From: Hydrogenobacter thermophilus TK-6
GTDB lineage: Bacteria; Aquificota; Aquificia; Aquificales; Aquificaceae
Direction: 5' to 3'
Assembly: GCF_000010785.1 (NCBI RefSeq)
Contig: NC_013799.1
Location: 1,488,001-1,552,000 of the forward strand
DNA length: 64,000 bases
Positions 1-64,000 of this stretch are shown in pieces. The number at the start of each line of letters is the position of its first letter. Positions within the stretch are counted from its first letter, which is position 1. The position numbers were made by a program, and so were the translations under genes. A model generated the notes under the pieces. The model searched no databases. It was given only the letters and a program-made list of their open reading frames with translations, and was not told the DNA's origin.

Positions 1-566
1 TAGATAGGTGGCAGAGAGACCTAATAGAGCTTTTGGATAATGAGGGCAATCGGCTTGATGTAGGAACGGGTACAGGTGAGGTTTTAAAAAAGTCCATTGT
101 AAAGGGATTGAAGGTAGGTATAGACCTCTCAATAGGCATGCTAAAAAGAGCAAAAACCAAATGTACTGATTGCCACTTTATACTTGCAGATGCGGAAAAC
201 ATGCCCTTTAAAGACGCTTCTTTTAGAAGCATAACACTATCCCTAGTATACAGGCATATAGATGACAAGAAGGCTTTCCTCAAGGAGGCTTATAGGGTGC
301 TTGAAAAGGGTGGCCATATATGCATACTTGATATAAACAGATTCTTAGGTACTCGGATTCTTACCTTCATAATGAGATACCCCATAAAACCCTTAGGGCT
401 TTTGATGTTTGGCAGGGAAAAGTGGGACTTCTTCCTTCACTCTTTAGAGAGCAGTCTGAGCCTTTCTGAGGTAAAGCAGCAGCTTGAAGGAGAAAACTTC
501 AAAGTTATACACATAAAGACTTACCTTTTTGGTTTAGTTTATCTATTAAAAGCCAGTAAGCTTTAG
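1..566 (+). CDS. Class I SAM-dependent methyltransferase, 5' end outside window
   Basis: Methyltransferase of the UbiE/Methyltransf_11 type. The frame is open to the left edge (D-R-W-Q-R-D-L-I is read before the first possible TTG start at 33), so the N-terminus is missing. Seen: SAM-binding motif [10 protein letters not shown], the acidic end of strand 2 in [10 protein letters not shown], the DAENMPF loop and the post-III segment [13 protein letters not shown]. The substrate cannot be read from sequence; resemblance to quinone C-methyltransferases is only at family level. The gene converges on rpmA and the two stop regions overlap by 4 bp. Confidence 0.8.
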
Positions 567-814
567 ACGGGTATAACGCTTACATACTTCCTGTTTCTTC
601 TGTCTTCAAACTTGACTATGCCGTCCTTTAGGGCAAAGAGAGTAAAGTCAGAACCCATACCTACATTGACCCCTGGATACACTTTGGTACCTCTCTGTCT
701 GACTATTATACTCCCTGCCCTAACCAGCTGACCACCAAACCTCTTTACTCCAAGTCTCTTGGAATGGCTATCTCTTCCGTTTCTTGTTGAGCCACCGCTT
801 GCTTTTGAAGCCAT
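563..814 (-). CDS. rpmA: 50S ribosomal protein L27
   Basis: 83 residues, the normal bacterial length. The N-terminus [16 protein letters not shown] carries the G-S/T-rich, basic extension that reaches the peptidyl-transferase centre, followed by [12 protein letters not shown] and the [11 protein letters not shown] core. No cleavable N-terminal prepeptide of the Firmicutes type is present. It lies directly behind rplU (stop and start 1 bp apart), the near-universal L21-L27 pair, and must be cotranscribed with it from the promoter at 1437-1466 or one in the rplU leader. Confidence 0.95.
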
Positions 815-815
815 T

Positions 816-1115
816 TCATACCTCCTTAATCTCTTTAATTAATATTTCAGTGTAAGGCTGTCTGTGGCCTCTCCACCTTTTATAGTTCTTTTTGGCTCTG
901 AACTTAAAAATGTGAACCTTTTTGTGTTTACCTTTTGCTACAACTTGTGCAATTACCTTTCCTTTGTAAAATTCCATATTTCCGTCATCCTTTCTTAACA
1001 TTATAGGCTCAAACTCTACAGTCTGCCCCTCCGAAGCCTTTATACTCTCTATCCTGATTTTCATGCCCGGCTTTACCACATACTGTTTCCCACCTGTCTG
1101 TATAACTGCGTACAT
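816..1115 (-). CDS. rplU: 50S ribosomal protein L21
   Basis: 99 residues, normal for L21. It starts [12 protein letters not shown], the family signature, and carries the basic [19 protein letters not shown] segment that binds 23S rRNA. The AGGAGG ribosome-binding site is 5 nt upstream of ATG and lies in an inverted repeat (see 1119-1155). First of the rplU-rpmA pair; the upstream gene on the same strand is a small lipoprotein gene. Confidence 0.95.
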
Positions 1116-1118
1116 GAG

Positions 1119-1155
1119 CGCCTCCTATTTAGAAATAGGGGGACAAGCCCCCTAT
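1119..1155 (-). promoter_or_regulatory. rplU leader with two mutually exclusive hairpins
   Basis: In the transcript the order is ATAGGGGG-cttgt-CCCCCTAT followed at once by TTCTAAATAGGAGG and the rplU ATG. The first 8-bp stem (1135-1155) with the TTTCT tail looks like a weak terminator of the lipoprotein gene. Its 3' arm also pairs as CCTATT-tcta-AATAGG (1124-1139) with the sequence holding the rplU Shine-Dalgarno. The two stems share bases and cannot form together, so the element could switch between termination and ribosome-site masking. This is read by eye, not folded. Confidence 0.45.
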
Positions 1156-1165
1156 GAATTTTAGT

Positions 1166-1405
1166 TTACTTCTTCTGCTCACCAGCAGGAGGTTGTGCAG
1201 GTTGCTGCTGCTGCTGTTGCTGTTCTCCTGAGGGTTGTGAGGGTTGTGCAGGTTGCTGCTCTGCCGGTGGTTGTGCAGGTGGTTGTGCTGGTTGCTCTTG
1301 TGCGGGTGGTTGTGCTGGTTGCTCTGCTGGTTGCTCTGCAGGCTTCTTCTGGCAAGAAGCTAACAATGCTACGCCAACTACCCCGAGTGCTAAAAGCTTC
1401 CTCAT
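1166..1405 (-). CDS. Small Pro/Gln-rich lipoprotein
   Basis: 79 residues. Basic N-terminus MRKLL, a hydrophobic stretch and a lipobox LLASC with Cys18, so the mature product is a lipid-anchored 61-residue tail. The tail is low complexity: repeats of P-A-E-Q-P, P-A-Q-P-P and a run of seven Gln, ending GEQKK. Such tails are usually unfolded spacers; no enzymatic domain is visible. A good sigma70 promoter (1437-1466) and an AGGAGG site precede it, and an inverted repeat follows. Function unknown. The repeats make its length prone to slippage. Confidence 0.7.
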   Translation of the reverse strand: MRKLLALGVVGVALLASCQKKPAEQPAEQPAQPPAQEQPAQPPAQPPAEQQPAQPSQPSGEQQQQQQQPAQPPAGEQKK

Positions 1406-1436
1406 ATTTACTACCTCCTATTAATTTAATGGAAAC

Positions 1437-1466
1437 ATTATAAAATAGAAGTGGAAAAAAAGTCAA
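1437..1466 (-). promoter_or_regulatory. Sigma70-type promoter for the lipoprotein-rplU-rpmA run
   Basis: On the minus strand TTGACT (1461-1466), an 18-nt spacer and a perfect TATAAT (1437-1442), about 35 nt upstream of the lipoprotein start codon. Confidence 0.7.
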
Positions 1467-1487
1467 GGGGGTTTATTTTACTTCACT

Positions 1488-1946
1488 ATGGGACTGTTTG
1501 TTGAAGATCTTCTCAATTTTGGGAACCTTATGGATGCGGAGATTGAGATAAAGCTCACAGAAGATATTCTTAAAAAAGCTTACCCAAATTTGACCTTTGA
1601 GCTTGGGGACGGGCTTCTGAGAATATATGTTGAAAGACGCGGGCTAATTTTTAAAAAAAGGCACGAGCTTAGACTGTTGGAGGATGCGCGAAATGTCAAA
1701 AGCAACAGAGACGAAGGGAGGAGATACATATTCATGAAGGCTCTTGTTAAGGACATTCCGGAGGATATGCTAAAAGGTGAGGAGTTTTTGAAAGATGGTG
1801 AGTACTTAGGTATGGATGTGTGGCCCTGTGTCAAGCTCACAGAAGTTTACGATAAGATTCCCAGGCAGTTCAAGGAAAGGTTAACCATTACAAGGTACAA
1901 GGTAAAAAAGGATGGGTTATCGGTTTTTCTCAGAGTGGAAAAGTAG
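1488..1946 (+). CDS. Conserved hypothetical protein
   Basis: 152 residues, soluble, no signal peptide, charged; I do not recognise a family. Seen: a hydrophobic-acidic N-terminus MGLFVEDLLNFGNLMDAEIE, alternating strand-like segments such as LLRIYVERRGLIFKKRHELRLL, and a second strand-rich half ending LTITRYKVKKDGLSVFLRVEK, which suggests a small alpha/beta or beta-barrel fold. An internal Met (codon at 1530) is an alternative start. Divergent from the lipoprotein gene and 33 bp before ilvC, whose -10 element begins at its stop codon. Confidence 0.6.
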   Translation: MGLFVEDLLNFGNLMDAEIEIKLTEDILKKAYPNLTFELGDGLLRIYVERRGLIFKKRHELRLLEDARNVKSNRDEGRRYIFMKALVKDIPEDMLKGEEFLKDGEYLGMDVWPCVKLTEVYDKIPRQFKERLTITRYKVKKDGLSVFLRVEK

Positions 1947-3593
<1,647 letters not shown>

Positions 3594-3601
<8 letters not shown>

Positions 3602-4256
3602 ACCTTATGTGATTATAGTTTCGGAGGTAAGCGTTGACGGAAAGCTTACCCTCTACAGAGGAGCATCCAGCAAAGAGCTTATGACACTTATGGATCAGGA
3701 AGCATACAGGTATCTTCATGAGATAAGAGCCAAGGTGGATGGCATAATGGTAGGATGTGAGACGGTAAGGACAGACAACCCAAGCCTCACGGTGAGATAT
3801 GTTCAGGGAAAGAACCCCGTAAGGATCATACCCTGCTCAACAGCCAATGTTCCTTTGGATGCTAACATTTTCTCAAAGGACGCACCTACCATCATAATAA
3901 CTACCAAAAGAGCTCCAGAGGACAAGGTAGAAAAGATAAAAGAAGTAGGTGCGGAGGTCTGGGTAGTTGGTGAGGACCTTGTGGATTTTGATAAGCTTAT
4001 GCCTATGCTTGTGGAGAGAGGCATAAAGAGCCTCATGGTGGAAGGTGGTGCTTCCATAAACTGGGAATTTATCAAAAGGGGTTTTGTTGATGAGATAAGA
4101 CTCATTCACCTTCCCGTCATAGTGGGAGGTGAGAATGTTCCTACATTGGTAGGTGGAGAGGGCTTTAAGAAGCTCAGAAATCTGCTCCATCTGAGGCTAA
4201 GAGCGCACTTCAAAAGGGGTCATCACCTCATCACCGAATGGGAGGTGGTGAGGTAA
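3594..4256 (+). CDS. RibD C-terminal domain reductase (riboflavin-type pyrimidine reductase)
   Basis: 220 residues, a stand-alone DHFR-like RibD_C domain without the N-terminal deaminase domain. It resembles 2,5-diamino-6-ribosylamino-pyrimidinone 5'-phosphate reductases, which reduce the ribosyl side chain to ribityl with NADPH. Seen: VSVDGKLTLYRG, the VGCETVRTDNPSLTVR substrate segment and the cofactor segment MVEGGASINWEFI. The ATG at 3594 follows GGGAGGA and overlaps the previous gene by 8 bp. A role in riboflavin synthesis is inferred; the substrate could differ. Confidence 0.8.
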
Positions 4257-4484
4257 GTATCTTTTCTATAACTTCTTTAAGAACCACCGCGCTGTTATGG
4301 TTCTCATCCTTGGCAGAATAAATTAGTGTCAATGTGTCTCTCCTTGCTTCGTCCACAAGTTTAAGTAACAGATCTTCTTTATTCTCCAGCTCCTTTATAT
4401 ACCTTTCTTTGAACTCTTCAAACTTTTCTGGATCGTGGGAAAACCATCTTCTGAGTTTTCGTACACTCGCTTTAGCTTTATCAT
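4231..4484 (-). pseudogene. DUF488 family gene broken by an internal deletion
   Basis: The N-terminus MIKLKRVYENSEDGF matches the family start (KRVYxxxxxxDGxR). At the next bases the frame shifts by one and the reading resumes as KLRRWFSHDPEKFEEFKERY through LIYSAKDENHNSAVVLKEVI, the family C-terminus. About 30 residues holding the VDRLWPRG core are missing. The junction bases CTCAGAAGATGGTTT encode family-like residues in both frames, so deletion between short repeats is likely. ATGA overlap with the upstream gene; the 3' end runs 26 bp into the ribD-type gene. The first frame stops after 25 residues. Confidence 0.75.
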
Positions 4485-4843
4485 ACCTCTTTCTCCTTAA
4501 ATTTGTGGTGGCAGTAAGGACAGACTTTTGCTTTCCAGTGGACTTCGCTATAACACATAGGACACCTCCTTTTTCCTTTCAGATAAAGAAATATGTTGAA
4601 GTGAAAGAGGGACTTAAGAAACAGATAAATGAGAAATACGCTGAAGATGATGCTCCAAGCTTTTAGCGGGGTGATGACTTCATACTTTGATACCCAAAAA
4701 AAGGTGGAAGACACAGAAGCTATCCAGAAGGCTACTCTTCTGTCCAGAAAGACCTGAGCTATCACCTGAAAGAAAGCCATCCAGAGGAAGAACTGGATTA
4801 GAGGGTCAGATAGCAGAGGTTCAAAGGTTTTTAACCAATCCAT
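4481..4843 (-). CDS. Membrane protein with C-terminal zinc ribbon
   Basis: 120 residues. Three or so hydrophobic segments (around residues 15-35, 38-52 and 60-85) are followed by a cytosolic zinc-ribbon-like tail, CPMCYSEVHWKAKVCPYCHH, with two CxxC pairs, and a basic end. Family not recognised; such small ribbons bind zinc structurally or contact nucleic acid or protein. Its start overlaps the preceding small membrane gene by 23 bp and its stop overlaps the broken DUF488 gene as ATGA, making a three-gene unit. Confidence 0.65.
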   Translation of the reverse strand: MDWLKTFEPLLSDPLIQFFLWMAFFQVIAQVFLDRRVAFWIASVSSTFFWVSKYEVITPLKAWSIIFSVFLIYLFLKSLFHFNIFLYLKGKRRCPMCYSEVHWKAKVCPYCHHKFKEKEV

Positions 4844-5069
4844 TGAAAACCCACCCTCTGATGATAAGGTGAAGCATCATACCCACATGGAAGGCAAGAA
4901 TGCTTAAAATGAAAGTCTCCAATCCAAAGCTTTTCAATAAATATAGAAAGTAAATGCCAACGAGAGCAACCCTGAACAAGCTTGAAAGGTAAAGGATTCT
5001 GACATTTCCAGAGAGCAGATACAGGGCTTCCACATAAAGCACCCCAAATATAAAGCTTATAGGGAGCAT
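4821..5069 (-). CDS. Small integral membrane protein
   Basis: 82 residues, almost entirely hydrophobic, with three predicted membrane segments (residues 1-20, 27-48, 52-72) and a short polar end. No catalytic motif. Length and layout vaguely recall AtpI/ATP-synthase-I-like proteins, but no ATP synthase gene is near, so function is left open. First gene of the leftward unit with the zinc-ribbon protein and the broken DUF488 gene. Confidence 0.55.
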   Translation of the reverse strand: MLPISFIFGVLYVEALYLLSGNVRILYLSSLFRVALVGIYFLYLLKSFGLETFILSILAFHVGMMLHLIIRGWVFNGLVKNL

Positions 5070-5101
5070 GATGGTATTTTAACAGAAGTCCAGATAAAAA
5101 C

Positions 5102-5147
5102 TTGACTAAAACCGTATTGGGAATTAGAATATAGGCAACACGGTTTT
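5102..5147 (+). promoter_or_regulatory. Sigma70 promoter with a flanking dyad
   Basis: TTGACT (5102-5107), a 17-nt spacer and TAGAAT (5125-5130). An 8-bp inverted repeat brackets the -10: AAAACCGT (5108-5115) and ACGGTTTT (5140-5147), centres 32 bp apart. The first arm abuts the -35 and the second falls at about the transcription start, so it would act as DNA rather than as an RNA hairpin. Confidence 0.55.
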
Positions 5148-5160
5148 ACGGGAGATAATT

Positions 5161-6291
5161 ATGAGTTTACCACCCTTAAGGATAGGAAAGAAGAAGGCAG
5201 AAATACCCATAATACAGGGCGGTATGGGGGTAGGTATATCTTGGGAAAAGCTTGCGGGTGCAGTTGCCAGAGAAGGTGCTGTAGGAGTTGTATCTGCGGT
5301 AGGCACAGGTTATAGACACCCCAGCATGGTAAAGAGGGATAGATTCGGAAGACCAATAGGTTCTATATACACACACAGCAAAGAAGCCCTCACGAAGATA
5401 ATACAGGACGCCAAAAAATTGTCAGAAGGCAGAGGACTCATAGGTGTAAATATACTGTGTGCCATAACTGATTATGGAAGGGTTGCGCAGGATGCGGTAG
5501 AGGCTGGCGCAGACCTCATCATATCGGGTGCGGGGCTTCCTATGAAACTACCCGAGTATGTAGGAGATGCGGACGTAGCCTTGGTTCCAATAGTTTCGTC
5601 TGCGAGGGCTATGAACCTAATATGCAGGTCTTGGGAGAAAAAGTACAAAAGGCTACCAGATGCCGTGGTGCTTGAAGGTCCAAAATCTGGCGGTCATCAG
5701 GGTTTTAAGTACGAAGAGTGCTTCATGGATGAGTACCAGCTTGAAAATCTCTTTCCTTCTGTCCTTGAGGAAGCCAAAAGGTGGGGGAACATACCTGTGA
5801 TAGTTGCAGGAGGAGTTTGGAGCTATCAGGATATAAAGCATTACATAGAGCGTGGTGCTGCAGGCGTTCAGATGGCTACCAGATTCATAGCTACCTACGA
5901 GTGCGATGCACCGCTCATATACAAAGAGGTGGTGCTTAATGCAGACGAAGAAGACATAATACTTCTCAAGTCTCCTGTAGGTTATCCTTTAAGGGTGATA
6001 AAAACTCCTTTTGTGGAGAGACTTCTTGCTGGGTACAACGGTTGGAATGGCTGTGTTTCCCACTGTATAACACCCTGCAACAAGGGTGAAGAGGCAAAAA
6101 AGGTAGGGTTTTGCATAGCAGATAGATTGGGTGCTGCTTGGCTTGGAAATTACGAGGAAGGTATATTTATAAGCGGTGCCAACGGCCACCTTCTTAAAAA
6201 ACAGGGTATAATATCAGTAAAAGAGCTTTTGGAGATGTTGACAGGAAAAAGACCCGACCCTACTCTTCAAGCTGAAGCTTTCATCAAATGA
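5161..6291 (+). CDS. Nitronate monooxygenase / 2-nitropropane dioxygenase family FMN enzyme
   Basis: 376 residues, TIM-barrel flavoprotein. Seen: IIQGGMGVGISW at the N-terminus, the strand GLIGVNILCAIT, LIISGAGLP, the conserved GPKSGGHQG loop binding the FMN phosphate, VIVAGGVWSYQDI and GVQMATRFIATYEC. Family members oxidise nitronates or act as FabK-like enoyl-ACP reductases; the C-terminal Cys cluster (GCVSHCITPC) marks a subgroup common in anaerobes and thermophiles whose substrate is not settled. Alone behind its own promoter, with DUF2905 overlapping its stop. Confidence 0.85.
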   Translation: MSLPPLRIGKKKAEIPIIQGGMGVGISWEKLAGAVAREGAVGVVSAVGTGYRHPSMVKRDRFGRPIGSIYTHSKEALTKIIQDAKKLSEGRGLIGVNILCAITDYGRVAQDAVEAGADLIISGAGLPMKLPEYVGDADVALVPIVSSARAMNLICRSWEKKYKRLPDAVVLEGPKSGGHQGFKYEECFMDEYQLENLFPSVLEEAKRWGNIPVIVAGGVWSYQDIKHYIERGAAGVQMATRFIATYECDAPLIYKEVVLNADEEDIILLKSPVGYPLRVIKTPFVERLLAGYNGWNGCVSHCITPCNKGEEAKKVGFCIADRLGAAWLGNYEEGIFISGANGHLLKKQGIISVKELLEMLTGKRPDPTLQAEAFIK

Positions 6292-6509
6292 TGGAGCAGA
6301 TGGGAAAGTATATAGCCCTAACAGGTGTAGTTCTTCTTGTAGTAGGTCTTCTTATGATGTTTGCTCAAAAGCTTCCATTGGGTTTGGGGAGGCTTCCGGG
6401 AGATATAGTCATAAAAAAGGATAACTTTACCTTTTACTTCCCGCTTGCCACATCCATACTTCTGAGCATAATTCTTACGCTAATACTCAACCTTCTCTTC
6501 AGAAAGTGA
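6288..6509 (+). CDS. DUF2905 small membrane protein
   Basis: 73 residues with two membrane helices (about 6-24 and 45-68) and the family loop LPLGLGRLPGDIVIKKDNFTF between them. The family has no assigned function. ATG overlaps the preceding stop as ATGA, so it is coupled to the nitronate monooxygenase gene. Its 3' end overlaps convergently with trmFO by 30 bp. Confidence 0.85.
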   Translation: MMEQMGKYIALTGVVLLVVGLLMMFAQKLPLGLGRLPGDIVIKKDNFTFYFPLATSILLSIILTLILNLLFRK

Positions 6510-7808
6510 AAGTTCCTCCATAAAATCCTTAAGTGCCTTCAGCGCTCTCTCAGCAAGGAGCTTTTTTCTAAGAAGCTTATCTTTTACTTTTATCTCAAGA
6601 GGTGGCAAAAGCCCCATGACAGGGGACATAGGTTGAAGCTGTCCTTCTTTGGTGGTTATGTACTTTATCAAAGATCCCAGCATGGTTTCCTCGGGTGGAT
6701 ACACAGGCTTTAGACCCTTAAGGAGCCTTCCGGCGTTTATACCTGCCAGTATACCTGTCGCTGCCGAGGCTATGTACCCCTCCACACCAGTGATCTGTCC
6801 TGCAAAGAAGATATTTTCCATCTTCCTCATATTGAGAAAGGGTGTTAGCACCTTGTTGGACTGTATAAAGGTGTTTCTGTGCATAGATCCAAGCCTTACA
6901 AAAACTGCATTCCTAAGACAGGGAATTAACCTAAGGACCCTTTTTTGCTCCGAGTAAGTCATCCTAGTTTGAAAGCCCACCAAAGAGAGAAGCGTTCCTT
7001 CTCTGTTTTCCTTTCTGAGCTGCACAACTGCAAAAGGTCTTTCACCCTTAGTTTTATCCCAAAGTCCCACAGGCTTCATGGGACCAAAGAGCAGAGTTTT
7101 GTAACCTCTCTCCGCAAGTTCCTCTATGGGCATGCACCCCTCAAAGTAAACCGCTTTTTCAAAGTCTTTTGTAGCTACCTTTTGCGCCTTTAAAAGCTCT
7201 TGGTAAAATACTCTGTACTCCTCTTCCGTTAAGGTGCAATTAAAGTAGTCTTCACCACCTTTCCCGTACCGTGAGCCCCAAAAACCTTTACTAAAATCTA
7301 CGCTATCCGCTTCTACTATGGGAGATATAGCATCGTAAAAGTAGAGGTACTCTTGATTTACAAGTTCCTTTATATCAAGAGCAAGGTCATCAGATGTGAG
7401 TGGTCCGGTGGCAACCACTACAACCTGGTCTCTTGGTATCTTCTTTACTTCCTCTCTGATTATTTCTATATTGGGATGGTTTGTGAGCTTTTGTGTTATG
7501 TACTCAGAAAAAAGCTCTCTGTCAACTCCAAGAGCGCTTCCGGCCGGTACATAAGCGTATCTGCTTGCTTCCAGCACCAAGGACCCCAAGATTTCCATCT
7601 CAGCCTTTAAAAGCCCACTTCCTGAGGTAAGCTCCGTGCTTCCAAGCGTATTACTACACACAAGTTCAGCAAACTTATCCGTCTTGTGAGCAGGTGTCTG
7701 CACTTTAGGTCTCATTTCGTAAAGGAGCACCTTAATCCCCTCACAAGCCAATCTGTAGGCAGCTTCTGAACCTGCAAGCCCTGCACCGATCACTATAGCC
7801 CTTTCCAT
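6480..7808 (-). CDS. trmFO: Methylenetetrahydrofolate--tRNA-(uracil-5-)-methyltransferase
   Basis: 442 residues, the usual TrmFO length. It makes m5U54 in the T-loop of tRNA using methylenetetrahydrofolate and FADH2. Seen: FAD-binding IVIGAGLAGSEAAYRLA, ELVCSNTLGS, VVVATGPLTSDDLA, the catalytic-Cys segment VYFEGCMPIEELA, GFQTRMTYSEQ, and FFAGQITGVEGYIASAATG near the C-terminus. A GidA-type enzyme is excluded by length and by the EGCMP motif. Divergent from the ABC exporter genes. Confidence 0.95.
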   Translation of the reverse strand: MERAIVIGAGLAGSEAAYRLACEGIKVLLYEMRPKVQTPAHKTDKFAELVCSNTLGSTELTSGSGLLKAEMEILGSLVLEASRYAYVPAGSALGVDRELFSEYITQKLTNHPNIEIIREEVKKIPRDQVVVVATGPLTSDDLALDIKELVNQEYLYFYDAISPIVEADSVDFSKGFWGSRYGKGGEDYFNCTLTEEEYRVFYQELLKAQKVATKDFEKAVYFEGCMPIEELAERGYKTLLFGPMKPVGLWDKTKGERPFAVVQLRKENREGTLLSLVGFQTRMTYSEQKRVLRLIPCLRNAVFVRLGSMHRNTFIQSNKVLTPFLNMRKMENIFFAGQITGVEGYIASAATGILAGINAGRLLKGLKPVYPPEETMLGSLIKYITTKEGQLQPMSPVMGLLPPLEIKVKDKLLRKKLLAERALKALKDFMEELSLSEEKVEY

Positions 7809-7831
7809 GCTTTTATAATTTATAACCTATC

Positions 7832-8587
7832 ATGGCACACTTGTTTGATTTGGTGTATGTACTTACCCAAAAGGAGATAAAGGTTAGATATAAAAACAGC
7901 GTATTGGGGTACTTTTGGTCCGTGATGCATCCTTTAGCTTTTGCCCTCATGTTTTACTTAGCTTTTAAAGTTTTTATGAAGGTTCAAGTAGAAGATTATC
8001 CCCTATTTCTCATAACGGGATTATTTCCTTGGCAGTGGTTCTCCAACTCGGTAAGCTCCTCCCTATTTGTGCTTATAGATAACGCCTCTCTCATAAAAAA
8101 GCTCAACTTTCCAAGAGAGCTTATACCCCTTTCGTCAGTTATAAACCACTCTTTCCACTTCCTTCTTTCTCTGCCCATCATCCTGCTTTTTATGTATATC
8201 TATGACAAAAGCCCCGCTTGGTGGCTTCCCGTAGGTGTGGTATGCCTCTTTTTGCCACAGTTTTTCATCAATTACGGTATTTCCCTGGCAGTATCTTCTC
8301 TGCACCTTTTCTTTAGGGATTTGGACAGATTGGTAAGCATCCTTATAACTCTCCTCTTTTATCTCACCCCCGTTGTTTATAGCGAAAGTATGGTGCCTGA
8401 TAATTACAGTTTCATACTGTATCTTAATCCGGTTGCAGGACTTTTGATAAACTGGAGAAGGCTCTTTTTGGGACAGCCTCTGGATGTTTCCTTTCTTCTG
8501 CTAAGCTTTCTTTACGCCTTTGTGATTTTCCTTTCAGGCTATGTTCTTTTTAAAAAGCTATCTTGGAGGTTTGCAGAGGTATTGTGA
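7832..8587 (+). CDS. ABC-2 type polysaccharide export permease (Wzm-like)
   Basis: 251 residues, six membrane segments. The N-terminus runs LTQKEIKVRYKNSVLGYFW, the signature of O-antigen/teichoic acid exporter permeases (Wzm, TagG, KpsM), and is followed by VSSLHLFFRDLDRL and FYLTPVVYS before the last helices. With the next gene it forms a complete exporter that moves lipid-linked glycan across the inner membrane. No glycan synthesis genes adjoin, but such a cluster lies 12 kb away. Confidence 0.9.
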   Translation: MAHLFDLVYVLTQKEIKVRYKNSVLGYFWSVMHPLAFALMFYLAFKVFMKVQVEDYPLFLITGLFPWQWFSNSVSSSLFVLIDNASLIKKLNFPRELIPLSSVINHSFHFLLSLPIILLFMYIYDKSPAWWLPVGVVCLFLPQFFINYGISLAVSSLHLFFRDLDRLVSILITLLFYLTPVVYSESMVPDNYSFILYLNPVAGLLINWRRLFLGQPLDVSFLLLSFLYAFVIFLSGYVLFKKLSWRFAEVL

Positions 8588-9339
8588 TGGATGAGGTGGT
8601 TATCTTTAAAGGGGTAAGTAAGTCCTATCCCTTTTATTCCCGTGTAACTGCAGGGTTGAAAAAGTTTCTCTTTACACTTCCCTCCTCACTGAAGGAGCTA
8701 AGAGGTCGCAGTTTTGAGGCTCTCAGAGATGTATCCTTTGAGGTTTACAGAGGTGAGACCTTTGGAATAGTAGGTAAAAACGGTGCAGGTAAAAGTACTA
8801 TACTTGGTTTGATAGCGGGTGTGCTAAAGCCCACTAAGGGTGAGGTGATGGTAAAGGGTAAGGTCTATCCCCTTCTGGAGCTTGGTGCAGGTTTTCACAA
8901 GGATCTGTCTGGTAGGGAAAACATACTTCTAAACGGTGTACTCATGGGTATGACAAGAAGGGAAGTGATGAAAAAGATGGACAGCATAATAGAGTTTTCT
9001 GAGCTTTGGGAGTTCATAGACCAGCCTTTGAGAACTTATTCATCGGGTATGGTGGCAAGGCTTGCCTTCTCCGTTGTGGCACATCTGGACCCAGACATTC
9101 TGCTTGTGGATGAGGTTTTGGCAGTTGGTGATGTGAATTTTCAGAAAAAGTGCCTGAGAAAGATGGAAGAATTCAAAGATAAAGGAGTAACCATAATTTT
9201 TGTTTCACACTCACCTGAAGACATAAAAAGCATCTGCGATAGAGTTATGTGGATAGATAATCACACAGTTCGTTATATAGGAAAGGCTGAAGAAGTCTTA
9301 GAAGAATATCTTAAATATTGTAAAATACTCATGACATGA
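8587..9339 (+). CDS. ABC polysaccharide export ATPase (Wzt-like)
   Basis: 250 residues. Walker A GKNGAGKST, the ABC signature YSSGMVARLAF, Walker B PDILLVDEVLAVGD and the switch His in FVSHSPEDI. The upstream RGRSFEALRDVSFEVYRGE segment and the GREN motif are typical of TagH/KpsT/Wzt. No C-terminal carbohydrate-binding extension is present, so it is the short form. ATG at 8587 overlaps the permease stop (TGATG) and is preferred to an in-frame start eight codons earlier. secF overlaps its end by 4 bp. Confidence 0.92.
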   Translation: MDEVVIFKGVSKSYPFYSRVTAGLKKFLFTLPSSLKELRGRSFEALRDVSFEVYRGETFGIVGKNGAGKSTILGLIAGVLKPTKGEVMVKGKVYPLLELGAGFHKDLSGRENILLNGVLMGMTRREVMKKMDSIIEFSELWEFIDQPLRTYSSGMVARLAFSVVAHLDPDILLVDEVLAVGDVNFQKKCLRKMEEFKDKGVTIIFVSHSPEDIKSICDRVMWIDNHTVRYIGKAEEVLEEYLKYCKILMT

Positions 9340-10202
9340 GACAAATAGACTTTATGAGTTTGAGATTTTACGCTTATGTTTTTTCTGCGCTCCTCGTACT
9401 TTTAAGCTTTCTTTCCCTGTATTGGAAGGGACTCAATCTGGGACTTGACTTTACGGGTGGGACGGTGATTGAGGTAAGGTACTCTCCTAAGATAGACATA
9501 GGTAAGGTGAGGGAAGCGATTCAAAAGGCGGGTCTTAGCTCAGTGCAGGTTCAAGATACGGCTTCGGGCACGGTTCTTGTAAAGCTCAAGTTGGGGGAAT
9601 CAAGGGAGGTAGCCTTACAAGTCCTCAAAAAGCTTGGAAATGCCGAAATAGTGAGCATGCAAACCATAGGTGGTGTGATAAGCGATGAGTTAAGGAAGAA
9701 AGCTATATGGTCTCTCTTGGTAGCCATAGGTGGAATAATGCTTTACCTGGGATACAGATTTGAGCCTGTATGGGCTTTTAGCGGTGTAGTAGCTCTTGCT
9801 CACGATGTGCTGGTGGTTGTAGGTGCTTACTCCCTCACTCAAAGGGAAATAAGCTTAGATGTTGTAGCTTCCTTTCTTATAGTAGCAGGATACTCCATGT
9901 CAGATACGGTTGTGGTTTTTGATAGGATAAGGGAAAGCCTGAGGGTGAGAAAGGCAACAGACTTAAAGCAGGTAATAAACTTATCTATAAACCAGACGCT
10001 ATCAAGAACGCTAATGACTTCTCTGACGGTGCTTGTAGTTGCCATCGCTTTATTTCTTCTTGGCGGACCTGCATTATCCAACATAATGTTTGCCTTTGTC
10101 ATAGGTATAGCGGTAGGCACGCTTTCTTCCATATTTGTTGCAAGCGCTCTGATGCTGGACATAAAGAGTAAGCTCTTTAAAGTGGGGCTTCAAAAAACTT
10201 AG
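9336..10202 (+). CDS. secF: Protein translocase subunit SecF
   Basis: 288 residues, six membrane helices with the large periplasmic domain after the first: LGLDFTGGTVIEVRYSP, then VSMQTIGGVISDELRKKA, and in the membrane part YSMSDTVVVFDRIRES and LSRTLMTSLTVLVV. SecF works with SecD to pull exported proteins using the proton gradient. secD is not next to it; the gene overlaps the ABC exporter ATPase (ATGA) instead. Confidence 0.94.
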   Translation: MRQIDFMSLRFYAYVFSALLVLLSFLSLYWKGLNLGLDFTGGTVIEVRYSPKIDIGKVREAIQKAGLSSVQVQDTASGTVLVKLKLGESREVALQVLKKLGNAEIVSMQTIGGVISDELRKKAIWSLLVAIGGIMLYLGYRFEPVWAFSGVVALAHDVLVVVGAYSLTQREISLDVVASFLIVAGYSMSDTVVVFDRIRESLRVRKATDLKQVINLSINQTLSRTLMTSLTVLVVAIALFLLGGPALSNIMFAFVIGIAVGTLSSIFVASALMLDIKSKLFKVGLQKT

Positions 10203-10226
10203 TGTCTGCTGTTATAATTTTCAGCA

Positions 10227-10796
10227 ATGGGATACTCAGTTATAAGGATTGCGTTGCTGTTGGCGGGGGTCTGTCTCTTGGTGGGTGCTTTTTTGGGGTG
10301 GAGGTGGTGGGAAAGCAGAAGGCTCTCTAAGATCTCCTATCAGGAATACCAGATAAGACGGGAAATACAGTCTGGAAACTATCAGGAAGCTCAAAAGCTT
10401 ATAAAGAAGGTGGCAGAGGAAGAATCGCCCTATACGCCTCTTGTTTTGTCTTACCGGCTTTACTTGGAGCGAGAGGGAGGTCTCCAAGTAGATGAGGTAA
10501 AAACTCTCCAAAGCATAATAAGCTCTCTGAAGGATAAGGACATTTTATCCTTATACAGGGAGAGGCTTGCCTACGCTTACTTTACTGCAGGAAACTACCA
10601 GAAAGCCCTTGAGCTTTTAGAGAGCATTAAGGGGGATAGCTTAAATTACTATTCGGCGCAGATTCTGAAAGGCTTAGTGCTTGAGAAAGTGGGTAGAAGA
10701 GACGAAGCAAAGGCAGTTTACTCACAGGTGGAGAAAATGGCAAAAGGCACTTACTTTGGCAACATTGCCTCCGCTCTTCTGATGGAGGAAAGGTGA
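10227..10796 (+). CDS. Membrane-anchored TPR protein (YfgM-like)
   Basis: 189 residues. One N-terminal membrane helix (about residues 8-24, ending WRWWESRR) and then helical pairs of TPR type: NYQEAQKLIKKVAEE, AYAYFTAGNYQKALELLESI and GLVLEKVGRRDEAKAVYSQ. The layout matches YfgM/TPR_21 proteins that sit at the SecYEG translocon as chaperone helpers, which would fit the secF neighbour, but that link is inferred. The stop overlaps the glyS ATG (TGATG). Confidence 0.7.
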   Translation: MGYSVIRIALLLAGVCLLVGAFLGWRWWESRRLSKISYQEYQIRREIQSGNYQEAQKLIKKVAEEESPYTPLVLSYRLYLEREGGLQVDEVKTLQSIISSLKDKDILSLYRERLAYAYFTAGNYQKALELLESIKGDSLNYYSAQILKGLVLEKVGRRDEAKAVYSQVEKMAKGTYFGNIASALLMEER

Positions 10797-12769
10797 TGGA
10801 CCTGCTCATAGAGATAGGTACGGAGGAGCTTCCAGCTAAGGTGATAAACCACATATTGGAATATCTAAAAGAATCCTTTGGAGAAGTGCTTGGAAGAAAA
10901 GATGCCAAGCTTTATGGAACCCCAAGGAGGTTAGCTCTTTACTACAGGGACTTTGAGAATGCAAGTATCTTGCAGGAGGAGGTGGTTGTTGGACCTCCTG
11001 TGAGCGTGGCTTACGATAGCGAAGGAAAGCCAACAAGGGCACTTTTGGGCTTTTTGCAAAGGGTTTCTGCGTCTTCTGAAGATGTTATGAGAATACGCAA
11101 AGGTGATGCTGAGTACATAGCCATTAGGAAAGTTTATGAGGGGAAAAAACCACTGGATGCTTTAGCGGAACGCTTTGAGGATATACTGCTCTCTGCACCT
11201 CTTCCTAAAAGGATGAGGTGGGACAAGAGTGGTTTGAGTTTTTTAAGACCTATAAGGTGGATCTGCGCCCTTTACGGTGGAGAAGTTGTGCCTCTGAGTT
11301 TTGGGAGTGTAAAAGCCAGCAGAAAAACCAAAGGTCACAGGTTCCTCTCACAGGGATGGATAGAGCTAAAAGATGCCTCTGAGTATGAGGAAAAGCTAAA
11401 GGAAAACTATGTGATACCAGACTTTAAAGAGAGGCTTGGTATGATCCTTGCCTTCCTCAAAGAGGAAAGCTACTCTTTGGGTGGATATCCCGAATATCCA
11501 GAGGGGCTTGACCAGGAGGTGGCTAACTTGGTGGAATTTCCCTTTGCGGTGGTGGGTGAGTTGGAGGAAAAATATTTAGAGCTTCCGGAGAGAGTTATAG
11601 TTACCGTTCTTGCACATCATCAGAGATTTTTCTGTATAAAAAAGGAAGGAAGGCTTTTACCTAACTTCATAGGCATAAGCGGAAACCTGCCAAAGGACAG
11701 CCTGATAGTGATGGGTTATCAAAAGGTCATAAGAGCAAGGTTGGAAGATGCCCTCTTTTTTTATAGGGAGGATCTGAAGGTAAAACTTGAACATTTAGTG
11801 GATAAGCTTTCACAGGTGGTCTTCCATCCAAAAGCTGGCAACATGCTGGAAAAGACCCAGAGGCTGGTTTATTTATCGGAAGAGATAGGAAGGCATTTAA
11901 TGCTAAACGAAGAGACAATTGCTAAGATAAAAAGAGCCTCTTACCTTTCAAAGGCAGATCTGCTTACCAACATGGTAAAGGAGTTTGACGAACTTCAGGG
12001 TTATATGGGATACATTTACGCCACTTTGCAGGGTGAAGACAAAGATGTATCCTATGCAATTTATGAGCATTATCTTCCTATGCCTGAAAGCACCGTTGGA
12101 AAGGTGCTTTCTCTGGCTGACAAGATAGATAGCATTGTCATGTTTATAAAGGCAGGCGAGATACCTTCCGGTAGCTCAGACCCCTATGGTTTGAGGAGAC
12201 ATGCTTATGGTATCTTTGCCATAATGGAAGATGCACTATGGGACATAGACCTCAGAAAGCTTATAGAAAAGTTCTATGGAGGTACAAATCCTCAGTTGGA
12301 AGCCTTTTTAAGGGGGAGGCTTGAAGCTTATCTTGAAGTGTATGGATACGATGTTGTAAGAGCTGTTCTTGAAGTCCACGACCCTTTAAAACCTTTGAGC
12401 TGTATAAAGATGGTTAAAAGGATTGCCAGTTTAAAAGAAGAGCAGAAATTTAAAGATGTAGTGAGCGCTTACAGAAGGGTGGTTAGGATACTACCCAAAG
12501 AGTGGGAGGACAGCATGGTAGAGGAGGAGGTACTTAAAGAAAAAGAGGAGATAAACCTGTGGGAGAAGGTAAAAGAGCTAAACTTTAAAGCTCAAGATGT
12601 ACTGGACCTTCAGCCTCTTAAAGAAAGCGTAGATGCTTTTTTTGACGCAGTTCTCGTTATGGATAAAGATGAAAGAATTAAAAGAAATAGGCTGGCTCTT
12701 CTTTGTAATGTCAAGCAGTTATTTAATAAATTTGCTGACTTTAGCATGTTAGTTTACGAGGAGGTATAA
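10796..12769 (+). CDS. glyS: Glycyl-tRNA synthetase beta subunit
   Basis: 657 residues, the tRNA-binding beta subunit of the bacterial alpha2beta2 GlyRS. It opens LLIEIGTEELPAKV, with PTRALLGFL, RPIRWICALYGGEVVP, the HD-like stretch and a C-terminal anticodon-binding domain (RRVVRILPK onward). The catalytic alpha subunit glyQ is not in the window. ATG at 10796 (GGAGGAAAGG upstream, TGATG overlap) is chosen over a GTG three bases earlier. ppsA starts 2 bp after its stop. Confidence 0.95.
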   Translation: MDLLIEIGTEELPAKVINHILEYLKESFGEVLGRKDAKLYGTPRRLALYYRDFENASILQEEVVVGPPVSVAYDSEGKPTRALLGFLQRVSASSEDVMRIRKGDAEYIAIRKVYEGKKPLDALAERFEDILLSAPLPKRMRWDKSGLSFLRPIRWICALYGGEVVPLSFGSVKASRKTKGHRFLSQGWIELKDASEYEEKLKENYVIPDFKERLGMILAFLKEESYSLGGYPEYPEGLDQEVANLVEFPFAVVGELEEKYLELPERVIVTVLAHHQRFFCIKKEGRLLPNFIGISGNLPKDSLIVMGYQKVIRARLEDALFFYREDLKVKLEHLVDKLSQVVFHPKAGNMLEKTQRLVYLSEEIGRHLMLNEETIAKIKRASYLSKADLLTNMVKEFDELQGYMGYIYATLQGEDKDVSYAIYEHYLPMPESTVGKVLSLADKIDSIVMFIKAGEIPSGSSDPYGLRRHAYGIFAIMEDALWDIDLRKLIEKFYGGTNPQLEAFLRGRLEAYLEVYGYDVVRAVLEVHDPLKPLSCIKMVKRIASLKEEQKFKDVVSAYRRVVRILPKEWEDSMVEEEVLKEKEEINLWEKVKELNFKAQDVLDLQPLKESVDAFFDAVLVMDKDERIKRNRLALLCNVKQLFNKFADFSMLVYEEV

Positions 12770-12771
12770 AG

Positions 12772-15333
12772 ATGGCTAAGCGCTATTTGGTTTGGCTTGA
12801 TGAGGTAAGCATTGAGGACATACCCTTAGTGGGTGGAAAGAATGCTTCCCTCGGAGAGATGATAAAAAATCTCTCTCAGCTGGGCATAAACATACCCTAC
12901 GGCTTTGTGGTTACCTCCGAAGCTTACTATGAATTTGTAAGATATAACCAATTAGAAGAAGAGATAAAGGGCATACTTAAAGGACTTGACACGAGTAATG
13001 TAGAGGACCTTGCCAGAAGAGGACATCAGATAAGAGAGCTCATCAGAGGTGGAGAGTTTCCCAAAGAGGTGGAAGACCTTATAAAGAAATACTACAGCAA
13101 GCTCTCTGAAAGGTATGGCTCTTTTGCGGTGGATGTGGCAGTAAGATCCTCTGCAACCGCTGAGGACCTACCTCACGCCTCCTTTGCGGGTCAGCAAGAG
13201 ACCTACCTCAATGTGGTGGGTGCGGAAAATGTCCTCACAGCCATAAAGAACGGTTTTGCATCGCTGTTTACCGACAGAGCCATATCCTACAGAGAATCCT
13301 TTGGTTTTGATCACTTTAAAGTGGGTATAGCCATGGGGGTCCAAAAGATGGTAAGGTCAGATATGGGTGCATCGGGGGTGATGTTCACCCTTGACACGGA
13401 ATCAGGATTTAAGGATGTGGTGGTCATAAATGCTGCTTACGGGCTTGGTGAGCTTATGGTTCAAGGTGCCATAACGCCTGACGAGTACATGGTTTTCAAA
13501 CCCACATTGCAAGCGGGGTATTCTGCTATAATAGAGAAAAAGCTGGGTCGCAAAGACAGAAAAATGGTTTACGGAGTGGGAAGTGAGAGGACAAAAATAG
13601 TTAATGTACCCATATCGGACCAAAAACAGTTCGCTCTGACAGATGAAGAGATCCTCAAGCTGGCAAAATGGAGCGTTCTCATAGAAGAGCACTACTCAAA
13701 GAAGAACGGAAGATGGACGCCTATGGACATTGAGTGGGCAAAGGACGGGATTCTCAACGAGCTTTTTATAGTCCAGGCAAGACCTGAAACAGTGCATTCA
13801 AGAAAAGAAGAGAGAGTGCTGAAGGTTTACAAGTTTACAGAGCCTGTTGAAAGCAGAGAGAAAAAGAGGATAGTGTACGGCATAGCTGTAGGTGATAAGA
13901 TTGCCACAGGTAGAGTTAGAGTCATACACGACCTTAAGGATGCTGGAAAGTTTCAGGAAGGGGAGGTGTTGGTTACTGATATTACAGACCCCGATTGGGA
14001 ACCCATAATGAAGAAAGCATCCGCCATAATCACCAACAGGGGAGGAAGAACTGCACACGCAGCCATAGTGGCAAGAGAGCTGGGCATTCCGGCTGTGGTG
14101 GGAACGCACAAGGCAACAGAAATACTCAAAAGCGGTATGCAAGTAACAGTTTCCTGTGCGGAAGGTGAGATAGGATATGTTTACGAAGGATATATACCCT
14201 ATGAGGTGGAAGAGATAAACCTTGAGAATCTGCCAAGACCAAAAACCAAGATTATGATGAATGTGGGCAATCCTGAATCCGCCTTCAAGTACTCTTTTAT
14301 ACCCAATGATGGAGTGGGACTTGCCAGGGAAGAATTTATAATTGCCAACTACATAAAGATACATCCCTTGGCTCTGCTCCATTATCAGGAACTCAAAGAA
14401 CTTTTAACCCTTCTTGAAAAAGAAAAGCTCATAGACGAAAGGGGCTACTGTCTCATGTCTTCCATCCAGAACTATGCCAAAAGTCCCCTTTTAGAAAAGC
14501 TTGCCAAGGGCAAGGATAGAAAGCCCATACCTTTAAAGAGGATCATAGAAGACATTGAGAATCTAACCTTTGGATACGAGGACAAAGCACAGTACTTTGT
14601 AAAGAAGCTTTCCTACGGGATAGCAAAGATATCCGCAGCCTTTTATCCTAACCCAGTTATAGTGAGGTTTTCTGACTTTAAGTCCAACGAATACAGAGGT
14701 CTCATAGGTGGGGAGCTTTTTGAACCCGAAGAGGAAAACCCCATGCTGGGCTGGAGAGGAGCATCAAGATACTATTCAGACACTTACAAAGAAGCCTTTG
14801 GACTTGAGTGCCAGGCTATCCTTAGAGTGCGCAACAAGATGGGACTCACCAATACGAAAGTTATGATACCCTTCTGCAGGACACCTGAGGAGGGACAAAG
14901 GGTGCTTAAAGTCATGGAAGAGTTTAAGTTAAGGAGAGGAGATAACGGCCTGGAAGTTTATGTCATGGCGGAACTTCCCAGCAATGTACTTCTTGCGGAT
15001 GAGTTTGCAGAGATCTTTGACGGCTTTTCCATAGGCTCCAACGACCTTACTCAGCTCACCTTGGGATTGGATAGAGATTCAGCACTTGTAGCTCACCTTT
15101 ACGATGAGAGAAACGAAGCGGTAAAGAGGCTTATATCTCAGCTTATTAAAGTGGCAAAAGAGAAGGGGAAAAAGGTAGGCATCTGTGGACAGGGACCTTC
15201 TGACTTCCCTGAATTTGCCGCCTTTCTGGTTGATGAGGGAATAGACAGCATATCCCTAAATCCAGATTCGGTGCTAAAGACTATGCTTGTGGTAACAAAA
15301 GCAGAAGAAAAGATGAGGGGGGCAATAATATGA
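12772..15333 (+). CDS. ppsA: Phosphoenolpyruvate synthase (pyruvate, water dikinase)
   Basis: 853 residues. Makes PEP from pyruvate and ATP (AMP + Pi), the route from pyruvate into gluconeogenesis in an autotroph. Seen: N-terminal ATP-grasp GGKNASLGEM and VAVRSSATAEDLPHASFAGQ, the phosphorylatable His in GGRTAHAAIVARELGIPAV, the PEP-binding MLGWRGASRY and FSIGSNDLTQLTLGLDRDS, and the catalytic Cys in GICGQGPSD. Slightly longer than the roughly 790-residue enterobacterial enzyme. pilM overlaps its stop by 4 bp, so pilus genes are probably cotranscribed with it. Confidence 0.95.
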   Translation: MAKRYLVWLDEVSIEDIPLVGGKNASLGEMIKNLSQLGINIPYGFVVTSEAYYEFVRYNQLEEEIKGILKGLDTSNVEDLARRGHQIRELIRGGEFPKEVEDLIKKYYSKLSERYGSFAVDVAVRSSATAEDLPHASFAGQQETYLNVVGAENVLTAIKNGFASLFTDRAISYRESFGFDHFKVGIAMGVQKMVRSDMGASGVMFTLDTESGFKDVVVINAAYGLGELMVQGAITPDEYMVFKPTLQAGYSAIIEKKLGRKDRKMVYGVGSERTKIVNVPISDQKQFALTDEEILKLAKWSVLIEEHYSKKNGRWTPMDIEWAKDGILNELFIVQARPETVHSRKEERVLKVYKFTEPVESREKKRIVYGIAVGDKIATGRVRVIHDLKDAGKFQEGEVLVTDITDPDWEPIMKKASAIITNRGGRTAHAAIVARELGIPAVVGTHKATEILKSGMQVTVSCAEGEIGYVYEGYIPYEVEEINLENLPRPKTKIMMNVGNPESAFKYSFIPNDGVGLAREEFIIANYIKIHPLALLHYQELKELLTLLEKEKLIDERGYCLMSSIQNYAKSPLLEKLAKGKDRKPIPLKRIIEDIENLTFGYEDKAQYFVKKLSYGIAKISAAFYPNPVIVRFSDFKSNEYRGLIGGELFEPEEENPMLGWRGASRYYSDTYKEAFGLECQAILRVRNKMGLTNTKVMIPFCRTPEEGQRVLKVMEEFKLRRGDNGLEVYVMAELPSNVLLADEFAEIFDGFSIGSNDLTQLTLGLDRDSALVAHLYDERNEAVKRLISQLIKVAKEKGKKVGICGQGPSDFPEFAAFLVDEGIDSISLNPDSVLKTMLVVTKAEEKMRGAII

Positions 15334-16202
15334 AGCTTATGCTACCAAAAATAAAGCTTCCAACCTTCTCAAAAACCAAGGTGTCCTTAGCGGTGCAGAT
15401 AACCGACAAAGTGCTGAGGATTCTGGACCTTGACAAAGAAAAGAAGCCTACCTTTGAACCAGTGGAGGTAGTATGGGAAGGAAAAAGTGATAACGAAAGG
15501 GTGAGCATACTCAAAACATACGCAGAAAGATACAACCTGAAGGGGAGGGATGTAATATCCTGTTTGCCTGTCAACGACGGACTTTTGAAGTTTTACAAGT
15601 ATCCTGCTACTATGAGCAAAAAAGACCTTCAGCAAGCTGTAAACTGGGCTATAAAGAGAGAGCTCTCCATGATAAAAGAAAGCACACTATATGACTACTA
15701 TATCCTTGAAAAAGAAGGTAAAAACGTAATTGCACTTTTAACATTTGCAAGAGAAGAGGCAGTAAGTAAAATAAAAAAGCTCATAGAGTCTGCAGGTATG
15801 AGACTCAGGATATTAGATTACGAGGTTATAGCCATAGTTAACTACGGACTTTATAATAAGTTGTCTGTTCCTTTTACGGTGCTTTACATAGATTACAGCT
15901 ATGCCTTGCTTGTTACCTACTCACCTCTAAATGTGGCGTACTTTGTGGTACCATGGAGCTACAGCGAATATCTTCACACAGGAGAGGAGGAGTCCTTAGA
16001 GAGCTTTTTTGCAGAAGTGAGAAATGTTATAATCATCAACGACCTTTCAAGCGTATACATAGTAGGTCCAATACTTTCTGAGGAAGCGCTTCTTACCCGC
16101 ATCCTTGAAAATCTACCCATACTTGGCCTTCTTGATATAGAAGGCATAAAGCCTAACTTTTTCATTCCATATATACTCAGTATAAGAGGTATGGAGGGAT
16201 GA
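15330..16202 (+). CDS. pilM: Type IV pilus assembly protein PilM (actin-like ATPase)
   Basis: 290 residues, shorter than the usual roughly 350. The N-terminus VSLAVQITDKVLRILDLDKEKK replaces the first phosphate-loop region, SCLPVNDGLLKFYKYPATMSK and LQQAVNWAIKREL fit the PilM subdomain, and MRLRILDYEVIAIVNYGL follows. The cytosolic protein binds the PilN N-terminus and organises the inner-membrane platform. The call rests mainly on fold pattern and on pilN-pilO-pilQ following with ATGA overlaps; the ATPase motifs are weak here. Confidence 0.8.
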   Translation: MKLMLPKIKLPTFSKTKVSLAVQITDKVLRILDLDKEKKPTFEPVEVVWEGKSDNERVSILKTYAERYNLKGRDVISCLPVNDGLLKFYKYPATMSKKDLQQAVNWAIKRELSMIKESTLYDYYILEKEGKNVIALLTFAREEAVSKIKKLIESAGMRLRILDYEVIAIVNYGLYNKLSVPFTVLYIDYSYALLVTYSPLNVAYFVVPWSYSEYLHTGEEESLESFFAEVRNVIIINDLSSVYIVGPILSEEALLTRILENLPILGLLDIEGIKPNFFIPYILSIRGMEG

Positions 16203-16870
16203 TAAAGATTAACCTTGCCAAGGAGAAGGATGAGCGTAGGCTCTTAGAAAGAGAGCTAAAACCTACAGTGGGATTGCCCAAGATTCCTTCAATAGGCATT
16301 TCCAAGGAAAGGGGAATTTATTATCTTGGAGCACTGCTATGGTTGTGTCTTATTCTTATAGCTGTTTATTACTCACGGCTCTCTTCGGAAGCTAACCAGC
16401 TCAAAAAGGAAATAGACCAGCTTAATGCCCAAAAGACTGTGCTACAAACAAAGGCAAAGAAGTTTGTTGAAGAGAAAAAGGCTATAGAAACGTCTATAGC
16501 TCAGCTTGAAAACAGGATAAAAGATATAGAAAAAAGTAAAGACATATTATTAGGGCTAAAGTCCTACTATGCACCCTTCAACCAAACCTTCTTCTCTTAT
16601 GTAAAACAGGCACCTTCTGTTTCTTGGATATCCTCTTACCGTGAAAACCTTGACATAAACAGCTCTGTTATAAAGGTGGAAATGGAGCTCCAATCCCTTG
16701 ATTACTCAGGTATAAGTTATTACAGTAAACAGCTATCATCCCTTTCCAAAGTGGTGAGTGTGTCCAGCATTGAAAGGAAGGTAAACCAGTACGGTTTTGA
16801 GTATTACAGCGCAAAGCTCTCAGCAGAGAAAACGCTTTACGGAGGAGGGAAGTATGGAAGCTCTCAATAA
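16199..16870 (+). CDS. pilN: Type IV pilus alignment protein PilN
   Basis: 223 residues. Begins MIKINLAKEKDE, the INL-type motif that docks into PilM. One membrane helix (about residues 47-65), a coiled coil (SSEANQLKKEIDQLNAQK through RIKDIEKSKDIL) and a periplasmic ferredoxin-like domain follow, the standard PilN plan. Overlaps pilM as ATGA and pilO by 17 bp. Confidence 0.85.
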   Translation: MIKINLAKEKDERRLLERELKPTVGLPKIPSIGISKERGIYYLGALLWLCLILIAVYYSRLSSEANQLKKEIDQLNAQKTVLQTKAKKFVEEKKAIETSIAQLENRIKDIEKSKDILLGLKSYYAPFNQTFFSYVKQAPSVSWISSYRENLDINSSVIKVEMELQSLDYSGISYYSKQLSSLSKVVSVSSIERKVNQYGFEYYSAKLSAEKTLYGGGKYGSSQ

Positions 16871-17543
16871 ACTACCTGCATGGCAGAGGTACACCTTAGT
16901 TTTAGGCTTACCTGCGATCCTTATGGTATACGCTTACTTTTTCTTCGTTTCACCTTTGCGGGAGGAAGTGAGCAAATTGAGGGGAGAAAGAGAAAAAACT
17001 CAGCAGGAGATACAAAGCATTCAGAGGTCAATGAATCCCAAGATACTTGAAAACCTAAGGAAAAAAGAGGAAGAGACTAAAAAGCTCGTTGAAGAAAAAG
17101 AGAGGGAGCTTGAAACCATCGTGGGTAGCATACCTACAGAGAAAGATGCCAGTCTTATACTGAGAGATATAGGATTGCTGGCAAAGAGAAGTGGACTTGT
17201 TATAACAAATTTACAGATAGGGTCAAAACAGGAGACGGCTTATGTCCTTGAGCCTGTAGGAGATCAAAGGTTAGTCAGGGAGCTACAACCAAAGCCACAG
17301 CAGGAGCAAGCTAAAGGGAAGAAACAGGAAAAAGCAAAAGAAGAGGGTGTAAAGCATATAAAGGCTGATGTGAAAATCACACTTCTTGGAACTTATCCCG
17401 CCTTTGAGAAATTTATGGAAGGTTTATCAAAGGGTGGCATCACATCCTATCCATCAAGTTTGCAGATCTCACAGGCAGAACAGGGGAGACTACGCGGCGA
17501 GCTTAACATATTCGTGCTTGTTAAGAAGGAGGAGGGAAAATGA
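16854..17543 (+). CDS. pilO: Type IV pilus alignment protein PilO
   Basis: 229 residues. One N-terminal helix (LVLGLPAILMVYAYFFFV), a coiled coil rich in E/K, then a periplasmic domain with SIPTEKDASLILRDIGLLAK, typical of PilO, and a Gln/Lys-rich insertion before the last strand set. Partners PilN in the periplasmic ring linking platform and secretin. ATG at 16854 follows GGAGGAGGGA and overlaps pilN by 17 bp. Confidence 0.87.
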   Translation: MEALNKLPAWQRYTLVLGLPAILMVYAYFFFVSPLREEVSKLRGEREKTQQEIQSIQRSMNPKILENLRKKEEETKKLVEEKERELETIVGSIPTEKDASLILRDIGLLAKRSGLVITNLQIGSKQETAYVLEPVGDQRLVRELQPKPQQEQAKGKKQEKAKEEGVKHIKADVKITLLGTYPAFEKFMEGLSKGGITSYPSSLQISQAEQGRLRGELNIFVLVKKEEGK

Positions 17544-17761
17544 GGAAGTTGCTGCCTTTAGTCCTTTTGGTTGGTACGGCTTTTGCCCAGAAGCCCTTTG
17601 AAAGCATGGAAGGTGTAGTAGGGTACATAGTGATAGAAAAGGGAGGAAAAACGGAAAACTATGTGGTGGTGGAAGAAAAGGACGGTAAAGTAAAGACTAC
17701 GAGAGTAAACCAGAATCCTTCGCAATTCTTAAAGAAGGATGAAGAAGGAGGGAAAAAATGA
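17540..17761 (+). CDS. Small periplasmic protein in the position of PilP
   Basis: 73 residues with a cleavable signal peptide (MRKLLPLVLLVGTAFAQ, likely cut after A-F-A) and a mature part of about 57 residues, strand-rich (GVVGYIVIEKGGKTENYVVV), ending in a Lys/Glu-rich tail. PilP, which joins PilO to PilQ, would be expected here, but this protein is far too short, has no lipobox, and shows no HQ-type secretin-binding repeat. ATGA overlaps join it to both pilO and pilQ. It may be a minimal PilP analogue; that is inference. Confidence 0.65.
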   Translation: MRKLLPLVLLVGTAFAQKPFESMEGVVGYIVIEKGGKTENYVVVEEKDGKVKTTRVNQNPSQFLKKDEEGGKK

Positions 17762-19536
17762 GGAGAGCGCTTTTGACATTTCTTCTTCTGCTCTGTGTGT
17801 CCTTTGGACAGACAGTCAAAGAGATGAAGTTTGAAAATGTGAAGCTGGAAACAGTCTTAAAAGCCCTATCCCAAGTTGCTGACATGAATGTTATATTTGA
17901 TCCACAAATAGCGCAGGATGTTTCCAAACCTGTTAGCGTTTCCATATACAAACCAGTACCAGTAGGAGAAGCTCTAAACATCATTTTAAAAGAGTACGGG
18001 CTTATTGCAGTGCCAGTTGACAGAAAAGTATACAGAATAACCAAGGCAGGAGAGCTCAGCATCAGCCTTTCTGGTCTTGACGACAGACAGATAGAAGAGT
18101 TCGTAAAGTTTCTAAAACCCAGAGTAAGCCCATCCGCGGAGATAGTGATAGACAAAACTCTAAAAATGGTTTACATAAGGGACGAGGAGAGAAATATAAA
18201 GAAGCTTGAACCCGTTATGAAAGATTATGCCAAGATTGTAGAGAAGATTGCGCCGGCGGAAGAACGCACCACAAGGGTCTTTTACCTCAAAAACATCTCC
18301 CTTGACGAGGCAGAAAGGCTGATAAGCTCTTACAAAAAGCCAGACACGGTTATAACCAAAGTACCAAGTTTTTCTGCGCTGGTTATAACCGATAGTCCAA
18401 GACAGTTGGAAAAGTACCAGGAGGTGCTGAAAAACTTTCTGAGCATGACCCCCACAGAAAGAAAACCAGTAACCAAGATCTTTTACCTTAAATACATAAG
18501 CCCGGATGAGTTCATAAAGATGATAGAGCCTTTAAGGTCCGAATCCGGAGTAATACTGAGCGGAGGAGCGGTCAAACTCCAGCAACCCACCTCTCCAGCT
18601 CCGGCTTCCGCTCAGGTGCAGCAACAGCAACAGCAAGCTCCACCTACACCTATACTCAAGGAATTTAATGCGGTTATGCTGACAGACTACCCAGAGGTGA
18701 TAGAGAAGATAAGAGAGCGATTCAAAGACTACATAAGCGACTCACCTGTTCAGGTAAAGATTGAAGCAAGGATCGTTGAGGTAAGGGAGCAGGCTCTTAG
18801 AGAGCTGGGCATAAACTGGAATGTGCTTCTCTCTCAAGCAAGGGTGCCTCAGTTCTGGCAGGGTGGTGCTGGTCAGGGTGCTAACATAGGGGTAGCTCCT
18901 GCACCGGGAACCATATTTGTGCCTCCGGATCCAACATCTGTGGGTCCCAGGTCTCCCATATACTACACACCTGGACTCAGCCAAACGCCGGGTGGTATTT
19001 TTGCCTTTAGCTACCAGAAGGGTATGCTCAACGCCTTAAATCTCAGGCTCTCCGCTCTTGAACGCATAGCCATGATTAAAAACATAGCCAAACCCACCGT
19101 TGTGACTGTAAACGCTCAGAAGGCTACCATAAAACAGGGTGTCCAGATACCCTATCAGACCACCGTAGTGGCAGGAGGTGCACAGGCTGCTAACATACAG
19201 TTCAAGGATGTGGTGCTTCAGCTGGATGTCACGCCTGTGGTATCACCAGACGGCAGAATACTCCTTGACATAAACCTCAAGAGGGACACACCGGGCGAAC
19301 AAACACCCCAGGGACCAGCCATAAACACCAAGGAAGCCTCCACCAAGGTGGTGGTAAACGACGGAGACACCTTAGTCATAGGCGGTATAATAGACAATCA
19401 GGAGACAAAGACCAACGAAGGACTGCCCGGTCTGGTGAGGGTGCCGGTGCTCAAGTGGCTCTTTGGACAGGAAAGCTCCCAAAAGATACAGTCAGAGCTT
19501 CTCATATTCTTAACTCCCGTGCTGGTAAGGCAATGA
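17758..19536 (+). CDS. pilQ: Type IV pilus secretin PilQ
   Basis: 592 residues with signal peptide (ALLTFLLLLCVSFGQ). An N-terminal STN-like domain (VKLETVLKALSQVADMNVIF) and N1-type repeats (FYLKNISLDEAERLISSYKK; FYLKYISPDEFIKMIEPLRS) are followed by a Pro/Gln-rich linker near residues 278-298 and the secretin domain: VQVKIEARIVEVREQALREL, KPTVVTVNAQKATIKQGVQI, DGDTLVIGGII, GLPGLVRVPVLKWLFG and ELLIFLTPVLV. Forms the outer-membrane pore through which pili pass. No AMIN domain is visible. Confidence 0.93.
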   Translation: MRRALLTFLLLLCVSFGQTVKEMKFENVKLETVLKALSQVADMNVIFDPQIAQDVSKPVSVSIYKPVPVGEALNIILKEYGLIAVPVDRKVYRITKAGELSISLSGLDDRQIEEFVKFLKPRVSPSAEIVIDKTLKMVYIRDEERNIKKLEPVMKDYAKIVEKIAPAEERTTRVFYLKNISLDEAERLISSYKKPDTVITKVPSFSALVITDSPRQLEKYQEVLKNFLSMTPTERKPVTKIFYLKYISPDEFIKMIEPLRSESGVILSGGAVKLQQPTSPAPASAQVQQQQQQAPPTPILKEFNAVMLTDYPEVIEKIRERFKDYISDSPVQVKIEARIVEVREQALRELGINWNVLLSQARVPQFWQGGAGQGANIGVAPAPGTIFVPPDPTSVGPRSPIYYTPGLSQTPGGIFAFSYQKGMLNALNLRLSALERIAMIKNIAKPTVVTVNAQKATIKQGVQIPYQTTVVAGGAQAANIQFKDVVLQLDVTPVVSPDGRILLDINLKRDTPGEQTPQGPAINTKEASTKVVVNDGDTLVIGGIIDNQETKTNEGLPGLVRVPVLKWLFGQESSQKIQSELLIFLTPVLVRQ

Positions 19537-20174
19537 GTCAAAGGGTAAAGGTCAGTATAACCGCAGTTAAGGATTTAGAGAAGCTGGTGGAGTTTCTGGA
19601 AAAAAATGGGGCAAACATCGCAGAATTTTTTAGGGCTATGAATGCAGGGAAGCCCTTCGTATTTCATCTGGACACTTCTTACTACTCTCAGCATAAACAA
19701 GAGCTGGAAAAGTTATGTGAATATCAGGAAGAGAAGGCGGAAGCTCAGAGTTCTTACGGTCTTACAGCCATAATGCTAACAGATGCACTCATAGTGCTTT
19801 TAATATCCAGCTATTTTGTGGACGGTCTTGAGCTTAAAAATGTCCTCTCTGACCTTTTTTCTTCATCGGCGCTCGTATGGTCTCTGACTGCCATTGCCAA
19901 GATCCTTCTTTCCCTTTTAATTTATCTGGGATTTTTTGAGCTTTTGCACACCACCCCTGTAGGCTATCTTTTTGGCATCAGGTTCTGGACGGAGGGAAAC
20001 CTCAAAGTCCTTTTAGCCTTTATGTTGCTTCCTATCGCAGGCATAATACTTGCAGGATCACCTTTGGGAAAACCCTTTAAGGTCTTTGGAATCTTTTTAT
20101 TTATCTTCTTCCTTGTAGCCAGCTTATCAGGAGTTTTGATAAACCACTATCGCGTGCGACTTGAAAAAGTGTAA
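19533..20174 (+). CDS. Membrane protein of unknown function, last gene of the pil operon
   Basis: 213 residues. A soluble N-terminus of about 80 residues (VSITAVKDLEKLVEFLEKNG, FFRAMNAGKPFVFHL) precedes four membrane segments, with YLGFFELLHTTPVGYLFGI between the second and third. The C-terminal part has the look of an RDD-type membrane domain, though this is uncertain. ATG overlaps the pilQ stop by 4 bp, so it is coupled to the pilus genes. The 3' end overlaps the convergent flippase gene by 74 bp. Confidence 0.6.
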   Translation: MSQRVKVSITAVKDLEKLVEFLEKNGANIAEFFRAMNAGKPFVFHLDTSYYSQHKQELEKLCEYQEEKAEAQSSYGLTAIMLTDALIVLLISSYFVDGLELKNVLSDLFSSSALVWSLTAIAKILLSLLIYLGFFELLHTTPVGYLFGIRFWTEGNLKVLLAFMLLPIAGIILAGSPLGKPFKVFGIFLFIFFLVASLSGVLINHYRVRLEKV

Positions 20175-21327
20175 AAAAGGCATAAAGTAAAGCAAAGGAA
20201 GAGTTTACAAGAAAGATATAGAGCATGTAAGAATTTACATCTTTAAAAGGCAGTATTAAAAAGCCTGCATAGTATGTAAAAATGTGCAGATAAATAAGCA
20301 AGAGATTTCTACTCAGTGCAGTGAGCAGAAAAACAAACACAAGTGCAAGAATAAGTGGCATTATACAGAGAATGTAGACCGGAAGAAGGGAAAAAGCAGG
20401 CAGAAACTTGCTGGAAAACAGTAAGACAAAAACCTTCTTTCCAAAAATCAAAACAGAAAACTCTGCCAGCAAAAACAGCAAAATGATCAAAAGGCAAGAC
20501 TTTAAAAATAGCTTTTTTAATAGATAGGCATTATGCCTATGCTTTACAAACTCCGGGAAAAACACGCCCATGAGGGTCATAACCAGCCAGATGAAGGCTT
20601 TACCTACTACTGACACAGAAGCGTAAAGTCCAGCAGTGCTAGGGTCAAAGATGCGCCTTATGAAAAGGTCATCCGCATAAATAAACAAGCTGACGGGGGA
20701 AGTAAAGAGGGAAGCCTTAAAAAGGCTTCTCAGAGGCACAGCCCTTAGCTCTCCAAAAAGGTGACCATTTAGCACCAGCAAAGAGACCAGCACAGTAAAA
20801 AGCCCAACGAAAGAAGAAAAAACAGCACCGAACACTCCAAAACCTGCGTATATTAGAACAACAGCGGTAATTAGCCTGAGAGTCTGTTCAAAAACCAGAG
20901 AGATGGAAAGCAGTTTGAAGCTCTCAGTGGATTGCAAGTAAGCCCTCTCTATTATCACAAGAAACTGCACCAGCCAAACAGAGGAGATAACCCAGATATA
21001 ATGGATATCAGACACTCTGAGAAAGTCCTTCAAAAACGCCGATAGCGTAAAGCCTACAAGCAGACAAGCCAGACCCAAAAACATACCTACATGCCTCATA
21101 TACCTGAGTACAGCGTGAATACTCTCTCTGTGTTTTACAAACTCCCTTACACAAGCGTTGGCAAAAAAGTTTATAAAGTTCCCAACAGTGAGCATGAGAG
21201 AGTAAAGCACCATAAACTCACCGTAGCCCGCAGTTCCTAGGTGCCTGCTGACAAAAAAGTGAAAGGCAAAGCCCGTTAGATTGGCATATATAAAAGCTAA
21301 GCTCACAAAAGACAGGTTTTTTAACAT
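20101..21327 (-). CDS. Polysaccharide flippase (Wzx/MATE-like)
   Basis: 408 residues with about twelve membrane helices and the family N-terminus LAFIYANLTGFAFHFFVSRHLGTAGYGEF. It should flip a polyprenol-linked sugar across the inner membrane. The ATG at 21327 overlaps the stop of the preceding glycosyltransferase gene; an in-frame upstream start 17 codons earlier would lie deep in that gene. Last gene of the leftward glycan cluster. Confidence 0.85.
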   Translation of the reverse strand: MLKNLSFVSLAFIYANLTGFAFHFFVSRHLGTAGYGEFMVLYSLMLTVGNFINFFANACVREFVKHRESIHAVLRYMRHVGMFLGLACLLVGFTLSAFLKDFLRVSDIHYIWVISSVWLVQFLVIIERAYLQSTESFKLLSISLVFEQTLRLITAVVLIYAGFGVFGAVFSSFVGLFTVLVSLLVLNGHLFGELRAVPLRSLFKASLFTSPVSLFIYADDLFIRRIFDPSTAGLYASVSVVGKAFIWLVMTLMGVFFPEFVKHRHNAYLLKKLFLKSCLLIILLFLLAEFSVLIFGKKVFVLLFSSKFLPAFSLLPVYILCIMPLILALVFVFLLTALSRNLLLIYLHIFTYYAGFLILPFKDVNSYMLYIFLVNSSFALLYAFFTLFQVARDSGLSKLLISWLQGRR

Positions 21328-22388
21328 TTTTCCACTTGTATGAGATATTTTTCGTACTCCTGAGCTATTCTGTCCCATGTGAAGTTTTTGGCAAACTCTA
21401 TACCTCTCTTGCCCATCTTGAGAACAAGCTGGTCATCCCTCAAAAGCATCTGTATTTTTTCCCTCAGGTCCTGTGGGTCTTCCTTTTTGAAAGAGATGCC
21501 AAAGCCGTTGTCCACTACATATTTTAGCTCAGGTATGTCGCTCACTATGAGTGGTTTGCCCATGGATGCCACCTCCAGCGCCACTATGCCCTGTCCCTCA
21601 AACCTTGAAGGCATGACAAAAAACCGCGCCTTTTTAATAAACTCATACTTGCGCTCGCCCGTGACTTTTCCTATGTATCTCACATGCTCAAAGCCTCTGA
21701 CCATTTTTAAAAACCTCTCCCTGTCTTTGCCGTCCCCTGCTATCAAAAGCTCCGAACCTTTAAGATCCTTAAAAGCTTTTACAAGCAAATCAATGCCCTT
21801 TTGATGTATGTCTATCCTCCCAAGAAAGGCTACATAACTGCCCAGCTTTGCATCCTCCTCAAGCTTTTCTATGCCCTGCGGAATTACCTTCCCCTCTATA
21901 TTCCACCTCTGGTTGAGAGCCTCAGAGATTACTATCAAATTTCTAAACTTTCTGGGATAGAGCTTTTCCATCAGGTAAAAAGGAATACCCATCAGGTTAT
22001 ACTTCCTGAGTATCTCCTTTCCCATATAGTTCTGAAGCTGCAAAACAACGGGTCTTTGGTTTTCAAGCAAGTAGGAGAAGACAGGGTTCCAAGGTGCAAA
22101 GTCTTCAACTATCACATCATAGTCCTTAGCGTTTTCCCTCAGAAATCTTATGGCTTCAAAAGCGTAAGAGAAGGTGCTAAAAACATAGTTTTTAGGGTTT
22201 CCCAGAAATCTGTACTCAAAGTTTTCGTTCACCTTGTAGTCCTGCGCGCCTGGGTATTTGCCACTGACCACTGTTATGAAGTGTCCTTTCTGGGAGAGCC
22301 TTCTGTAAATCTCGTACACCCTTACCGCACCGCCACCCCCCACCCACGGGTTGTTTATGTGGTCGTAGATAAAGTGAAGTATCCTCAT
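21321..22388 (-). CDS. Glycosyltransferase family 4
   Basis: 355 residues, GT-B fold. The N-terminal domain starts MRILHFIYDHINNPWVGGGG with a glycine-rich acceptor loop. The C-terminal donor domain has VAFLGRIDIHQKGIDLLVKA, ELLIAGDGKDRERF and the E-x7-E motif in MPSRFEGQGIVALEVASMGKP. Transfers a nucleotide-activated hexose; sugar unknown. Overlaps the upstream methyltransferase gene by 4 bp. Confidence 0.88.
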   Translation of the reverse strand: MRILHFIYDHINNPWVGGGGAVRVYEIYRRLSQKGHFITVVSGKYPGAQDYKVNENFEYRFLGNPKNYVFSTFSYAFEAIRFLRENAKDYDVIVEDFAPWNPVFSYLLENQRPVVLQLQNYMGKEILRKYNLMGIPFYLMEKLYPRKFRNLIVISEALNQRWNIEGKVIPQGIEKLEEDAKLGSYVAFLGRIDIHQKGIDLLVKAFKDLKGSELLIAGDGKDRERFLKMVRGFEHVRYIGKVTGERKYEFIKKARFFVMPSRFEGQGIVALEVASMGKPLIVSDIPELKYVVDNGFGISFKKEDPQDLREKIQMLLRDDQLVLKMGKRGIEFAKNFTWDRIAQEYEKYLIQVEKC

Positions 22389-23113
22389 GGCTTTCTTGCT
22401 ATTATGTAAACTGTTCTTCCTACTATCTCGTAGGGAATGAAGGAAAAGTCGTTGGGTGTCAGCAGATTAAGGAGAGGAAAGACAGGAAGCAGAGGCAGAT
22501 ACTCCCACCATCTTAAAACCTTTACTTGATAAACTTCAAAACCGCACATCTTGGCAAGAGTCTTTAAACTTTTTTTTGTCCAGGGACGCACGTGAGTTGG
22601 GTCTGAGTAGAAGTTATACCCATCGGGGCAAAAAAGGGATGTGTAATATTCTGTAGTGCAATAAAAGTATCCTCCTCTCTTTAAAACCCTGTAGCCTTCT
22701 GTGAAAAGCTTCTGGGGGTTCTTAAGGTGCTCTATAACAAAGTTGGAGATGACTATATCAAAGCTGTTCTCTTCAAAGGGAAGGGTCTCTTCTTCTATGT
22801 CGCATCGCAAAAAGCTTACATAATCTGGAAGGACTGGGTTTTTCTCCAAGTCCACTCCATAAAGCTCTGCGGATGGGTTTATAAATTTCTTTATGTAATT
22901 TAGGACCTCCCCGGTCCCACAGCCTACATCAAGAACTTTAGAAGCGGTTTTTATATTGGGTATCTTGATTAGCTTTTTTACAGATATGTTGGTAAGCCTA
23001 TAGTATATCTTTTCTGTGGTGGCGTGTTTTCCTAAAAGTTTTCTAAAAAGAGGTCTTAGCCCTATATGTCTGATGCTTGCAAGATGCTCTTGATAACCTC
23101 TATGCTTTTCCAA
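22385..23113 (-). CDS. SAM-dependent methyltransferase in the glycan cluster
   Basis: 242 residues. Motif I VLDVGCGTGEVLNYI, YGVDLEKNP, FDIVISNFVIEHLKNPQK and RVLKRGGYFYCTTEYY, so a class I methyltransferase (Methyltransf_11 type). A C-terminal hydrophobic stretch (LPLLPVFPLLNLL) may bring it to the membrane. Position between sugar transferases suggests it methylates a glycan or its lipid carrier; substrate unproven. Overlaps the next upstream gene by 14 bp. Confidence 0.85.
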   Translation of the reverse strand: MEKHRGYQEHLASIRHIGLRPLFRKLLGKHATTEKIYYRLTNISVKKLIKIPNIKTASKVLDVGCGTGEVLNYIKKFINPSAELYGVDLEKNPVLPDYVSFLRCDIEEETLPFEENSFDIVISNFVIEHLKNPQKLFTEGYRVLKRGGYFYCTTEYYTSLFCPDGYNFYSDPTHVRPWTKKSLKTLAKMCGFEVYQVKVLRWWEYLPLLPVFPLLNLLTPNDFSFIPYEIVGRTVYIIARKP

Positions 23114-23807
23114 GTTTTAACCTCCATACCATTATTGCCGCTTCAAGGGCTATTTTTTTGCTCATCTTGGAAGAGCCACTGCCCCGCTCGTAAAAAATTA
23201 TGGGTATTTCCGCTATTTTAAAACCAAGCCTATAGGCTTTATAAACCATCTCTATCTGGAAGGCATACCCGTTTGACTTGATGGCGTCAAGGTTTATCTT
23301 CTCAAGCACTTCCCTGCGGTAGCATCTGTATCCGCTGGTTATGTCGGTAAGCTCCTTAATGCCTAGGATAGTGGTAGCATACCAGTTGGCAAACTTAGAA
23401 ATCAGGAGCCTTTTGAAGTCCCACCCCACTACGCTGATGGTTCCTCTCGTGTATCGGGAGCCTATAACCAGGTGGTATCCTTCCTTCATCTTTTCTACAA
23501 ACCTGGGTATGTCCTTAGGGTCGTGGGAAAGGTCCGCATCCATCTCAAAAAACAGCTGGTAGTCTTTATCTAGCCCCCACTTAAAACCTGCTACGTAAGC
23601 ACTTCCTAAGCCCATCTTGTAGGGTCTTTCCAGAAGGTTTACCTTGGGTTCTTTATTAGACCACTCTTTTACCACCAGAGGAGTCCCATCCTGAGATCCA
23701 TCATCCACCACAAGAAGGTCCAAAAAGCCATATTCTAAGAGCTTGGGAATTAGCACCTTCAAGTTTTGCGCCTCGTTGTAGGTAGGAAGCACCAGCAGAG
23801 CCTTCAT
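23100..23807 (-). CDS. Polyprenol-phosphate sugar synthase (DPM1-like, GT2)
   Basis: 235 residues. GT-A fold with PTYNEAQNLKVLIPKLLEYG, DDGSQDGT, the metal-binding EMDADLSHDPKDIP and IGSRYTRGT, all as in dolichol-phosphate mannosyltransferases of the short, soluble type. Makes a polyprenyl-phospho-hexose, the donor used by PMT/GT-C enzymes in the periplasm. That fits the DUF2723 enzyme three genes upstream. Confidence 0.9.
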   Translation of the reverse strand: MKALLVLPTYNEAQNLKVLIPKLLEYGFLDLLVVDDGSQDGTPLVVKEWSNKEPKVNLLERPYKMGLGSAYVAGFKWGLDKDYQLFFEMDADLSHDPKDIPRFVEKMKEGYHLVIGSRYTRGTISVVGWDFKRLLISKFANWYATTILGIKELTDITSGYRCYRREVLEKINLDAIKSNGYAFQIEMVYKAYRLGFKIAEIPIIFYERGSGSSKMSKKIALEAAIMVWRLKLGKA

Positions 23808-24853
23808 GTTATGCGCTCCAGAAACTCTTTTTTAGTCCTTTCCCAAGAGAAGTTTTTGGCCCACTCAAGGCAGCCTTTAGCAAGCTTGTTATATAGCTCC
23901 TTGTTTTCCCACAATTCTAAAACTTTTTCAGCCATCTCCTTGTAGTCTTTTACCAGAAAGCCCGTGTGTAAGTCTCTTATGCTGTCTTTTAGACCCTGCA
24001 CGCGATAGCCTATGGCGGGAGTGCCAAAAGCGTTTGCCTCAATAACCACCTGTCCCCAACCTTCCCTTATACTTGGAACCAGAAGAAAGTGGGACTTTTC
24101 CAGAATTTTATACTTTTGCTCGCCTTCCAGGTAGCCAGTAAAGACTATGTCCTGCAGGTGGGAATATTTACCAGTAAGATAAGAGTATAGTGGACCATCT
24201 CCCACTACAAAGAGCTTTGCATCCTTTATGCGCTCTTTTACCAGCAGAAAGGCTTTTATGGCATCTTCTGGGTTCTTTGTCCTTTTGAGCCTTCCCAGAT
24301 AAACCAGATGTAGACTTTCCTCTTTATTGGGTAGTCTTTCCAGAGGACGCACTCCCAGACCATTGGGTATTATGCGTATGTGCCTAAAGCCAAGATTCTT
24401 AAGGTCGTCGTAGGTAGATTCAGACACCGTTATGGCAAGCTTGTTTCTGTAGAGCTTTAGCAAAAGCTTCTCAAGGGTTTTGAAGGGATAGCCCAAAAAT
24501 CCGAGCTCCACAGTCCAAAACTCTTGATAAAGCTGGTGTATTAAGAGCACTGAATTTTTCAGAAAGAAGGTAAAAAAGCCCAAGCCGTTAAACTCGTCTA
24601 TAACTATCCAATCTTTATCCTTTTTGAGTGCATACAAAAGTCCGTAAAAGTGAGTGGTAAGCTCGCTTCCCTTTCTTATAAACCTCACTCCGTCTATTAC
24701 CTCCTCACTTTTGAGACCTTTAGCCTTTGAAGCAAACCACTCTGCAAGCCCTCCCCTTTCTACTACAGCCTTTGCCAGCTCCATGGTGTATACCTCCGCG
24801 CCACCCCTTTCGGGATGCTTTATACACCTTCTGTTTAAGAAAAGCACTTTCAT
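23804..24853 (-). CDS. Glycosyltransferase family 4
   Basis: 349 residues. Opens KVLFLNRRCIKHPERGGAEV (GG loop), with LVYLGRLKRTKNPEDAIKAF, LFVVGDGPLY and the donor-binding VPSIREGWGQVVIEANAFGT. Second GT-B transferase of the cluster; it differs clearly from the first, so they probably add different sugars. 4-bp overlaps on both sides. Confidence 0.88.
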   Translation of the reverse strand: MKVLFLNRRCIKHPERGGAEVYTMELAKAVVERGGLAEWFASKAKGLKSEEVIDGVRFIRKGSELTTHFYGLLYALKKDKDWIVIDEFNGLGFFTFFLKNSVLLIHQLYQEFWTVELGFLGYPFKTLEKLLLKLYRNKLAITVSESTYDDLKNLGFRHIRIIPNGLGVRPLERLPNKEESLHLVYLGRLKRTKNPEDAIKAFLLVKERIKDAKLFVVGDGPLYSYLTGKYSHLQDIVFTGYLEGEQKYKILEKSHFLLVPSIREGWGQVVIEANAFGTPAIGYRVQGLKDSIRDLHTGFLVKDYKEMAEKVLELWENKELYNKLAKGCLEWAKNFSWERTKKEFLERIT

Positions 24854-25440
24854 GCCATATACAGGCTAACAAGCCACAGGCAGAAGAAAACCACGTAAGC
24901 AAACAGAAAAGCTTTCTTAAAGCCCTTTATTATCGCAAAAGATAGGGATAGCACCCAGCCAGCCAAAGACAGCACCACCAGAAGGCTCCAAAAAGTTGAA
25001 GGGTATGGGTCGTACTGGGTAAAGCTTTTGAGGTCTTTGAAGATTTTTTGGTAGTCTTTCTGTGGTGGGTTGTTATGCTCAATGTATAGCTCCATCTTGG
25101 TAAGAAGCATTTTCTCTTCAAGAGGTTTTATCTTTTCAGAGTAGGGAACAGAGATACCTCTTAGCTGATAGAGGGAAGACCTTAGCGTTTCGTAGCAGAA
25201 GAGTTTGTGGGACTTTTCCAAAAGGCTGTTGCAGACTTTTTCTATCCTTTCTATAGCTTTCTGGTTGTAAGGGCTAAAAGGCAAGTAGTTGAGAAGAGCG
25301 CGCTCGTACATAGATATAGCCATAAGGGGTTTGCCGTTTATCAGTAGCATATCCCCTTCTGTGATTAGGCGCTTTTGATTACTTATCAGCACGTATACAG
25401 AGCTAACAAGCAAAGCCATCAATACCAGCATCCACCTCAT
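24850..25440 (-). CDS. Membrane protein of unknown function in the glycan cluster
   Basis: 196 residues. One N-terminal helix (WMLVLMALLVSSVYVLI), a central soluble helical part that recalls a TPR pair (GDMLLINGKPLMAISMYERA), and two closely spaced helices near the C-terminus (FWSLLVVLSLAGWVLSLSFA; AFLFAYVVFFCLWLVSLY). Not recognised. ATGA overlaps with the DUF2723 gene upstream and the GT4 gene downstream make a joint role likely. Confidence 0.6.
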   Translation of the reverse strand: MRWMLVLMALLVSSVYVLISNQKRLITEGDMLLINGKPLMAISMYERALLNYLPFSPYNQKAIERIEKVCNSLLEKSHKLFCYETLRSSLYQLRGISVPYSEKIKPLEEKMLLTKMELYIEHNNPPQKDYQKIFKDLKSFTQYDPYPSTFWSLLVVLSLAGWVLSLSFAIIKGFKKAFLFAYVVFFCLWLVSLYMA

Positions 25441-27353
25441 TTTTTGCTCCTGCTTTTGTATTCTGCGGTGTATTGGTAATATCTGAACTTCTCAGGTTTG
25501 TTGTTTTCCATCACAGCATTATAGAGCTCTATGTAGTTCCTGGTTTGAGCTCCCTGAGGTATGAAAAAAGTCTCACCGGGGTAGCTGGTGTCCCCCGGCA
25601 CGTTTATGGAGACTCTGAAGGTGTTTCCCATGTATCTAACATCGTAGCTTATCTTTCCAGAAGGGTTGGGAACGTCAATAGCGCTTATCATGTAAGCAAA
25701 CATAGGAAGCGAGAAGGTGCAGAGCACGGAGCTGAATCTATCATCGGTGGGATAGCTGGCACAGTCCAGCATAGCTATATGCTCCAGCTCCTGCCACTTG
25801 AGGAGTCTTTTGTCCCAAGCCTTCTTTGGCACCTCAACGTTTTTTGGGATGAGGGCAAAGGAAAAGACCCAGAACCGGTTTTCAAAGAAGGGAGAGAGGG
25901 GGTTTGGAGGTTTCAGGTATATAACACTGTAGAGCCTTCCGGAGGAGGCAAAGAACGACATATTTCCTTTAAAGAACTCAGAAAACACATGGCTGTTTTT
26001 GTAGAGACTGAGCGGATAGCAACCTCTGGGTAGCAGGGTGGAGCTTTCGGGAGAAAGGTAATCATTGGAGCATACGTCTTCCCTGTAGCGGGCTACGTAC
26101 TTAAAGTACCAGGACTCAAAAGTGTGATTGTCTCCGTAAGTTAGATAGACACTTCCAACAGGCAGAGAAGAGAGGATAGCCTTGGATATAGAATATGCCA
26201 CGTAGTTGTCATTAAAGTTCTGGTCTATGAGCCTCTCAAACATGGGAAAAAGAGCATACGCGGAAACCCCCAAAGGCACAGCCGCTTTTAAAAGCTCGGT
26301 GTTTTTAAGAAAGCTCACCACCGCGTAAAGACCAAGCCCAGAAAACAGAGAAAAGCCAAAAAGCATAGGAAGAAAGTACTGGTGAGCTCCTATGTACCAC
26401 TGGTCCATGCTCATAAGAGGTGCAGAGAAGGTAAGCTTTGCCAAAAATACCGAGTAGGTAAGGAAAAAGGCGCTAATATATACACCCAGCCTTTTGGAAA
26501 GCCTAAAGCTCCAAAATACCCCAAGCAAGAAAAGAGGAAAGGCATAAACAGGAAAGTTGTGGAGCAGGATTGTGAGAACATTTTTTATAGCGTAGTAGTA
26601 GCCAAAAATGTCCTGCCACGAGTTTTTGACCACATCCACCGAAGAGGCAGACTCGTATGGCTTTCTCAGAAATACCACGAGGAAAGACTCCAAGTCATAG
26701 ACGGGATTGGGAGCAAACACCCTGTTGCCTCTTATGAGCATGTGCAGGTTTGCCAGAAAACCAAGCAGGAAAAGAAGAAGGCTTACAGGAAGGTTTCTCA
26801 AAACCTCCCTAAGGTAGAAGAGGGAAAGCACAAAGAGAGGCACCACCATCATAAAGCCCGTGTGGTGGTTGGCAAGCGTAAGACCCAGCAAAAAGCTAAC
26901 CAAGTACTGATACTTTCTGTCATAGCCCTCCAGAGCCACCTTTAGACCCGCATACAGCATAAGGGAGATGATAAAGAGGTTAAGAGGGTAGAACTTTACC
27001 ACCACAGACTGACCCCAGAAGGAGTAAGAAACACCCAAAAGAGCCACAGGAAAGAGTGCACTGTACTTTTCCCCCGTGATCCTGTAAACTATCCTGTAAA
27101 GCACGTAAAGGCTCAGAAGCGAAAAAGTTATGCTTACCAGCACCATCCTAAAAGGTACGCTACCCAAAGGTAGGAAACTGAAGGCTTTTAGAACTTCCAT
27201 ATAAAGTGGATAGCCAGAAGGATGGGCAAGACCAAGAGTGATGCCACCTACCGCAAACTCTCCCGCATCTCCCGTGTTTATAACCTTGCTGGCAGAAAGT
27301 GTGTAAAGAAAGGCAAAAAGGCAAAGAAGCAGGTATATCACCTTACCGTACAC
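25437..27353 (-). CDS. DUF2723 (PMT-like) membrane glycosyltransferase
   Basis: 638 residues. Multi-helix N-terminal part with the DUF2723 signature: acidic pair in NTGDAGEF, then LGLAHPSGYPLYMEVLKAF, and about ten more helices. The C-terminal 200 residues are periplasmic. The family is related to protein O-mannosyltransferases and uses polyprenyl-phosphate sugars. The GTG start at 27353 lies inside the 3' end of the second pilin gene (16-bp overlap), a physical coupling that makes pilin a plausible acceptor; this is inference. Confidence 0.8.
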   Translation of the reverse strand: MYGKVIYLLLCLFAFLYTLSASKVINTGDAGEFAVGGITLGLAHPSGYPLYMEVLKAFSFLPLGSVPFRMVLVSITFSLLSLYVLYRIVYRITGEKYSALFPVALLGVSYSFWGQSVVVKFYPLNLFIISLMLYAGLKVALEGYDRKYQYLVSFLLGLTLANHHTGFMMVVPLFVLSLFYLREVLRNLPVSLLLFLLGFLANLHMLIRGNRVFAPNPVYDLESFLVVFLRKPYESASSVDVVKNSWQDIFGYYYAIKNVLTILLHNFPVYAFPLFLLGVFWSFRLSKRLGVYISAFFLTYSVFLAKLTFSAPLMSMDQWYIGAHQYFLPMLFGFSLFSGLGLYAVVSFLKNTELLKAAVPLGVSAYALFPMFERLIDQNFNDNYVAYSISKAILSSLPVGSVYLTYGDNHTFESWYFKYVARYREDVCSNDYLSPESSTLLPRGCYPLSLYKNSHVFSEFFKGNMSFFASSGRLYSVIYLKPPNPLSPFFENRFWVFSFALIPKNVEVPKKAWDKRLLKWQELEHIAMLDCASYPTDDRFSSVLCTFSLPMFAYMISAIDVPNPSGKISYDVRYMGNTFRVSINVPGDTSYPGETFFIPQGAQTRNYIELYNAVMENNKPEKFRYYQYTAEYKSRSKK

Positions 27354-27739
27354 CTAAAGCTGTTTCCCCCAAACTCGCACACCGCAGTGTAGTTGTTTAC
27401 TCCTGCCAAAACCCCTTTTACAGTCCCACTTGCCACGCCGCCAGGAGCACAGGTATAACTCCCATCCAGCAAAACCTCTACGTTGCCCATAGCCGTGTTG
27501 ACATTAGAGCAGTTGGGAAGGTTAGAAAGGTCAAAGGTAGTGGGAGCATCCACAAACCTTGACACACAGTCTGCCATGGCATCTTTGGCGCACGCAGAAG
27601 CAATGGAGAGCGCAAAGTTGCTGACCTTGGATCTATCCCGATACGCAAGATAAGAAGGTATAGCCATAGAAGCCAGAATTGCCAGCAAGGCTATAACCAA
27701 AAGAAGCTCTATAAGAGTAAAACCCCTACCCTTAAACAT
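27338..27739 (-). CDS. Type IV pilin, second copy
   Basis: 133 residues. Very short leader MFKGRG, then the prepilin cleavage site and helix [21 protein letters not shown] with the conserved Glu5. The mature C-terminal domain has six Cys in a spacing like that of the upstream pilin (SAC, ADC, NCS, TCA, VCE, RCT). No separate Shine-Dalgarno is seen: the ATG is only 2 nt beyond the terminator hairpin and T run of the preceding pilin gene (27742-27763). Its 3' end overlaps the DUF2723 start. Confidence 0.88.
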   Translation of the reverse strand: MFKGRGFTLIELLLVIALLAILASMAIPSYLAYRDRSKVSNFALSIASACAKDAMADCVSRFVDAPTTFDLSNLPNCSNVNTAMGNVEVLLDGSYTCAPGGVASGTVKGVLAGVNNYTAVCEFGGNSFRCTVR

Positions 27740-27741
27740 GA

Positions 27742-27763
27742 TAAAAACCCCCGCGAAGGGGGT
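27742..27763 (-). terminator. Intrinsic terminator between the two pilin genes
   Basis: In the transcript ACCCCC-ttcgc-GGGGGT is followed by TTTTAT. It sits 22 bp after the first pilin stop and immediately before the second pilin ATG. Probably lets most transcripts end after the main pilin while some continue into the second pilin and the glycan genes. Confidence 0.8.
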
Positions 27764-27785
27764 CTAACAAAGAGTTTAACTCAGA

Positions 27786-28229
27786 TTAACCTTGTATTGT
27801 GCACTTCACGCTCTGATTGCTGTAGTTGCACACGGCAGTAAAGTCTGTAACACCCTGAAGTGTAGCAACTGAGGAGGCATTAGTTGGTGGTTGTCCATCA
27901 GCCTGGCAAGTTCCAGAGGGTTGTGTGAGGGTTACAGTGCCACCTGCGGTACTTACACTGGTGAGAGAACAATTACCTAGAGAAGCTGCGGTTATAGTGG
28001 CGTTCGGGTTTTCCGTGCAGAAGGCTACCACGTCCAGCATACAACCTCTGGCTATGGGTTCTGCGTAGGAGCTTACCTTTGCCTTTCTCTGGTACTTGAG
28101 GTACTGAGGTATTGCCAGAGAGGCAAGTATGGCTATGATGGCTATGACGATGAGCAGCTCAATAAGGGTGAAACCCTTTGAGCTGTTGAGCCTTGCCGCT
28201 TGGCTTGTGGCTGAGTAAAGGTTCCTCAT
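27786..28229 (-). CDS. pilA: Type IV pilin, main copy
   Basis: 147 residues. Leader of 19 residues ending SSKG, then [20 protein letters not shown] with Glu5 of the mature helix, followed by a Thr/Ser-rich globular part with six Cys (GCM, FCT, NCS, TCQ, VCN, KCT). Six Cys would allow three disulfides in the periplasm-exposed head. It has its own consensus promoter, an AAGGAGGG ribosome-binding site and a terminator, as expected for a highly expressed major subunit. Processing needs a PilD peptidase not in this window. Confidence 0.92.
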
Positions 28230-28262
28230 GACTAAACCCTCCTTTAAAGGTTGTTGGTTTTA

Positions 28263-28291
28263 ATTTTAATCCTCTTTTTTAGGTCTGTCAA
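28263..28291 (-). promoter_or_regulatory. Near-consensus sigma70 promoter of pilA
   Basis: Minus strand: TTGACA (28286-28291), a 17-nt spacer, TAAAAT (28263-28268). The strongest promoter by eye in the window; the leader to the pilA ATG is about 27 nt. No sigma54 (GG-N10-GC) element is seen. Confidence 0.8.
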
Positions 28292-28317
28292 GCAATTTCA
28301 CGATAACTTCACGAAAG

Positions 28318-28536
28318 TTATTTTTCCCCTTTCTGAGGAAGCTCAAATATCTTGTAAAGTAGTTGTCTTATTTCTCTTATGTCTTGCTCTATCCTGTCAA
28401 GCCTCTTGTCCATTTCACTAAACCTTCTGTCCATATCTTGTCTTAGGTCATCAATACGCTTGTTGAGCAGATTAGCCACTATGCCTATAACGGCAGTAAG
28501 ACTGGCTATAACAGTGAGAGCTTGCACCCACTCCAT
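28318..28536 (-). CDS. Tandem micro-gene copy 3: membrane helix plus coiled coil
   Basis: 72 residues. Starts MEWVQALTVIASLTAVIGIV (one membrane helix, residues 4-24) then ANLLNKRIDD and a charged heptad coiled coil (RRFSEMDKRLDRIEQDIREI) ending RQLLYK and LPQKGEK. Distal copy of three near-identical genes. Compared with copy 2 it has one extra heptad. The ATG follows directly on the stop of copy 2 (TAGATG), with GGAGGAGAAG just before. Overall plan resembles small Bdr/DUF1640-like anchored coiled coils; function unknown. Confidence 0.75.
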   Translation of the reverse strand: MEWVQALTVIASLTAVIGIVANLLNKRIDDLRQDMDRRFSEMDKRLDRIEQDIREIRQLLYKIFELPQKGEK

Positions 28537-28734
28537 CTACTTCTCCTCCCTGTGTGGAGCCTCAAAAGCTTTGTAAAGCAGCTGCCTTATCTCTCTTATG
28601 TCCTGCTCCAGTCTGTCCAGCCTTCTGTCCATATCTTGTCTTAGGTCATCAATACGCTTGTTGAGCAGATTAGCCACTATGCCTATAACGGCAGTAAGAC
28701 TGGCTATAACAGTGAGAGCTTGCACCCACTCCAT
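28537..28734 (-). CDS. Tandem micro-gene copy 2: membrane helix plus coiled coil
   Basis: 65 residues, the shortest copy. The first 38 residues, through RRIDD-type positions and RQDMDRR, are the same as copy 3 except where copy 3 has its inserted heptad; the end is FEAPHREEK as in copy 1. No spacer on either side: stop TAG of copy 1 touches its ATG and its own stop touches the ATG of copy 3. Probably oligomerises through the coiled coil, possibly with the other copies. Confidence 0.75.
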   Translation of the reverse strand: MEWVQALTVIASLTAVIGIVANLLNKRIDDLRQDMDRRLDRLEQDIREIRQLLYKAFEAPHREEK

Positions 28735-28962
28735 CTACTTCTCCTCCCTGTGTGGAGCCTCAAAAGCTTTGTAAAGCAGCTGCCTTATCTCTCTTATCTC
28801 TTGCCTTAGCTCTCTTATGTCATCCTTGAGGTCATCTATACGCCTGTTTGTATCCTCAATGCGTCTATTTGTGTCCTCAATACGCTTGTTGAGCAAATTA
28901 GCCACTATGCCTATAACGGCAGTAAGACTGGCTATAACAGTGAGAGCTTGCACCCATTCCAT
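28735..28962 (-). CDS. Tandem micro-gene copy 1: membrane helix plus coiled coil
   Basis: 75 residues, first of the array in transcription order. Same N-terminal helix, then a longer coiled coil built from R-I-E-D-T-N-R repeats (RIEDTNRRIEDTNRRIDD) and DDIRELRQEIREIRQLLYK. Ten residues longer than copy 2 between the fixed ends. Short AT-rich upstream region (GATATATTTAACGCT before ATG) back to back with the promoter of the Fe-S carrier gene. Confidence 0.75.
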   Translation of the reverse strand: MEWVQALTVIASLTAVIGIVANLLNKRIEDTNRRIEDTNRRIDDLKDDIRELRQEIREIRQLLYKAFEAPHREEK

Positions 28963-28990
28963 AGCGTTAAATATATCTTAGTTTAGGTCT

Positions 28991-29019
28991 TTGACACTAA
29001 AAACTTCACCAATGATAAT
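28991..29019 (+). promoter_or_regulatory. Sigma70 promoter of the Fe-S carrier gene
   Basis: TTGACA (28991-28996), 17-nt spacer, GATAAT (29014-29019). About 64 nt of leader precede the ATG at 29090, with AAAGGAGG as ribosome-binding site. Confidence 0.7.
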
Positions 29020-29089
29020 AATCATGTTGCCAATCTCCTACCATTTGCGTATCTTAAAAGCCAGTAAAACTTTTAAAGGAGGTAGCACT

Positions 29090-29434
29090 ATGGAAAAGGT
29101 AGCTATGAACTTCTTCGTTACGGAGAAGGCATCCCAGGAGGTTTTAAAAATAGCTCAGGAAAACAATATCACCGAGCCCATACTTAGGATCAGGGTTGTG
29201 CCTGGTGGATGCTCAGGTTTTCAGTATGCTATGGGTTTTGACGACACCATAGAAGAGGGTGACCATGTCTTTGAATACGGCGGTGTTAAGGTGGTGATAG
29301 ACCAGTTTTCTATGCCTTATGTTAACAACGCAGAGCTTGATTATGTTATGGACTTTATGGGTGGCGGATTTACCATAAAGAACCCCAATGTTACAGGCTC
29401 TTGCGGTTGTGGAAGCTCTTTCTCCTGCGGATGA
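29090..29434 (+). CDS. A-type iron-sulfur carrier (IscA/ErpA/HesB family)
   Basis: 114 residues. The three cluster-binding Cys are present: VVPGGCSGFQYAMGF and, at the C-terminus, GSCGCGSSFSCG. Delivers [4Fe-4S]/[2Fe-2S] clusters to apoproteins such as the formate dehydrogenase encoded in this window. The end CGCGSSFSC is as in ErpA, with one extra Cys. ATG at 29090 is set by AAAGGAGG 9 nt upstream; the frame is open for 33 codons further upstream but without family similarity. Followed by an intrinsic terminator. Confidence 0.93.
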   Translation: MEKVAMNFFVTEKASQEVLKIAQENNITEPILRIRVVPGGCSGFQYAMGFDDTIEEGDHVFEYGGVKVVIDQFSMPYVNNAELDYVMDFMGGGFTIKNPNVTGSCGCGSSFSCG

Positions 29435-29438
29435 GACT

Positions 29439-29825
29439 CTACCGCCCTTCGGGCGGTTTTTTCCTAACATAAACCTTTATATACTGCGGTTGAACCTCAG
29501 AAGGGTACGCCAATAATTTAAAAGGGCTTTCTACATGCACCTTGAGCATATAATCACCCTCATCCAGTCCTTTTACATCAACTATGGCTTTTACTCCTTC
29601 CAAGCTCTCATTTAGGCTAAACCTCTCAATAACTAGCAATCTTATCCTCACTCTCTTTCTATCAAGTTTATATGTATAATGTGGATTCTCATTTGCTATC
29701 TCTATGTTTTTCTCTACCAGGATGGGTACCCTTACTCCCAAGTTTACCACTAACCACAAAGAGAATCCCAAAAAGAGCGACAGAAGTTTGTAATGCCAGT
29801 CCTTCAAAAACAGATCCTTAAGCAT
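29439..29825 (-). CDS. cdaR: CdaR-type regulator of diadenylate cyclase (YbbR domain)
   Basis: 128 residues. N-terminal helix (HYKLLSLFLGFSLWLVVNLG) and a single extracytoplasmic YbbR-like domain; Firmicutes CdaR has four. It begins LFLKDWHYKLLSLFLG, the conserved start of the family. It overlaps cdaA by 8 bp, the arrangement in which CdaR controls CdaA. The C-terminus KKPPEGR is encoded by the neighbouring gene's terminator. Confidence 0.8.
   Translation of the reverse strand: MLKDLFLKDWHYKLLSLFLGFSLWLVVNLGVRVPILVEKNIEIANENPHYTYKLDRKRVRIRLLVIERFSLNESLEGVKAIVDVKGLDEGDYMLKVHVESPFKLLAYPSEVQPQYIKVYVRKKPPEGR
29441..29462 (+). terminator. Intrinsic terminator of the Fe-S carrier gene, inside cdaR
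   Basis: ACCGCCC-ttc-GGGCGGT followed by TTTTT. The hairpin lies within the last codons of the convergent cdaR gene, where it encodes K-P-P-E-G-R. No T run follows it on the minus strand, so it works for the plus-strand gene. Confidence 0.85.
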
Positions 29826-30582
29826 GACTTATTCCAAGCTCCTTAAGTAGGAGATTCTTAAGTCCTTCCGGGTCTAAGTTCCTATAAAATCTCTCGTCAA
29901 CGGCTACGGATATCTCACCTGTCTCTTCGGATACCACCACCGCTATAGCGTCGCTTTCCTCCGCTATGCCCAGTGCTGCTCTGTGCCGTGTTCCGTATTT
30001 TTTGGGAAGGTCCGGAGATTTGGAAAGTGGTAATATACAGGATGCAAAAGCTATTCTATCACCTCTTATGACAACAGCTCCATCGTGCAGAGGTGTTAAA
30101 GGGTCAAAGATGGTTATTAAGAGCTCAACAGAAACTATGCTATCTATGGAGACGCATCCCTCAATTAGCCCCTCTATGTTCTGTCCTCTTTCTATGACTA
30201 TGAGAGCTCCTATCTGTCTTTCGGAGAGAAAGCTGCAAGCTCTAACTATTCTCTCCACCACCCTCTCCTCAACAAACTTTATGCCTACCACGTGTGTCCT
30301 CTGCCCCAGTCTTGAGAGAGCCTTCCTTATCTCAGGCTGAAATATGACTACTATGGAAAAAAGCCCCACAGCCCAAAACTTGTCAAAGATCCACGAAAGA
30401 GTCCTGAGCCCCAAAAGCTCCGCAAAAATCCAAAAAGAGCCAATAAACACAAGACCCTTAAGTATTTGAAAGCCTTTGGTGATTTTCAAAAAGTGTATAA
30501 CCATGTATATGAAAAAAGAGACTGCTACAATATCTATAATGTCCCTGAAGGAGAAGAATTTTAAAAAATCAAAATTCACCAT
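29818..30582 (-). CDS. cdaA: Diadenylate cyclase CdaA
   Basis: 254 residues. Three N-terminal membrane helices, then the DAC (DisA_N) domain with the catalytic DGA of PLHDGAVVIRGDRIAFA and the RHR of YGTRHRAALGIAEESDA. Makes c-di-AMP from two ATP at the membrane. Lies between folP (14-bp overlap) and cdaR; glmM, the common third partner, is absent here. Confidence 0.95.
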   Translation of the reverse strand: MVNFDFLKFFSFRDIIDIVAVSFFIYMVIHFLKITKGFQILKGLVFIGSFWIFAELLGLRTLSWIFDKFWAVGLFSIVVIFQPEIRKALSRLGQRTHVVGIKFVEERVVERIVRACSFLSERQIGALIVIERGQNIEGLIEGCVSIDSIVSVELLITIFDPLTPLHDGAVVIRGDRIAFASCILPLSKSPDLPKKYGTRHRAALGIAEESDAIAVVVSEETGEISVAVDERFYRNLDPEGLKNLLLKELGISHA

Positions 30583-31753
30583 AAGTCCTTATCGTATCCA
30601 GCAAAGCAAGAAACTCTTTTGTTTCCTTAACATCATGCGTCCTTACAATATTGGTACCTTCTATAACCGCATAAGCAAGGGCACCAAGGCTTCCGTATAG
30701 CCTCTCCCTTGGTTCTGTCTTCTTTCTTAGCAAACCCTCTATAATCAAGCCTATAAAAGACTTCCTTGATACACCAACCAGCAGAGGAAGTCCAAAAACT
30801 TTAAGCTCTCTGAACCTTTTGAGTATCTCTACATTATGCTCAGGGAGCTTACCAAACCCTATGCACGGATCCAGTATTATATCACCTTTGTGTCCTTTTT
30901 GTCTGAGCTTTTGCACGCCTTCTTCAAACCACTCCACTAACTCCTGCATCACATCCTCGTATATTATGGTCATGTGCTTCCACTCCTCCGGCCTTCCCTT
31001 TGTGTGTCCCATCACATAAGGACAGCTATAAGTGGCTATCACATCAAACATCTTTTCATCAAAACTGCCACCGCTTATGTCATTTATCATGTCCGCACCT
31101 TCTTCCAAGCACGCCTTTGCCACCTGCGACTTATAGGTGTCTATGGATATCCATATATTGGGAAGCTCTTTTCTGAGTTCTTTAAGCACTGGAAGGACAC
31201 GCTTTAGCTCCTCATCGGTACTTATCCTCTCGGAGCCTGGTCTTGTAGACTCACCGCCTATGTCTATGATCTCCGCTCCCTCCTGTGCCATCTGAACACC
31301 TCTTTTGACCGCCTGCGCAACATCCATATAGAGACCACCATCAGAGAAAGAGTCGGGAGTTACATTGAGCACACCCATAACAGCAGTTTTTATTCCAAGT
31401 GGCAGCACCTTGTAGTTGTACTGGAGTTTGAAGGACTTTTTTCTGTAATTTATGAGACCTTCAAGTATCTTAAAGGATAAACTCTTGTGTTTTTTGACAA
31501 TGCAGGAGCAAAAATCCCTTATCCTTGCCTCACTTCCGCATATGGCATATCTACCTTCCTGATAAAAGATAGAAATGCAAGAGCTTCTGGCACAATCAAA
31601 CAAAAGGCTCGGGTCTGTATTTTTGTCTTCAAAGTATATAACATGAAAAATCCCCTCAAAAGCTCTGCTATCCGCCTCTTTAAAGAATATGCCCACTTTT
31701 TCCTTCAGAAATCTGTAAAAAGCATCTCTGTCTTTAAAGCTTTTGATGAGCAT
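30569..31753 (-). CDS. folP: Dihydropteroate synthase with N-terminal extension
   Basis: 394 residues, against about 280 in the usual enzyme. The catalytic TIM barrel starts near residue 123 with TAVMGVLNVTPDSFSDGG, followed by AEIIDIGGESTRPGS, ISIDTYKSQVAKACLEEGAD, INDISGG, ILDPCIGFGK, GVSRKSFIG and NIVRTHDV. The first 120 residues (Cys-rich, with DCARSSCISIFY and DFCSCIV) match no part of DHPS that I know. Makes dihydropteroate from pABA. The start codon is 1 bp from the left 25-bp repeat that bounds the methylase insertion. Confidence 0.93.
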   Translation of the reverse strand: MLIKSFKDRDAFYRFLKEKVGIFFKEADSRAFEGIFHVIYFEDKNTDPSLLFDCARSSCISIFYQEGRYAICGSEARIRDFCSCIVKKHKSLSFKILEGLINYRKKSFKLQYNYKVLPLGIKTAVMGVLNVTPDSFSDGGLYMDVAQAVKRGVQMAQEGAEIIDIGGESTRPGSERISTDEELKRVLPVLKELRKELPNIWISIDTYKSQVAKACLEEGADMINDISGGSFDEKMFDVIATYSCPYVMGHTKGRPEEWKHMTIIYEDVMQELVEWFEEGVQKLRQKGHKGDIILDPCIGFGKLPEHNVEILKRFRELKVFGLPLLVGVSRKSFIGLIIEGLLRKKTEPRERLYGSLGALAYAVIEGTNIVRTHDVKETKEFLALLDTIRTYGEF

Positions 31754-31754
31754 G

Positions 31755-31779
31755 ATAAATAGTATAATCTTTGGAGCAT
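31755..31779. repeat. Left 25-bp direct repeat flanking the restriction-modification insertion
   Basis: Begins ATAAATAGTATAATC and ends TTTGGAGCAT; identical base for base to 33808-33832. In its right copy it holds TATAAT and GGAG ahead of the tmk ATG; this left copy sits 1 bp from the folP start and supplies TATACT on the minus strand. Its sequence matches what would have been the whole intergenic region between divergent folP and tmk. Confidence 0.9.
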
Positions 31780-31947
31780 CCCCTGGGTGATTTTTAACTG
31801 AATACCATTGTACTTGAATTCATACATACTACCATGAAAGATGATATAATTTTTTAGATGAGAGTGTTCACGATGCACTGGACTTATATACTTGAACTTG
31901 GAAATTAGGGTGGAGCATAATAAAATCCTTAGGCAGAGGTGTGGTTG

Positions 31948-32799
31948 ATGCATAAAACTAACACATCGGCTGTAGTATTAAATCAATTGAAAAAACCTAA
32001 ACCTTTTGTTAAGTGGGCTGGTGGTAAAAGACAATTGATAAATTTATTAATCGATAATTTACCGATAGAGTATGACACATATATAGAACCTTTTATTGGA
32101 GGAGGTGCATTGTTGTTTGAGATTATGCCAGATAGAGCAATTATAAATGATATAAACGAGGAGCTTATAAATGCATATAAAGTTATAAGGGACAGCTTAA
32201 CAGAACTCATAGAAAGCCTTAAACAACATAAAAATGAAGAAGGTTATTATTATAAAGTAAGATCACTGTCTCCAGATAAACTATCTCCAGTAGAAAGAGC
32301 TAGCAGGTTTATATATTTGAATAAAACTTGTTTCAATGGACTTTATAGAGAGAATTCAAAAGGACAGTTTAATGTTCCTTTTGGGAAATACAAAAACCCT
32401 GTAATAGTAGATGAAGAGAATTTAAAATTAGTTTCTGATTATTTAAACACGGCAAATGTAGAAATCTATAATACAGACTATAAAGAAATTTGTAAATTGG
32501 CTAAAAAAGGAGATTTTGTTTACCTGGATCCCCCTTATTATCCTCTAACAAAGACGGCATCTTTTACAAAATACAATAAACATGATTTTACAGAGCAGGA
32601 TCATTTAGAATTACGTGAGGTATTTGAGGAATTGGATAAAAAAGGCTGTTATGTAATGTTGTCTAATTCAAATACTGAGTTTGTAAAGGAGCTTTACAGA
32701 GGCTATAATATTTTGGAAATAGAAGCGAACAGGTTTATAAACTGTAAAGGAGACAAAAGAGGGAAAGCAAAGGTTGAAATTTTGGTAAAAAATTATTGA
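31948..32799 (+). CDS. DNA adenine methyltransferase (Dam/M.DpnII family)
   Basis: 283 residues, group alpha N6-adenine methylase. SAM motif FIEPFIGGGALLFE appears as EPFIGGGALLFEI, the catalytic motif IV as FVYLDPPYYPLTKT, and the family start PFVKWAGGKRQLI is present. Members related to Dam and M.DpnII methylate GATC, and the partner gene downstream is of the MutH/Sau3AI type, which also reads GATC; specificity is thus inferred. ATG at 31948 follows GAGGTG; a GTG three codons earlier is less likely. AT-rich and foreign-looking next to its neighbours. Confidence 0.93.
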   Translation: MHKTNTSAVVLNQLKKPKPFVKWAGGKRQLINLLIDNLPIEYDTYIEPFIGGGALLFEIMPDRAIINDINEELINAYKVIRDSLTELIESLKQHKNEEGYYYKVRSLSPDKLSPVERASRFIYLNKTCFNGLYRENSKGQFNVPFGKYKNPVIVDEENLKLVSDYLNTANVEIYNTDYKEICKLAKKGDFVYLDPPYYPLTKTASFTKYNKHDFTEQDHLELREVFEELDKKGCYVMLSNSNTEFVKELYRGYNILEIEANRFINCKGDKRGKAKVEILVKNY

Positions 32800-32854
32800 G
32801 AAGACAATTTTTATTAATCCTATGTCTATTATATTTTTTTAGGTAGGGTGCTAA

Positions 32855-33475
32855 ATGGAAAGAAAAGATGCTTTAGAAAAAGGTAAACAGCTAATAGGAA
32901 AAGACTTGAGAGAGCTTGCAGATAAATTGGGGATTACTGTATTCAAAAGAGAGAAAAATAAAAGAAAGAAAAATAAAGGTTGGGCTGGACATGTTATTGA
33001 AAGATATTTGGGGCTTCCTTTAAATTCCGCTCAGTCTCCTGACTTTGGTTCTTGGGAATTAAAAGTAGTATCGTTAAAATACTTAAAGTCTGGAGAATTA
33101 ACTGTTAAATAAACAATGGCTATCACTATGATAGATCCTTATAATGTTTTACAAACACCATTTGAAGAAAGCCATTTATTACGAAAGTTACAAAAGATGT
33201 TAATATTTGCACGAATTTGGGAAGGATTAGATGAACCTCGCTCAGTGTTATATGGAATATACGAATTTGATTTAAGAGATAAAGAGTTGTATGAACAAAT
33301 CAAAAAAGATTATGAATTAGTAAGGAATACTATCAAGGTAAAGGGTTTTAATGCTTTAACAGGAAAGATGGGGGTATATGTACAACCAAGAACTAAGGGA
33401 GAAGGACATGGAAGTACAACTAGAGCCTTCTATGCAAGAAAAACGTTACTACAAAGAATCATTTTTAATAAATGA
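32855..33475 (+). pseudogene. MutH/Sau3AI-family restriction endonuclease interrupted by an in-frame TAA
   Basis: The first 85 residues show the family start (GKDLRELADKLGI) and the catalytic D...ExK of PDFGSWELKVVSLKYL, then end ELTVK-TAA at 33110-33112. The same frame continues T-MAITMIDPYNVL through DYELVRN and VYVQPRTKGEGHGSTT to the normal end, so one codon (probably GAA, Glu) has become a stop. Total 206 codons fits the family. A downstream ATG at 33116 could start the second half alone, but it would lack the active site. Either a dead nuclease or a sequencing error. Confidence 0.85.
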
Positions 33476-33490
33476 ATTTCAGAAGGAGAA

Positions 33491-33658
33491 ATGGTTATAT
33501 CTTTAAATACTATTCTTAATACGCTGAGTGAGAAATTAAGCATGATAAAGCACCTCCTCAAAGCTCTCTCTGAAAAAGCTATAGCCAATAGCATAACCAT
33601 ACAGCAAGGCGAGCAGAGTTATGTCCTTCCTCCCTTCACATACTCACATTCCCTATAA
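33491..33658 (+). pseudogene. Start of a third insertion gene, running into the IS remnant
   Basis: AGAAGGAGAA precedes an ATG at 33491, and 11 codons (MVISLNTILNT) are read before the left IS end at 33523. The frame then stays open through the IS to a stop at 33658 (55 codons). Most simply, the IS cut off a third gene of the methylase operon soon after its start. The identity of that gene cannot be told from 11 residues. Confidence 0.35.
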
Positions 33659-33805
33659 CCCCTATCCCCCATAAGCTCAAACTTATCCAGCAGCCATCTT
33701 AGCCATCCACTATGATTTAATAGTTTGGGGGTTATTATAACAGCCCCCTGCCCTCAAAGGACTTTTTGCTATGAAACTAAAGGCTTTCTGAATTTCTCAC
33801 TCAGC
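33523..33805 (-). mobile_element. Internally deleted insertion sequence with 15-bp inverted ends
   Basis: GCTGAGTGAGAAATT at 33523-33537 is repeated inverted at 33791-33805. On the minus strand between them is the C-terminal part of a DDE-type transposase: AVIITPKLLNHSGWLRWLLD, then KFELMGDRGYRECEYVKGG with the DRGY motif, a frameshift, and RKDITLLALLYGYAIGYSFF ending just inside the left terminal repeat. The N-terminal two thirds are deleted, so it cannot move itself. The right end lies 2 bp from the right 25-bp repeat. Family likely IS4/IS982-like, not certain. Confidence 0.75.
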
Positions 33806-33807
33806 CT

Positions 33808-33832
33808 ATAAATAGTATAATCTTTGGAGCAT
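33808..33832. repeat. Right 25-bp direct repeat, tmk promoter region
   Basis: Identical to 31755-31779. Contains TATAAT (33816-33821), GGAG and the first two bases of the tmk ATG. Given the short distance from TATAAT to the ATG, a transcript starting here would have almost no leader. Confidence 0.9.
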
Positions 33833-34430
33833 GAAAGGATTTCTTATAACCCTTGAAGGTATTGACGGCTCTGGAAAGACAACGCAGGCAAACCTCCTTT
33901 ACGAATACCTAAGGAGCAAAGGTCATAAAGCTTCCTTATACAGAGACCCCGGAAGCACCCCTCTGGCGGAGAAGATAAGAGAGCTTATCATGAGCTTTTC
34001 ACTGGACCCTATAACGGAGCTTCTGCTTTTTGAAACTGCACGCTCAAGCCTTGTGTGGGAAAAAATATTGCCAGACCTCCAAAAGGGTAATGTGGTTATA
34101 GTGGACAGGTTCATAGATTCCACCGTTGCCTATCAGGGTTATGGTAGGGAGATAAACCTTGGAACTGTGAATGTGCTCAATCACATAGCAACAAGGGGGA
34201 GAAAGCCGGACCTGACTTTTATCCTCCATGTCCCGCTGGAAGTAGCACTGAGCAGAATAGGGAAAGACAAAACCAAGTTTGAAGATAAAGATTTCCTCAG
34301 AAAGGTAAGAGATGCTTACTTTCTTATACAGAGTTCTGAGAAAGAGAGACAAATCTATCTCATAGATGCCAACAGGGAAAAGGAGGAGGTCTTTAAGGAG
34401 ATAGTTAAAATAGTGGAAAGTAGGTTATAA
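33831..34430 (+). CDS. tmk: Thymidylate kinase
   Basis: 199 residues. P-loop LEGIDGSGKTTQANLL, the dTMP-binding DPGSTPLAEKIRELI (DPG in place of the usual EPG) and DRFIDSTVAYQGYGR, with TFILHVPLEVALSRI and a short lid. Phosphorylates dTMP to dTDP. The beginning of the coding region lies in the 25-bp repeat created or used by the upstream insertion, which has replaced anything that lay further upstream. Confidence 0.95.
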   Translation: MKGFLITLEGIDGSGKTTQANLLYEYLRSKGHKASLYRDPGSTPLAEKIRELIMSFSLDPITELLLFETARSSLVWEKILPDLQKGNVVIVDRFIDSTVAYQGYGREINLGTVNVLNHIATRGRKPDLTFILHVPLEVALSRIGKDKTKFEDKDFLRKVRDAYFLIQSSEKERQIYLIDANREKEEVFKEIVKIVESRL

Positions 34431-34437
34431 TGTAAGC

Positions 34438-34905
34438 ATGCTGAAGGAAGGGGATAAAGCACCGGAGTTTTGTCTTGAGGGTATAGATGAGGACGGGAAA
34501 GAGGGCAGGTTTTGTCTTAGGGACTTTTTGGGCAAACCGCTGATACTTTACTTTTATCCCAAAGATGACACGCCGGGCTGTACACAAGAGGCGTGCGATT
34601 TTAGAGACAGCATGTCAAGACTTAGCTCTATGGGAATAAGAGTTGTGGGCATAAGTCCAGACAGCCTTAGCTCCCACAAAAAGTTTAGAGAAAAGCACGG
34701 GCTTAACTTCATACTTCTGAGCGACCCTGAAAAGGAGGTGGCAAAGCTATACTCTGCCTATGGCAAAAAGAAGATGTACGGCAAAGAGACGGAGGGTATA
34801 ATAAGGAGTACCTTTTTTATAGATGAAAGTGGAGTTATCAAAAGGGCATGGTACAATGTAAAAGCAAAGGGACATGTAGAAAATGTGCTTAAAAGTATAG
34901 AGTGA
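34438..34905 (+). CDS. bcp: Peroxiredoxin, Bcp/PrxQ family
   Basis: 155 residues, thioredoxin fold. Peroxidatic Cys in TPGCTQEACDFRD with the second Cys five residues on, the usual resolving Cys of PrxQ; YFYPKDDTPGCT and STFFIDESGVIKRAW are family hallmarks. Reduces H2O2 and organic peroxides with thioredoxin. 7 bp after tmk and overlapping or touching the next gene. Confidence 0.94.
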   Translation: MLKEGDKAPEFCLEGIDEDGKEGRFCLRDFLGKPLILYFYPKDDTPGCTQEACDFRDSMSRLSSMGIRVVGISPDSLSSHKKFREKHGLNFILLSDPEKEVAKLYSAYGKKKMYGKETEGIIRSTFFIDESGVIKRAWYNVKAKGHVENVLKSIE

Positions 34906-34907
34906 CC

Positions 34908-35861
34908 ATGAAAGCACAGGAGATGCTGGAAAACTTTCCGGAGCAGATAAATCCCGTAGATACACCTTCTTTGAACCTAAGGGATTACGCGGGGATAGTT
35001 TTTAGCGGTATGGGTGGCTCTGGTATAGTGGGGGACCTGGCAAAGCTGGTGCTGGAAAAGTCCCAGATTGATATGCCGATACTGTCGGTAAGGGATTATA
35101 CGCTCCCACCTTATGTAAAGGAAAACTGGGCTGTTTTTTGCGTAAGTTACAGTGGAAACACCGAGGAGACTCTTAGCATAGCACAAGAGGCGCTAAGCAG
35201 GAACATAAAGCCCGTGTGTGTAAGCTCAGGAGGAAAGTTAAAAGAGCTTACAAACCAGAGAGGTCTTATGCACTTTGCCTTGCCTTCTGGCTATCCCCCA
35301 AGATACGCTCTGGGTTTTATGATCTCTACTGTGCTCTCCCTCATAGGTATGAAAGATGGTCTAAAGGCTTGCAGAGAGTTTTTAAAAGAGAAGAAGGAAA
35401 GCATTAAAGAGCAGGCATATAGATTAGCTCAAAGGCTTGAAGGATACATACCTGTTGTGTATGCAACTCCTTTGATGGATGCGGTAGCCTTAAGATGGAA
35501 GACCCAAATAAATGAGAATGCCAAAACGCTGTGTTATACTGCAACGCTTCCTGAGCTTCACCACAATGAGGTAGTGGGGCTTGACAATCCAATAACAAGA
35601 AATCTATGTACTTTTGTGCTCCTCTTTGACCCAGAAGACCACCCAAGAAATTTAAAGAGACTTGAGATAACAGAGCAGATACTCAAAGACCTGGGAGTAG
35701 TGCCTGCTCTTATAAAAGGCGAAGGAAATGAGTTTTTAAACAGGCTCTTTTACCTCATTTACTTAGGGGATTGGGCGAGTTTTTATCTTTCACAGCTCTA
35801 TGGCTACGACCCTATTCCCGTCAAAGTTATAGACAGCATAAAGGAGAAGCTAAGTTTATGA
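34908..35861 (+). CDS. Bifunctional phosphoglucose/phosphomannose isomerase
   Basis: 317 residues with two SIS domains. SGMGGSGIVGDLAKL and VSYSGNTEETL in the first, and the C-terminal LPELHHNEVVGLDNP with the catalytic Glu and His of the archaeal-type PGI/PMI. Interconverts fructose-6-P with glucose-6-P and mannose-6-P, feeding gluconeogenesis and sugar-nucleotide synthesis. ATG at 34908 is taken; a GTG at 34902 overlapping the bcp stop is also possible. Confidence 0.85.
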   Translation: MKAQEMLENFPEQINPVDTPSLNLRDYAGIVFSGMGGSGIVGDLAKLVLEKSQIDMPILSVRDYTLPPYVKENWAVFCVSYSGNTEETLSIAQEALSRNIKPVCVSSGGKLKELTNQRGLMHFALPSGYPPRYALGFMISTVLSLIGMKDGLKACREFLKEKKESIKEQAYRLAQRLEGYIPVVYATPLMDAVALRWKTQINENAKTLCYTATLPELHHNEVVGLDNPITRNLCTFVLLFDPEDHPRNLKRLEITEQILKDLGVVPALIKGEGNEFLNRLFYLIYLGDWASFYLSQLYGYDPIPVKVIDSIKEKLSL

Positions 35862-36772
35862 TGCTGGACCTAAGCTGGTTTGTGTTCGGCTCTTTAGTGC
35901 TTATAGCTCTTTTTCTGGACCTTTTTGTCTTCCACAGAAAGCCTCACAAGGTATCAGTAAAAGAGTCTCTTCTGCTGTCGCTCTTTTGGATTCTCATAGG
36001 CTTAGGCTTTGGACTTTATGTGCTTTATACCAAAGGTTATCAGCCAGCTACCGAGTATATTACCGGCTACCTTCTGGAAAAGTCGCTGAGCTTAGACAAC
36101 ATATTTGTCTTTATCCTCATATTCTCTTACTTTAGAGTTCCTGACAAATACAGGCACAAAATACTCTTTTGGGGTGTGTTTGGTGCCATTTTGATGCGTG
36201 CGGTTTTTATATTTACCGGGATAAAACTCATAGATATGTTTGATTGGGTCATCTATGTCTTTGGGGTGATACTTTTGGTCTCTGCGGTGAAGCTTCTAAC
36301 TACTGAGGAGAAAGAGTTTCATCCCCAAGAAACCTTAGTTTACAAAGTAGCAAAAAGGATCTTACCTATGAAGCCAGATATAAGCGATGGGAGATTTTTT
36401 GTAAGGGAAGGGAAGAAAATATATGCCACACCTTTGTTCCTTACTCTCCTCTTTGTGGAGAGTTCAGACCTAATGTTTGCTATTGATTCTGTTCCAGCCA
36501 TCTTAGCCATATCCAGAGATCCTTTCGTGGTTTACACTTCCAACATATTTGCAATTCTTGGACTTCGCTCCCTTTACTTTGCAGCAGATGCCATACTGCC
36601 CATGTTTCATTATCTTCACTACGGGCTTGCCTTTATACTTGGTTTTATAGGTGTGAAGATGCTCATATCCGACTTTTATCATATACCAGTTGCTGTCTCC
36701 CTTCTGCTCATACTGAGCGCAGTTTTTGTGTCTATGCTGGCATCTTTAGTTTCCAAAAGGATGAAAGGATAA
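35858..36772 (+). CDS. TerC family membrane protein (Alx-like)
   Basis: 304 residues, about nine helices. Family hallmarks: EKSLSLDNIFVFILIF with the membrane Asp, and FVESSDLMFAIDSVPAILAI followed by TSNIFAILGLRSLYF. TerC/Alx proteins are linked to manganese or other metal export, possibly at the Sec machinery. ATG overlaps the preceding stop. Convergent with tonB, 2 bp apart. Confidence 0.92.
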   Translation: MMLDLSWFVFGSLVLIALFLDLFVFHRKPHKVSVKESLLLSLFWILIGLGFGLYVLYTKGYQPATEYITGYLLEKSLSLDNIFVFILIFSYFRVPDKYRHKILFWGVFGAILMRAVFIFTGIKLIDMFDWVIYVFGVILLVSAVKLLTTEEKEFHPQETLVYKVAKRILPMKPDISDGRFFVREGKKIYATPLFLTLLFVESSDLMFAIDSVPAILAISRDPFVVYTSNIFAILGLRSLYFAADAILPMFHYLHYGLAFILGFIGVKMLISDFYHIPVAVSLLLILSAVFVSMLASLVSKRMKG

Positions 36773-36774
36773 GA

Positions 36775-37521
36775 TTACTCAAGTCTGTAAATGATGGGAA
36801 TTTTTATCCTGACATTCACCGGAGGTTTAGGCATTAGGTTTTCTACCCTTTTCAGAGTGTTTATTGCGTTCTCATCAAGCATTTTATAACCGGAGCTTTC
36901 CTCAACTTTTATGTCCTTTATGCGCCCGTCCTTTGTAAGGAGAAAGGAGACAATCACCTTTCCTTCCATACCTAGCTTCCTCGCAAGCAGTGGATAGGTG
37001 AGGTTATGCTTTATTATGCCCGATATGATTTCCAGATTCCCCTTTAGGAATTCTTCCTCAAGCGCTTTTTGCCCTTTGATGGTAAGTTCGGAGGGGGTAG
37101 AATTGGTTTGAACTCCCCTTTCCGCTTTGGGTACTCTCTCTTCGGGTGTAACTGGTGCAGGTGCCTCTATATGTTCGTTTAGACTTTCACCTTCTGGTAT
37201 ATTTGGCACTTCTTCCTTACTTGGCATCTCTTCTTCAGTTTTCTTGGGTTTTACCGTACCGCTTTCAACCTGCTTTTTAGTTTCTCTTCTAGGCATTAAA
37301 GCCGTTTTTTTAGTATATCTCTCTGCCTTTGGAATTTCTTTAAGCTTCCGAATCTCTTTGGGTTTTTCTATCTCCTTAGGCTCCTCCTTTTTTATATCAA
37401 GTTTTGTGAGATCTACCTCCACAACTCTATGCAAGGGTTGTTTAAGCAGTAAAAAGATAGCTATGAGAATGGCGGCATGTATGATAAAGGAAGCAAAGTA
37501 AGCCTTTAACCTAAGATGCAT
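36775..37521 (-). CDS. tonB: TonB energy-transducing protein
   Basis: 248 residues. N-terminal helix (AYFASFIIHAAILIAIFLLL, with the membrane His), a long Lys/Glu/Pro-rich periplasmic spacer (about residues 35-150), and a C-terminal TonB domain YPLLARKLGMEGKVIVSFLL, RIKDIKVEESSGYKMLDENA, ending in PIIYRLE. Last gene of exbB-exbD-tonB; powers import through outer-membrane TonB receptors, none of which is in the window. The spacer is Lys-Glu rather than Pro-Lys, and short. Confidence 0.9.
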   Translation of the reverse strand: MHLRLKAYFASFIIHAAILIAIFLLLKQPLHRVVEVDLTKLDIKKEEPKEIEKPKEIRKLKEIPKAERYTKKTALMPRRETKKQVESGTVKPKKTEEEMPSKEEVPNIPEGESLNEHIEAPAPVTPEERVPKAERGVQTNSTPSELTIKGQKALEEEFLKGNLEIISGIIKHNLTYPLLARKLGMEGKVIVSFLLTKDGRIKDIKVEESSGYKMLDENAINTLKRVENLMPKPPVNVRIKIPIIYRLE

Positions 37522-37898
37522 TATCTTATTTCTGTTCTTATAGATACCTTTGTAAAGCCAAGTCTCTTTAGACTATCAAGGACACTTACCAAAGACTGCA
37601 CGCTTGCATCCTTATCCGCCAGCACCTTTATGTTGGCATCCCTATTGGCTGTAGAAATTATTCTTTCAAGATCTTCAAGGCTCACCCTTTTTCCTTCAAA
37701 AAGGATCTCTCCACTTTTTGTAATGGCGATCTCAAAGCCCTTTAACTCCCTTACCTCCTGAGACTTGGCAGTGGGAAGGTTTACAGGAATAGAACCCTGA
37801 ACAACAAAGGTAGCAGTTATAAGCACTATAGTAAGAAGCACCAACATAATGTCAACGAGGGGTATAACATTTATGTCTTTAAACTCTCTATCTTCCAT
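37521..37898 (-). CDS. exbD: Biopolymer transport protein ExbD
   Basis: 125 residues. Short cytosolic start, then INVIPLVDIMLVLLTIVLIT with the proton-carrying Asp (VDIMLVLL) and a periplasmic domain, VSVDxxG-like KSGEILFEGKRVSLEDLE and VLADKDASVQSLVSVLDSL. Touches tonB and overlaps exbB by 11 bp. Confidence 0.93.
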   Translation of the reverse strand: MEDREFKDINVIPLVDIMLVLLTIVLITATFVVQGSIPVNLPTAKSQEVRELKGFEIAITKSGEILFEGKRVSLEDLERIISTANRDANIKVLADKDASVQSLVSVLDSLKRLGFTKVSIRTEIR

Positions 37899-38313
37899 TT
37901 ACCTTTTCCCACATGGATAATTTTTCTCTTACTCTCCTCAAAAGTACATTGTAAAGAGCAGTTGAAGGGATGGCTACCAGAAGCCCTACTGCGGTAGCTT
38001 TAAGAGCAAGAGCAAGTCCCACCATCACCTTTTTGGTATCTACAAAACCCTCCTGACCTATGGTGTAAAAGGTGAGCATTATGCCAAGCACAGTGCCAAG
38101 AAGCCCTATATAAGGTGCGTTGGAGCCTATGGTAGCTATCCAGTGCATGTTTTTGGTAAGCTCTAACTCTATATCCTGCCTACTTTTATACTTACTTATA
38201 TCCGCCCTTTTTATGAAGATGTACCTCTCTATAGCAGTACCCACGGATACAAAGCTCAGGAAGATGAGAAAGCCTATCACTCCATAATCCACAAGGAGTT
38301 TTAGTACATCCAT
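37888..38313 (-). CDS. exbB: ExbB/TolQ proton-channel protein, short form
   Basis: 141 residues, three helices, lacking the N-terminal extension of enterobacterial ExbB (about 240), as is usual in Aquificae and Epsilonproteobacteria. LAKNMHW-type segment, then GSNAPYIGLLGTVLGIMLTF and GLALALKATAVGLLVAIPST, the pore helices with the conserved Thr and Gly pattern. Confidence 0.92.
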   Translation of the reverse strand: MDVLKLLVDYGVIGFLIFLSFVSVGTAIERYIFIKRADISKYKSRQDIELELTKNMHWIATIGSNAPYIGLLGTVLGIMLTFYTIGQEGFVDTKKVMVGLALALKATAVGLLVAIPSTALYNVLLRRVREKLSMWEKVNGR

Positions 38314-38314
38314 G

Positions 38315-38776
38315 CTATCCTTCTCTTTTCCCCTCCAAGGGAGGGTTGTATAGGTATCCTAAGAAGAACCCCCATACCATGTGGAGTATAAAGGAAGAAA
38401 TATGAGCTTCCAAAGGTTTTACCATAAAGTTTACTAACCACGGCGCACCGCCCATCATTCCTACAAATCCTACTATACGCGTGAATACATAAAAAATTAT
38501 ACCATATAACATACCTTTCAAGATGCGGTTTTTTAGGAACTTCACATGGAGAAAGTGTGTAGCGTAGGGTAAAGAGAATATGATGGACTGCACTTCGTGC
38601 TTGAGTGTCCAAAAAGGATTAGACAATCCTATGCGTGAGTCAGGATAGTGATAAAGTCCAAAAAAACCAAACCATCCGCTAAAGACATAATCAACGAGGA
38701 GCATAGCGTAGCCAGCTATTAGACTCGCAAACAGGAAACTCGGAAAATTTACATTCTTTATAGTTTCCCCTTCCAT
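38315..38776 (-). CDS. Membrane protein of unknown function upstream of exbB
   Basis: 153 residues with four membrane segments (FASLIAGYAMLLVDYVF; SIIFSLPYATHFLHV; MLYGIIFYVFTRIVGFVGMM; SFILHMVWGFFLGYLY). Contains aromatic motifs WFGFFGLYHYPDSR and HMVWGFFLGYLYNPP reminiscent of YagU/DUF6789-like proteins. First gene of the unit and 1 bp from exbB, so perhaps linked to TonB-dependent uptake. Divergent from the formate dehydrogenase operon. Confidence 0.6.
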   Translation of the reverse strand: MEGETIKNVNFPSFLFASLIAGYAMLLVDYVFSGWFGFFGLYHYPDSRIGLSNPFWTLKHEVQSIIFSLPYATHFLHVKFLKNRILKGMLYGIIFYVFTRIVGFVGMMGGAPWLVNFMVKPLEAHISSFILHMVWGFFLGYLYNPPLEGKREG

Positions 38777-38824
38777 GGCAGGTTATATTGTAATACTCAC
38801 AATCATAAGTTGCAAGCCTGCAAA

Positions 38825-38842
38825 GTATGACCATAGTCATAC
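38825..38842 (+). promoter_or_regulatory. CRP/FNR-type palindrome ahead of the formate dehydrogenase operon
   Basis: GTATGAC-cata-GTCATAC, a perfect 7-bp inverted repeat; read as TATGA-N6-TCATA it has the TGA-N6-TCA spacing of CRP/FNR family sites. A TACTAT-like -10 lies about 20 bp downstream (38863-38868), which puts the palindrome at or next to the -35. The 119-bp gap also holds the promoter for the leftward gene at 38315-38776. Confidence 0.55.
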
Positions 38843-38895
38843 ACTATTATCTTCCGCATAGCATACTATATTAACGGAGGTGTGCAAAAAGAGTC

Positions 38896-39357
38896 ATGGT
38901 GGAAAGGGGTTTGTATGAGGAAATAAGTAAATTAAAAAGTAAGAAGAATGCCCTGATACCCATACTGCATATCATCCAAGAGAGGCAAGGATACATACCT
39001 GAATATACAGTTGACCTTCTCTCCAGCGAGTTAAACCTATCAAAGGCTGAGGTGTGGGGGGTTATCACTTTTTACTCAGACTTCAGGCTTAAGCCCCCTG
39101 GTAAACACATTATCAAGGTGTGTAGGTCCGAAGCATGCTTAGCTATGGGTGGTAGGAAGGTGCAGGAACATATAAAGTGTATACTGGGTATAGATTTTGG
39201 TCAAACTACCCACGATGGTATCTTTACCCTTGAGGGAGTTTATTGCTTTGGCAATTGTGCGTGTGCTCCTTCAGTTATGGTAGATGGAAAACTTTACGGC
39301 AGAGCTTTCCCTGAGAGGATAGACATGATAATGGAGAACATACTCAAAAAGAGGTAA
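38896..39357 (+). CDS. fdsG: NAD-dependent formate dehydrogenase gamma subunit (NuoE-like)
   Basis: 153 residues, thioredoxin-like [2Fe-2S] protein: ALIPILHIIQERQGYIPE, then ligands in CRSEACLAMGG and CFGNCACAPSVMVDGKLYGR. Passes electrons between the diaphorase (FdsB) and cluster chain. GGAGG lies about 15 nt before this ATG, unusually far, so the start is not firm; a GTG one codon later is in frame. First gene of the operon. Confidence 0.9.
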   Translation: MVERGLYEEISKLKSKKNALIPILHIIQERQGYIPEYTVDLLSSELNLSKAEVWGVITFYSDFRLKPPGKHIIKVCRSEACLAMGGRKVQEHIKCILGIDFGQTTHDGIFTLEGVYCFGNCACAPSVMVDGKLYGRAFPERIDMIMENILKKR

Positions 39358-39363
39358 GAAGAA

Positions 39364-40929
39364 ATGGAAGGTAGGTATAAGATATTTGTACCGAGGGACT
39401 TCTCTTCTATATCGTTGGGAGCAGATGAAGTTGCCGATGCTATAAAAGAGGAGGCAGAGAGAAGAGGCATAAGTCTTGAGCTTGTGAGGAATGGCTCAAG
39501 AGGTATATATTGGCTTGAACCGCTTGTTGAAGTGCAAACTCAAGAAGGTAGAGTAGGATTTAGGAATGTTTCCTTACATGATGTTCCGTCGCTTCTTGAT
39601 TCACTTATAGGTAATAATAATAAAAACCATCCTCTTTATATAGGTCCCGTAGATGAACTTGAGTATCTTAAAAGACAAGTAAGGCTCACTTTTGAGAGAG
39701 TGGGTTTGATAGACCCACTCTCCATTGATGAGTACATAAAGTACAAGGGATTTTTGGCACTAAAGAAAGCTCTGGATATGAAACCTGAAGACATTATTAA
39801 TGAAATAAAAAGGTCAGGACTACGGGGAAGAGGAGGTGCTGGTTTTCCTACAGGTATAAAGTGGGAGACGGTTTTAAAAACACCATCGGAAGAAAAGTAT
39901 ATAGTATGCAACGCAGATGAAGGTGACTCTGGTACTTTTTCTGACAGGATGATTATGGAGTGTGATCCCTTCCTCCTCATAGAGGCTATGACTATAGCAG
40001 GTCTTGCTGTAGGTGCGCGAAGGGGATACATATACCTCCGTTCTGAGTATCCTCTTGCAAAAGAAGTACTGCAAGAGGCTATAAATATAGCATGCGACAG
40101 AGGCTATCTTGGAGATGATATAATGGGGAGCGGAAAAAGTTTTGAGATTGAGCTTTATGTTGGTGCTGGGGCTTATGTGTGCGGTGAAGAAACTGCTCTC
40201 CTTGAGAGCTTAGAGGGTAAAAGAGGTATTGTAAGGCCAAGACCACCTGTACCTGCAGTAAGTGGACTTTGGGGCAAACCCACCATCGTTAACAATGTTG
40301 TTACTCTTGCTACTGTCCCCTGGATAATCAGAGAAGGAGGAGAAAACTATGCCAGCTATGGTACGGATAGATCAAAGGGCACTCTTCCAGTGCAGCTTTC
40401 AGGAAATGTAAAAAGGGGTGGTTTAGTGGAGATACCTTTTGGTACTACTCTACGGGAGCTTATATACGATTTTGGAGGAGGTACATACAGCGGGAGACCT
40501 GTCAAAGCAGTGCAAGTGGGCGGTCCTTTGGGTGCATACTTACCAGAAAGTATGCTGGATATACCTATAGATTACGAGGCCTTTCAAAAAGTAGGAGGTA
40601 TTTTGGGTCACGGTGGTATAGTGGTTTTCGATGATACAGTAGACCTCTGGTATATGATGAGATTTGCTATGGAGTTTTGCGCTCGTGAATCCTGTGGTAA
40701 GTGCACACCGTGCCGTATAGGTTCCCAAAGAGGTGTGGAAGTAATAGACAAGCTTATGAAAGATGGCACTAATGGGAAACTCTTAACCTTGCTTGAGGAT
40801 CTCATGGATGTGATGATGCACACATCACTGTGTGGTCTTGGAGGTATGGCTCCATATCCAGTACTTAGTATATTGAGGAATTTTAGTGAAGATCTTGGAA
40901 TTAAAAAAGAACTTAATATTATTTCTTAG
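39364..40929 (+). CDS. fdsB: NAD-dependent formate dehydrogenase beta subunit (NuoF-like diaphorase)
   Basis: 521 residues. An N-terminal thioredoxin-like or unassigned domain (about 110 residues, no clear [2Fe-2S] ligands), then the FMN/NADH module: SGLRGRGGAGFPTGIKWE, NADEGDSGTFSDR, AYVCGEETALLESLEG, and the [4Fe-4S] motif CARESCGKCTPCRIG. Takes electrons from formate to NAD+. Six bp after fdsG. Confidence 0.93.
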   Translation: MEGRYKIFVPRDFSSISLGADEVADAIKEEAERRGISLELVRNGSRGIYWLEPLVEVQTQEGRVGFRNVSLHDVPSLLDSLIGNNNKNHPLYIGPVDELEYLKRQVRLTFERVGLIDPLSIDEYIKYKGFLALKKALDMKPEDIINEIKRSGLRGRGGAGFPTGIKWETVLKTPSEEKYIVCNADEGDSGTFSDRMIMECDPFLLIEAMTIAGLAVGARRGYIYLRSEYPLAKEVLQEAINIACDRGYLGDDIMGSGKSFEIELYVGAGAYVCGEETALLESLEGKRGIVRPRPPVPAVSGLWGKPTIVNNVVTLATVPWIIREGGENYASYGTDRSKGTLPVQLSGNVKRGGLVEIPFGTTLRELIYDFGGGTYSGRPVKAVQVGGPLGAYLPESMLDIPIDYEAFQKVGGILGHGGIVVFDDTVDLWYMMRFAMEFCARESCGKCTPCRIGSQRGVEVIDKLMKDGTNGKLLTLLEDLMDVMMHTSLCGLGGMAPYPVLSILRNFSEDLGIKKELNIIS

Positions 40930-40940
40930 GAGGTGCTGCC

Positions 40941-43769
40941 ATGGCGTTCGTTGATGTGAAGATAAAGGATTTAGGAACTCCACCTGCAAGGTCATCTAAA
41001 CTGGTTACGGTTGAAATAGATGGGATAAAAGTAAAAGTCCCTGAAGGTACATCAGTTCTAAGGGCTGCTTCAATTGCAGGCATAAGAATACCCAAGCTTT
41101 GTGCGACGGATACACTTAAGGCATTTGGCTCATGTAGATTGTGTATAGTGGAAATTGAGGGGAAAAAAGGCTATCCTGCATCATGTACTACTTTAGTAGA
41201 AGAGGGTATGAAGGTTAGAACCCACTCGGAAAGGCTTGAGAAGCTAAGAAGAGGCATCATGGAACTCTACATTTCTGATCATCCTCTTGATTGCCTTACT
41301 TGTCCAGCAAATGGTAATTGTGAACTTCAGGACATGGCTGGGTATGTAGGGCTCAGGGAGGTCAGGTATGGCTTTGATGGGAAAAATCACCTAAAATTAC
41401 CTAAGGATGATAGCAATCCGTACTTTACTTTTGACCCTTCCAAGTGTATAGTTTGCTACAGATGTGTTAGAGCTTGCGATGAGATACAGAACACTATAGC
41501 TTTAACAGTGGAGGGTAGAGGGTTTGCGTCCCTTGTAAAACCAGGTCCTACAGGCAGGTTTATTACCTCCGAGTGCGTATCCTGTGGTGCCTGTGTCTTT
41601 GCATGTCCAACTTCTGCACTTATGGAAAAGAGCGTTATAGAACATGGTATGCCCGATAGAAGTGTGAAAACTACCTGTGCCTTCTGTGGTGTAGGGTGTT
41701 CCTTCAACGCTGAGGTAAAGGGTGATAAAGTGGTTAGAATGGTACCCAACAAAGAAGGTGGAGCTAACCATGGGCATTCATGTGTGAAGGGTCGGTTTGC
41801 CTGGGTTTACGTGTATTCTAAGGATAGGGTTACTAAGCCGATGCTACGTAAGAGCATAGATGAACCTTGGAGGGAAGTGTCTTGGGAAGAGGCTATAAAT
41901 TATGTGGCTAATGAGTTTAGAAGAATACAAGAAAAGTATGGTAAATATTCCATAGGTGCTATTACATCCTCAAGGTGTACTAACGAAGAAGTGTATACAA
42001 TACAAAAGCTTGTCAGGGCTGTCTTTGGTAACAATAATGTGGATACGTGTGCAAGAGTTTGCCACTCTCCTACAGGTTATGGATTGAAGGCAGCCTTTGG
42101 TACATCTGCAGGAACCAATAACTTTGATTCTGTACTTTTTGCAGATGTCATTATGGTAATAGGTGCCAACCCGACTGAAGGTCATCCTGTATTTGGTGCA
42201 CTTCTCAAGAGGAGACTCCGTGAGGGAGCGAAACTTATAGTAATAGACCCAAGGAAAATAGAGCTTGTCAAAACGCCACACATAAGAGCTGACTACCACC
42301 TTCAGCTAAAACCTGGGACTAATGTGGCCATTTTGAATGCTATGGCTCATACCATAGTTTCGGAAGGGCTTGAAAACAGGGAATTTATTGAAAAGAGATG
42401 TGATACAGAAGCTTATAAAAAGTGGAGGGAGTTTATACTGAGACCAGAAAATTCGCCAGAAGCTGTGGAGAAAATCGCAGGCGTGCCAGCTGAGCTAATA
42501 AGAGGTGCTGCAAGGCTTTACGCCACAGGTGGAAGGGCAGCCATATACTATGGGTTGGGTGTTACTGAACATACACAAGGAACCACCGCTGTACTCGCCC
42601 TTGCTAATCTTGCCATGCTTACTGGTAATGTGGGTAGGGAGGGTACTGGAGTTAATCCGCTGAGGGGTCAGAACAACGTACAAGGTTCTTGTGATATGGG
42701 GTCTTTTCCACACGAATTTAGCGGATACAGACACGTATCCGACCCTGAGGTGAGAAAGCTCTTTGAGGATGCGTGGGGAGTAAGTATAGACCCAGAACCA
42801 GGTTTGAGGATACCCAACATGTGGATGCTTGCATTGGAGGGTAAGTTCAAAGGTATCTATATACAAGGCGAGGATGTTCTCCAATCTGACCCGGATGTGC
42901 ACCGTGTTGTAGAGGCACTTAAGTCTATGGAGTGCGTTGTAGTGCACGATATATTTATGAACGAGACAGCAAAGTATGCCCATGTGTTTTTACCAGGTTG
43001 CTCCTTCTTAGAAAAGGATGGTACTTTTACTAATGCAGAAAGGAGGATACAGCTCGTAAGACAGGTAATTCCTCCTATGTGCGGAAAGCAAGAGTGGGAA
43101 GTAGTTATGGAAATAGCTAAAGCGATGGGTTATAATATGCACTATAATCACGCGTCCGAGATAATGGATGAGATAGCAAGGCTCACACCCACCTTTTCTG
43201 GTGTAAGTTACGAAAAACTGGAAAGACTAGGAAGCATCCAATGGCCTTGTAATGAAAAAGCTCCAGAGGGTACTCCTATAATGCATAAGGATAGTTTTGT
43301 AAGAGGTAAAGGGATGTTCCATATAACTGCCTTTGTGCCATCACCTGAAAGAACTACGGAGAGATATCCACTTCTTTTGACTACCGGAAGAACGCTCTTT
43401 CAATACAATGTAGGTACACAGACAAGAAGAACACCAAATGTTGTTTGGTACAAAGAGGATGTACTTGAGATCCACCCTAACGATGCAGAAGAGAGGGGTA
43501 TAAAGGACGGTGATTATGTAAAGCTGGAGAGCAGAAAAGGATGGGTCATATTAAAGGCTAAGATCTCTGATAGAGTAGCACCTGGTGTGGTTTATACCAC
43601 CTTCCACTTTCCGGAGATTAGGATTAATGTGGTTACTACGGATTATTCAGATTGGGCAACCAACTGCCCAGAGTATAAAGTCACCGCAGTGCAAGTAACA
43701 CCGGTTTATCAAAAACCTGAACTCGTGGGTGTATACACTGAAAAGGAGTTTGCGGGCGCAGAGGTGTGA
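40941..43769 (+). CDS. fdsA: NAD-dependent formate dehydrogenase alpha subunit (molybdo/tungsto-pterin)
   Basis: 942 residues. N-terminal [2Fe-2S] domain (CATDTLKAFGSCRLC, C in PASCTT), His-ligated cluster HPLDCLTCPANGNC, two [4Fe-4S] motifs CIVCYRCVRAC and CVSCGACVFACP, then the catalytic domain with CAFCGVGCSF and active-site Cys374 in ARVCHSPTGYGL (codon TGC, not a Sec TGA). GANPTEGHPV and the C-terminal pterin-binding domain (PLLLTTGRTLFQYNVGTQ) follow. Oxidises formate; reverse CO2 reduction is possible in this type. Confidence 0.95.
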   Translation: MAFVDVKIKDLGTPPARSSKLVTVEIDGIKVKVPEGTSVLRAASIAGIRIPKLCATDTLKAFGSCRLCIVEIEGKKGYPASCTTLVEEGMKVRTHSERLEKLRRGIMELYISDHPLDCLTCPANGNCELQDMAGYVGLREVRYGFDGKNHLKLPKDDSNPYFTFDPSKCIVCYRCVRACDEIQNTIALTVEGRGFASLVKPGPTGRFITSECVSCGACVFACPTSALMEKSVIEHGMPDRSVKTTCAFCGVGCSFNAEVKGDKVVRMVPNKEGGANHGHSCVKGRFAWVYVYSKDRVTKPMLRKSIDEPWREVSWEEAINYVANEFRRIQEKYGKYSIGAITSSRCTNEEVYTIQKLVRAVFGNNNVDTCARVCHSPTGYGLKAAFGTSAGTNNFDSVLFADVIMVIGANPTEGHPVFGALLKRRLREGAKLIVIDPRKIELVKTPHIRADYHLQLKPGTNVAILNAMAHTIVSEGLENREFIEKRCDTEAYKKWREFILRPENSPEAVEKIAGVPAELIRGAARLYATGGRAAIYYGLGVTEHTQGTTAVLALANLAMLTGNVGREGTGVNPLRGQNNVQGSCDMGSFPHEFSGYRHVSDPEVRKLFEDAWGVSIDPEPGLRIPNMWMLALEGKFKGIYIQGEDVLQSDPDVHRVVEALKSMECVVVHDIFMNETAKYAHVFLPGCSFLEKDGTFTNAERRIQLVRQVIPPMCGKQEWEVVMEIAKAMGYNMHYNHASEIMDEIARLTPTFSGVSYEKLERLGSIQWPCNEKAPEGTPIMHKDSFVRGKGMFHITAFVPSPERTTERYPLLLTTGRTLFQYNVGTQTRRTPNVVWYKEDVLEIHPNDAEERGIKDGDYVKLESRKGWVILKAKISDRVAPGVVYTTFHFPEIRINVVTTDYSDWATNCPEYKVTAVQVTPVYQKPELVGVYTEKEFAGAEV

Positions 43770-43771
43770 GT

Positions 43772-44005
43772 ATGAGTGTAAAGGATCTCATATTTATGGC
43801 TAATCAGATAGGTAGCTTCTTTGAATGCTATCCATGGGAAGAGGGTGTAGAAGGTGTTGCCAATCACATAAAAAAATTTTGGCATCCAATGATGAGAGAA
43901 GAGTTACTCCGCTACTGTGAGGAACATGGTGATCAGGAGCTTACTCCAATGGTGCGTGCTGCATTGGAACGTTTAAGAGCTGAATTTTATGAAGAAAAAC
44001 CCTAA
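43772..44005 (+). CDS. fdsD: NAD-dependent formate dehydrogenase delta subunit
   Basis: 77 residues. Matches FdsD: DLIFMANQIGSFFECYPWEE near the start, then GVANHIKKFWHPMMREELL and MVRAALERL. A small accessory subunit found only with fdsABG enzymes. ATG at 43772 with GAGGTG before it; a GTG at 43766 overlapping the fdsA stop is the alternative. Confidence 0.9.
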   Translation: MSVKDLIFMANQIGSFFECYPWEEGVEGVANHIKKFWHPMMREELLRYCEEHGDQELTPMVRAALERLRAEFYEEKP

Positions 44006-44924
44006 GATTTACAGAAGAGACGCTTATTACGAGATCCCTACCCTCATACTCCACAGACCTAACATACCTTTATGGAGAAAGGATCTTATCGTATCCGAGG
44101 AACCTCTGGAAATTAGGCTCGTATACCCTAAGGGAGTGGATAATTGGGAAAGTCTTACCCTTTACACCACTATGAGAACACCTGGAGAGGACGAAGATTT
44201 AGTTCTTGGGTTGCTCTTCAGCGAAGGTGTTATAAAGAGTTATAAGGATGTAGAATACATTTCTTACTGTGAAAATGTTGAGGAGGAAAAGATAGGTAAT
44301 GTAGTAAATGTCTTCATAAAAAAATATATAGATGTTGAGGACTTCTCCTCTTTGCTTAGAGTGTCATATATGAGCTCCGCGTGCGGTCTCTGTGGCAAAT
44401 TGACTATAGAGTATCTCAAGAGGATCATCCCTACTTGTGTAAAGGATGATATGTTTAAGCTGTGTGACGAGTATTTTTACTCTTTACCAGATATTCTCAG
44501 AAAGCATCAGGAAAAGTTTCTCCTTACTGGTGGAACACATGCCTGCGCTGCCTTTGATGTAGAGGGAAATTTAATAGGGGTAAGGGAGGATGTAGGAAGA
44601 CACAATGCTATGGATAAGCTTATAGGCTATATGTTGCGTATAGGCAAAATACCTCTCAAAAGAACTTGTATTGTAGTGAGTGGTAGAGCAAGCTATGAGC
44701 TTGTTCAAAAGGCTCTTATGGCTGGTGTACCTATCCTTGCTTCCATAGGTGCTCCTTCCACATTAGCAGTAAAACTTGCCAAGGAGTTTGGTATGACCCT
44801 TGTAGGTTTTTTAAGTAGGAAAAGGTTTGTGGTCTATAACGACGTAGGAAGGCTTGACTTAGATAAGTGGTTGCACGAGACTAATCTTCTCAGCATGTTT
44901 AAAAACTCCCAAAGTAATGATTAG
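43989..44924 (+). CDS. fdhD: Formate dehydrogenase accessory sulfurtransferase FdhD
   Basis: 311 residues. Moves sulfur from a Cys desulfurase to the pterin cofactor of formate dehydrogenase. Seen: the CGLCGK motif with its two catalytic Cys (SSACGLCGK), TGGTHACAAFD, GVREDVGRHNAMDKLIG, CIVVSGRASYELVQKA and IGAPSTLAVKLA. It overlaps fdsD by 17 bp, confirming an operon fdsG-B-A-D-fdhD. Confidence 0.93.
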   Translation: MKKNPKIYRRDAYYEIPTLILHRPNIPLWRKDLIVSEEPLEIRLVYPKGVDNWESLTLYTTMRTPGEDEDLVLGLLFSEGVIKSYKDVEYISYCENVEEEKIGNVVNVFIKKYIDVEDFSSLLRVSYMSSACGLCGKLTIEYLKRIIPTCVKDDMFKLCDEYFYSLPDILRKHQEKFLLTGGTHACAAFDVEGNLIGVREDVGRHNAMDKLIGYMLRIGKIPLKRTCIVVSGRASYELVQKALMAGVPILASIGAPSTLAVKLAKEFGMTLVGFLSRKRFVVYNDVGRLDLDKWLHETNLLSMFKNSQSND

Positions 44925-45191
44925 CAATACTTCCCGCTAATGCTAACAGTGAGCTAACCCTCTCTGTGGCTCTCTCCCAATAAAGGATAGACTTGGAGGA
45001 AAGACTAAAAGAACTATTCCCAAAAGTCCCTGACTTTACCACGCTCCTTTTATTGCGTCTTTTGCTTTTGAGAGCTGTGATGTTTTTGCCAACGCTGAGA
45101 ATTTGGTATTTGGGGATTTTTTCAACAGGTCGGTACCACTTGACTGACAGTTATTTTCGTTGTATGCTAATTAAATTTAAGGAGGTAGCTG
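44925..45191 (+). other. 267-bp gap with a possible gene remnant and the rplT leader
   Basis: No intact gene. After fdhD there is ATTAGC...GCTAAT without a T run, so no clear terminator. From about 44993 protein-like strings appear in two frames: ERLKELFPKVPDFTT in one and FESCDVFANAENLVFGDFFN in another, with stops between. This looks like a decayed coding sequence, perhaps a transposase N-terminus. The last 20 bp hold AAGGAGG for rplT. The infC and rpmI genes that usually precede rplT are absent. Confidence 0.4.
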
Positions 45192-45548
45192 ATGAGAGTT
45201 AAGGGTCCGTCCTCAAGGAAGTTTAAGAAGAAGATACTAAAGCTGGCAAAGGGTTTTAGAGGCCAGAGAAAAAATGTTTACAGAAGGGCAAAGGAGTATG
45301 TGTTCAGAGCTTTGCAATATCAATATAGGGACAGAAGACAGAGAAAGAGAGAGTTTAGAAAGTTGTGGATAGCAAGAATAAACGCTGCGGTAAGACCTTA
45401 TGGTATGTCTTACAGTAAGTTTATGGCAGGGATTAAGAAGGCGGGCATAGACCTCAATAGAAAAGTTATGGCAGATATGGCGGTAAGGGATCCGGAGGGC
45501 TTTGCACAATTAATAAGTAGGGCAAAAGAGGCTCTGGCTTCTGTATGA
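45192..45548 (+). CDS. rplT: 50S ribosomal protein L20
   Basis: 118 residues, standard length. [20 protein letters not shown] replaces the common RVKRG start; [40 protein letters not shown] and [20 protein letters not shown] are L20 signatures. AAGGAGGTAGCTG precedes ATG. The stop overlaps the pheS start. Confidence 0.96.
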
Positions 45549-46564
45549 TGTTAGACCCTCTTGAGATAAAAAGACAGGTGGAGGAGGACCTAAAAGAAGT
45601 AAAAAGCCTACAAAAACTTTTGGAGGTCAAAGCCAAATACATAGGAAAGGAGGGGATAATTACTCAAGCTCTTAAAGCCATAAGGGAAGTTCCACAAGAG
45701 CGGAGGAAAGACTACGGCTTGCTGATAAATACCATCAAAGAAGGCGTGGAAAAGCTTCTGAGGGAAAAGGAAGAAGAACTCAGGCATCTTGAGGTGGAGG
45801 AAAGGCTAAAAAATGAATGGGTGGATATGTCTGTACCTTTGGAGCCTTTGGTGGGCGCTTTGCATCCTGTGACGCAAACTCTCAGAAGGATAAAGGACAT
45901 ATTTATCGGTATGGGTTTTTCGCCCTTTGAAGGACCGGAGATGGAGCTTGAAGAGTATAACTTTGACCTTTTGAACATACCCAAAGAGCATCCAGCAAGA
46001 GAGATGCAGGACACATTCTACATAAACATGGAAGGCTATCTTTTAAGAACGCACACATCACCTGCACAAATAAGGGTTATGCTTTCTCAAAAACCACCCA
46101 TACAGGTTATAGCACCTGGAAAAGTTTACAGAAGAGATGATGATCCTACTCATTCACCCATGTTTCATCAAGTGGAAGGGCTTGTGGTAAACGAATATGT
46201 GAGCTTTCGGCACATGAAGTACACCATAGAGTCTTTTTTGAGAGCTTTTTTTGAAAAACATGTATCCGTCAGATTTAGAGCCTCTTACTTTCCCTTCACC
46301 GAGCCTTCCGCTGAAGTGGATATAGGTTGTGTTATATGCGGTGGTGTTGGTTGCAGAGTTTGCAAAGGTTCTGGATGGTTGGAAGTTATGGGCTGTGGTA
46401 TGGTCCATCCCAAGGTCTTAGAAAACTGTGGTATAGATACAGATATTTATCAAGGTTTTGCCTTTGGTATGGGGGTTGAAAGGCTTGCTATGCTTTACTT
46501 TGGCATAGACAATATAAAGCTGTTTTATGAAAACCATCTGAGATTTTTGAAACAATTTATATAA
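45545..46564 (+). CDS. pheS: Phenylalanyl-tRNA synthetase alpha subunit
   Basis: 339 residues. N-terminal coiled coil ([20 protein letters not shown]), then class II motifs: [19 protein letters not shown], motif 2 [44 protein letters not shown] and motif 3 [14 protein letters not shown] CxxC pair in the FTEPS region may bind zinc ([14 protein letters not shown]). pheT is not next to it. ATGA overlap with rplT. Confidence 0.95.
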
Positions 46565-46568
46565 AAGC

Positions 46569-47615
46569 TTAGAGAAGTAAGAGGTTTATAAAAAGCGCAG
46601 GGATCAAAAGCAACGAGAAGATAAAAAGACTGAGCTGGTGGTTTTGAAGAATTTGGAATATGAGGGAATACAGAAAAACACCTCCCAGGTGGGAAGAAAA
46701 GTAAAAAAACATAAATCTGTATATATACTCGTCTTTTGGGTACCTATAGTAAAGGTAAGTGCGGAAAAATATCCAGTAGAGGGCTATACTAATACCCACC
46801 AATACGGAAAGTGGATAGAAAAGTCTGGAAAATCCTACGAAGGGAGGTATAGATAGCATCAACAATACTGTAAGCACTCCCAAGTACTTTATCCCTAACT
46901 TTTCAAGGAAGATGGGTGAGAGCAATGCAGAAAAAAAAGCGCTGATCAGGGCGGTAGCAAACAGTCTGTGTATGTATGGCTCGCTCAGAGAAGCGCTGTC
47001 CTTTAGAACATAATAAGCCATAGAAGAAAGGACCTCAGCATACTCACCCATCAACCATACAGAGATTATCTCAGCAATGAACCTCGGACTCTTTATATGG
47101 GAAAAATTAAGCTTTCTGGCAGGAATTTTCATGTTCCTAAAAAATAACATGGAAATAAGGAATGCAGAATAAAGCAAAGATAGAGTTTGTAGCTTTACCT
47201 TTTCCAAAAAGAGAAGTGTACCCAAAGCTAAAAAACCTGCAGCGTAAGAGAGTCCTACAATGATTTCAAATTTTTCAAACTTGGTTGCTAGCACCTCGTA
47301 CCAAAAGAAGAAGGCGGTGTGAAAAACCAGAAAGAGAAACAGCAGAAAGAGGACTACGGAAGGCAAAGAGATGAGACTTATAGATAGCGAGAGGATAGAA
47401 AGAACAAGCAGGTAAAAGCTGTAATTTAATGCACTAAAGCGGTAAAGACTTAGCCACAAAAGTACGAAGCCAAGAGCGTTGAAAAGAGTTATCAGGTAAC
47501 CATAGTAGCTTGCATTGAAAAGCCCATAGCTCTTTGATGGAAGGTAGATATAAGTTAGAAAGGATGAAAATATGGTGTCCATAAACTCAAAAAGCACGTA
47601 AATTAGAAAAGCCAT
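46569..47615 (-). CDS. MFS-like membrane protein
   Basis: 348 residues with ten to twelve hydrophobic helices and few charged loops; no sharp transporter motif. AFFFWYEVLATKFEKFEIIV and IKSPRFIAEIISVWLMGEYAEV are the most distinctive loops; the two-half layout suggests a major-facilitator fold. Follows the sensor kinase gene with a TGATG overlap (a GTG at 47618 is an alternative start), so it belongs to the metal-efflux operon. Substrate unknown. Converges on pheS. Confidence 0.65.
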   Translation of the reverse strand: MAFLIYVLFEFMDTIFSSFLTYIYLPSKSYGLFNASYYGYLITLFNALGFVLLWLSLYRFSALNYSFYLLVLSILSLSISLISLPSVVLFLLFLFLVFHTAFFFWYEVLATKFEKFEIIVGLSYAAGFLALGTLLFLEKVKLQTLSLLYSAFLISMLFFRNMKIPARKLNFSHIKSPRFIAEIISVWLMGEYAEVLSSMAYYVLKDSASLSEPYIHRLFATALISAFFSALLSPIFLEKLGIKYLGVLTVLLMLSIPPFVGFSRLFYPLSVLVGISIALYWIFFRTYLYYRYPKDEYIYRFMFFYFSSHLGGVFLYSLIFQILQNHQLSLFIFSLLLIPALFINLLLL

Positions 47616-48763
47616 CACCTCCCCTCTGCCACTTGCATTTCTACCACCGCAATAAACAGCTGAACATCCCTTTTAAAACTGAGATTTACTGCAAGTCTTT
47701 TTGCAATTTCGTCCACTATAGTAAGCCCCAATCCGTAAGACTCATCGTCCATATTGAGGTGCTTTTCGCCTTCCGCCACATTACTTATAGAAACTCTGAG
47801 TTTGTTATCTTGCAACTCACCCATCACTTGGATCTCAGTATTCTCTTTAGCATACTTTACTGCATTATCCAGCAAGTTAAGAAAGAGAGTGTAGAGAAGT
47901 TCATAATCCGAAAGCACCGCCGCTTTTGGTACTCCATCAACATTTATACTCAGATGCTTACTGTAAAGATGGGGTCTGTAAAACTCTACAAGCTCATTTA
48001 TGAGACCCTTTACATTGATGAGAGTGAGCCTGTGAGGTTTTAGGTCCATATCCGAGAGCACTTTTAGATTTTTTGTTAGTTTTATAATACGCCTTATAGC
48101 TCTCTCTATGGCATTTTTTATTTCATTATCTGCCTGTACATAGGGTGCGTTCATAAGTATTATACTAAGAGGTGTTTTTATCTCGTGGGAAAGATAAAGG
48201 GCAACCTTCTTAAGTTCCTTTGAGTAAAGCTCATACTCGTGCAGGTACTTCCTTATGTCAAGCACAGACAGAAAAGCTATAAGTATGCTGGTTATAAACG
48301 TTGCAAACATTGATGAGAGTAAGAGTACATTTATTCTCCTTTCTATCCTTGATTTGGGAAGTGCTACAATGGCTTTGCAGATGGAAGTTTTGCACGGAAA
48401 GGTGTTTACATAAATCAAGTAGTTTCCTACGTCTTGGATATTACCAAGCTGAGTCTTTAACTCTTTGAAAGTGTTAATGTTTATAATATCTTTCATCTTC
48501 ATGTTAGAGCTTAGCAACTGACCTTTCCGGTCCATTATGAGTATTATGTAGTCGTTGCCCAAATATTGATTGTCTAATAAATCTTCGTCGTGACTCAAAA
48601 AATCCACAAGTTTCTCTCCAGTTCTCAAAAGGTATTCGCTCTCCAAATCAATAATATCGGACCTGAAGTTGAAGAAGGTAAAGGCAAAGAAGATGCCTAT
48701 AGGTAAAAGAAACTTTAAAAAATTGAGAAGAAAGAGCTTATACAGACTCTGCGGACTTTTCAT
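47615..48763 (-). CDS. Sensor histidine kinase
   Basis: 382 residues. Helix 1 (residues 11-28), a periplasmic sensor domain of about 115 residues, helix 2 (about 150-168), then LSHEIKTPLSIILMNAPYVQ with the phospho-His, N-box NLLDNAVKYAKEN and G-box SYGLGLTIVDEIAKRL. D-x-G segment is degenerate. The paired regulator overlaps by 26 bp. Genes upstream encode an RND metal pump, suggesting a metal signal as for CusS/CzcS; the sensor domain has CKTSICKAIV with two Cys that could bind metal. Confidence 0.9.
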   Translation of the reverse strand: MKSPQSLYKLFLLNFLKFLLPIGIFFAFTFFNFRSDIIDLESEYLLRTGEKLVDFLSHDEDLLDNQYLGNDYIILIMDRKGQLLSSNMKMKDIININTFKELKTQLGNIQDVGNYLIYVNTFPCKTSICKAIVALPKSRIERRINVLLLSSMFATFITSILIAFLSVLDIRKYLHEYELYSKELKKVALYLSHEIKTPLSIILMNAPYVQADNEIKNAIERAIRRIIKLTKNLKVLSDMDLKPHRLTLINVKGLINELVEFYRPHLYSKHLSINVDGVPKAAVLSDYELLYTLFLNLLDNAVKYAKENTEIQVMGELQDNKLRVSISNVAEGEKHLNMDDESYGLGLTIVDEIAKRLAVNLSFKRDVQLFIAVVEMQVAEGR

Positions 48764-49418
48764 ACCTTAAGGTGTATCCTACACCAGGATAGCTTATTAT
48801 GTCAAAACCATAGTTTCTGAGTACTTTTCTGAGGTTATGGACATGTGTCCTGAGAGCATCTATGCTTGCATCCTCATAAGAGACCCATGCATAAGAAAAT
48901 AGGGTGTTGTATGATGTGACTCCACCTATGTTTTCTAATAGCTTTATAAGTATCATAACCTGCTTTTTTGGTAAGAAAATTGCATGTCCATTGATACGCA
49001 CGGTCATGGAGAAGGGGTCTATCTCTAAATTCTCATACTTTATCGTTCTGTTCTTGGTGATACCCTTTACCCTTCTGAGTACTGTTTCTATCCTCGTCAG
49101 AAGCTCTTCAGGGCTGAAGGGTTTTACCATGTAGTCATCCGCACCCATCCTTAGACATCTTACCTTTTCTGACACATCGTCCACTACGGTAAGGACTATA
49201 ACTGGTATGTTTCTCTCATTAAGTATGGGAATTAGCATACTTCCACTTTCTTTTCCCAAAAAGAGGTCAAGAATACATATATCAAAAGTTTCTCTCTCAA
49301 GAAGATCAATGGCTGAATTTATGCTTTTAGCCACAGCACAATCCCAACCTACGGAAGAAAATAGCTTGCTTATAGGGATGGCAAGGTCTACTTCATCTTC
49401 AACCAAAAGTACCTTCAT
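48738..49418 (-). CDS. OmpR-family response regulator
   Basis: 226 residues. Receiver domain with acidic pair VEDEVD, phospho-acceptor Asp in CILDLFLGKESG, and Lys in VKPFSPEELLTRIE; C-terminal winged helix with SYEDASIDALRTHVHNLRKV and the YPGVGYTLR wing. Likely controls the RND efflux operon. Overlaps the preceding 143-residue gene by 20 bp. Confidence 0.94.
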   Translation of the reverse strand: MKVLLVEDEVDLAIPISKLFSSVGWDCAVAKSINSAIDLLERETFDICILDLFLGKESGSMLIPILNERNIPVIVLTVVDDVSEKVRCLRMGADDYMVKPFSPEELLTRIETVLRRVKGITKNRTIKYENLEIDPFSMTVRINGHAIFLPKKQVMILIKLLENIGGVTSYNTLFSYAWVSYEDASIDALRTHVHNLRKVLRNYGFDIISYPGVGYTLRYEKSAESV

Positions 49419-49830
49419 AATTTAACCTCACATAAAGAAAGCTCTCACCAAATAAGCTAAACCTTCTTACCTTAATTAATTTATAACCAGAGTTTTTAAG
49501 TATTCTATTTATCCTTTCAGAGAAAAACCAGGAAAAATGTGGTTCTATGAGAGCAACGATGTGCATGGGTTTGAACATTCTCTCTATACTCCTCATTATG
49601 GGTATAAAGTATGATGCATCGCTCACTACCAGATCCTCAATGTATATACTGCCCTTTCTATGACTGTATACTAAATAACCCACTTCAGCAGTTCCCGAAG
49701 TGAACATGTACGCCCTTTTATTTTGTAGTAGCTCTCTAACTTCAATGTCGCTCAATCCCTTCCATACTTTTAATTCGAGGGACTTTAATTTCTCAAAAAG
49801 GAAGGGTGTATTTACCTCCACTATCTCCAC
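49399..49830 (-). CDS. Hypothetical protein between efflux genes and two-component system
   Basis: 143 residues, soluble. Strand pattern YMFTSGTAEVGYLVYS, SIYIEDLVVSDASYFIPIMR and HIVALIEPHFSWFF is like a GNAT-type acetyltransferase core, but the acetyl-CoA loop (Q/R-x2-G-x-G/A) is not visible, so that reading is weak. Overlaps the response regulator gene by 20 bp and follows the small outer-membrane protein gene by about 40 bp. Confidence 0.6.
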   Translation of the reverse strand: MEIVEVNTPFLFEKLKSLELKVWKGLSDIEVRELLQNKRAYMFTSGTAEVGYLVYSHRKGSIYIEDLVVSDASYFIPIMRSIERMFKPMHIVALIEPHFSWFFSERINRILKNSGYKLIKVRRFSLFGESFLYVRLNYEGTFG

Positions 49831-49871
49831 CTTTTAGAAGTTTAAGTTAGGGATATAAATTTTTTATAAAG

Positions 49872-50102
49872 TCAGAACTCCACATTAAACCAAATAACAT
49901 ACTGATTTATATATCTCCTCTTGTTGGTGAGGTATTCAAAGTCTGTTGGCGTTCTTACTCCAAAGTTAAAGCTGGTCATTTTGTCCAAATTATAGCTGAA
50001 CTTTAGGTCTGGTTCCATGCTTTTGGGAACATTCTCCTCACTCTCTACTGTGAGCAAAAGAGCCATCATCAAAAGTCCCAAAAGTCTACCTCTCCTCCAC
50101 AT
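49872..50102 (-). CDS. Small secreted protein resembling the end of an outer-membrane barrel
   Basis: 76 residues. Basic start and hydrophobic core (MWRRGRLLGLLMMALLLTV) form a signal peptide. The mature part has alternating strands, MEPDLKFSYNLDKMTSFNFG and YINQYVIWFNVEF, and ends in Phe, the hallmark of the last strand of outer-membrane beta-barrels. Too short for a barrel, so it could be a deletion remnant (signal peptide joined to the last strands) or a small subunit. Overlaps the RND gene by 17 bp. Confidence 0.5.
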   Translation of the reverse strand: MWRRGRLLGLLMMALLLTVESEENVPKSMEPDLKFSYNLDKMTSFNFGVRTPTDFEYLTNKRRYINQYVIWFNVEF

Positions 50103-53100
50103 GTGTGTACCTCAAAAGAGATGGGACTACTAATAATATAAGCCCTCCAGAGATTAACATACCACCTACCACCACCACAGCGAGTGGCTTCTGTATCTGG
50201 CTTCCAACACCTTTTGAGAGGGTGGTAGGTAAGAGTCCCATAGAGGCGGTGAAACAGCTCAAAAGCACAGCTCTGAACTTTTCTTTTGCTGCTCTCTTTG
50301 CAGACTCCACTGGCGAAAGTCCATTCAGCACCTGCTCTTTGTAGGCAGTCATCATAAAGGAGATATTCAGTATAGATAGGCCAAGTATGGAAACGAAGCC
50401 CACTATTGCAGAAAGGCTGAGCGGGAAATTTGCAACAAAGAGACTTACAGCACCCCCAAAGAGGGAGAAAAGGACTCCACTCATGGCAATTAGTGTGTTC
50501 CTAACCGAACGGTTAAGTATGTATAGAAATGCGGAGAGAATAAAAAGCGCCAAAACACCCGAGAATACAAAGCGTCTGAGTGCTTCAACAAGACTTTTGA
50601 ACTGCCCGCTCCACTCCATAAAGTAGCCTTCTGGAAGTTTTACATGCTTTACTTTCTCCTGAGCTTTCTTTACGGTGCCTGCAAGGTCCTTTGAAACCAC
50701 ACTAAACTTTATAGGTATGTACCTCTTGTAGTTTTCTCTGTAAATAAAGGAGGCCCCGGTGGTGAAATACACCTTGGCTACGGAAGATAGACTTACATAA
50801 GAACCGTTGGGAAGTATAATTGGGATGTCTCCTATCTTTGAAGGGTTTTGTCTTAAATCCTCTGGAAGGATGACCAGAAGTGAAAATCTTTTATCTCCCT
50901 CTATCACTTGTGTTGCTTCTTTTCCCCCAAGTGCTGCAGAAACCGTATCCATCAGCTGCTCTACACTGAGTCCGTAAGCGGCAAGCCTCTCTCTATCCGC
51001 TTCTATCACGAGATTTGGCTGTCCTATCTCCCTGAATACACCTACATCTTCAATGCCTTCTACCTTCTTTAGCTTTTCCTCTACCTCGTCGGCTAACTTA
51101 TCCAGCTTGTAAAGGTTATCCCCAAAGATCTTTACCGCATTCTCTCCCTTCACACCTGTCATAACCTCATCAAGATTGTCCTGTATGTATTGGGATATAT
51201 TTACATCGGCATTGGGGAAGAGCTTTCTTACCTTCTCTCTTATGGCTTCTTCAAGGTCCACTTTATCCTTAAAACGCTTCCATTCCGAATAAGGTTTAAG
51301 GTCTATAAAGTATTCGGAGTTGAAGGGTCCTGTAGGGTCCGTGCCATCTTCGGGTCTTCCCACCTGAAACTCTACCGTTTTTATCTCGGGGAAGCTCAGA
51401 AGTATATCTCGTACTTCTTTGGCATTTTGGTAAGTCTGGGAGAGGGATATGGAGTATGGAAAGATGATACGCATGTATATGTTGCCCTCATCCATCTTGG
51501 GTATGAACTCAAGACCAAGGTTTTTAAGGATTAAAAAGCTCACCAAACACAAACCTATTAAATACATAGCTATCCATCTACCCTTCAGTTTTACAAGCTT
51601 TTCTATGACTTTGTCGTACAGTCTCTCTAAAAGCTTTACCAAATGTGTTTCATCGCTTTTGGGCTTTACAAAAAGCGCCAGCGCAGCTATCAAAAAGGTA
51701 AAGGTTATAGCTATAGAGGCGCCTATGGCGTAAAGGTATGTCCTCACCATGGGAGCAAAGATGCGTTTTTCGGCACCTTCCATAAGAAAGACAGGGATAA
51801 AACATATCCCTACCAAAAGCACGGAGAGTACCAAAAGCCATCCCACTTCCTGCGTAGATTGAAGCAGTGAGCGCCTTCCTGCACTGTATTCCCTGGTATT
51901 TCTAAGATAGTTTTCTACAAAGAGAAGAGGGATGTCTGCGATTATGCCAAAGTCTATGGCAGCTATGGAAAGGAAGTTGGCAGATTCACCCCGCAGAGCC
52001 ATAACACCCAAGGCTATAACCAAGGACATGGGAACAGTTAAAGCTACCAGAAAAGCTACTCTAATATCTCCAATAAAAACAAAGATGGAAATTAAGACCA
52101 GGATTATACCTACAAAGGCTATTTCAGATACCTTGTGAATAACAGTATCTATAAGTTTTCCCCTCTGGTAAAAAGGAAAAACTTTTACATCTTTTGGCAG
52201 TATGTGAGAGTTAAGTTCTTCGATCTTTTCCTTTATAGACCTTATGGAAGGTATGCTTTTGGCATCTCTACGCAGTATTACTATTCCCATTACCGCATCG
52301 TCATTTCTGTTTAATCCTACTATGCCAGTTCTTGGTATGTTGTCAATGCGTACCTGCCCTATGTCTTTGATCAGCACTGGTGTGTTGTTTCTGTATGCCA
52401 CTACCACATTTTCTATGTCTTTGAGGTCCCTTATAAGACCCACTCCCCTAATGAGAAAGTACTGAGAACCAAAATCTATAGCCCTTCCGCCTACATTCAC
52501 ATTGGCATTAGTGATGGCTTGTATAACATCTGACAGAGAGATTTTGTACTTTATGAGATTTTCTGGCTTAACTTCTACCACATAAGCTTTTATGAAACCT
52601 CCGTAGCTGGAGACATCCTCCACACCCTCCGCAGTCTTTAGGTATCTTGCTACTACCCAATCTTGAAGTGTTCTGAGTTCCATAAGGTCCCTGCTTCCCA
52701 CCAAAACATAGCGCATCACTTCCCCCATGGGGTTGGGTATTATCTGAGGTGAAGCGTTGTCAGGCAAAACCACGGTGGAGAGTCTGTTTATCACCTCCTG
52801 CCTTGCCTGTATATAAGGGATATCGTATGAGAAGGTGCATTTTATATCAGAAAGCCCATAGAGTGATATAGAGTTTATTCTATGAAGACCTCTCATACCC
52901 GCAAGAGATATTTCTAAAGGCACTGTTATCTGTCTTTCTACCTCCTCAGCGGACCTGCCTGGATAGATAGTAACTATCTCTATCACTGGTGGTGAAGGGT
53001 CTGGAAATGCTTCAATATTAAGATTCTTCAAAAATAGCGTACAGAGAGCAAAAACAACTACTCCAAGAATCAGAAACAGCAAAGCGTTATCAATTATGAA

Positions 53101-53118
53101 GTTTGTCCACCTTCTCAA
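50086..53118 (-). CDS. Heavy-metal RND efflux pump, CzcA/CusA family
   Basis: 1010 residues, twelve helices, two large periplasmic loops. Family start NIEAFPDPSPPVIEIVTIYP and GRSAEEVERQITVPLE. The helix-4 proton relay DFGIIADIPLLFVEN keeps both Asp and the Glu of the HME-RND motif, though the usual G-A after the second Asp is I-P. Central pump of a tripartite exporter with the fusion protein and outer-membrane gene just upstream. Metal (Co/Zn/Cd or Cu/Ag) not decidable by eye. Confidence 0.93.
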   Translation of the reverse strand: MRRWTNFIIDNALLFLILGVVVFALCTLFLKNLNIEAFPDPSPPVIEIVTIYPGRSAEEVERQITVPLEISLAGMRGLHRINSISLYGLSDIKCTFSYDIPYIQARQEVINRLSTVVLPDNASPQIIPNPMGEVMRYVLVGSRDLMELRTLQDWVVARYLKTAEGVEDVSSYGGFIKAYVVEVKPENLIKYKISLSDVIQAITNANVNVGGRAIDFGSQYFLIRGVGLIRDLKDIENVVVAYRNNTPVLIKDIGQVRIDNIPRTGIVGLNRNDDAVMGIVILRRDAKSIPSIRSIKEKIEELNSHILPKDVKVFPFYQRGKLIDTVIHKVSEIAFVGIILVLISIFVFIGDIRVAFLVALTVPMSLVIALGVMALRGESANFLSIAAIDFGIIADIPLLFVENYLRNTREYSAGRRSLLQSTQEVGWLLVLSVLLVGICFIPVFLMEGAEKRIFAPMVRTYLYAIGASIAITFTFLIAALALFVKPKSDETHLVKLLERLYDKVIEKLVKLKGRWIAMYLIGLCLVSFLILKNLGLEFIPKMDEGNIYMRIIFPYSISLSQTYQNAKEVRDILLSFPEIKTVEFQVGRPEDGTDPTGPFNSEYFIDLKPYSEWKRFKDKVDLEEAIREKVRKLFPNADVNISQYIQDNLDEVMTGVKGENAVKIFGDNLYKLDKLADEVEEKLKKVEGIEDVGVFREIGQPNLVIEADRERLAAYGLSVEQLMDTVSAALGGKEATQVIEGDKRFSLLVILPEDLRQNPSKIGDIPIILPNGSYVSLSSVAKVYFTTGASFIYRENYKRYIPIKFSVVSKDLAGTVKKAQEKVKHVKLPEGYFMEWSGQFKSLVEALRRFVFSGVLALFILSAFLYILNRSVRNTLIAMSGVLFSLFGGAVSLFVANFPLSLSAIVGFVSILGLSILNISFMMTAYKEQVLNGLSPVESAKRAAKEKFRAVLLSCFTASMGLLPTTLSKGVGSQIQKPLAVVVVGGMLISGGLILLVVPSLLRYTHVEER

Positions 53119-54140
53119 GGAGTTACCTCCAGTATGGGGTTTGAAAGCACTTTTTGACCTTCCTCAACGCCCATCACAGCTACTCTTCCATCTTCTAACT
53201 CCTTTACAAAATTAACTTCCTTCTTTATGATTCTGCCTTCCTTTAGCAGGTAAACATAGAACTTACCGTTTTGGTAAAGCAAAGCTTTTTTGGGTATCAA
53301 TGCGTAAGGCTTTTGGCCAGCGAGTATCCTTATGTTAAAGAACATGTTTATCTTGAAAGGCTCTCTTTCGGTGGGTTCTATATAGACTTTTACTGTGTGG
53401 GTGTCCGGGTCTTCCACATCGCTCACATACTTGACCCTTCCCTCAAACTTCTTATGAGGGTAGGTGCTTACGAAAAACTCAACTCTTTCCCCTACCTTTA
53501 TCTTTGGTAGGTCTCTGTCGTGGACCAGCGCAGTCAAAACAACTTTTGAGGGGTTCACTATGCTTAAAATATCAGTAGCCTGGTCTACCGCATCACCTAC
53601 ATGGGCACTTATTTGATAGACAACCCCATCCATTGGTGAGACTATGTTGCTTGTCCCCATACCACCGCCAAGGATCTTAAGCTTTTCCTCAATACCTCTA
53701 AGCTGAGCCTTTAACACTTGGTAGTTGGTTTCCGCATCCATGAGCTCGCTCTTGGGTATTGCGCCTACTTGATAGAGCTCTTTTTTGAGCTTAAAAAGTC
53801 TTTCCGCCTGCGCAAGCTGTGCAGAAAGAGATAGCTTTTGAGCGTACAAATCGGTAGTGTCTGGTGATTTTACCACTGCCAGTACTTGACCCCTCTTTAC
53901 GCGATCCCCCACCTGCACCTTTATACTTTGAAGAGTTCCAGCACTGCGTGCAGTTATCTTTACAGTACCATCTTTATCTGGCTGGACAAGTCCTGTTGCC
54001 TCCACAAAGTCAGGGACATTTTCAAAAACCACCTGCACCGCTTGGGCACTCTGAGGCTTTTCGTGTTTTTCCGCCTTTTTCTCTTCTTTTGTACACGAAA
54101 CAAGGATGATAGAGGTGAGTAAAATCCATCTAATCTTCAT
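53115..54140 (-). CDS. RND efflux membrane-fusion lipoprotein
   Basis: 341 residues. Lipobox ILLTSIILVSC near residue 16, so lipid-anchored. Then a lipoyl/barrel part TGLVQPDKDGTVKITARSAG, IKVQVGDRVKRGQVLAVVKS, a helical hairpin and NIVSPMDGVVYQISAHVGDA, as in CzcB/CusB. ATG at 54140 is preceded by AGAGGAAAGC and lies inside the end of the outer-membrane gene (11-bp overlap); an in-frame start five codons earlier is less likely. 4-bp overlap with the RND gene. Confidence 0.92.
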   Translation of the reverse strand: MKIRWILLTSIILVSCTKEEKKAEKHEKPQSAQAVQVVFENVPDFVEATGLVQPDKDGTVKITARSAGTLQSIKVQVGDRVKRGQVLAVVKSPDTTDLYAQKLSLSAQLAQAERLFKLKKELYQVGAIPKSELMDAETNYQVLKAQLRGIEEKLKILGGGMGTSNIVSPMDGVVYQISAHVGDAVDQATDILSIVNPSKVVLTALVHDRDLPKIKVGERVEFFVSTYPHKKFEGRVKYVSDVEDPDTHTVKVYIEPTEREPFKINMFFNIRILAGQKPYALIPKKALLYQNGKFYVYLLKEGRIIKKEVNFVKELEDGRVAVMGVEEGQKVLSNPILEVTP

Positions 54141-55338
54141 AGCTTTCCTCTGCAAGGATTCTTAGTCTGTAATAGCTCTGAAGATACTGATAGCGAGCTT
54201 GCAAGAAAGCGTACATAAAAGCCCTATATGTGCGTAAGGTATCCAGAAAGTCCAGCGTGGAAATGCCACCCAGCAGATAAGCTTTTTTGGTTCTTTCCAG
54301 CAGGTCATCCATCAAGCTTTTCTTTTCAAGATAAGAGTTATAAATCCTTTTGCTTGACTGGTAATTTTCAAAAGCTATAGAAATATCCTTCCTGATGTTT
54401 GCCTCTTCTTTTTTTAAAGAAATCAGCAGTTGCTGCTTTGTAGCCAAAGCAGTTAGAAGATCGCCTTGTCTTATATCAAAGATGGGAAGGTTGAGGGAAA
54501 AACCAAAACCCACACCCGGTTTGTACTTAACACCAAAGGCATCGTACTCTACACCTACGGAGATATCTGGAATTCTGTAAGCTTTCAGAAGCTGGATCTG
54601 GTAATCTGCGGACTTGATCTGTTCCTGCAGTGCCTTAATACTTTCACGCTTCTGAATAGCTTTCTCAATGAGTTCCTCAAGTTTCACATCCTTCGGATTT
54701 TCTTCTACCTTTGCAGGCTCGTACTCACCCCCACCTAAGTAAAAGCCAAGCTCTTTGAGATCCTTTTTATAGGTAGCTTTGGCCCGCGTAAGCGTATTCT
54801 CAAGGTCTGACTCATAAAGCTGGAGCTTCATAAGGTCTATAAGACTGAGAAACCCCAGCTTCTGTTTGCTTTCTTGTATTTTCAATACTTTTCTAAAGTC
54901 TGCAAGGTCCTGTTGTAAGTATTCAAGGTAGGCTTTATCGGATAGTGCCTGAAAGTAAACGTCATTGAGTCCCAAACTGAGACCCCTGAGAACATCCTCC
55001 CTCTGGTACTCAGTAGCTTTCAATTGATGTAAAGCGGATAGTTTCCTGTAATTTCTTTTATTTCCCAACTCTATAGGCTGGTCAACTCTTATGGAAAATA
55101 GCGTATTACCCGTGTCGTAAAGTATATTTTTTCCAAAATTAAGCCCCGTGTAATTTACCGAAAGAGTAGGATTCTGGAAAAGTCCTGACTGAATATACGC
55201 TCCCTCACTCTTTTTCACCTCGTACAAGTAGATTTTTGAATCGTAACTCTTTTCTCTCAGGAGCTTGAGGGCTTGAACCCATCTTACTTCCTCAGAGAAA
55301 GCAAAGCCCAGAAGAATGAGGAGCATAAGAAAGCTCAT
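54130..55338 (-). CDS. TolC-like outer-membrane efflux protein
   Basis: 402 residues with signal peptide (MSFLMLLILLGFAFS). Two OEP repeats of long helices and strand pairs: GLFQNPTLSVNYTGLNFGKN, YLEYLQQDLADFRKVLKIQE, the second at GVGFGFSLNLPIFDIRQGDL, then NIRKDISIAFENYQSSKRIY. Forms the outer duct for the pump. First gene of the efflux operon; 57 bp of divergent promoter region separate it from the radical SAM gene. Confidence 0.92.
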   Translation of the reverse strand: MSFLMLLILLGFAFSEEVRWVQALKLLREKSYDSKIYLYEVKKSEGAYIQSGLFQNPTLSVNYTGLNFGKNILYDTGNTLFSIRVDQPIELGNKRNYRKLSALHQLKATEYQREDVLRGLSLGLNDVYFQALSDKAYLEYLQQDLADFRKVLKIQESKQKLGFLSLIDLMKLQLYESDLENTLTRAKATYKKDLKELGFYLGGGEYEPAKVEENPKDVKLEELIEKAIQKRESIKALQEQIKSADYQIQLLKAYRIPDISVGVEYDAFGVKYKPGVGFGFSLNLPIFDIRQGDLLTALATKQQLLISLKKEEANIRKDISIAFENYQSSKRIYNSYLEKKSLMDDLLERTKKAYLLGGISTLDFLDTLRTYRAFMYAFLQARYQYLQSYYRLRILAEESYED

Positions 55339-55395
55339 GCTCTGGAATTGTAAAGGTGGAGTATTAAGTTTTTATAAAGGCGTAAATTTTATAGT

Positions 55396-56289
55396 ATGAC
55401 CTATCCATCTTACCTAAACCTGACAGAGCAAGAGTGGAAAGAAAGGATAGAAAAGGCTTTGAGTATGTTAGAAGAGTGCAGAGTCTGTCCGCATAACTGT
55501 GGTGTAAACAGATTAAAGGGTGAGCTGGGATACTGTAAAACAGGGAGGTATGCTGTTGTAGATGCCTACTTCCCTCATTTGGGTGAAGAGAAGCCTATAA
55601 GAGGCAGAAGAGGGTCGGGAACTGTTTTTTTCTCTTACTGCAATATGAGATGCGCATACTGCCAAAACTACGTTATATCCCATCTGGGAGAAGGAAGGGA
55701 GTCAAAGCCAGAGGAATTGGCACATATGTTTTTAAAGCTTCAAAGCTTGGGCTGTCATAACATAAATTTGGTCAGCCCTTCCCATATGGTGCCTCAGATA
55801 TTGGAGGCTCTGTACATTGCAGTAAAAAAGGGTCTTAGGTTGCCCATCGTTTATAACACATCTTCCTTTGATGGCCTTGAAAGTCTCAGACTTCTTGACG
55901 GCATTGTAGACATATACCTTGCGGACTTTAAGTACTCAGACAACAAGGTGGGAAAGAAATACTCTAAGGTGAAAAATTACTTTGATACTGCTATAAATGC
56001 TATAAAAGAAATGCATAGACAGGTAGGCGACCTTGAAACTGATGAGGAAGGTATAGCAAAGAGGGGCTTGATGGTGAGGCACCTCGTCCTTCCCAACAGT
56101 ATAGCAGGTACAGAAAAAGTCATGGAGGAGCTCAGAAAAATATCTCCCAATATGGCAGTGAATGTAATGAACCAATACATGCCCTATTACAAAGCTTTTG
56201 ATTATCCCGAACTTTCAAGAAGAATAAACACAGAGGAATACAGGCAGGCAATGGAATATGCAAAAGGCTTCAAGCTGGTATTAGACTAA
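55396..56289 (+). CDS. Radical SAM protein, PflA-like
   Basis: 297 residues. The radical-SAM cluster motif is CNMRCAYCQ (C-x3-C-x2-C) near residue 83; an N-terminal Cys set CRVCPHNCGVNRLKGELGYC could bind a second cluster or zinc. VSPSHMVPQILEAL, IVDIYLADFKY and VMNQYMPYYKAF follow. This subgroup is related to pyruvate-formate-lyase activases, but no glycyl radical enzyme is near, so the target is unknown. Confidence 0.85.
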   Translation: MTYPSYLNLTEQEWKERIEKALSMLEECRVCPHNCGVNRLKGELGYCKTGRYAVVDAYFPHLGEEKPIRGRRGSGTVFFSYCNMRCAYCQNYVISHLGEGRESKPEELAHMFLKLQSLGCHNINLVSPSHMVPQILEALYIAVKKGLRLPIVYNTSSFDGLESLRLLDGIVDIYLADFKYSDNKVGKKYSKVKNYFDTAINAIKEMHRQVGDLETDEEGIAKRGLMVRHLVLPNSIAGTEKVMEELRKISPNMAVNVMNQYMPYYKAFDYPELSRRINTEEYRQAMEYAKGFKLVLD

Positions 56290-56330
56290 ATTTCATAAAA
56301 TCTTAACCTTTGTGGTTTATCCTTTACCGC

Positions 56331-56486
56331 ATGAAGGTTTTAAAAGTTGAAGATGGAAAAGTTGCTAAGAGGCTTCGTGCAAGGCTACTAAAGAAAGGCA
56401 TGGTAGTGGCAGAAGTTTACGGAGAGAAGGACCTCCGTAAAGATCTCATAAAGAAGGCTGATGTGGTATTGCTTCTAAAATTGTGA
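56331..56486 (+). CDS. Small basic hypothetical protein (51 residues)
   Basis: Reads MKVLKVEDGKVAKRLRARLL, then KKGMVVAEVYGEKDLRKDLI and KKADVVLLLKL. Periodic, protein-like composition with 13 Lys and codon use like its neighbours. No Shine-Dalgarno is seen in front of the ATG (AGCGG-free, CCTTTACCGC precedes), so it may be leaderless or not translated. A hairpin follows 5 bp after the stop. No family recognised. Confidence 0.45.
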   Translation: MKVLKVEDGKVAKRLRARLLKKGMVVAEVYGEKDLRKDLIKKADVVLLLKL

Positions 56487-56491
56487 GGATA

Positions 56492-56510
56492 ACCCCCCTC
56501 AAGAGGGGGT
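56492..56510. terminator. Hairpin between convergent genes
   Basis: ACCCCC-ctcaaga-GGGGGT. Lies between the 51-residue gene and sodB, which converge. There is no long T run on either side (TAAAGC on plus, TATCC on minus), so it may be a weak two-way terminator or an mRNA end stabiliser. Confidence 0.5.
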
Positions 56511-56516
56511 AAAGCC

Positions 56517-57152
56517 TCATTTTACAAAATCCTTAAGAACTTCGTAAGCTTTCATAGCCTTCTCAAATCTTTCGTTTATGACATCCCAGTTGAGACTCTG
56601 AAGGAAGGCGTCTATATAAGGAGGCCTCTTGTTTTTCTGATCCACATAGTAAGCATGTTCGTATGTGTCAAGCACTATAATGGGTATAAGCCCCGTGTAA
56701 TTGTAAACATTGTGAGCATCCAAGCCGTTTACTACGAGCCTGCCAGAGAAGATGTCAAGTCCCAAAATTGCCCAACCTCTGAAAGCTATACCCGCAGCTT
56801 TTATTTCCTGAATACAGGCATCCCAGGAGCCAAAGTCCTCTTCTACTTTTTTCTTGAGAGCTTCGGAAGGCTCCCCCTGCGGTTTTAGATGTCCAAAGTA
56901 AAGCTCGTGGAGTATAACCCCCATGTAGTTAAAAGTTTCCTCCACTTTTAGTTCCCTGTACTCGGAGTAGTTCTGGTTGGCTTTACTTCTGTCTGAGAAA
57001 TTAAGGTCCGCAAGCTTTTCCTGAATCTCGTTGTATTTTGTCACATAGCCTTTGTAATGAGCTTCAAAGTGGGGTTCTATCTGCTCGTTGGATATACCTC
57101 TAAGGTCTGAAGGCTTTAAGTGATCCTTGGGCTGCAGCTTATGAACTGCCAT
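56517..57152 (-). CDS. sodB: Superoxide dismutase (Fe/Mn type)
   Basis: 211 residues. Metal ligands appear in EPHFEAHYKGYVTKYNE (His), VILHELYFGHL (His) and VLDTYEHAYYVDQ (Asp and His). Removes superoxide in the cytosol; Fe versus Mn cannot be told surely from sequence. Start ATG at 57152 is set by AAGGAGGTGG; 20 further in-frame codons upstream lack similarity. Divergent from the PuuD-like gene. Confidence 0.95.
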   Translation of the reverse strand: MAVHKLQPKDHLKPSDLRGISNEQIEPHFEAHYKGYVTKYNEIQEKLADLNFSDRSKANQNYSEYRELKVEETFNYMGVILHELYFGHLKPQGEPSEALKKKVEEDFGSWDACIQEIKAAGIAFRGWAILGLDIFSGRLVVNGLDAHNVYNYTGLIPIIVLDTYEHAYYVDQKNKRPPYIDAFLQSLNWDVINERFEKAMKAYEVLKDFVK

Positions 57153-57283
57153 GATACCACCTCCTTGTGAGAGTTTACTTTTTAAGATTTTAATATATTT
57201 GAAAAATACCATTATATGAGTTTAATCATCTTGTATCTTTTGGGGACTTGGAGGTAATTTTTCCTAAGAAGGAGGTGGAGACC

Positions 57284-57856
57284 ATGCCGGAAGTTTCATA
57301 TTCGGGTTGGGAGATATTTTTTAGGTGGGTCCACTTTATTGCCGGTATAACCTGGATAGGGCTTTTATACTTTTTTAACTTGGTGAATACGCCATATACC
57401 AAGCTAACCAAGCCTGAAGAAAGACCAGCTCATATCCCTAAGCTTATGCCCATAGCTTTGGCGTGGTTCAGATATGCAGCTTTGGTGACTGTTATAGTGG
57501 GCCTGATCATTATCTATATGAAGTACTGGTCTGCCGGTGATATAGTAAGCTCCGATTCTGCAAAGACTATACTGATTGGGGGTATACTGGGTATAATTAT
57601 GATGATCAATGTCTGGGTCTTTATATGGCCAAATCAGAAGAGGATTATTGAGGCAAGCCTCAAAGGAGAGAAGCCTGACCCTGCTTGGGGGAAGAGAGCT
57701 TTACTCTTCTCAAGGATAAACTTTACGCTTTCTTATCCCATGCTTCTCTTTATGGGAGCAGCCTCTCACTATCCTATGGGCTGGGGCATGATCATAATAA
57801 CCGGTATAATAACCGCTCTTATAGGTTTGGGTATAGTTCTGTATGTTCAGCGTTAA
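57284..57856 (+). CDS. PuuD-like membrane protein (urate oxidase N-terminal domain family)
   Basis: 190 residues, five or six helices. FFRWVHFIAGITWIGLLYFF is the family N-terminus with a His that in related proteins may bind heme; WVFIWPNQKRIIEAS and LSYPMLLFMGAASHYP follow. The C-terminal cytochrome c domain of PuuD is missing. Members of this short form occur in thermophiles with unknown role. ATG at 57284 follows AAGGAGGTGG. Overlaps the PCu(A)C gene convergently by 4 bp. Confidence 0.75.
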   Translation: MPEVSYSGWEIFFRWVHFIAGITWIGLLYFFNLVNTPYTKLTKPEERPAHIPKLMPIALAWFRYAALVTVIVGLIIIYMKYWSAGDIVSSDSAKTILIGGILGIIMMINVWVFIWPNQKRIIEASLKGEKPDPAWGKRALLFSRINFTLSYPMLLFMGAASHYPMGWGMIIITGIITALIGLGIVLYVQR

Positions 57857-58284
57857 TGTCCTTCGTGCATATGCATACCACCTTCTGCCTTTTTCACATT
57901 AGCTTGAACTTTAACATCTCCTGACTTTTCAAACTTTAAGGTTATTTCCACCTTTTGTCCCTCCTTGGGTTTTTCTGTGAGGTTTATAAGCATAAGGTGA
58001 TAACCGCCGGGCTTTAGTTCTACGCTCTTACCAGGGGGTATCTCAAGAGCTTTTATCCTTCTCATCTTTCCCCCAACTGTTTCGTGAAGCTCCACCACCT
58101 TAGCTATATTGGTAGATGCTCCTACCAGCTTGTCAGCCTGATCTCCTTTGTTTTCAATCACCATGTAAGCAGCGCTCATACTTGATACCGGTGGAACTTC
58201 CCTTACCCATGCGTCTTTGACTTCTATCTTGGGTGCGGCAAGTGCTATACCAGAAAGACCAACTGCAAGGAGAAGCTTTCTCAT
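57853..58284 (-). CDS. PCu(A)C periplasmic copper chaperone
   Basis: 143 residues with signal peptide (MRKLLLAVGLSGIALA). Cu(I) site: His and Met in HETVGGKMRRI and His-x-Met in GGYHLMLINL, the H-M-x10-M-x21-H-x-M type pattern of DUF461. The C-terminus MHMHEGH adds further possible metal ligands. Delivers copper to cytochrome oxidase CuA/CuB sites. Followed upstream on the same strand by tRNA-Arg and not by other copper genes; copA lies 640 bp further. Confidence 0.92.
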   Translation of the reverse strand: MRKLLLAVGLSGIALAAPKIEVKDAWVREVPPVSSMSAAYMVIENKGDQADKLVGASTNIAKVVELHETVGGKMRRIKALEIPPGKSVELKPGGYHLMLINLTEKPKEGQKVEITLKFEKSGDVKVQANVKKAEGGMHMHEGH

Positions 58285-58313
58285 CTTAAAACCTCCTTGA
58301 GTTAATTATGGAG

Positions 58314-58387
58314 CCGGTCCGGCGGGAGTCGAACCCGCAACCTTGGGATCCGTAGTCCCACGCTCTGTCCAGTTGAGCTACGGACCG
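58314..58387 (-). tRNA. tRNA-Arg (anticodon ACG)
   Basis: Cloverleaf read by hand: acceptor CGGTCCG/CGGACCG (7 bp), D stem GCTC/GAGC, anticodon stem TGGGA/TCCCA with loop CTACGGA (anticodon ACG, presumably read as ICG), T stem GCGGG/CCCGC with TTCGACT loop, discriminator G. The 3' CCA is not encoded. The first tRNA base directly follows the khpA stop codon. Confidence 0.95.
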
Positions 58388-58627
58388 TTATTCCAGTATT
58401 TCAAGTACAACCCTCTTGTTAATCTTTCTACCCATTGCTGAAAGGATGGTTCTTAAAGATCTGGCTATTCTGCCCTGCTTACCTATAACTTTGCCCAGAT
58501 CCCTTTGGTCAACTCTCAGCTCAATAACCACCGTCTTCTCCCCCTCAATCTCCACCACATTGACATGGTCCGGGTTGTCCACTAAGGATTTGGCAGTTAT
58601 CTCAACGATATCTCTCAGCTGGCTCAT
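58388..58627 (-). CDS. khpA: KH-domain RNA-binding protein KhpA
   Basis: 79 residues, single type II KH domain with LGKVIGKQGRIARSLRTIL, the GxxG loop being GKQG. Binds RNA; in many bacteria it partners KhpB and lies next to rpsP, as here (13 bp after rpsP). Its stop codon touches the tRNA-Arg 5' end. Confidence 0.93.
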   Translation of the reverse strand: MSQLRDIVEITAKSLVDNPDHVNVVEIEGEKTVVIELRVDQRDLGKVIGKQGRIARSLRTILSAMGRKINKRVVLEILE

Positions 58628-58640
58628 GCCTTACCTCCTT

Positions 58641-58877
58641 TTAGAGTATTTTTGCGCTTCTGAGAAGACTTTTGGCGCGGTCGGTTATCTCCGCGCCCTT
58701 GGACAGCCAATCTTTTACCTTTTCCTCTTTTACCTGAAGGTCCTTTCTTATAGGGTCGTAAGTTCCCAGTATATCTACATATTTGCCTTCTCTTGGACTT
58801 TTGGCATCCATAACCACTATCCTGTATATGGGGTGATGAGACCTTCCAAATCTTGCAAGCCTTATCCTTAGCGCCAT
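58641..58877 (-). CDS. rpsP: 30S ribosomal protein S16
   Basis: 78 residues, the normal length. Starts MALRIRLARFGRSHHPIYRI, followed by VVMDAKSPREGKYVDILGTYDP and the C-terminal DWLSKGAEITDRAKSLL. First gene of rpsP-khpA-tRNA-Arg. Confidence 0.96.
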   Translation of the reverse strand: MALRIRLARFGRSHHPIYRIVVMDAKSPREGKYVDILGTYDPIRKDLQVKEEKVKDWLSKGAEITDRAKSLLRSAKIL

Positions 58878-58924
58878 ACCTTTCCTCCTAAGCCTCTTAG
58901 GTCTATTAATTATAACAGAAATTT

Positions 58925-60961
58925 TTACTTCCTGACTGAGTTTATGACTACACTCAAGGAGGAGAGAGCCATCATAAACCCTGCCATCTCGGGTTTGAGA
59001 ACAATACCATAAGGGGAAAGCACCCCTGCAGCTATGGGTATACCCAACATGTTGTAAAGAAAAGCCCAGAAGAGGTTTTCTCTTATACGCATGTTTACCC
59101 TATCCGCAATATCAAACATCCACCTGAGGCTCTCTATGCCTGAGACCAGCACAACATCACCAACTCTTTTGGCTATGTCCGTACCTGAGCCTATGGCAAA
59201 GGACACATCAGCCTTTGCCATAGCAGGTGCATCGTTTATGCCATCACCTACCATCCCTACCTTATAGCCCTTTTTCTGATATGCCTCAAGTATAAGCAGT
59301 TTTTCTTCTGGTTTCACTCTTGCGTAAAATTCATCTATACCAAGTGCCTGTGCTACTCTTTCAGCCCTTTCTTGACTGTCTCCTGTGATCATAACCGGCT
59401 TCACTTTTCTACTTCTTAAGTAGTTTAGCACTTCTTGGACTCCTTCTTTCAAGCTCTCTTCAAGATGAAATTCTGCCAATATCTGATGGCCTCTTGTTAG
59501 TATGGTTGTGGTATTCTCCCGGTATATGTCCACCTCCCGAGGGTTTCCGAGAAAGTAATCACCGCAGAAAATTCCTTTTCCGGGTAGCTCTTTGCAATTG
59601 GGAAGGTCTATAGCTTTAGCTCCCAAGCTTTGGCAGTATTCTTTTATGGCTTTTGCGTGGGGATGGTTGGAGGTGCAAGCCACCGAGAAGGCTAAGTTTA
59701 GAGCATCTTGGTAAAACACAGCCTCTTTCACTTTGGGTTTTCCTTCCGTAAGCGTTCCCGTTTTGTCAAGCAGGAGGACATTTATATCTTTTATTCTCTC
59801 AAGGACGGAGGGATTCTTGATGAGTAGTCCTCTTTTGTAGGCTCTCAGAAGCCCCACCGTCAGGGCTAATGGGACTGCTATTCCAAAGGCACAGGGGCAA
59901 GAAATTATAAGCACGGAAAGACCGAAGCTAAAACTCTTTTGAAGGTCTCCCGTCTTTAAATACCACAGTGCAAACACAAGGATGGACAGCACCAGCACCA
60001 CCTGAACAAAGTAGTGGGCAACTCTGTCCGCTACTCTGTGTATGTTTGGTTTTTGTCTTAGAGCATCTTCAACAAGTCTTATAAGCAAGGATACATAACT
60101 GCCTCCTAAGGTTTTCTTTACCCTTGCCTTACCGTATCCGCTTATTACAAGACTTCCCGAGAGGATCTCATGGCCGGAAGTTTTCAACACAGGTCTGCTC
60201 TCACCTGTGATAATAGATTCGTCAACTTCCAAACTACCCTCTATTAAGGTAGAGTCAAGAGGTACAAGTTCTCCAGTTTTTAACAGTATCACATCACCTA
60301 TAAACACTTCCTGAACCGACTTTTTTTCCTCCCTTCCATCTTTTAATACAGCAACCTTGCTAGTTTGCACTCCAAAAAGCTCCCTCAGAGATCTGGTGGC
60401 TTTTTCCTTGGCTCTCTCTTCTAAATACTTACCAATCCTTACGAAAGTTATGAGGAAGACAGAAGTTTCAAAGAAAGGTTTTCCATCCAGCAAGCCCAAC
60501 ATGGTGAGGAGACTGTAAATATACGCAGAGGTGCTTCCCAGAGAGACAAGAAGGTCCATGTTCCCTACGCCGGAAAGCACGGATTTATATGCGGATTTGT
60601 AAAAGCCGTACCCACCTATTACTTGAATTATTGAGGCAAGCACCAGCTCTAAATAAACGCTCCAGCTTGTGTGGAAAATCATCAAAGGCAGAAAGGGTAG
60701 ACTGAGGACTACACAAAGAAGAAGTATTAAAAAGCTTCTGTCTTTATCCTCAACATCCTTTGAGACTCTATAACCGAGGGTCTGTATAACATCTTTTATG
60801 TGTTCCGATGAAAGAAGATCCTCATCAAACTCCACATAGACCCTTCCCAACTCAAAGGAAACTTCTACGCTTTTTACACCTTTTAACCTTTTGAGATTCA
60901 TTTCTATGGACCTTGCACAGTTCACACAGGTCATGCCATCCACTTGGAGAGACATTCTCAT
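58925..60961 (-). CDS. copA: Copper-translocating P1B-type ATPase
   Basis: 678 residues. One N-terminal heavy-metal domain (VDGMTCVNCA), eight helices, transport motif CPCAFGIAVP, phosphorylation DKTGTLTEGK, TGES as IITGES, HP as SNHPHAK and GDGINDAPAMAKADVSFAIG. CPC with downstream Asn/Tyr and Met/Ser residues in the last helices suits Cu(I) export. A 16-bp palindrome lies just upstream. Confidence 0.93.
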   Translation of the reverse strand: MRMSLQVDGMTCVNCARSIEMNLKRLKGVKSVEVSFELGRVYVEFDEDLLSSEHIKDVIQTLGYRVSKDVEDKDRSFLILLLCVVLSLPFLPLMIFHTSWSVYLELVLASIIQVIGGYGFYKSAYKSVLSGVGNMDLLVSLGSTSAYIYSLLTMLGLLDGKPFFETSVFLITFVRIGKYLEERAKEKATRSLRELFGVQTSKVAVLKDGREEKKSVQEVFIGDVILLKTGELVPLDSTLIEGSLEVDESIITGESRPVLKTSGHEILSGSLVISGYGKARVKKTLGGSYVSLLIRLVEDALRQKPNIHRVADRVAHYFVQVVLVLSILVFALWYLKTGDLQKSFSFGLSVLIISCPCAFGIAVPLALTVGLLRAYKRGLLIKNPSVLERIKDINVLLLDKTGTLTEGKPKVKEAVFYQDALNLAFSVACTSNHPHAKAIKEYCQSLGAKAIDLPNCKELPGKGIFCGDYFLGNPREVDIYRENTTTILTRGHQILAEFHLEESLKEGVQEVLNYLRSRKVKPVMITGDSQERAERVAQALGIDEFYARVKPEEKLLILEAYQKKGYKVGMVGDGINDAPAMAKADVSFAIGSGTDIAKRVGDVVLVSGIESLRWMFDIADRVNMRIRENLFWAFLYNMLGIPIAAGVLSPYGIVLKPEMAGFMMALSSLSVVINSVRK

Positions 60962-60983
60962 AACATAAAAAGATCTCTGAAGT

Positions 60984-60999
60984 CTTGAGTTAATTCAAG
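60984..60999 (-). promoter_or_regulatory. Palindrome upstream of copA
   Basis: CTTGA-gttaat-TCAAG, 23 bp before the copA start. The half sites TTGA-N6-TCAA have FNR/CRP-like spacing. It overlaps a TTGAAT that could be the -35 element on the minus strand. Not a CueR or CsoR consensus. Confidence 0.35.
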
Positions 61000-61011
61000 G
61001 GTTTTATTTAT

Positions 61012-61818
61012 CTACACTTTTGGACAAAACTTTAACGATGATTTTAACTCTCGTACTTTCTTAGAGAGCTCCTCAAGTTTTCTCTCACCAGCCAACTTTA
61101 CCAATGCGCTTCCCACCACAACCCCATCGGAAAGGTCGCCTATAGCTCTTGCCTGCTCCCCCTTTGAGATGCCAAAGCCTATTACAACAGGTTTTTGGCA
61201 AATTCCTCTATATGTGTTTATATTTCTTTTTAGCCCTTCTAAGGGTAGCTCCTCTCTCTCGCCCGTGGTCCCAGTGATGGATACCAGGTAAGTAAGGTCA
61301 TCCGTATGCTCACATATGAGCCTTAGCCTCTTTTCGGAGCTGGTGGGTGATGCAAGAAGAATAAGGGAGAGTCCATACTTTTGAGTGTACTTTTTTAAAT
61401 CTGCAGACTCTTCGGCTGGTAAGTCGGGTACTATCAGTCCGTCAATATCACTCTCTTGCGCCAGAGAGCAAAACCTCTCAAGACCTACCTTGAATACAGG
61501 ATTGTAATAGGTCATGAGTATAAAGGGTACTTCTGGAAACTCCTCTCTCAGGGTAGAGCTTATGCGCAGAACATCCTTCAGTTTTATCCCTATTCTCAAT
61601 GCTTCCTCGTGAGCCATCTGTATAGTTGGTCCATCCGCTACAGGGTCTGAGAAGGGATAGCCTATCTCCAAAATATCTGCACCACTCTTTAACACAACTC
61701 TAAAGGCCTGAAGGGATGTTTCGTAATCAGGATAACCCGCCATAAGATAACACACAAGGGCTTTCTCTCCGCTATCTTTTAAAGTTTCTAACTTTCTCTG
61801 TAGTCTCTCTCTTCCCAT
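61012..61818 (-). CDS. trpA: Tryptophan synthase alpha subunit
   Basis: 268 residues, TIM barrel. Catalytic Glu in DILEIGYPFSDPVADGPTIQ and Asp in LIVPDLPAEESADL, followed by YLVSITGTTG and VVIGFGISKGEQA. Cleaves indole-glycerol phosphate. Not with other trp genes; it sits behind efp-accB-osmC and overlaps the osmC-like gene by 31 bp. Confidence 0.95.
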   Translation of the reverse strand: MGRERLQRKLETLKDSGEKALVCYLMAGYPDYETSLQAFRVVLKSGADILEIGYPFSDPVADGPTIQMAHEEALRIGIKLKDVLRISSTLREEFPEVPFILMTYYNPVFKVGLERFCSLAQESDIDGLIVPDLPAEESADLKKYTQKYGLSLILLASPTSSEKRLRLICEHTDDLTYLVSITGTTGEREELPLEGLKRNINTYRGICQKPVVIGFGISKGEQARAIGDLSDGVVVGSALVKLAGERKLEELSKKVRELKSSLKFCPKV

Positions 61819-62207
61819 ACTTGTATCTCCACATCTATTTTGGTGGATTTACTGAGCATCGCATAGACACTACAGTATTTTTCTATGGACAGCTTCACAG
61901 CAGACTCCACAGCTTTTTTACTTATATTCTCTCCCACAACAGTGTAGGTTAGCTTTATGCTTTCGTAAATTCTTGGAAACTCCTCTCTCCTTTTCCCCAC
62001 AACATCTATCTTTATAGCTTTTACCTTCTGCCTTTTCTTTCTGAGGATGCTGGACACATCAACGCCGGAGCAACCTGCGAGAGCAACAAGAAGAAGCTCC
62101 ATAGGTCTGTACCCCCCCTCACCCACTTTTATCTCACCTGAGGATGTTAAAGCTATGTAGGTGTCCTCTTCCTCAGAAAGGGTAAGACTTACATGCTTTT
62201 CTTCCAT
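61788..62207 (-). CDS. OsmC-like family protein
   Basis: 139 residues. GGYRPMELLLVALAGCSGVD is the OsmC/Ohr signature with one catalytic Cys; the second Cys appears as EKYCSVYAMLSKST. Members reduce organic hydroperoxides, or are YhfA-type proteins of unknown role; this one lacks the Ohr-specific Arg context, so YhfA-like is more likely. Overlaps trpA downstream, 3 bp from accB. Confidence 0.85.
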   Translation of the reverse strand: MEEKHVSLTLSEEEDTYIALTSSGEIKVGEGGYRPMELLLVALAGCSGVDVSSILRKKRQKVKAIKIDVVGKRREEFPRIYESIKLTYTVVGENISKKAVESAVKLSIEKYCSVYAMLSKSTKIDVEIQVWEERDYRES

Positions 62208-62210
62208 AAC

Positions 62211-62651
62211 CTAAACGCTCGTATCTATCAAAAATAGGGGCTGGCCATACTCCACCGTCTCTCCGTTTTCAACAAGTATCTTTACCACTCTGCCTCTTAC
62301 ATCGCTTTCTATCTCGTTCATAACTTTGAGAGCTTCTATTATGCAAAGCACCTGACCAGAAGATACTATGTCGCCAACTTCCACAAAGGGTGGGGCACCC
62401 GGTGAAGGAGATCTGTAAAAGGTGCCTACTAATGGGCTTTTTATCACATGCAAATGCTTCTCTTCTGCAACCTCTTGGGAAGGAGGCAGTATCTCCATAT
62501 GCTTGAGCTCTTTGTAAACTTCCCCCTTAGGCAGGGGTTCCCTTTGGTAGGTTTCTATGTGGATTTTGAGCCCCTCCGCTTCTATACTTACAGTCTTTAT
62601 GTCGCTCCCTTTTACCAAGTTTATGATCTCCTTTATAAAGTCTTTGTCCAT
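62211..62651 (-). CDS. accB: Acetyl-CoA carboxylase biotin carboxyl carrier protein
   Basis: 146 residues. N-terminal part with [20 protein letters not shown], a Pro-rich linker, and a C-terminal biotinyl domain: [20 protein letters not shown] and [17 protein letters not shown]. The biotin Lys lies in EALKVMN instead of the usual EAMKLMN. ATG at 62651 overlaps the efp stop (TGATG). In this phylum it could serve a related biotin carboxylase; partners are not nearby. Confidence 0.92.
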
Positions 62652-63220
62652 CACTTCACTCTCTCAATATAGATACCCTTTCTTGTATCAACCTTTATAA
62701 TGTCTCCCTCGTTCACAAAGAAGGGTACCTGAACCACCGCGCCAGTCTCCAGCTTGGCAGGTTTTGAACCACCAGCTGCGGTATCTCCCTTAAAAGCTGG
62801 ATCTGTCTCAATAACTTTGAGTTCTACATGCTTGGGAAGCTCTATACCTATAGGCTGACCTTTGTAAAGGAATACTACAACCGTCATGCCCTCTTTTAAA
62901 AACTTTATTTCCTCCGCTATGTTCTCTGCAGGAACGGGTATCATTTCGTAGGTTTGCTGGCTTATAAAGTAGTAATTGCTACCATCGTTATAAGAGTACT
63001 CTGCAAAGACCTGTTCAAAGTCCGCTAGCTCAATAGTGTCCGATGATTTGTAGGTAATTTCAATCACATTGCCCGTTTGCATGTTTTTGGCTTTGACCCT
63101 TACAAAAGCTTGTCCCTTACCCGGCTTTACATGTTCATAATCAAGCACTCTGTATGGCTGTCCTGCATGCTCAATGAACATATCTCTCTGGATGCTGTTT
63201 ATGTCTATTCTCACTGCCAT
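62651..63220 (-). CDS. efp: Elongation factor P
   Basis: 189 residues. KOW-like N-terminal domain with [17 protein letters not shown], whose loop Lys (or neighbour) is the site modified in other bacteria, then two OB domains ending [37 protein letters not shown] and [13 protein letters not shown]. Relieves stalling at Pro-Pro. ATG at 63220 begins the conserved [13 protein letters not shown]. First gene of efp-accB-osmC-trpA. Confidence 0.95.
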
Positions 63221-63239
63221 AGGCAGTATTTTAACATAT

Positions 63240-64000
63240 ATGCAGGCTGTTATAGCTTTAATTACGGACTTTGGCACTAAGGACGGTTTTGTGGGTGCTA
63301 TGAAGGGTGTAATGCTCTCAATAAATCCCCAGCTTCAGATAGTTGATATTACTCACCATGTTGAGCCTTTTAATGTGTTTGAGGGTGCACTTCTTCTAAA
63401 GGCTCACTACAAGTACTTCCCAAAAGGAACGATTTTTGTGTGCGTTGTAGACCCCGGAGTAGGCTCAAGCAGGAAGCCTCTTGCAGTAAGGTGTGGTAGC
63501 TACACTTTTGTTGGTCCTCACAACGGCATATTTGACCTGGCTCTAAGAGAAATGGGCGGTGATGTACTGGCTTACCAGATAGAAAACTACACACTAAAGA
63601 GAGTTAACGAAACCTTTCACGGAAGAGACATATTTGCACCTGTTGCCGCTCACCTGAGCTTAGGCCTTCCCATAGAAGAGGTGGGAAAGAGGATAACATA
63701 CACTTTTTTACTCCAATGGGAAGAGCCTGTAGTCTGTGGAAACCAAGTTAGAGGAAAGATAGTGTACTTTGACAGATTTGGCAACTGCATCACCAATGTC
63801 CCCTGCGGTGCTTACACAGAAGCTGAGTTCAGAGGAAAGAAGGTGCGCATTGTGTCTCACTTCTTGGAGCAAAAAGAAAACGAGCCAGCCTTCCTGTGTG
63901 GAAGTTTTGGCCTTATGGAGCTTTTTTTACCCATGGATAGTGCCAAAGACAGGCTGAAGATAAGGCTGGGAGAGGAGGTGGTCCTCTTAACCAAATCTTA
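63240..64000 (+). CDS. SAM hydroxide adenosyltransferase (DUF62), 3' end outside window
   Basis: 253 codons are visible and the frame is open to the right edge. Motifs: ALITDFGTKDGFVGAMKGV, VDITHHVEPF, VVDPGVGSSRKPLAV, FVGPHNGIFDL, ETFHGRDIFAPVAAHLSLG and IVYFDRFGNCITN. The family hydrolyses S-adenosylmethionine to adenosine and Met; the chlorinase/fluorinase branch is less likely as those show other loops. Divergent from efp, ATGs 19 bp apart. Confidence 0.9.
   Translation, partial: MQAVIALITDFGTKDGFVGAMKGVMLSINPQLQIVDITHHVEPFNVFEGALLLKAHYKYFPKGTIFVCVVDPGVGSSRKPLAVRCGSYTFVGPHNGIFDLALREMGGDVLAYQIENYTLKRVNETFHGRDIFAPVAAHLSLGLPIEEVGKRITYTFLLQWEEPVVCGNQVRGKIVYFDRFGNCITNVPCGAYTEAEFRGKKVRIVSHFLEQKENEPAFLCGSFGLMELFLPMDSAKDRLKIRLGEEVVLLTKS

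Follow-up and report, generated by a model that had tools for sequence, protein, structure and literature searches.

A restriction-modification (RM) gene pair of foreign origin lies between folP and tmk in Hydrogenobacter thermophilus TK-6, and it is bounded by two identical 25-bp direct repeats of host sequence. We suggest, with a probability of about two-thirds, that a foreign RM fragment was inserted here with a 25-bp duplication of its target, either at a staggered break or by template switching. All coordinates are those of the window, the whole stretch of 64,000 nucleotides that was analysed.

The 25-bp repeat and its setting

The 25-mer ATAAATAGTATAATCTTTGGAGCAT is found on the plus strand at 31755–31779 and again at 33808–33832, and the two copies are 100% identical, which verifies the claim of an earlier note on this DNA. 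Exactly two copies exist in the genome (a single contig of 1,743,135 bases), even when up to 3 mismatches are tolerated. The background of such repeats was taken from 15 stretches of 20 kb, with 364 kb of genome sampled altogether. The remaining exact direct repeats of at least 25 bp with a spacing of 0.3–6 kb were all part of longer gene duplications, and chance can thus be ruled out for the 25-bp repeat. No duplicated tmk or folP leader was found nearby in sister species. Elsewhere in the window, three tandem near-identical genes for small membrane proteins (28318–28962) contain exact repeats of 177 and 60 bp.

The left flank is folP, encoding dihydropteroate synthase (30569–31753, minus strand; TIGR01496, E = 3.8e-96), and the right flank is tmk, encoding thymidylate kinase (33831–34430, plus strand; TIGR00041, E = 5.8e-51). 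Both copies had been placed at start codons. This is correct for the left copy, which is separated from the folP ATG at 31753 by a single base, the G at 31754, whereas the right copy overlaps the tmk ATG at 33831 by its A and T, without the G. Deletion of one copy together with 31780–33807 (2028 bp) makes folP and tmk divergent neighbours with a gap of 24 bp, in agreement with the earlier figure of about 25 bp. Direct repeats of host sequence are present at both ends of the insert, and each end of the 25-mer is similar to the leader of a host gene.

Origin and state of the RM genes

The first gene of the insert, at 31939–32799 on the plus strand, encodes an N6-adenine DNA methyltransferase of the Dam/DpnII family (PF02086, E = 5.8e-72; TIGR00571, E = 1.8e-94; PDB 2dpm, M.DpnII, E = 1.2e-78). 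Its listed start is GTG, with an alternative ATG at 31951. It is followed on the same strand by a MutH/Sau3AI-like restriction endonuclease gene at 32855–33475, which is split by an in-frame TAA at 33110–33112 into open parts of 85 and 119 aa. The position of the stop is a Glu codon in all three intact relatives, which have 79–85% identity to this gene. Of the features of a type II GATC RM system, the Dam-family methylase is present (TIGR00571, PF02086, PDB 2dpm), but the intact cognate endonuclease seen in the relatives is absent. GATC specificity of the pair is predicted from these families. The ELK residues of the nuclease motif precede the stop, so the truncation is probably, not certainly, inactivating, and an ATG two codons past the stop could restart the 119-residue part. 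Restriction has probably been lost, then, with the methylase left as an orphan. The restriction-modification content described in the earlier note is indeed the payload of the insert, although its endonuclease is broken. The nuclease belongs to a family of about 200-aa single-domain MutH/Sau3AI-like proteins encoded beside DNA methylases in Aquificota and viral contigs (32855–33475 here; L195, L196, L197, L222, and L223). Most members have the motif PNF.SWELK, with Asn at the position where the window's copy has Asp.

The composition of the RM genes is foreign. Their GC content is 0.31–0.32 and their GC3 is 0.22–0.24, compared with about 0.43 and about 0.45 for the neighbours folP, tmk, and bcp. 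The endonuclease was detected in just four genomes out of 136 from Aquificota, namely the window's genome and three (G093, G094, and G070) from another family, f2, of the same order. In each of the latter, the endonuclease is intact and has the same methylase upstream, and the gene context is different each time. Horizontal entry of the RM pair is thus well supported, as is the AT-rich character that the earlier note had cited in support of recent acquisition. The methylase is more widely spread, with some match in 58 of 136 Aquificota genomes. Its tree is poorly resolved, and the window's copy groups loosely with a set composed mostly of genes from family f2; this resolution is too weak to name a donor. 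The endonuclease was not found beside the Dam-like methylases of other Aquificaceae. Two genomes (G005 and G029) have a conserved protein of 188–189 aa encoded upstream of the methylase (L126:6502–7068; L127). It has no Pfam match and is a candidate endonuclease.

Is the repeat a property of the RM module? At four RM loci and eighteen methylase loci, the window's included, no flanking repeat longer than 13 bp was found other than the 25-mer. Accordingly, an RM cassette with conserved flanking repeats was rejected, and the duplication is specific to this event. Carriage of close relatives on plasmids or phages was also rejected, as only distant homologues were found there (24–30% on two plasmids, 45% on a single large phage record, and 43–60% on viral contigs).

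Edges of the insert

The 2.03 kb between the copies had been taken as one insertion. However, 285 bp of it (33522–33806) are a separate IS remnant or miniature inverted-repeat transposable element (MITE), and the original insert is about 1741 bp (31780–33520). The MITE has terminal inverted repeats, CGCTGAGTGAGAAATT, and is flanked by TA at 33520–33521 and 33807–33808. Other ends of this family are scattered across the genome and those of relatives, in most cases beside TA. Thus, the inverted ends, TA flanks, and other genomic copies of a TA-targeting MITE are all present. The second base of the right TA is also the first base of the right 25-mer. The MITE probably entered after the RM segment, since a MITE that had entered earlier should sit between folP and the left repeat.

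At the left edge, the 27 bp at 31780–31806 (plus strand) are a fragment of a dispersed repeat or one-sided IS end, and the match begins exactly at the edge of the 25-mer. The fragment matches at 26 of 27 positions a site in G003 beside a decayed transposase, and at 21 of 24 positions two intergenic sites in G097. It abuts the 25-mer with its inner side, not its tip, and no inverted partner was found for it. Further in, upstream of the methylase, a stretch at 31841–31891 on the plus strand is like a dispersed repeat (GTGTTCACGATG...) of genus g20, of family f2, and genus g10, of the window's own family. Its identity is about 78–82% to several loci of G097, G100, and G102 and to one locus each in G018 and G025. 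At the right edge (33481–33520, plus strand), there appears to be a ribosome-binding site followed by the start of a truncated reading frame, which stops after a few codons. An RBS and an ATG reading frame are also found 3′ of the endonuclease at one related locus (L196), with a different sequence. Judged by their sequence, the ends of the insert look ragged, and neither seems to resemble the tip of a transposon. The insert has no transposase or integrase gene, and the only transposon-derived DNA in it is decayed, so the earlier observation that no integrase is present holds.

A probable former folP–tmk junction

The tmk leader and −10 element are conserved in sister species as TATAATCCTTCAGAGC followed by ATG. 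The right copy contains this −10 element, TATAAT, and the tmk end of the 25-mer is thus native to tmk. The folP leader in three sisters is CTTAAACTATTATC followed by ATG, the opposite strand of which, GATAATAGTTTAAG, closely resembles the left copy at its folP end, GATAAATAGTATAA. The leaders were aligned with anchoring at the start codons, and the nulls were genomic sequence and Markov sequence of the 25-mer. The 14 folP-proximal nucleotides align to the leaders of G015, G023, and G006 with a score of 9 (P ≤ 0.0005 with the genomic null and 0.0015–0.0045 with the Markov null), and the 15 tmk-proximal nucleotides align to the tmk promoters of the same species with P of 0–0.006, in a comparison of about 14–15 nt of AT-rich sequence per end in which the three folP leaders of the sisters hardly differ and are not independent. 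The stretch similar to folP leaders and that similar to tmk promoters lie at opposite ends of the 25-mer. If the 25-mer is native to both genes, they once shared it, and a single-copy divergent folP/tmk junction probably existed formerly; the alignments make a good, not a decisive, case for it.

The folP and tmk leaders of G015 (L120 and L116) are unlinked and have a 13-mer in common, ATAGTTTAAGTTA, whose register is that expected from the 25-mer. The other AT-rich upstream regions in this comparison set share less than 13 bp, orthologous folP leaders excepted. The 13-mer may be the microhomology that joined the genes, or it may be a relic of an older duplication.

The earlier note also held that a promoter remains with each displaced gene, which is only partly borne out. 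Both −10 boxes are duplicated: that of tmk lies in the repeat, as does TATACT on the opposite strand, 7 nt before folP. Complete promoters are not duplicated, as no −35 element lies within the 25 bp. For tmk, the closest match to a −35 hexamer is now TTCTCA at 33794, inside the end of the MITE.

Both folP and tmk were found in 51 of 61 sampled Aquificaceae genomes, the window's included. In none of the 50 others are they adjacent, and no empty site was found there; viral contigs also gave no empty-site pattern. Outside the window's genome, the closest pair sharing a contig is separated by about 23 kb (G012), and the other genomes that are complete have at least 100 kb between the two genes. 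In the sister species, folP follows pgm–mobB (G006, G015, and G023) or a peroxiredoxin gene (G030), and the mobB of the window's genome is far off, at 10 kb on the chromosome. The surroundings of tmk also vary in the genus: G006 and G023 have a hydrogenase gene there, G015 another gene, and G030 a DNA methylase. As folP and tmk are unlinked elsewhere, either they were joined in this lineage before the insertion or the link was lost in the sisters.

Proposed mechanism and alternatives

In the proposed course of events, a foreign fragment of about 1.74 kb, carrying a presumably GATC-type RM pair derived from a relative in another Aquificota family, would have entered the 24-bp intergenic region between the divergent folP and tmk. 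Before insertion, the junction would have been folP-CAT-GATAAATAGTATAATCTTTGGAGC-ATG-tmk, in a single copy. Breaks staggered by 25 bp and then filled in, or template switching, would leave a direct copy of 25 bp at each end, and each copy would retain the −10 element of one gene and the context of its start codon. The element would have used no transposase or integrase of its own. Later, the TA-targeting MITE would have entered the right junction and the endonuclease would have acquired its stop codon, probably leaving an orphan methylase. We infer capture at a staggered break because of the nature of the insert ends and the absence of a mobility gene. The ragged ends, together with RM relatives that have no such flanking repeats, argue for fragment capture over transposition. 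Capture of a linear fragment, or template switching, thus appears preferable to transposition, IS-linked movement, and site-specific integration. The insertion with target copying put forward in the earlier note remains the best explanation of the unique repeat, the foreign RM genes, and the hybrid 25-mer, although the search for an empty site in relatives yielded none.

Two other readings concern the history of folP and tmk. The RM segment could already have been upstream of tmk when a rearrangement joined folP to its far side with a 25-bp copy of the tmk promoter, so that folP and tmk were never neighbours. The tmk-like part of the 25-mer is clearly native to tmk, and the folP–tmk adjacency, unique to the window's genome, and the differing surroundings of tmk across the genus show that a rearrangement certainly occurred. 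This reading, however, leaves to chance the likeness of the 14 folP-proximal nucleotides of both copies to folP leaders, and it must add a copying event to account for the placement of exactly 25 bp; we consider it unlikely. The insertion could instead predate the species. Here, folP and tmk would be ancestrally divergent, RM insertion with duplication of the promoter would have made them independent, and the genes would later have separated in G015, G006, and G023, each with part of the duplicate. The ATAGTTTAAGTTA shared by the two leaders of G015 has been offered in support. We regard this as distinctly improbable; if true, insertion of a selfish RM unit uncoupled two essential genes and permitted operon rearrangement.

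The remaining alternatives concern the means of entry. An IS-like remnant lies at either edge, and IS-linked movement of RM genes has been shown experimentally (PMC3031569), so the left IS end and the right MITE might have mobilised the RM pair, e.g., by aberrant one-ended transposition as for PaeR7I. But the two remnants differ in family, and it is the inner side of the left one, not its tip, that meets the junction. The MITE is flanked on either side by a TA of its own, which explains its entry separately. Furthermore, a duplication of 25 bp is much longer than TA or than the 4 bp (IS5) and 8–10 bp (IS1) reported in PMC3031569. We judge such movement very unlikely. A composite transposon was rejected, as the same IS is not present at both ends. 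Long exact repeats around a cargo at a gene edge, with intact flanking genes, would also suit site-specific integration, with the 25-mer as the core of an attachment site, shared with a circular RM element, and a recombinase supplied in trans. However, the insert has no recombinase gene, the 25-mer is nowhere else in the genome within 3 mismatches, and the related RM pairs are in unrelated contexts with repeats of at most 13 bp, and we judge this reading very unlikely as well. An integrative element with its own attachment sites was rejected because the element lacks a recombinase gene.

Comparison with known systems

Nobusato et al. (2000) described RM genes inserted with long target duplications in two Helicobacter pylori genomes, as cited in PMC1643837, PMC3874152, and PMC3031569; according to PMC3874152, the duplications are on the order of 100 bp. 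As in H. pylori, the RM genes of the window lie between otherwise intact neighbours, with direct copies of host DNA on both sides and without a transposase or integrase. The window differs in its duplication of 25 bp rather than on the order of 100 bp, in its target, which is a divergent promoter, in its Aquificota host, in the decay of the RM unit, and in having no empty-site strain among the genomes sampled. The kind of mechanism is thus already known, mainly from Helicobacter, and the Aquificota case is a clear new example. In the movement of PaeR7I in E. coli, duplications of 4 bp or 8–10 bp were determined by the IS (PMC3031569). IS material is likewise found at the edges of the RM genes here, but the duplication measures 25 bp, and the event seems to have had nothing to do with the IS remnants. 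A Dam/DpnII-family methylase adjoining a MutH/Sau3AI-like nuclease is also the arrangement of DpnII/Sau3AI-type GATC RM systems. Unlike Sau3AI (509 aa, PDB 4pxg chain), the window's nuclease is about 205 aa with a single MutH-like domain and an in-frame stop, and its specificity is predicted.

The case suggests that RM genes can enter the very short divergent promoter of two housekeeping genes with both unharmed, because the target is copied. It can also be dated by its layers, with the RM insertion followed by the MITE, and the nonsense change in the endonuclease at some point.

A further RM-type case, independent of this one, is seen in another Hydrogenobacter species (G030), in which an N4/N6 DNA methylase gene, apparently truncated, is found 7 bp upstream of tmk (L226:2973–4119).
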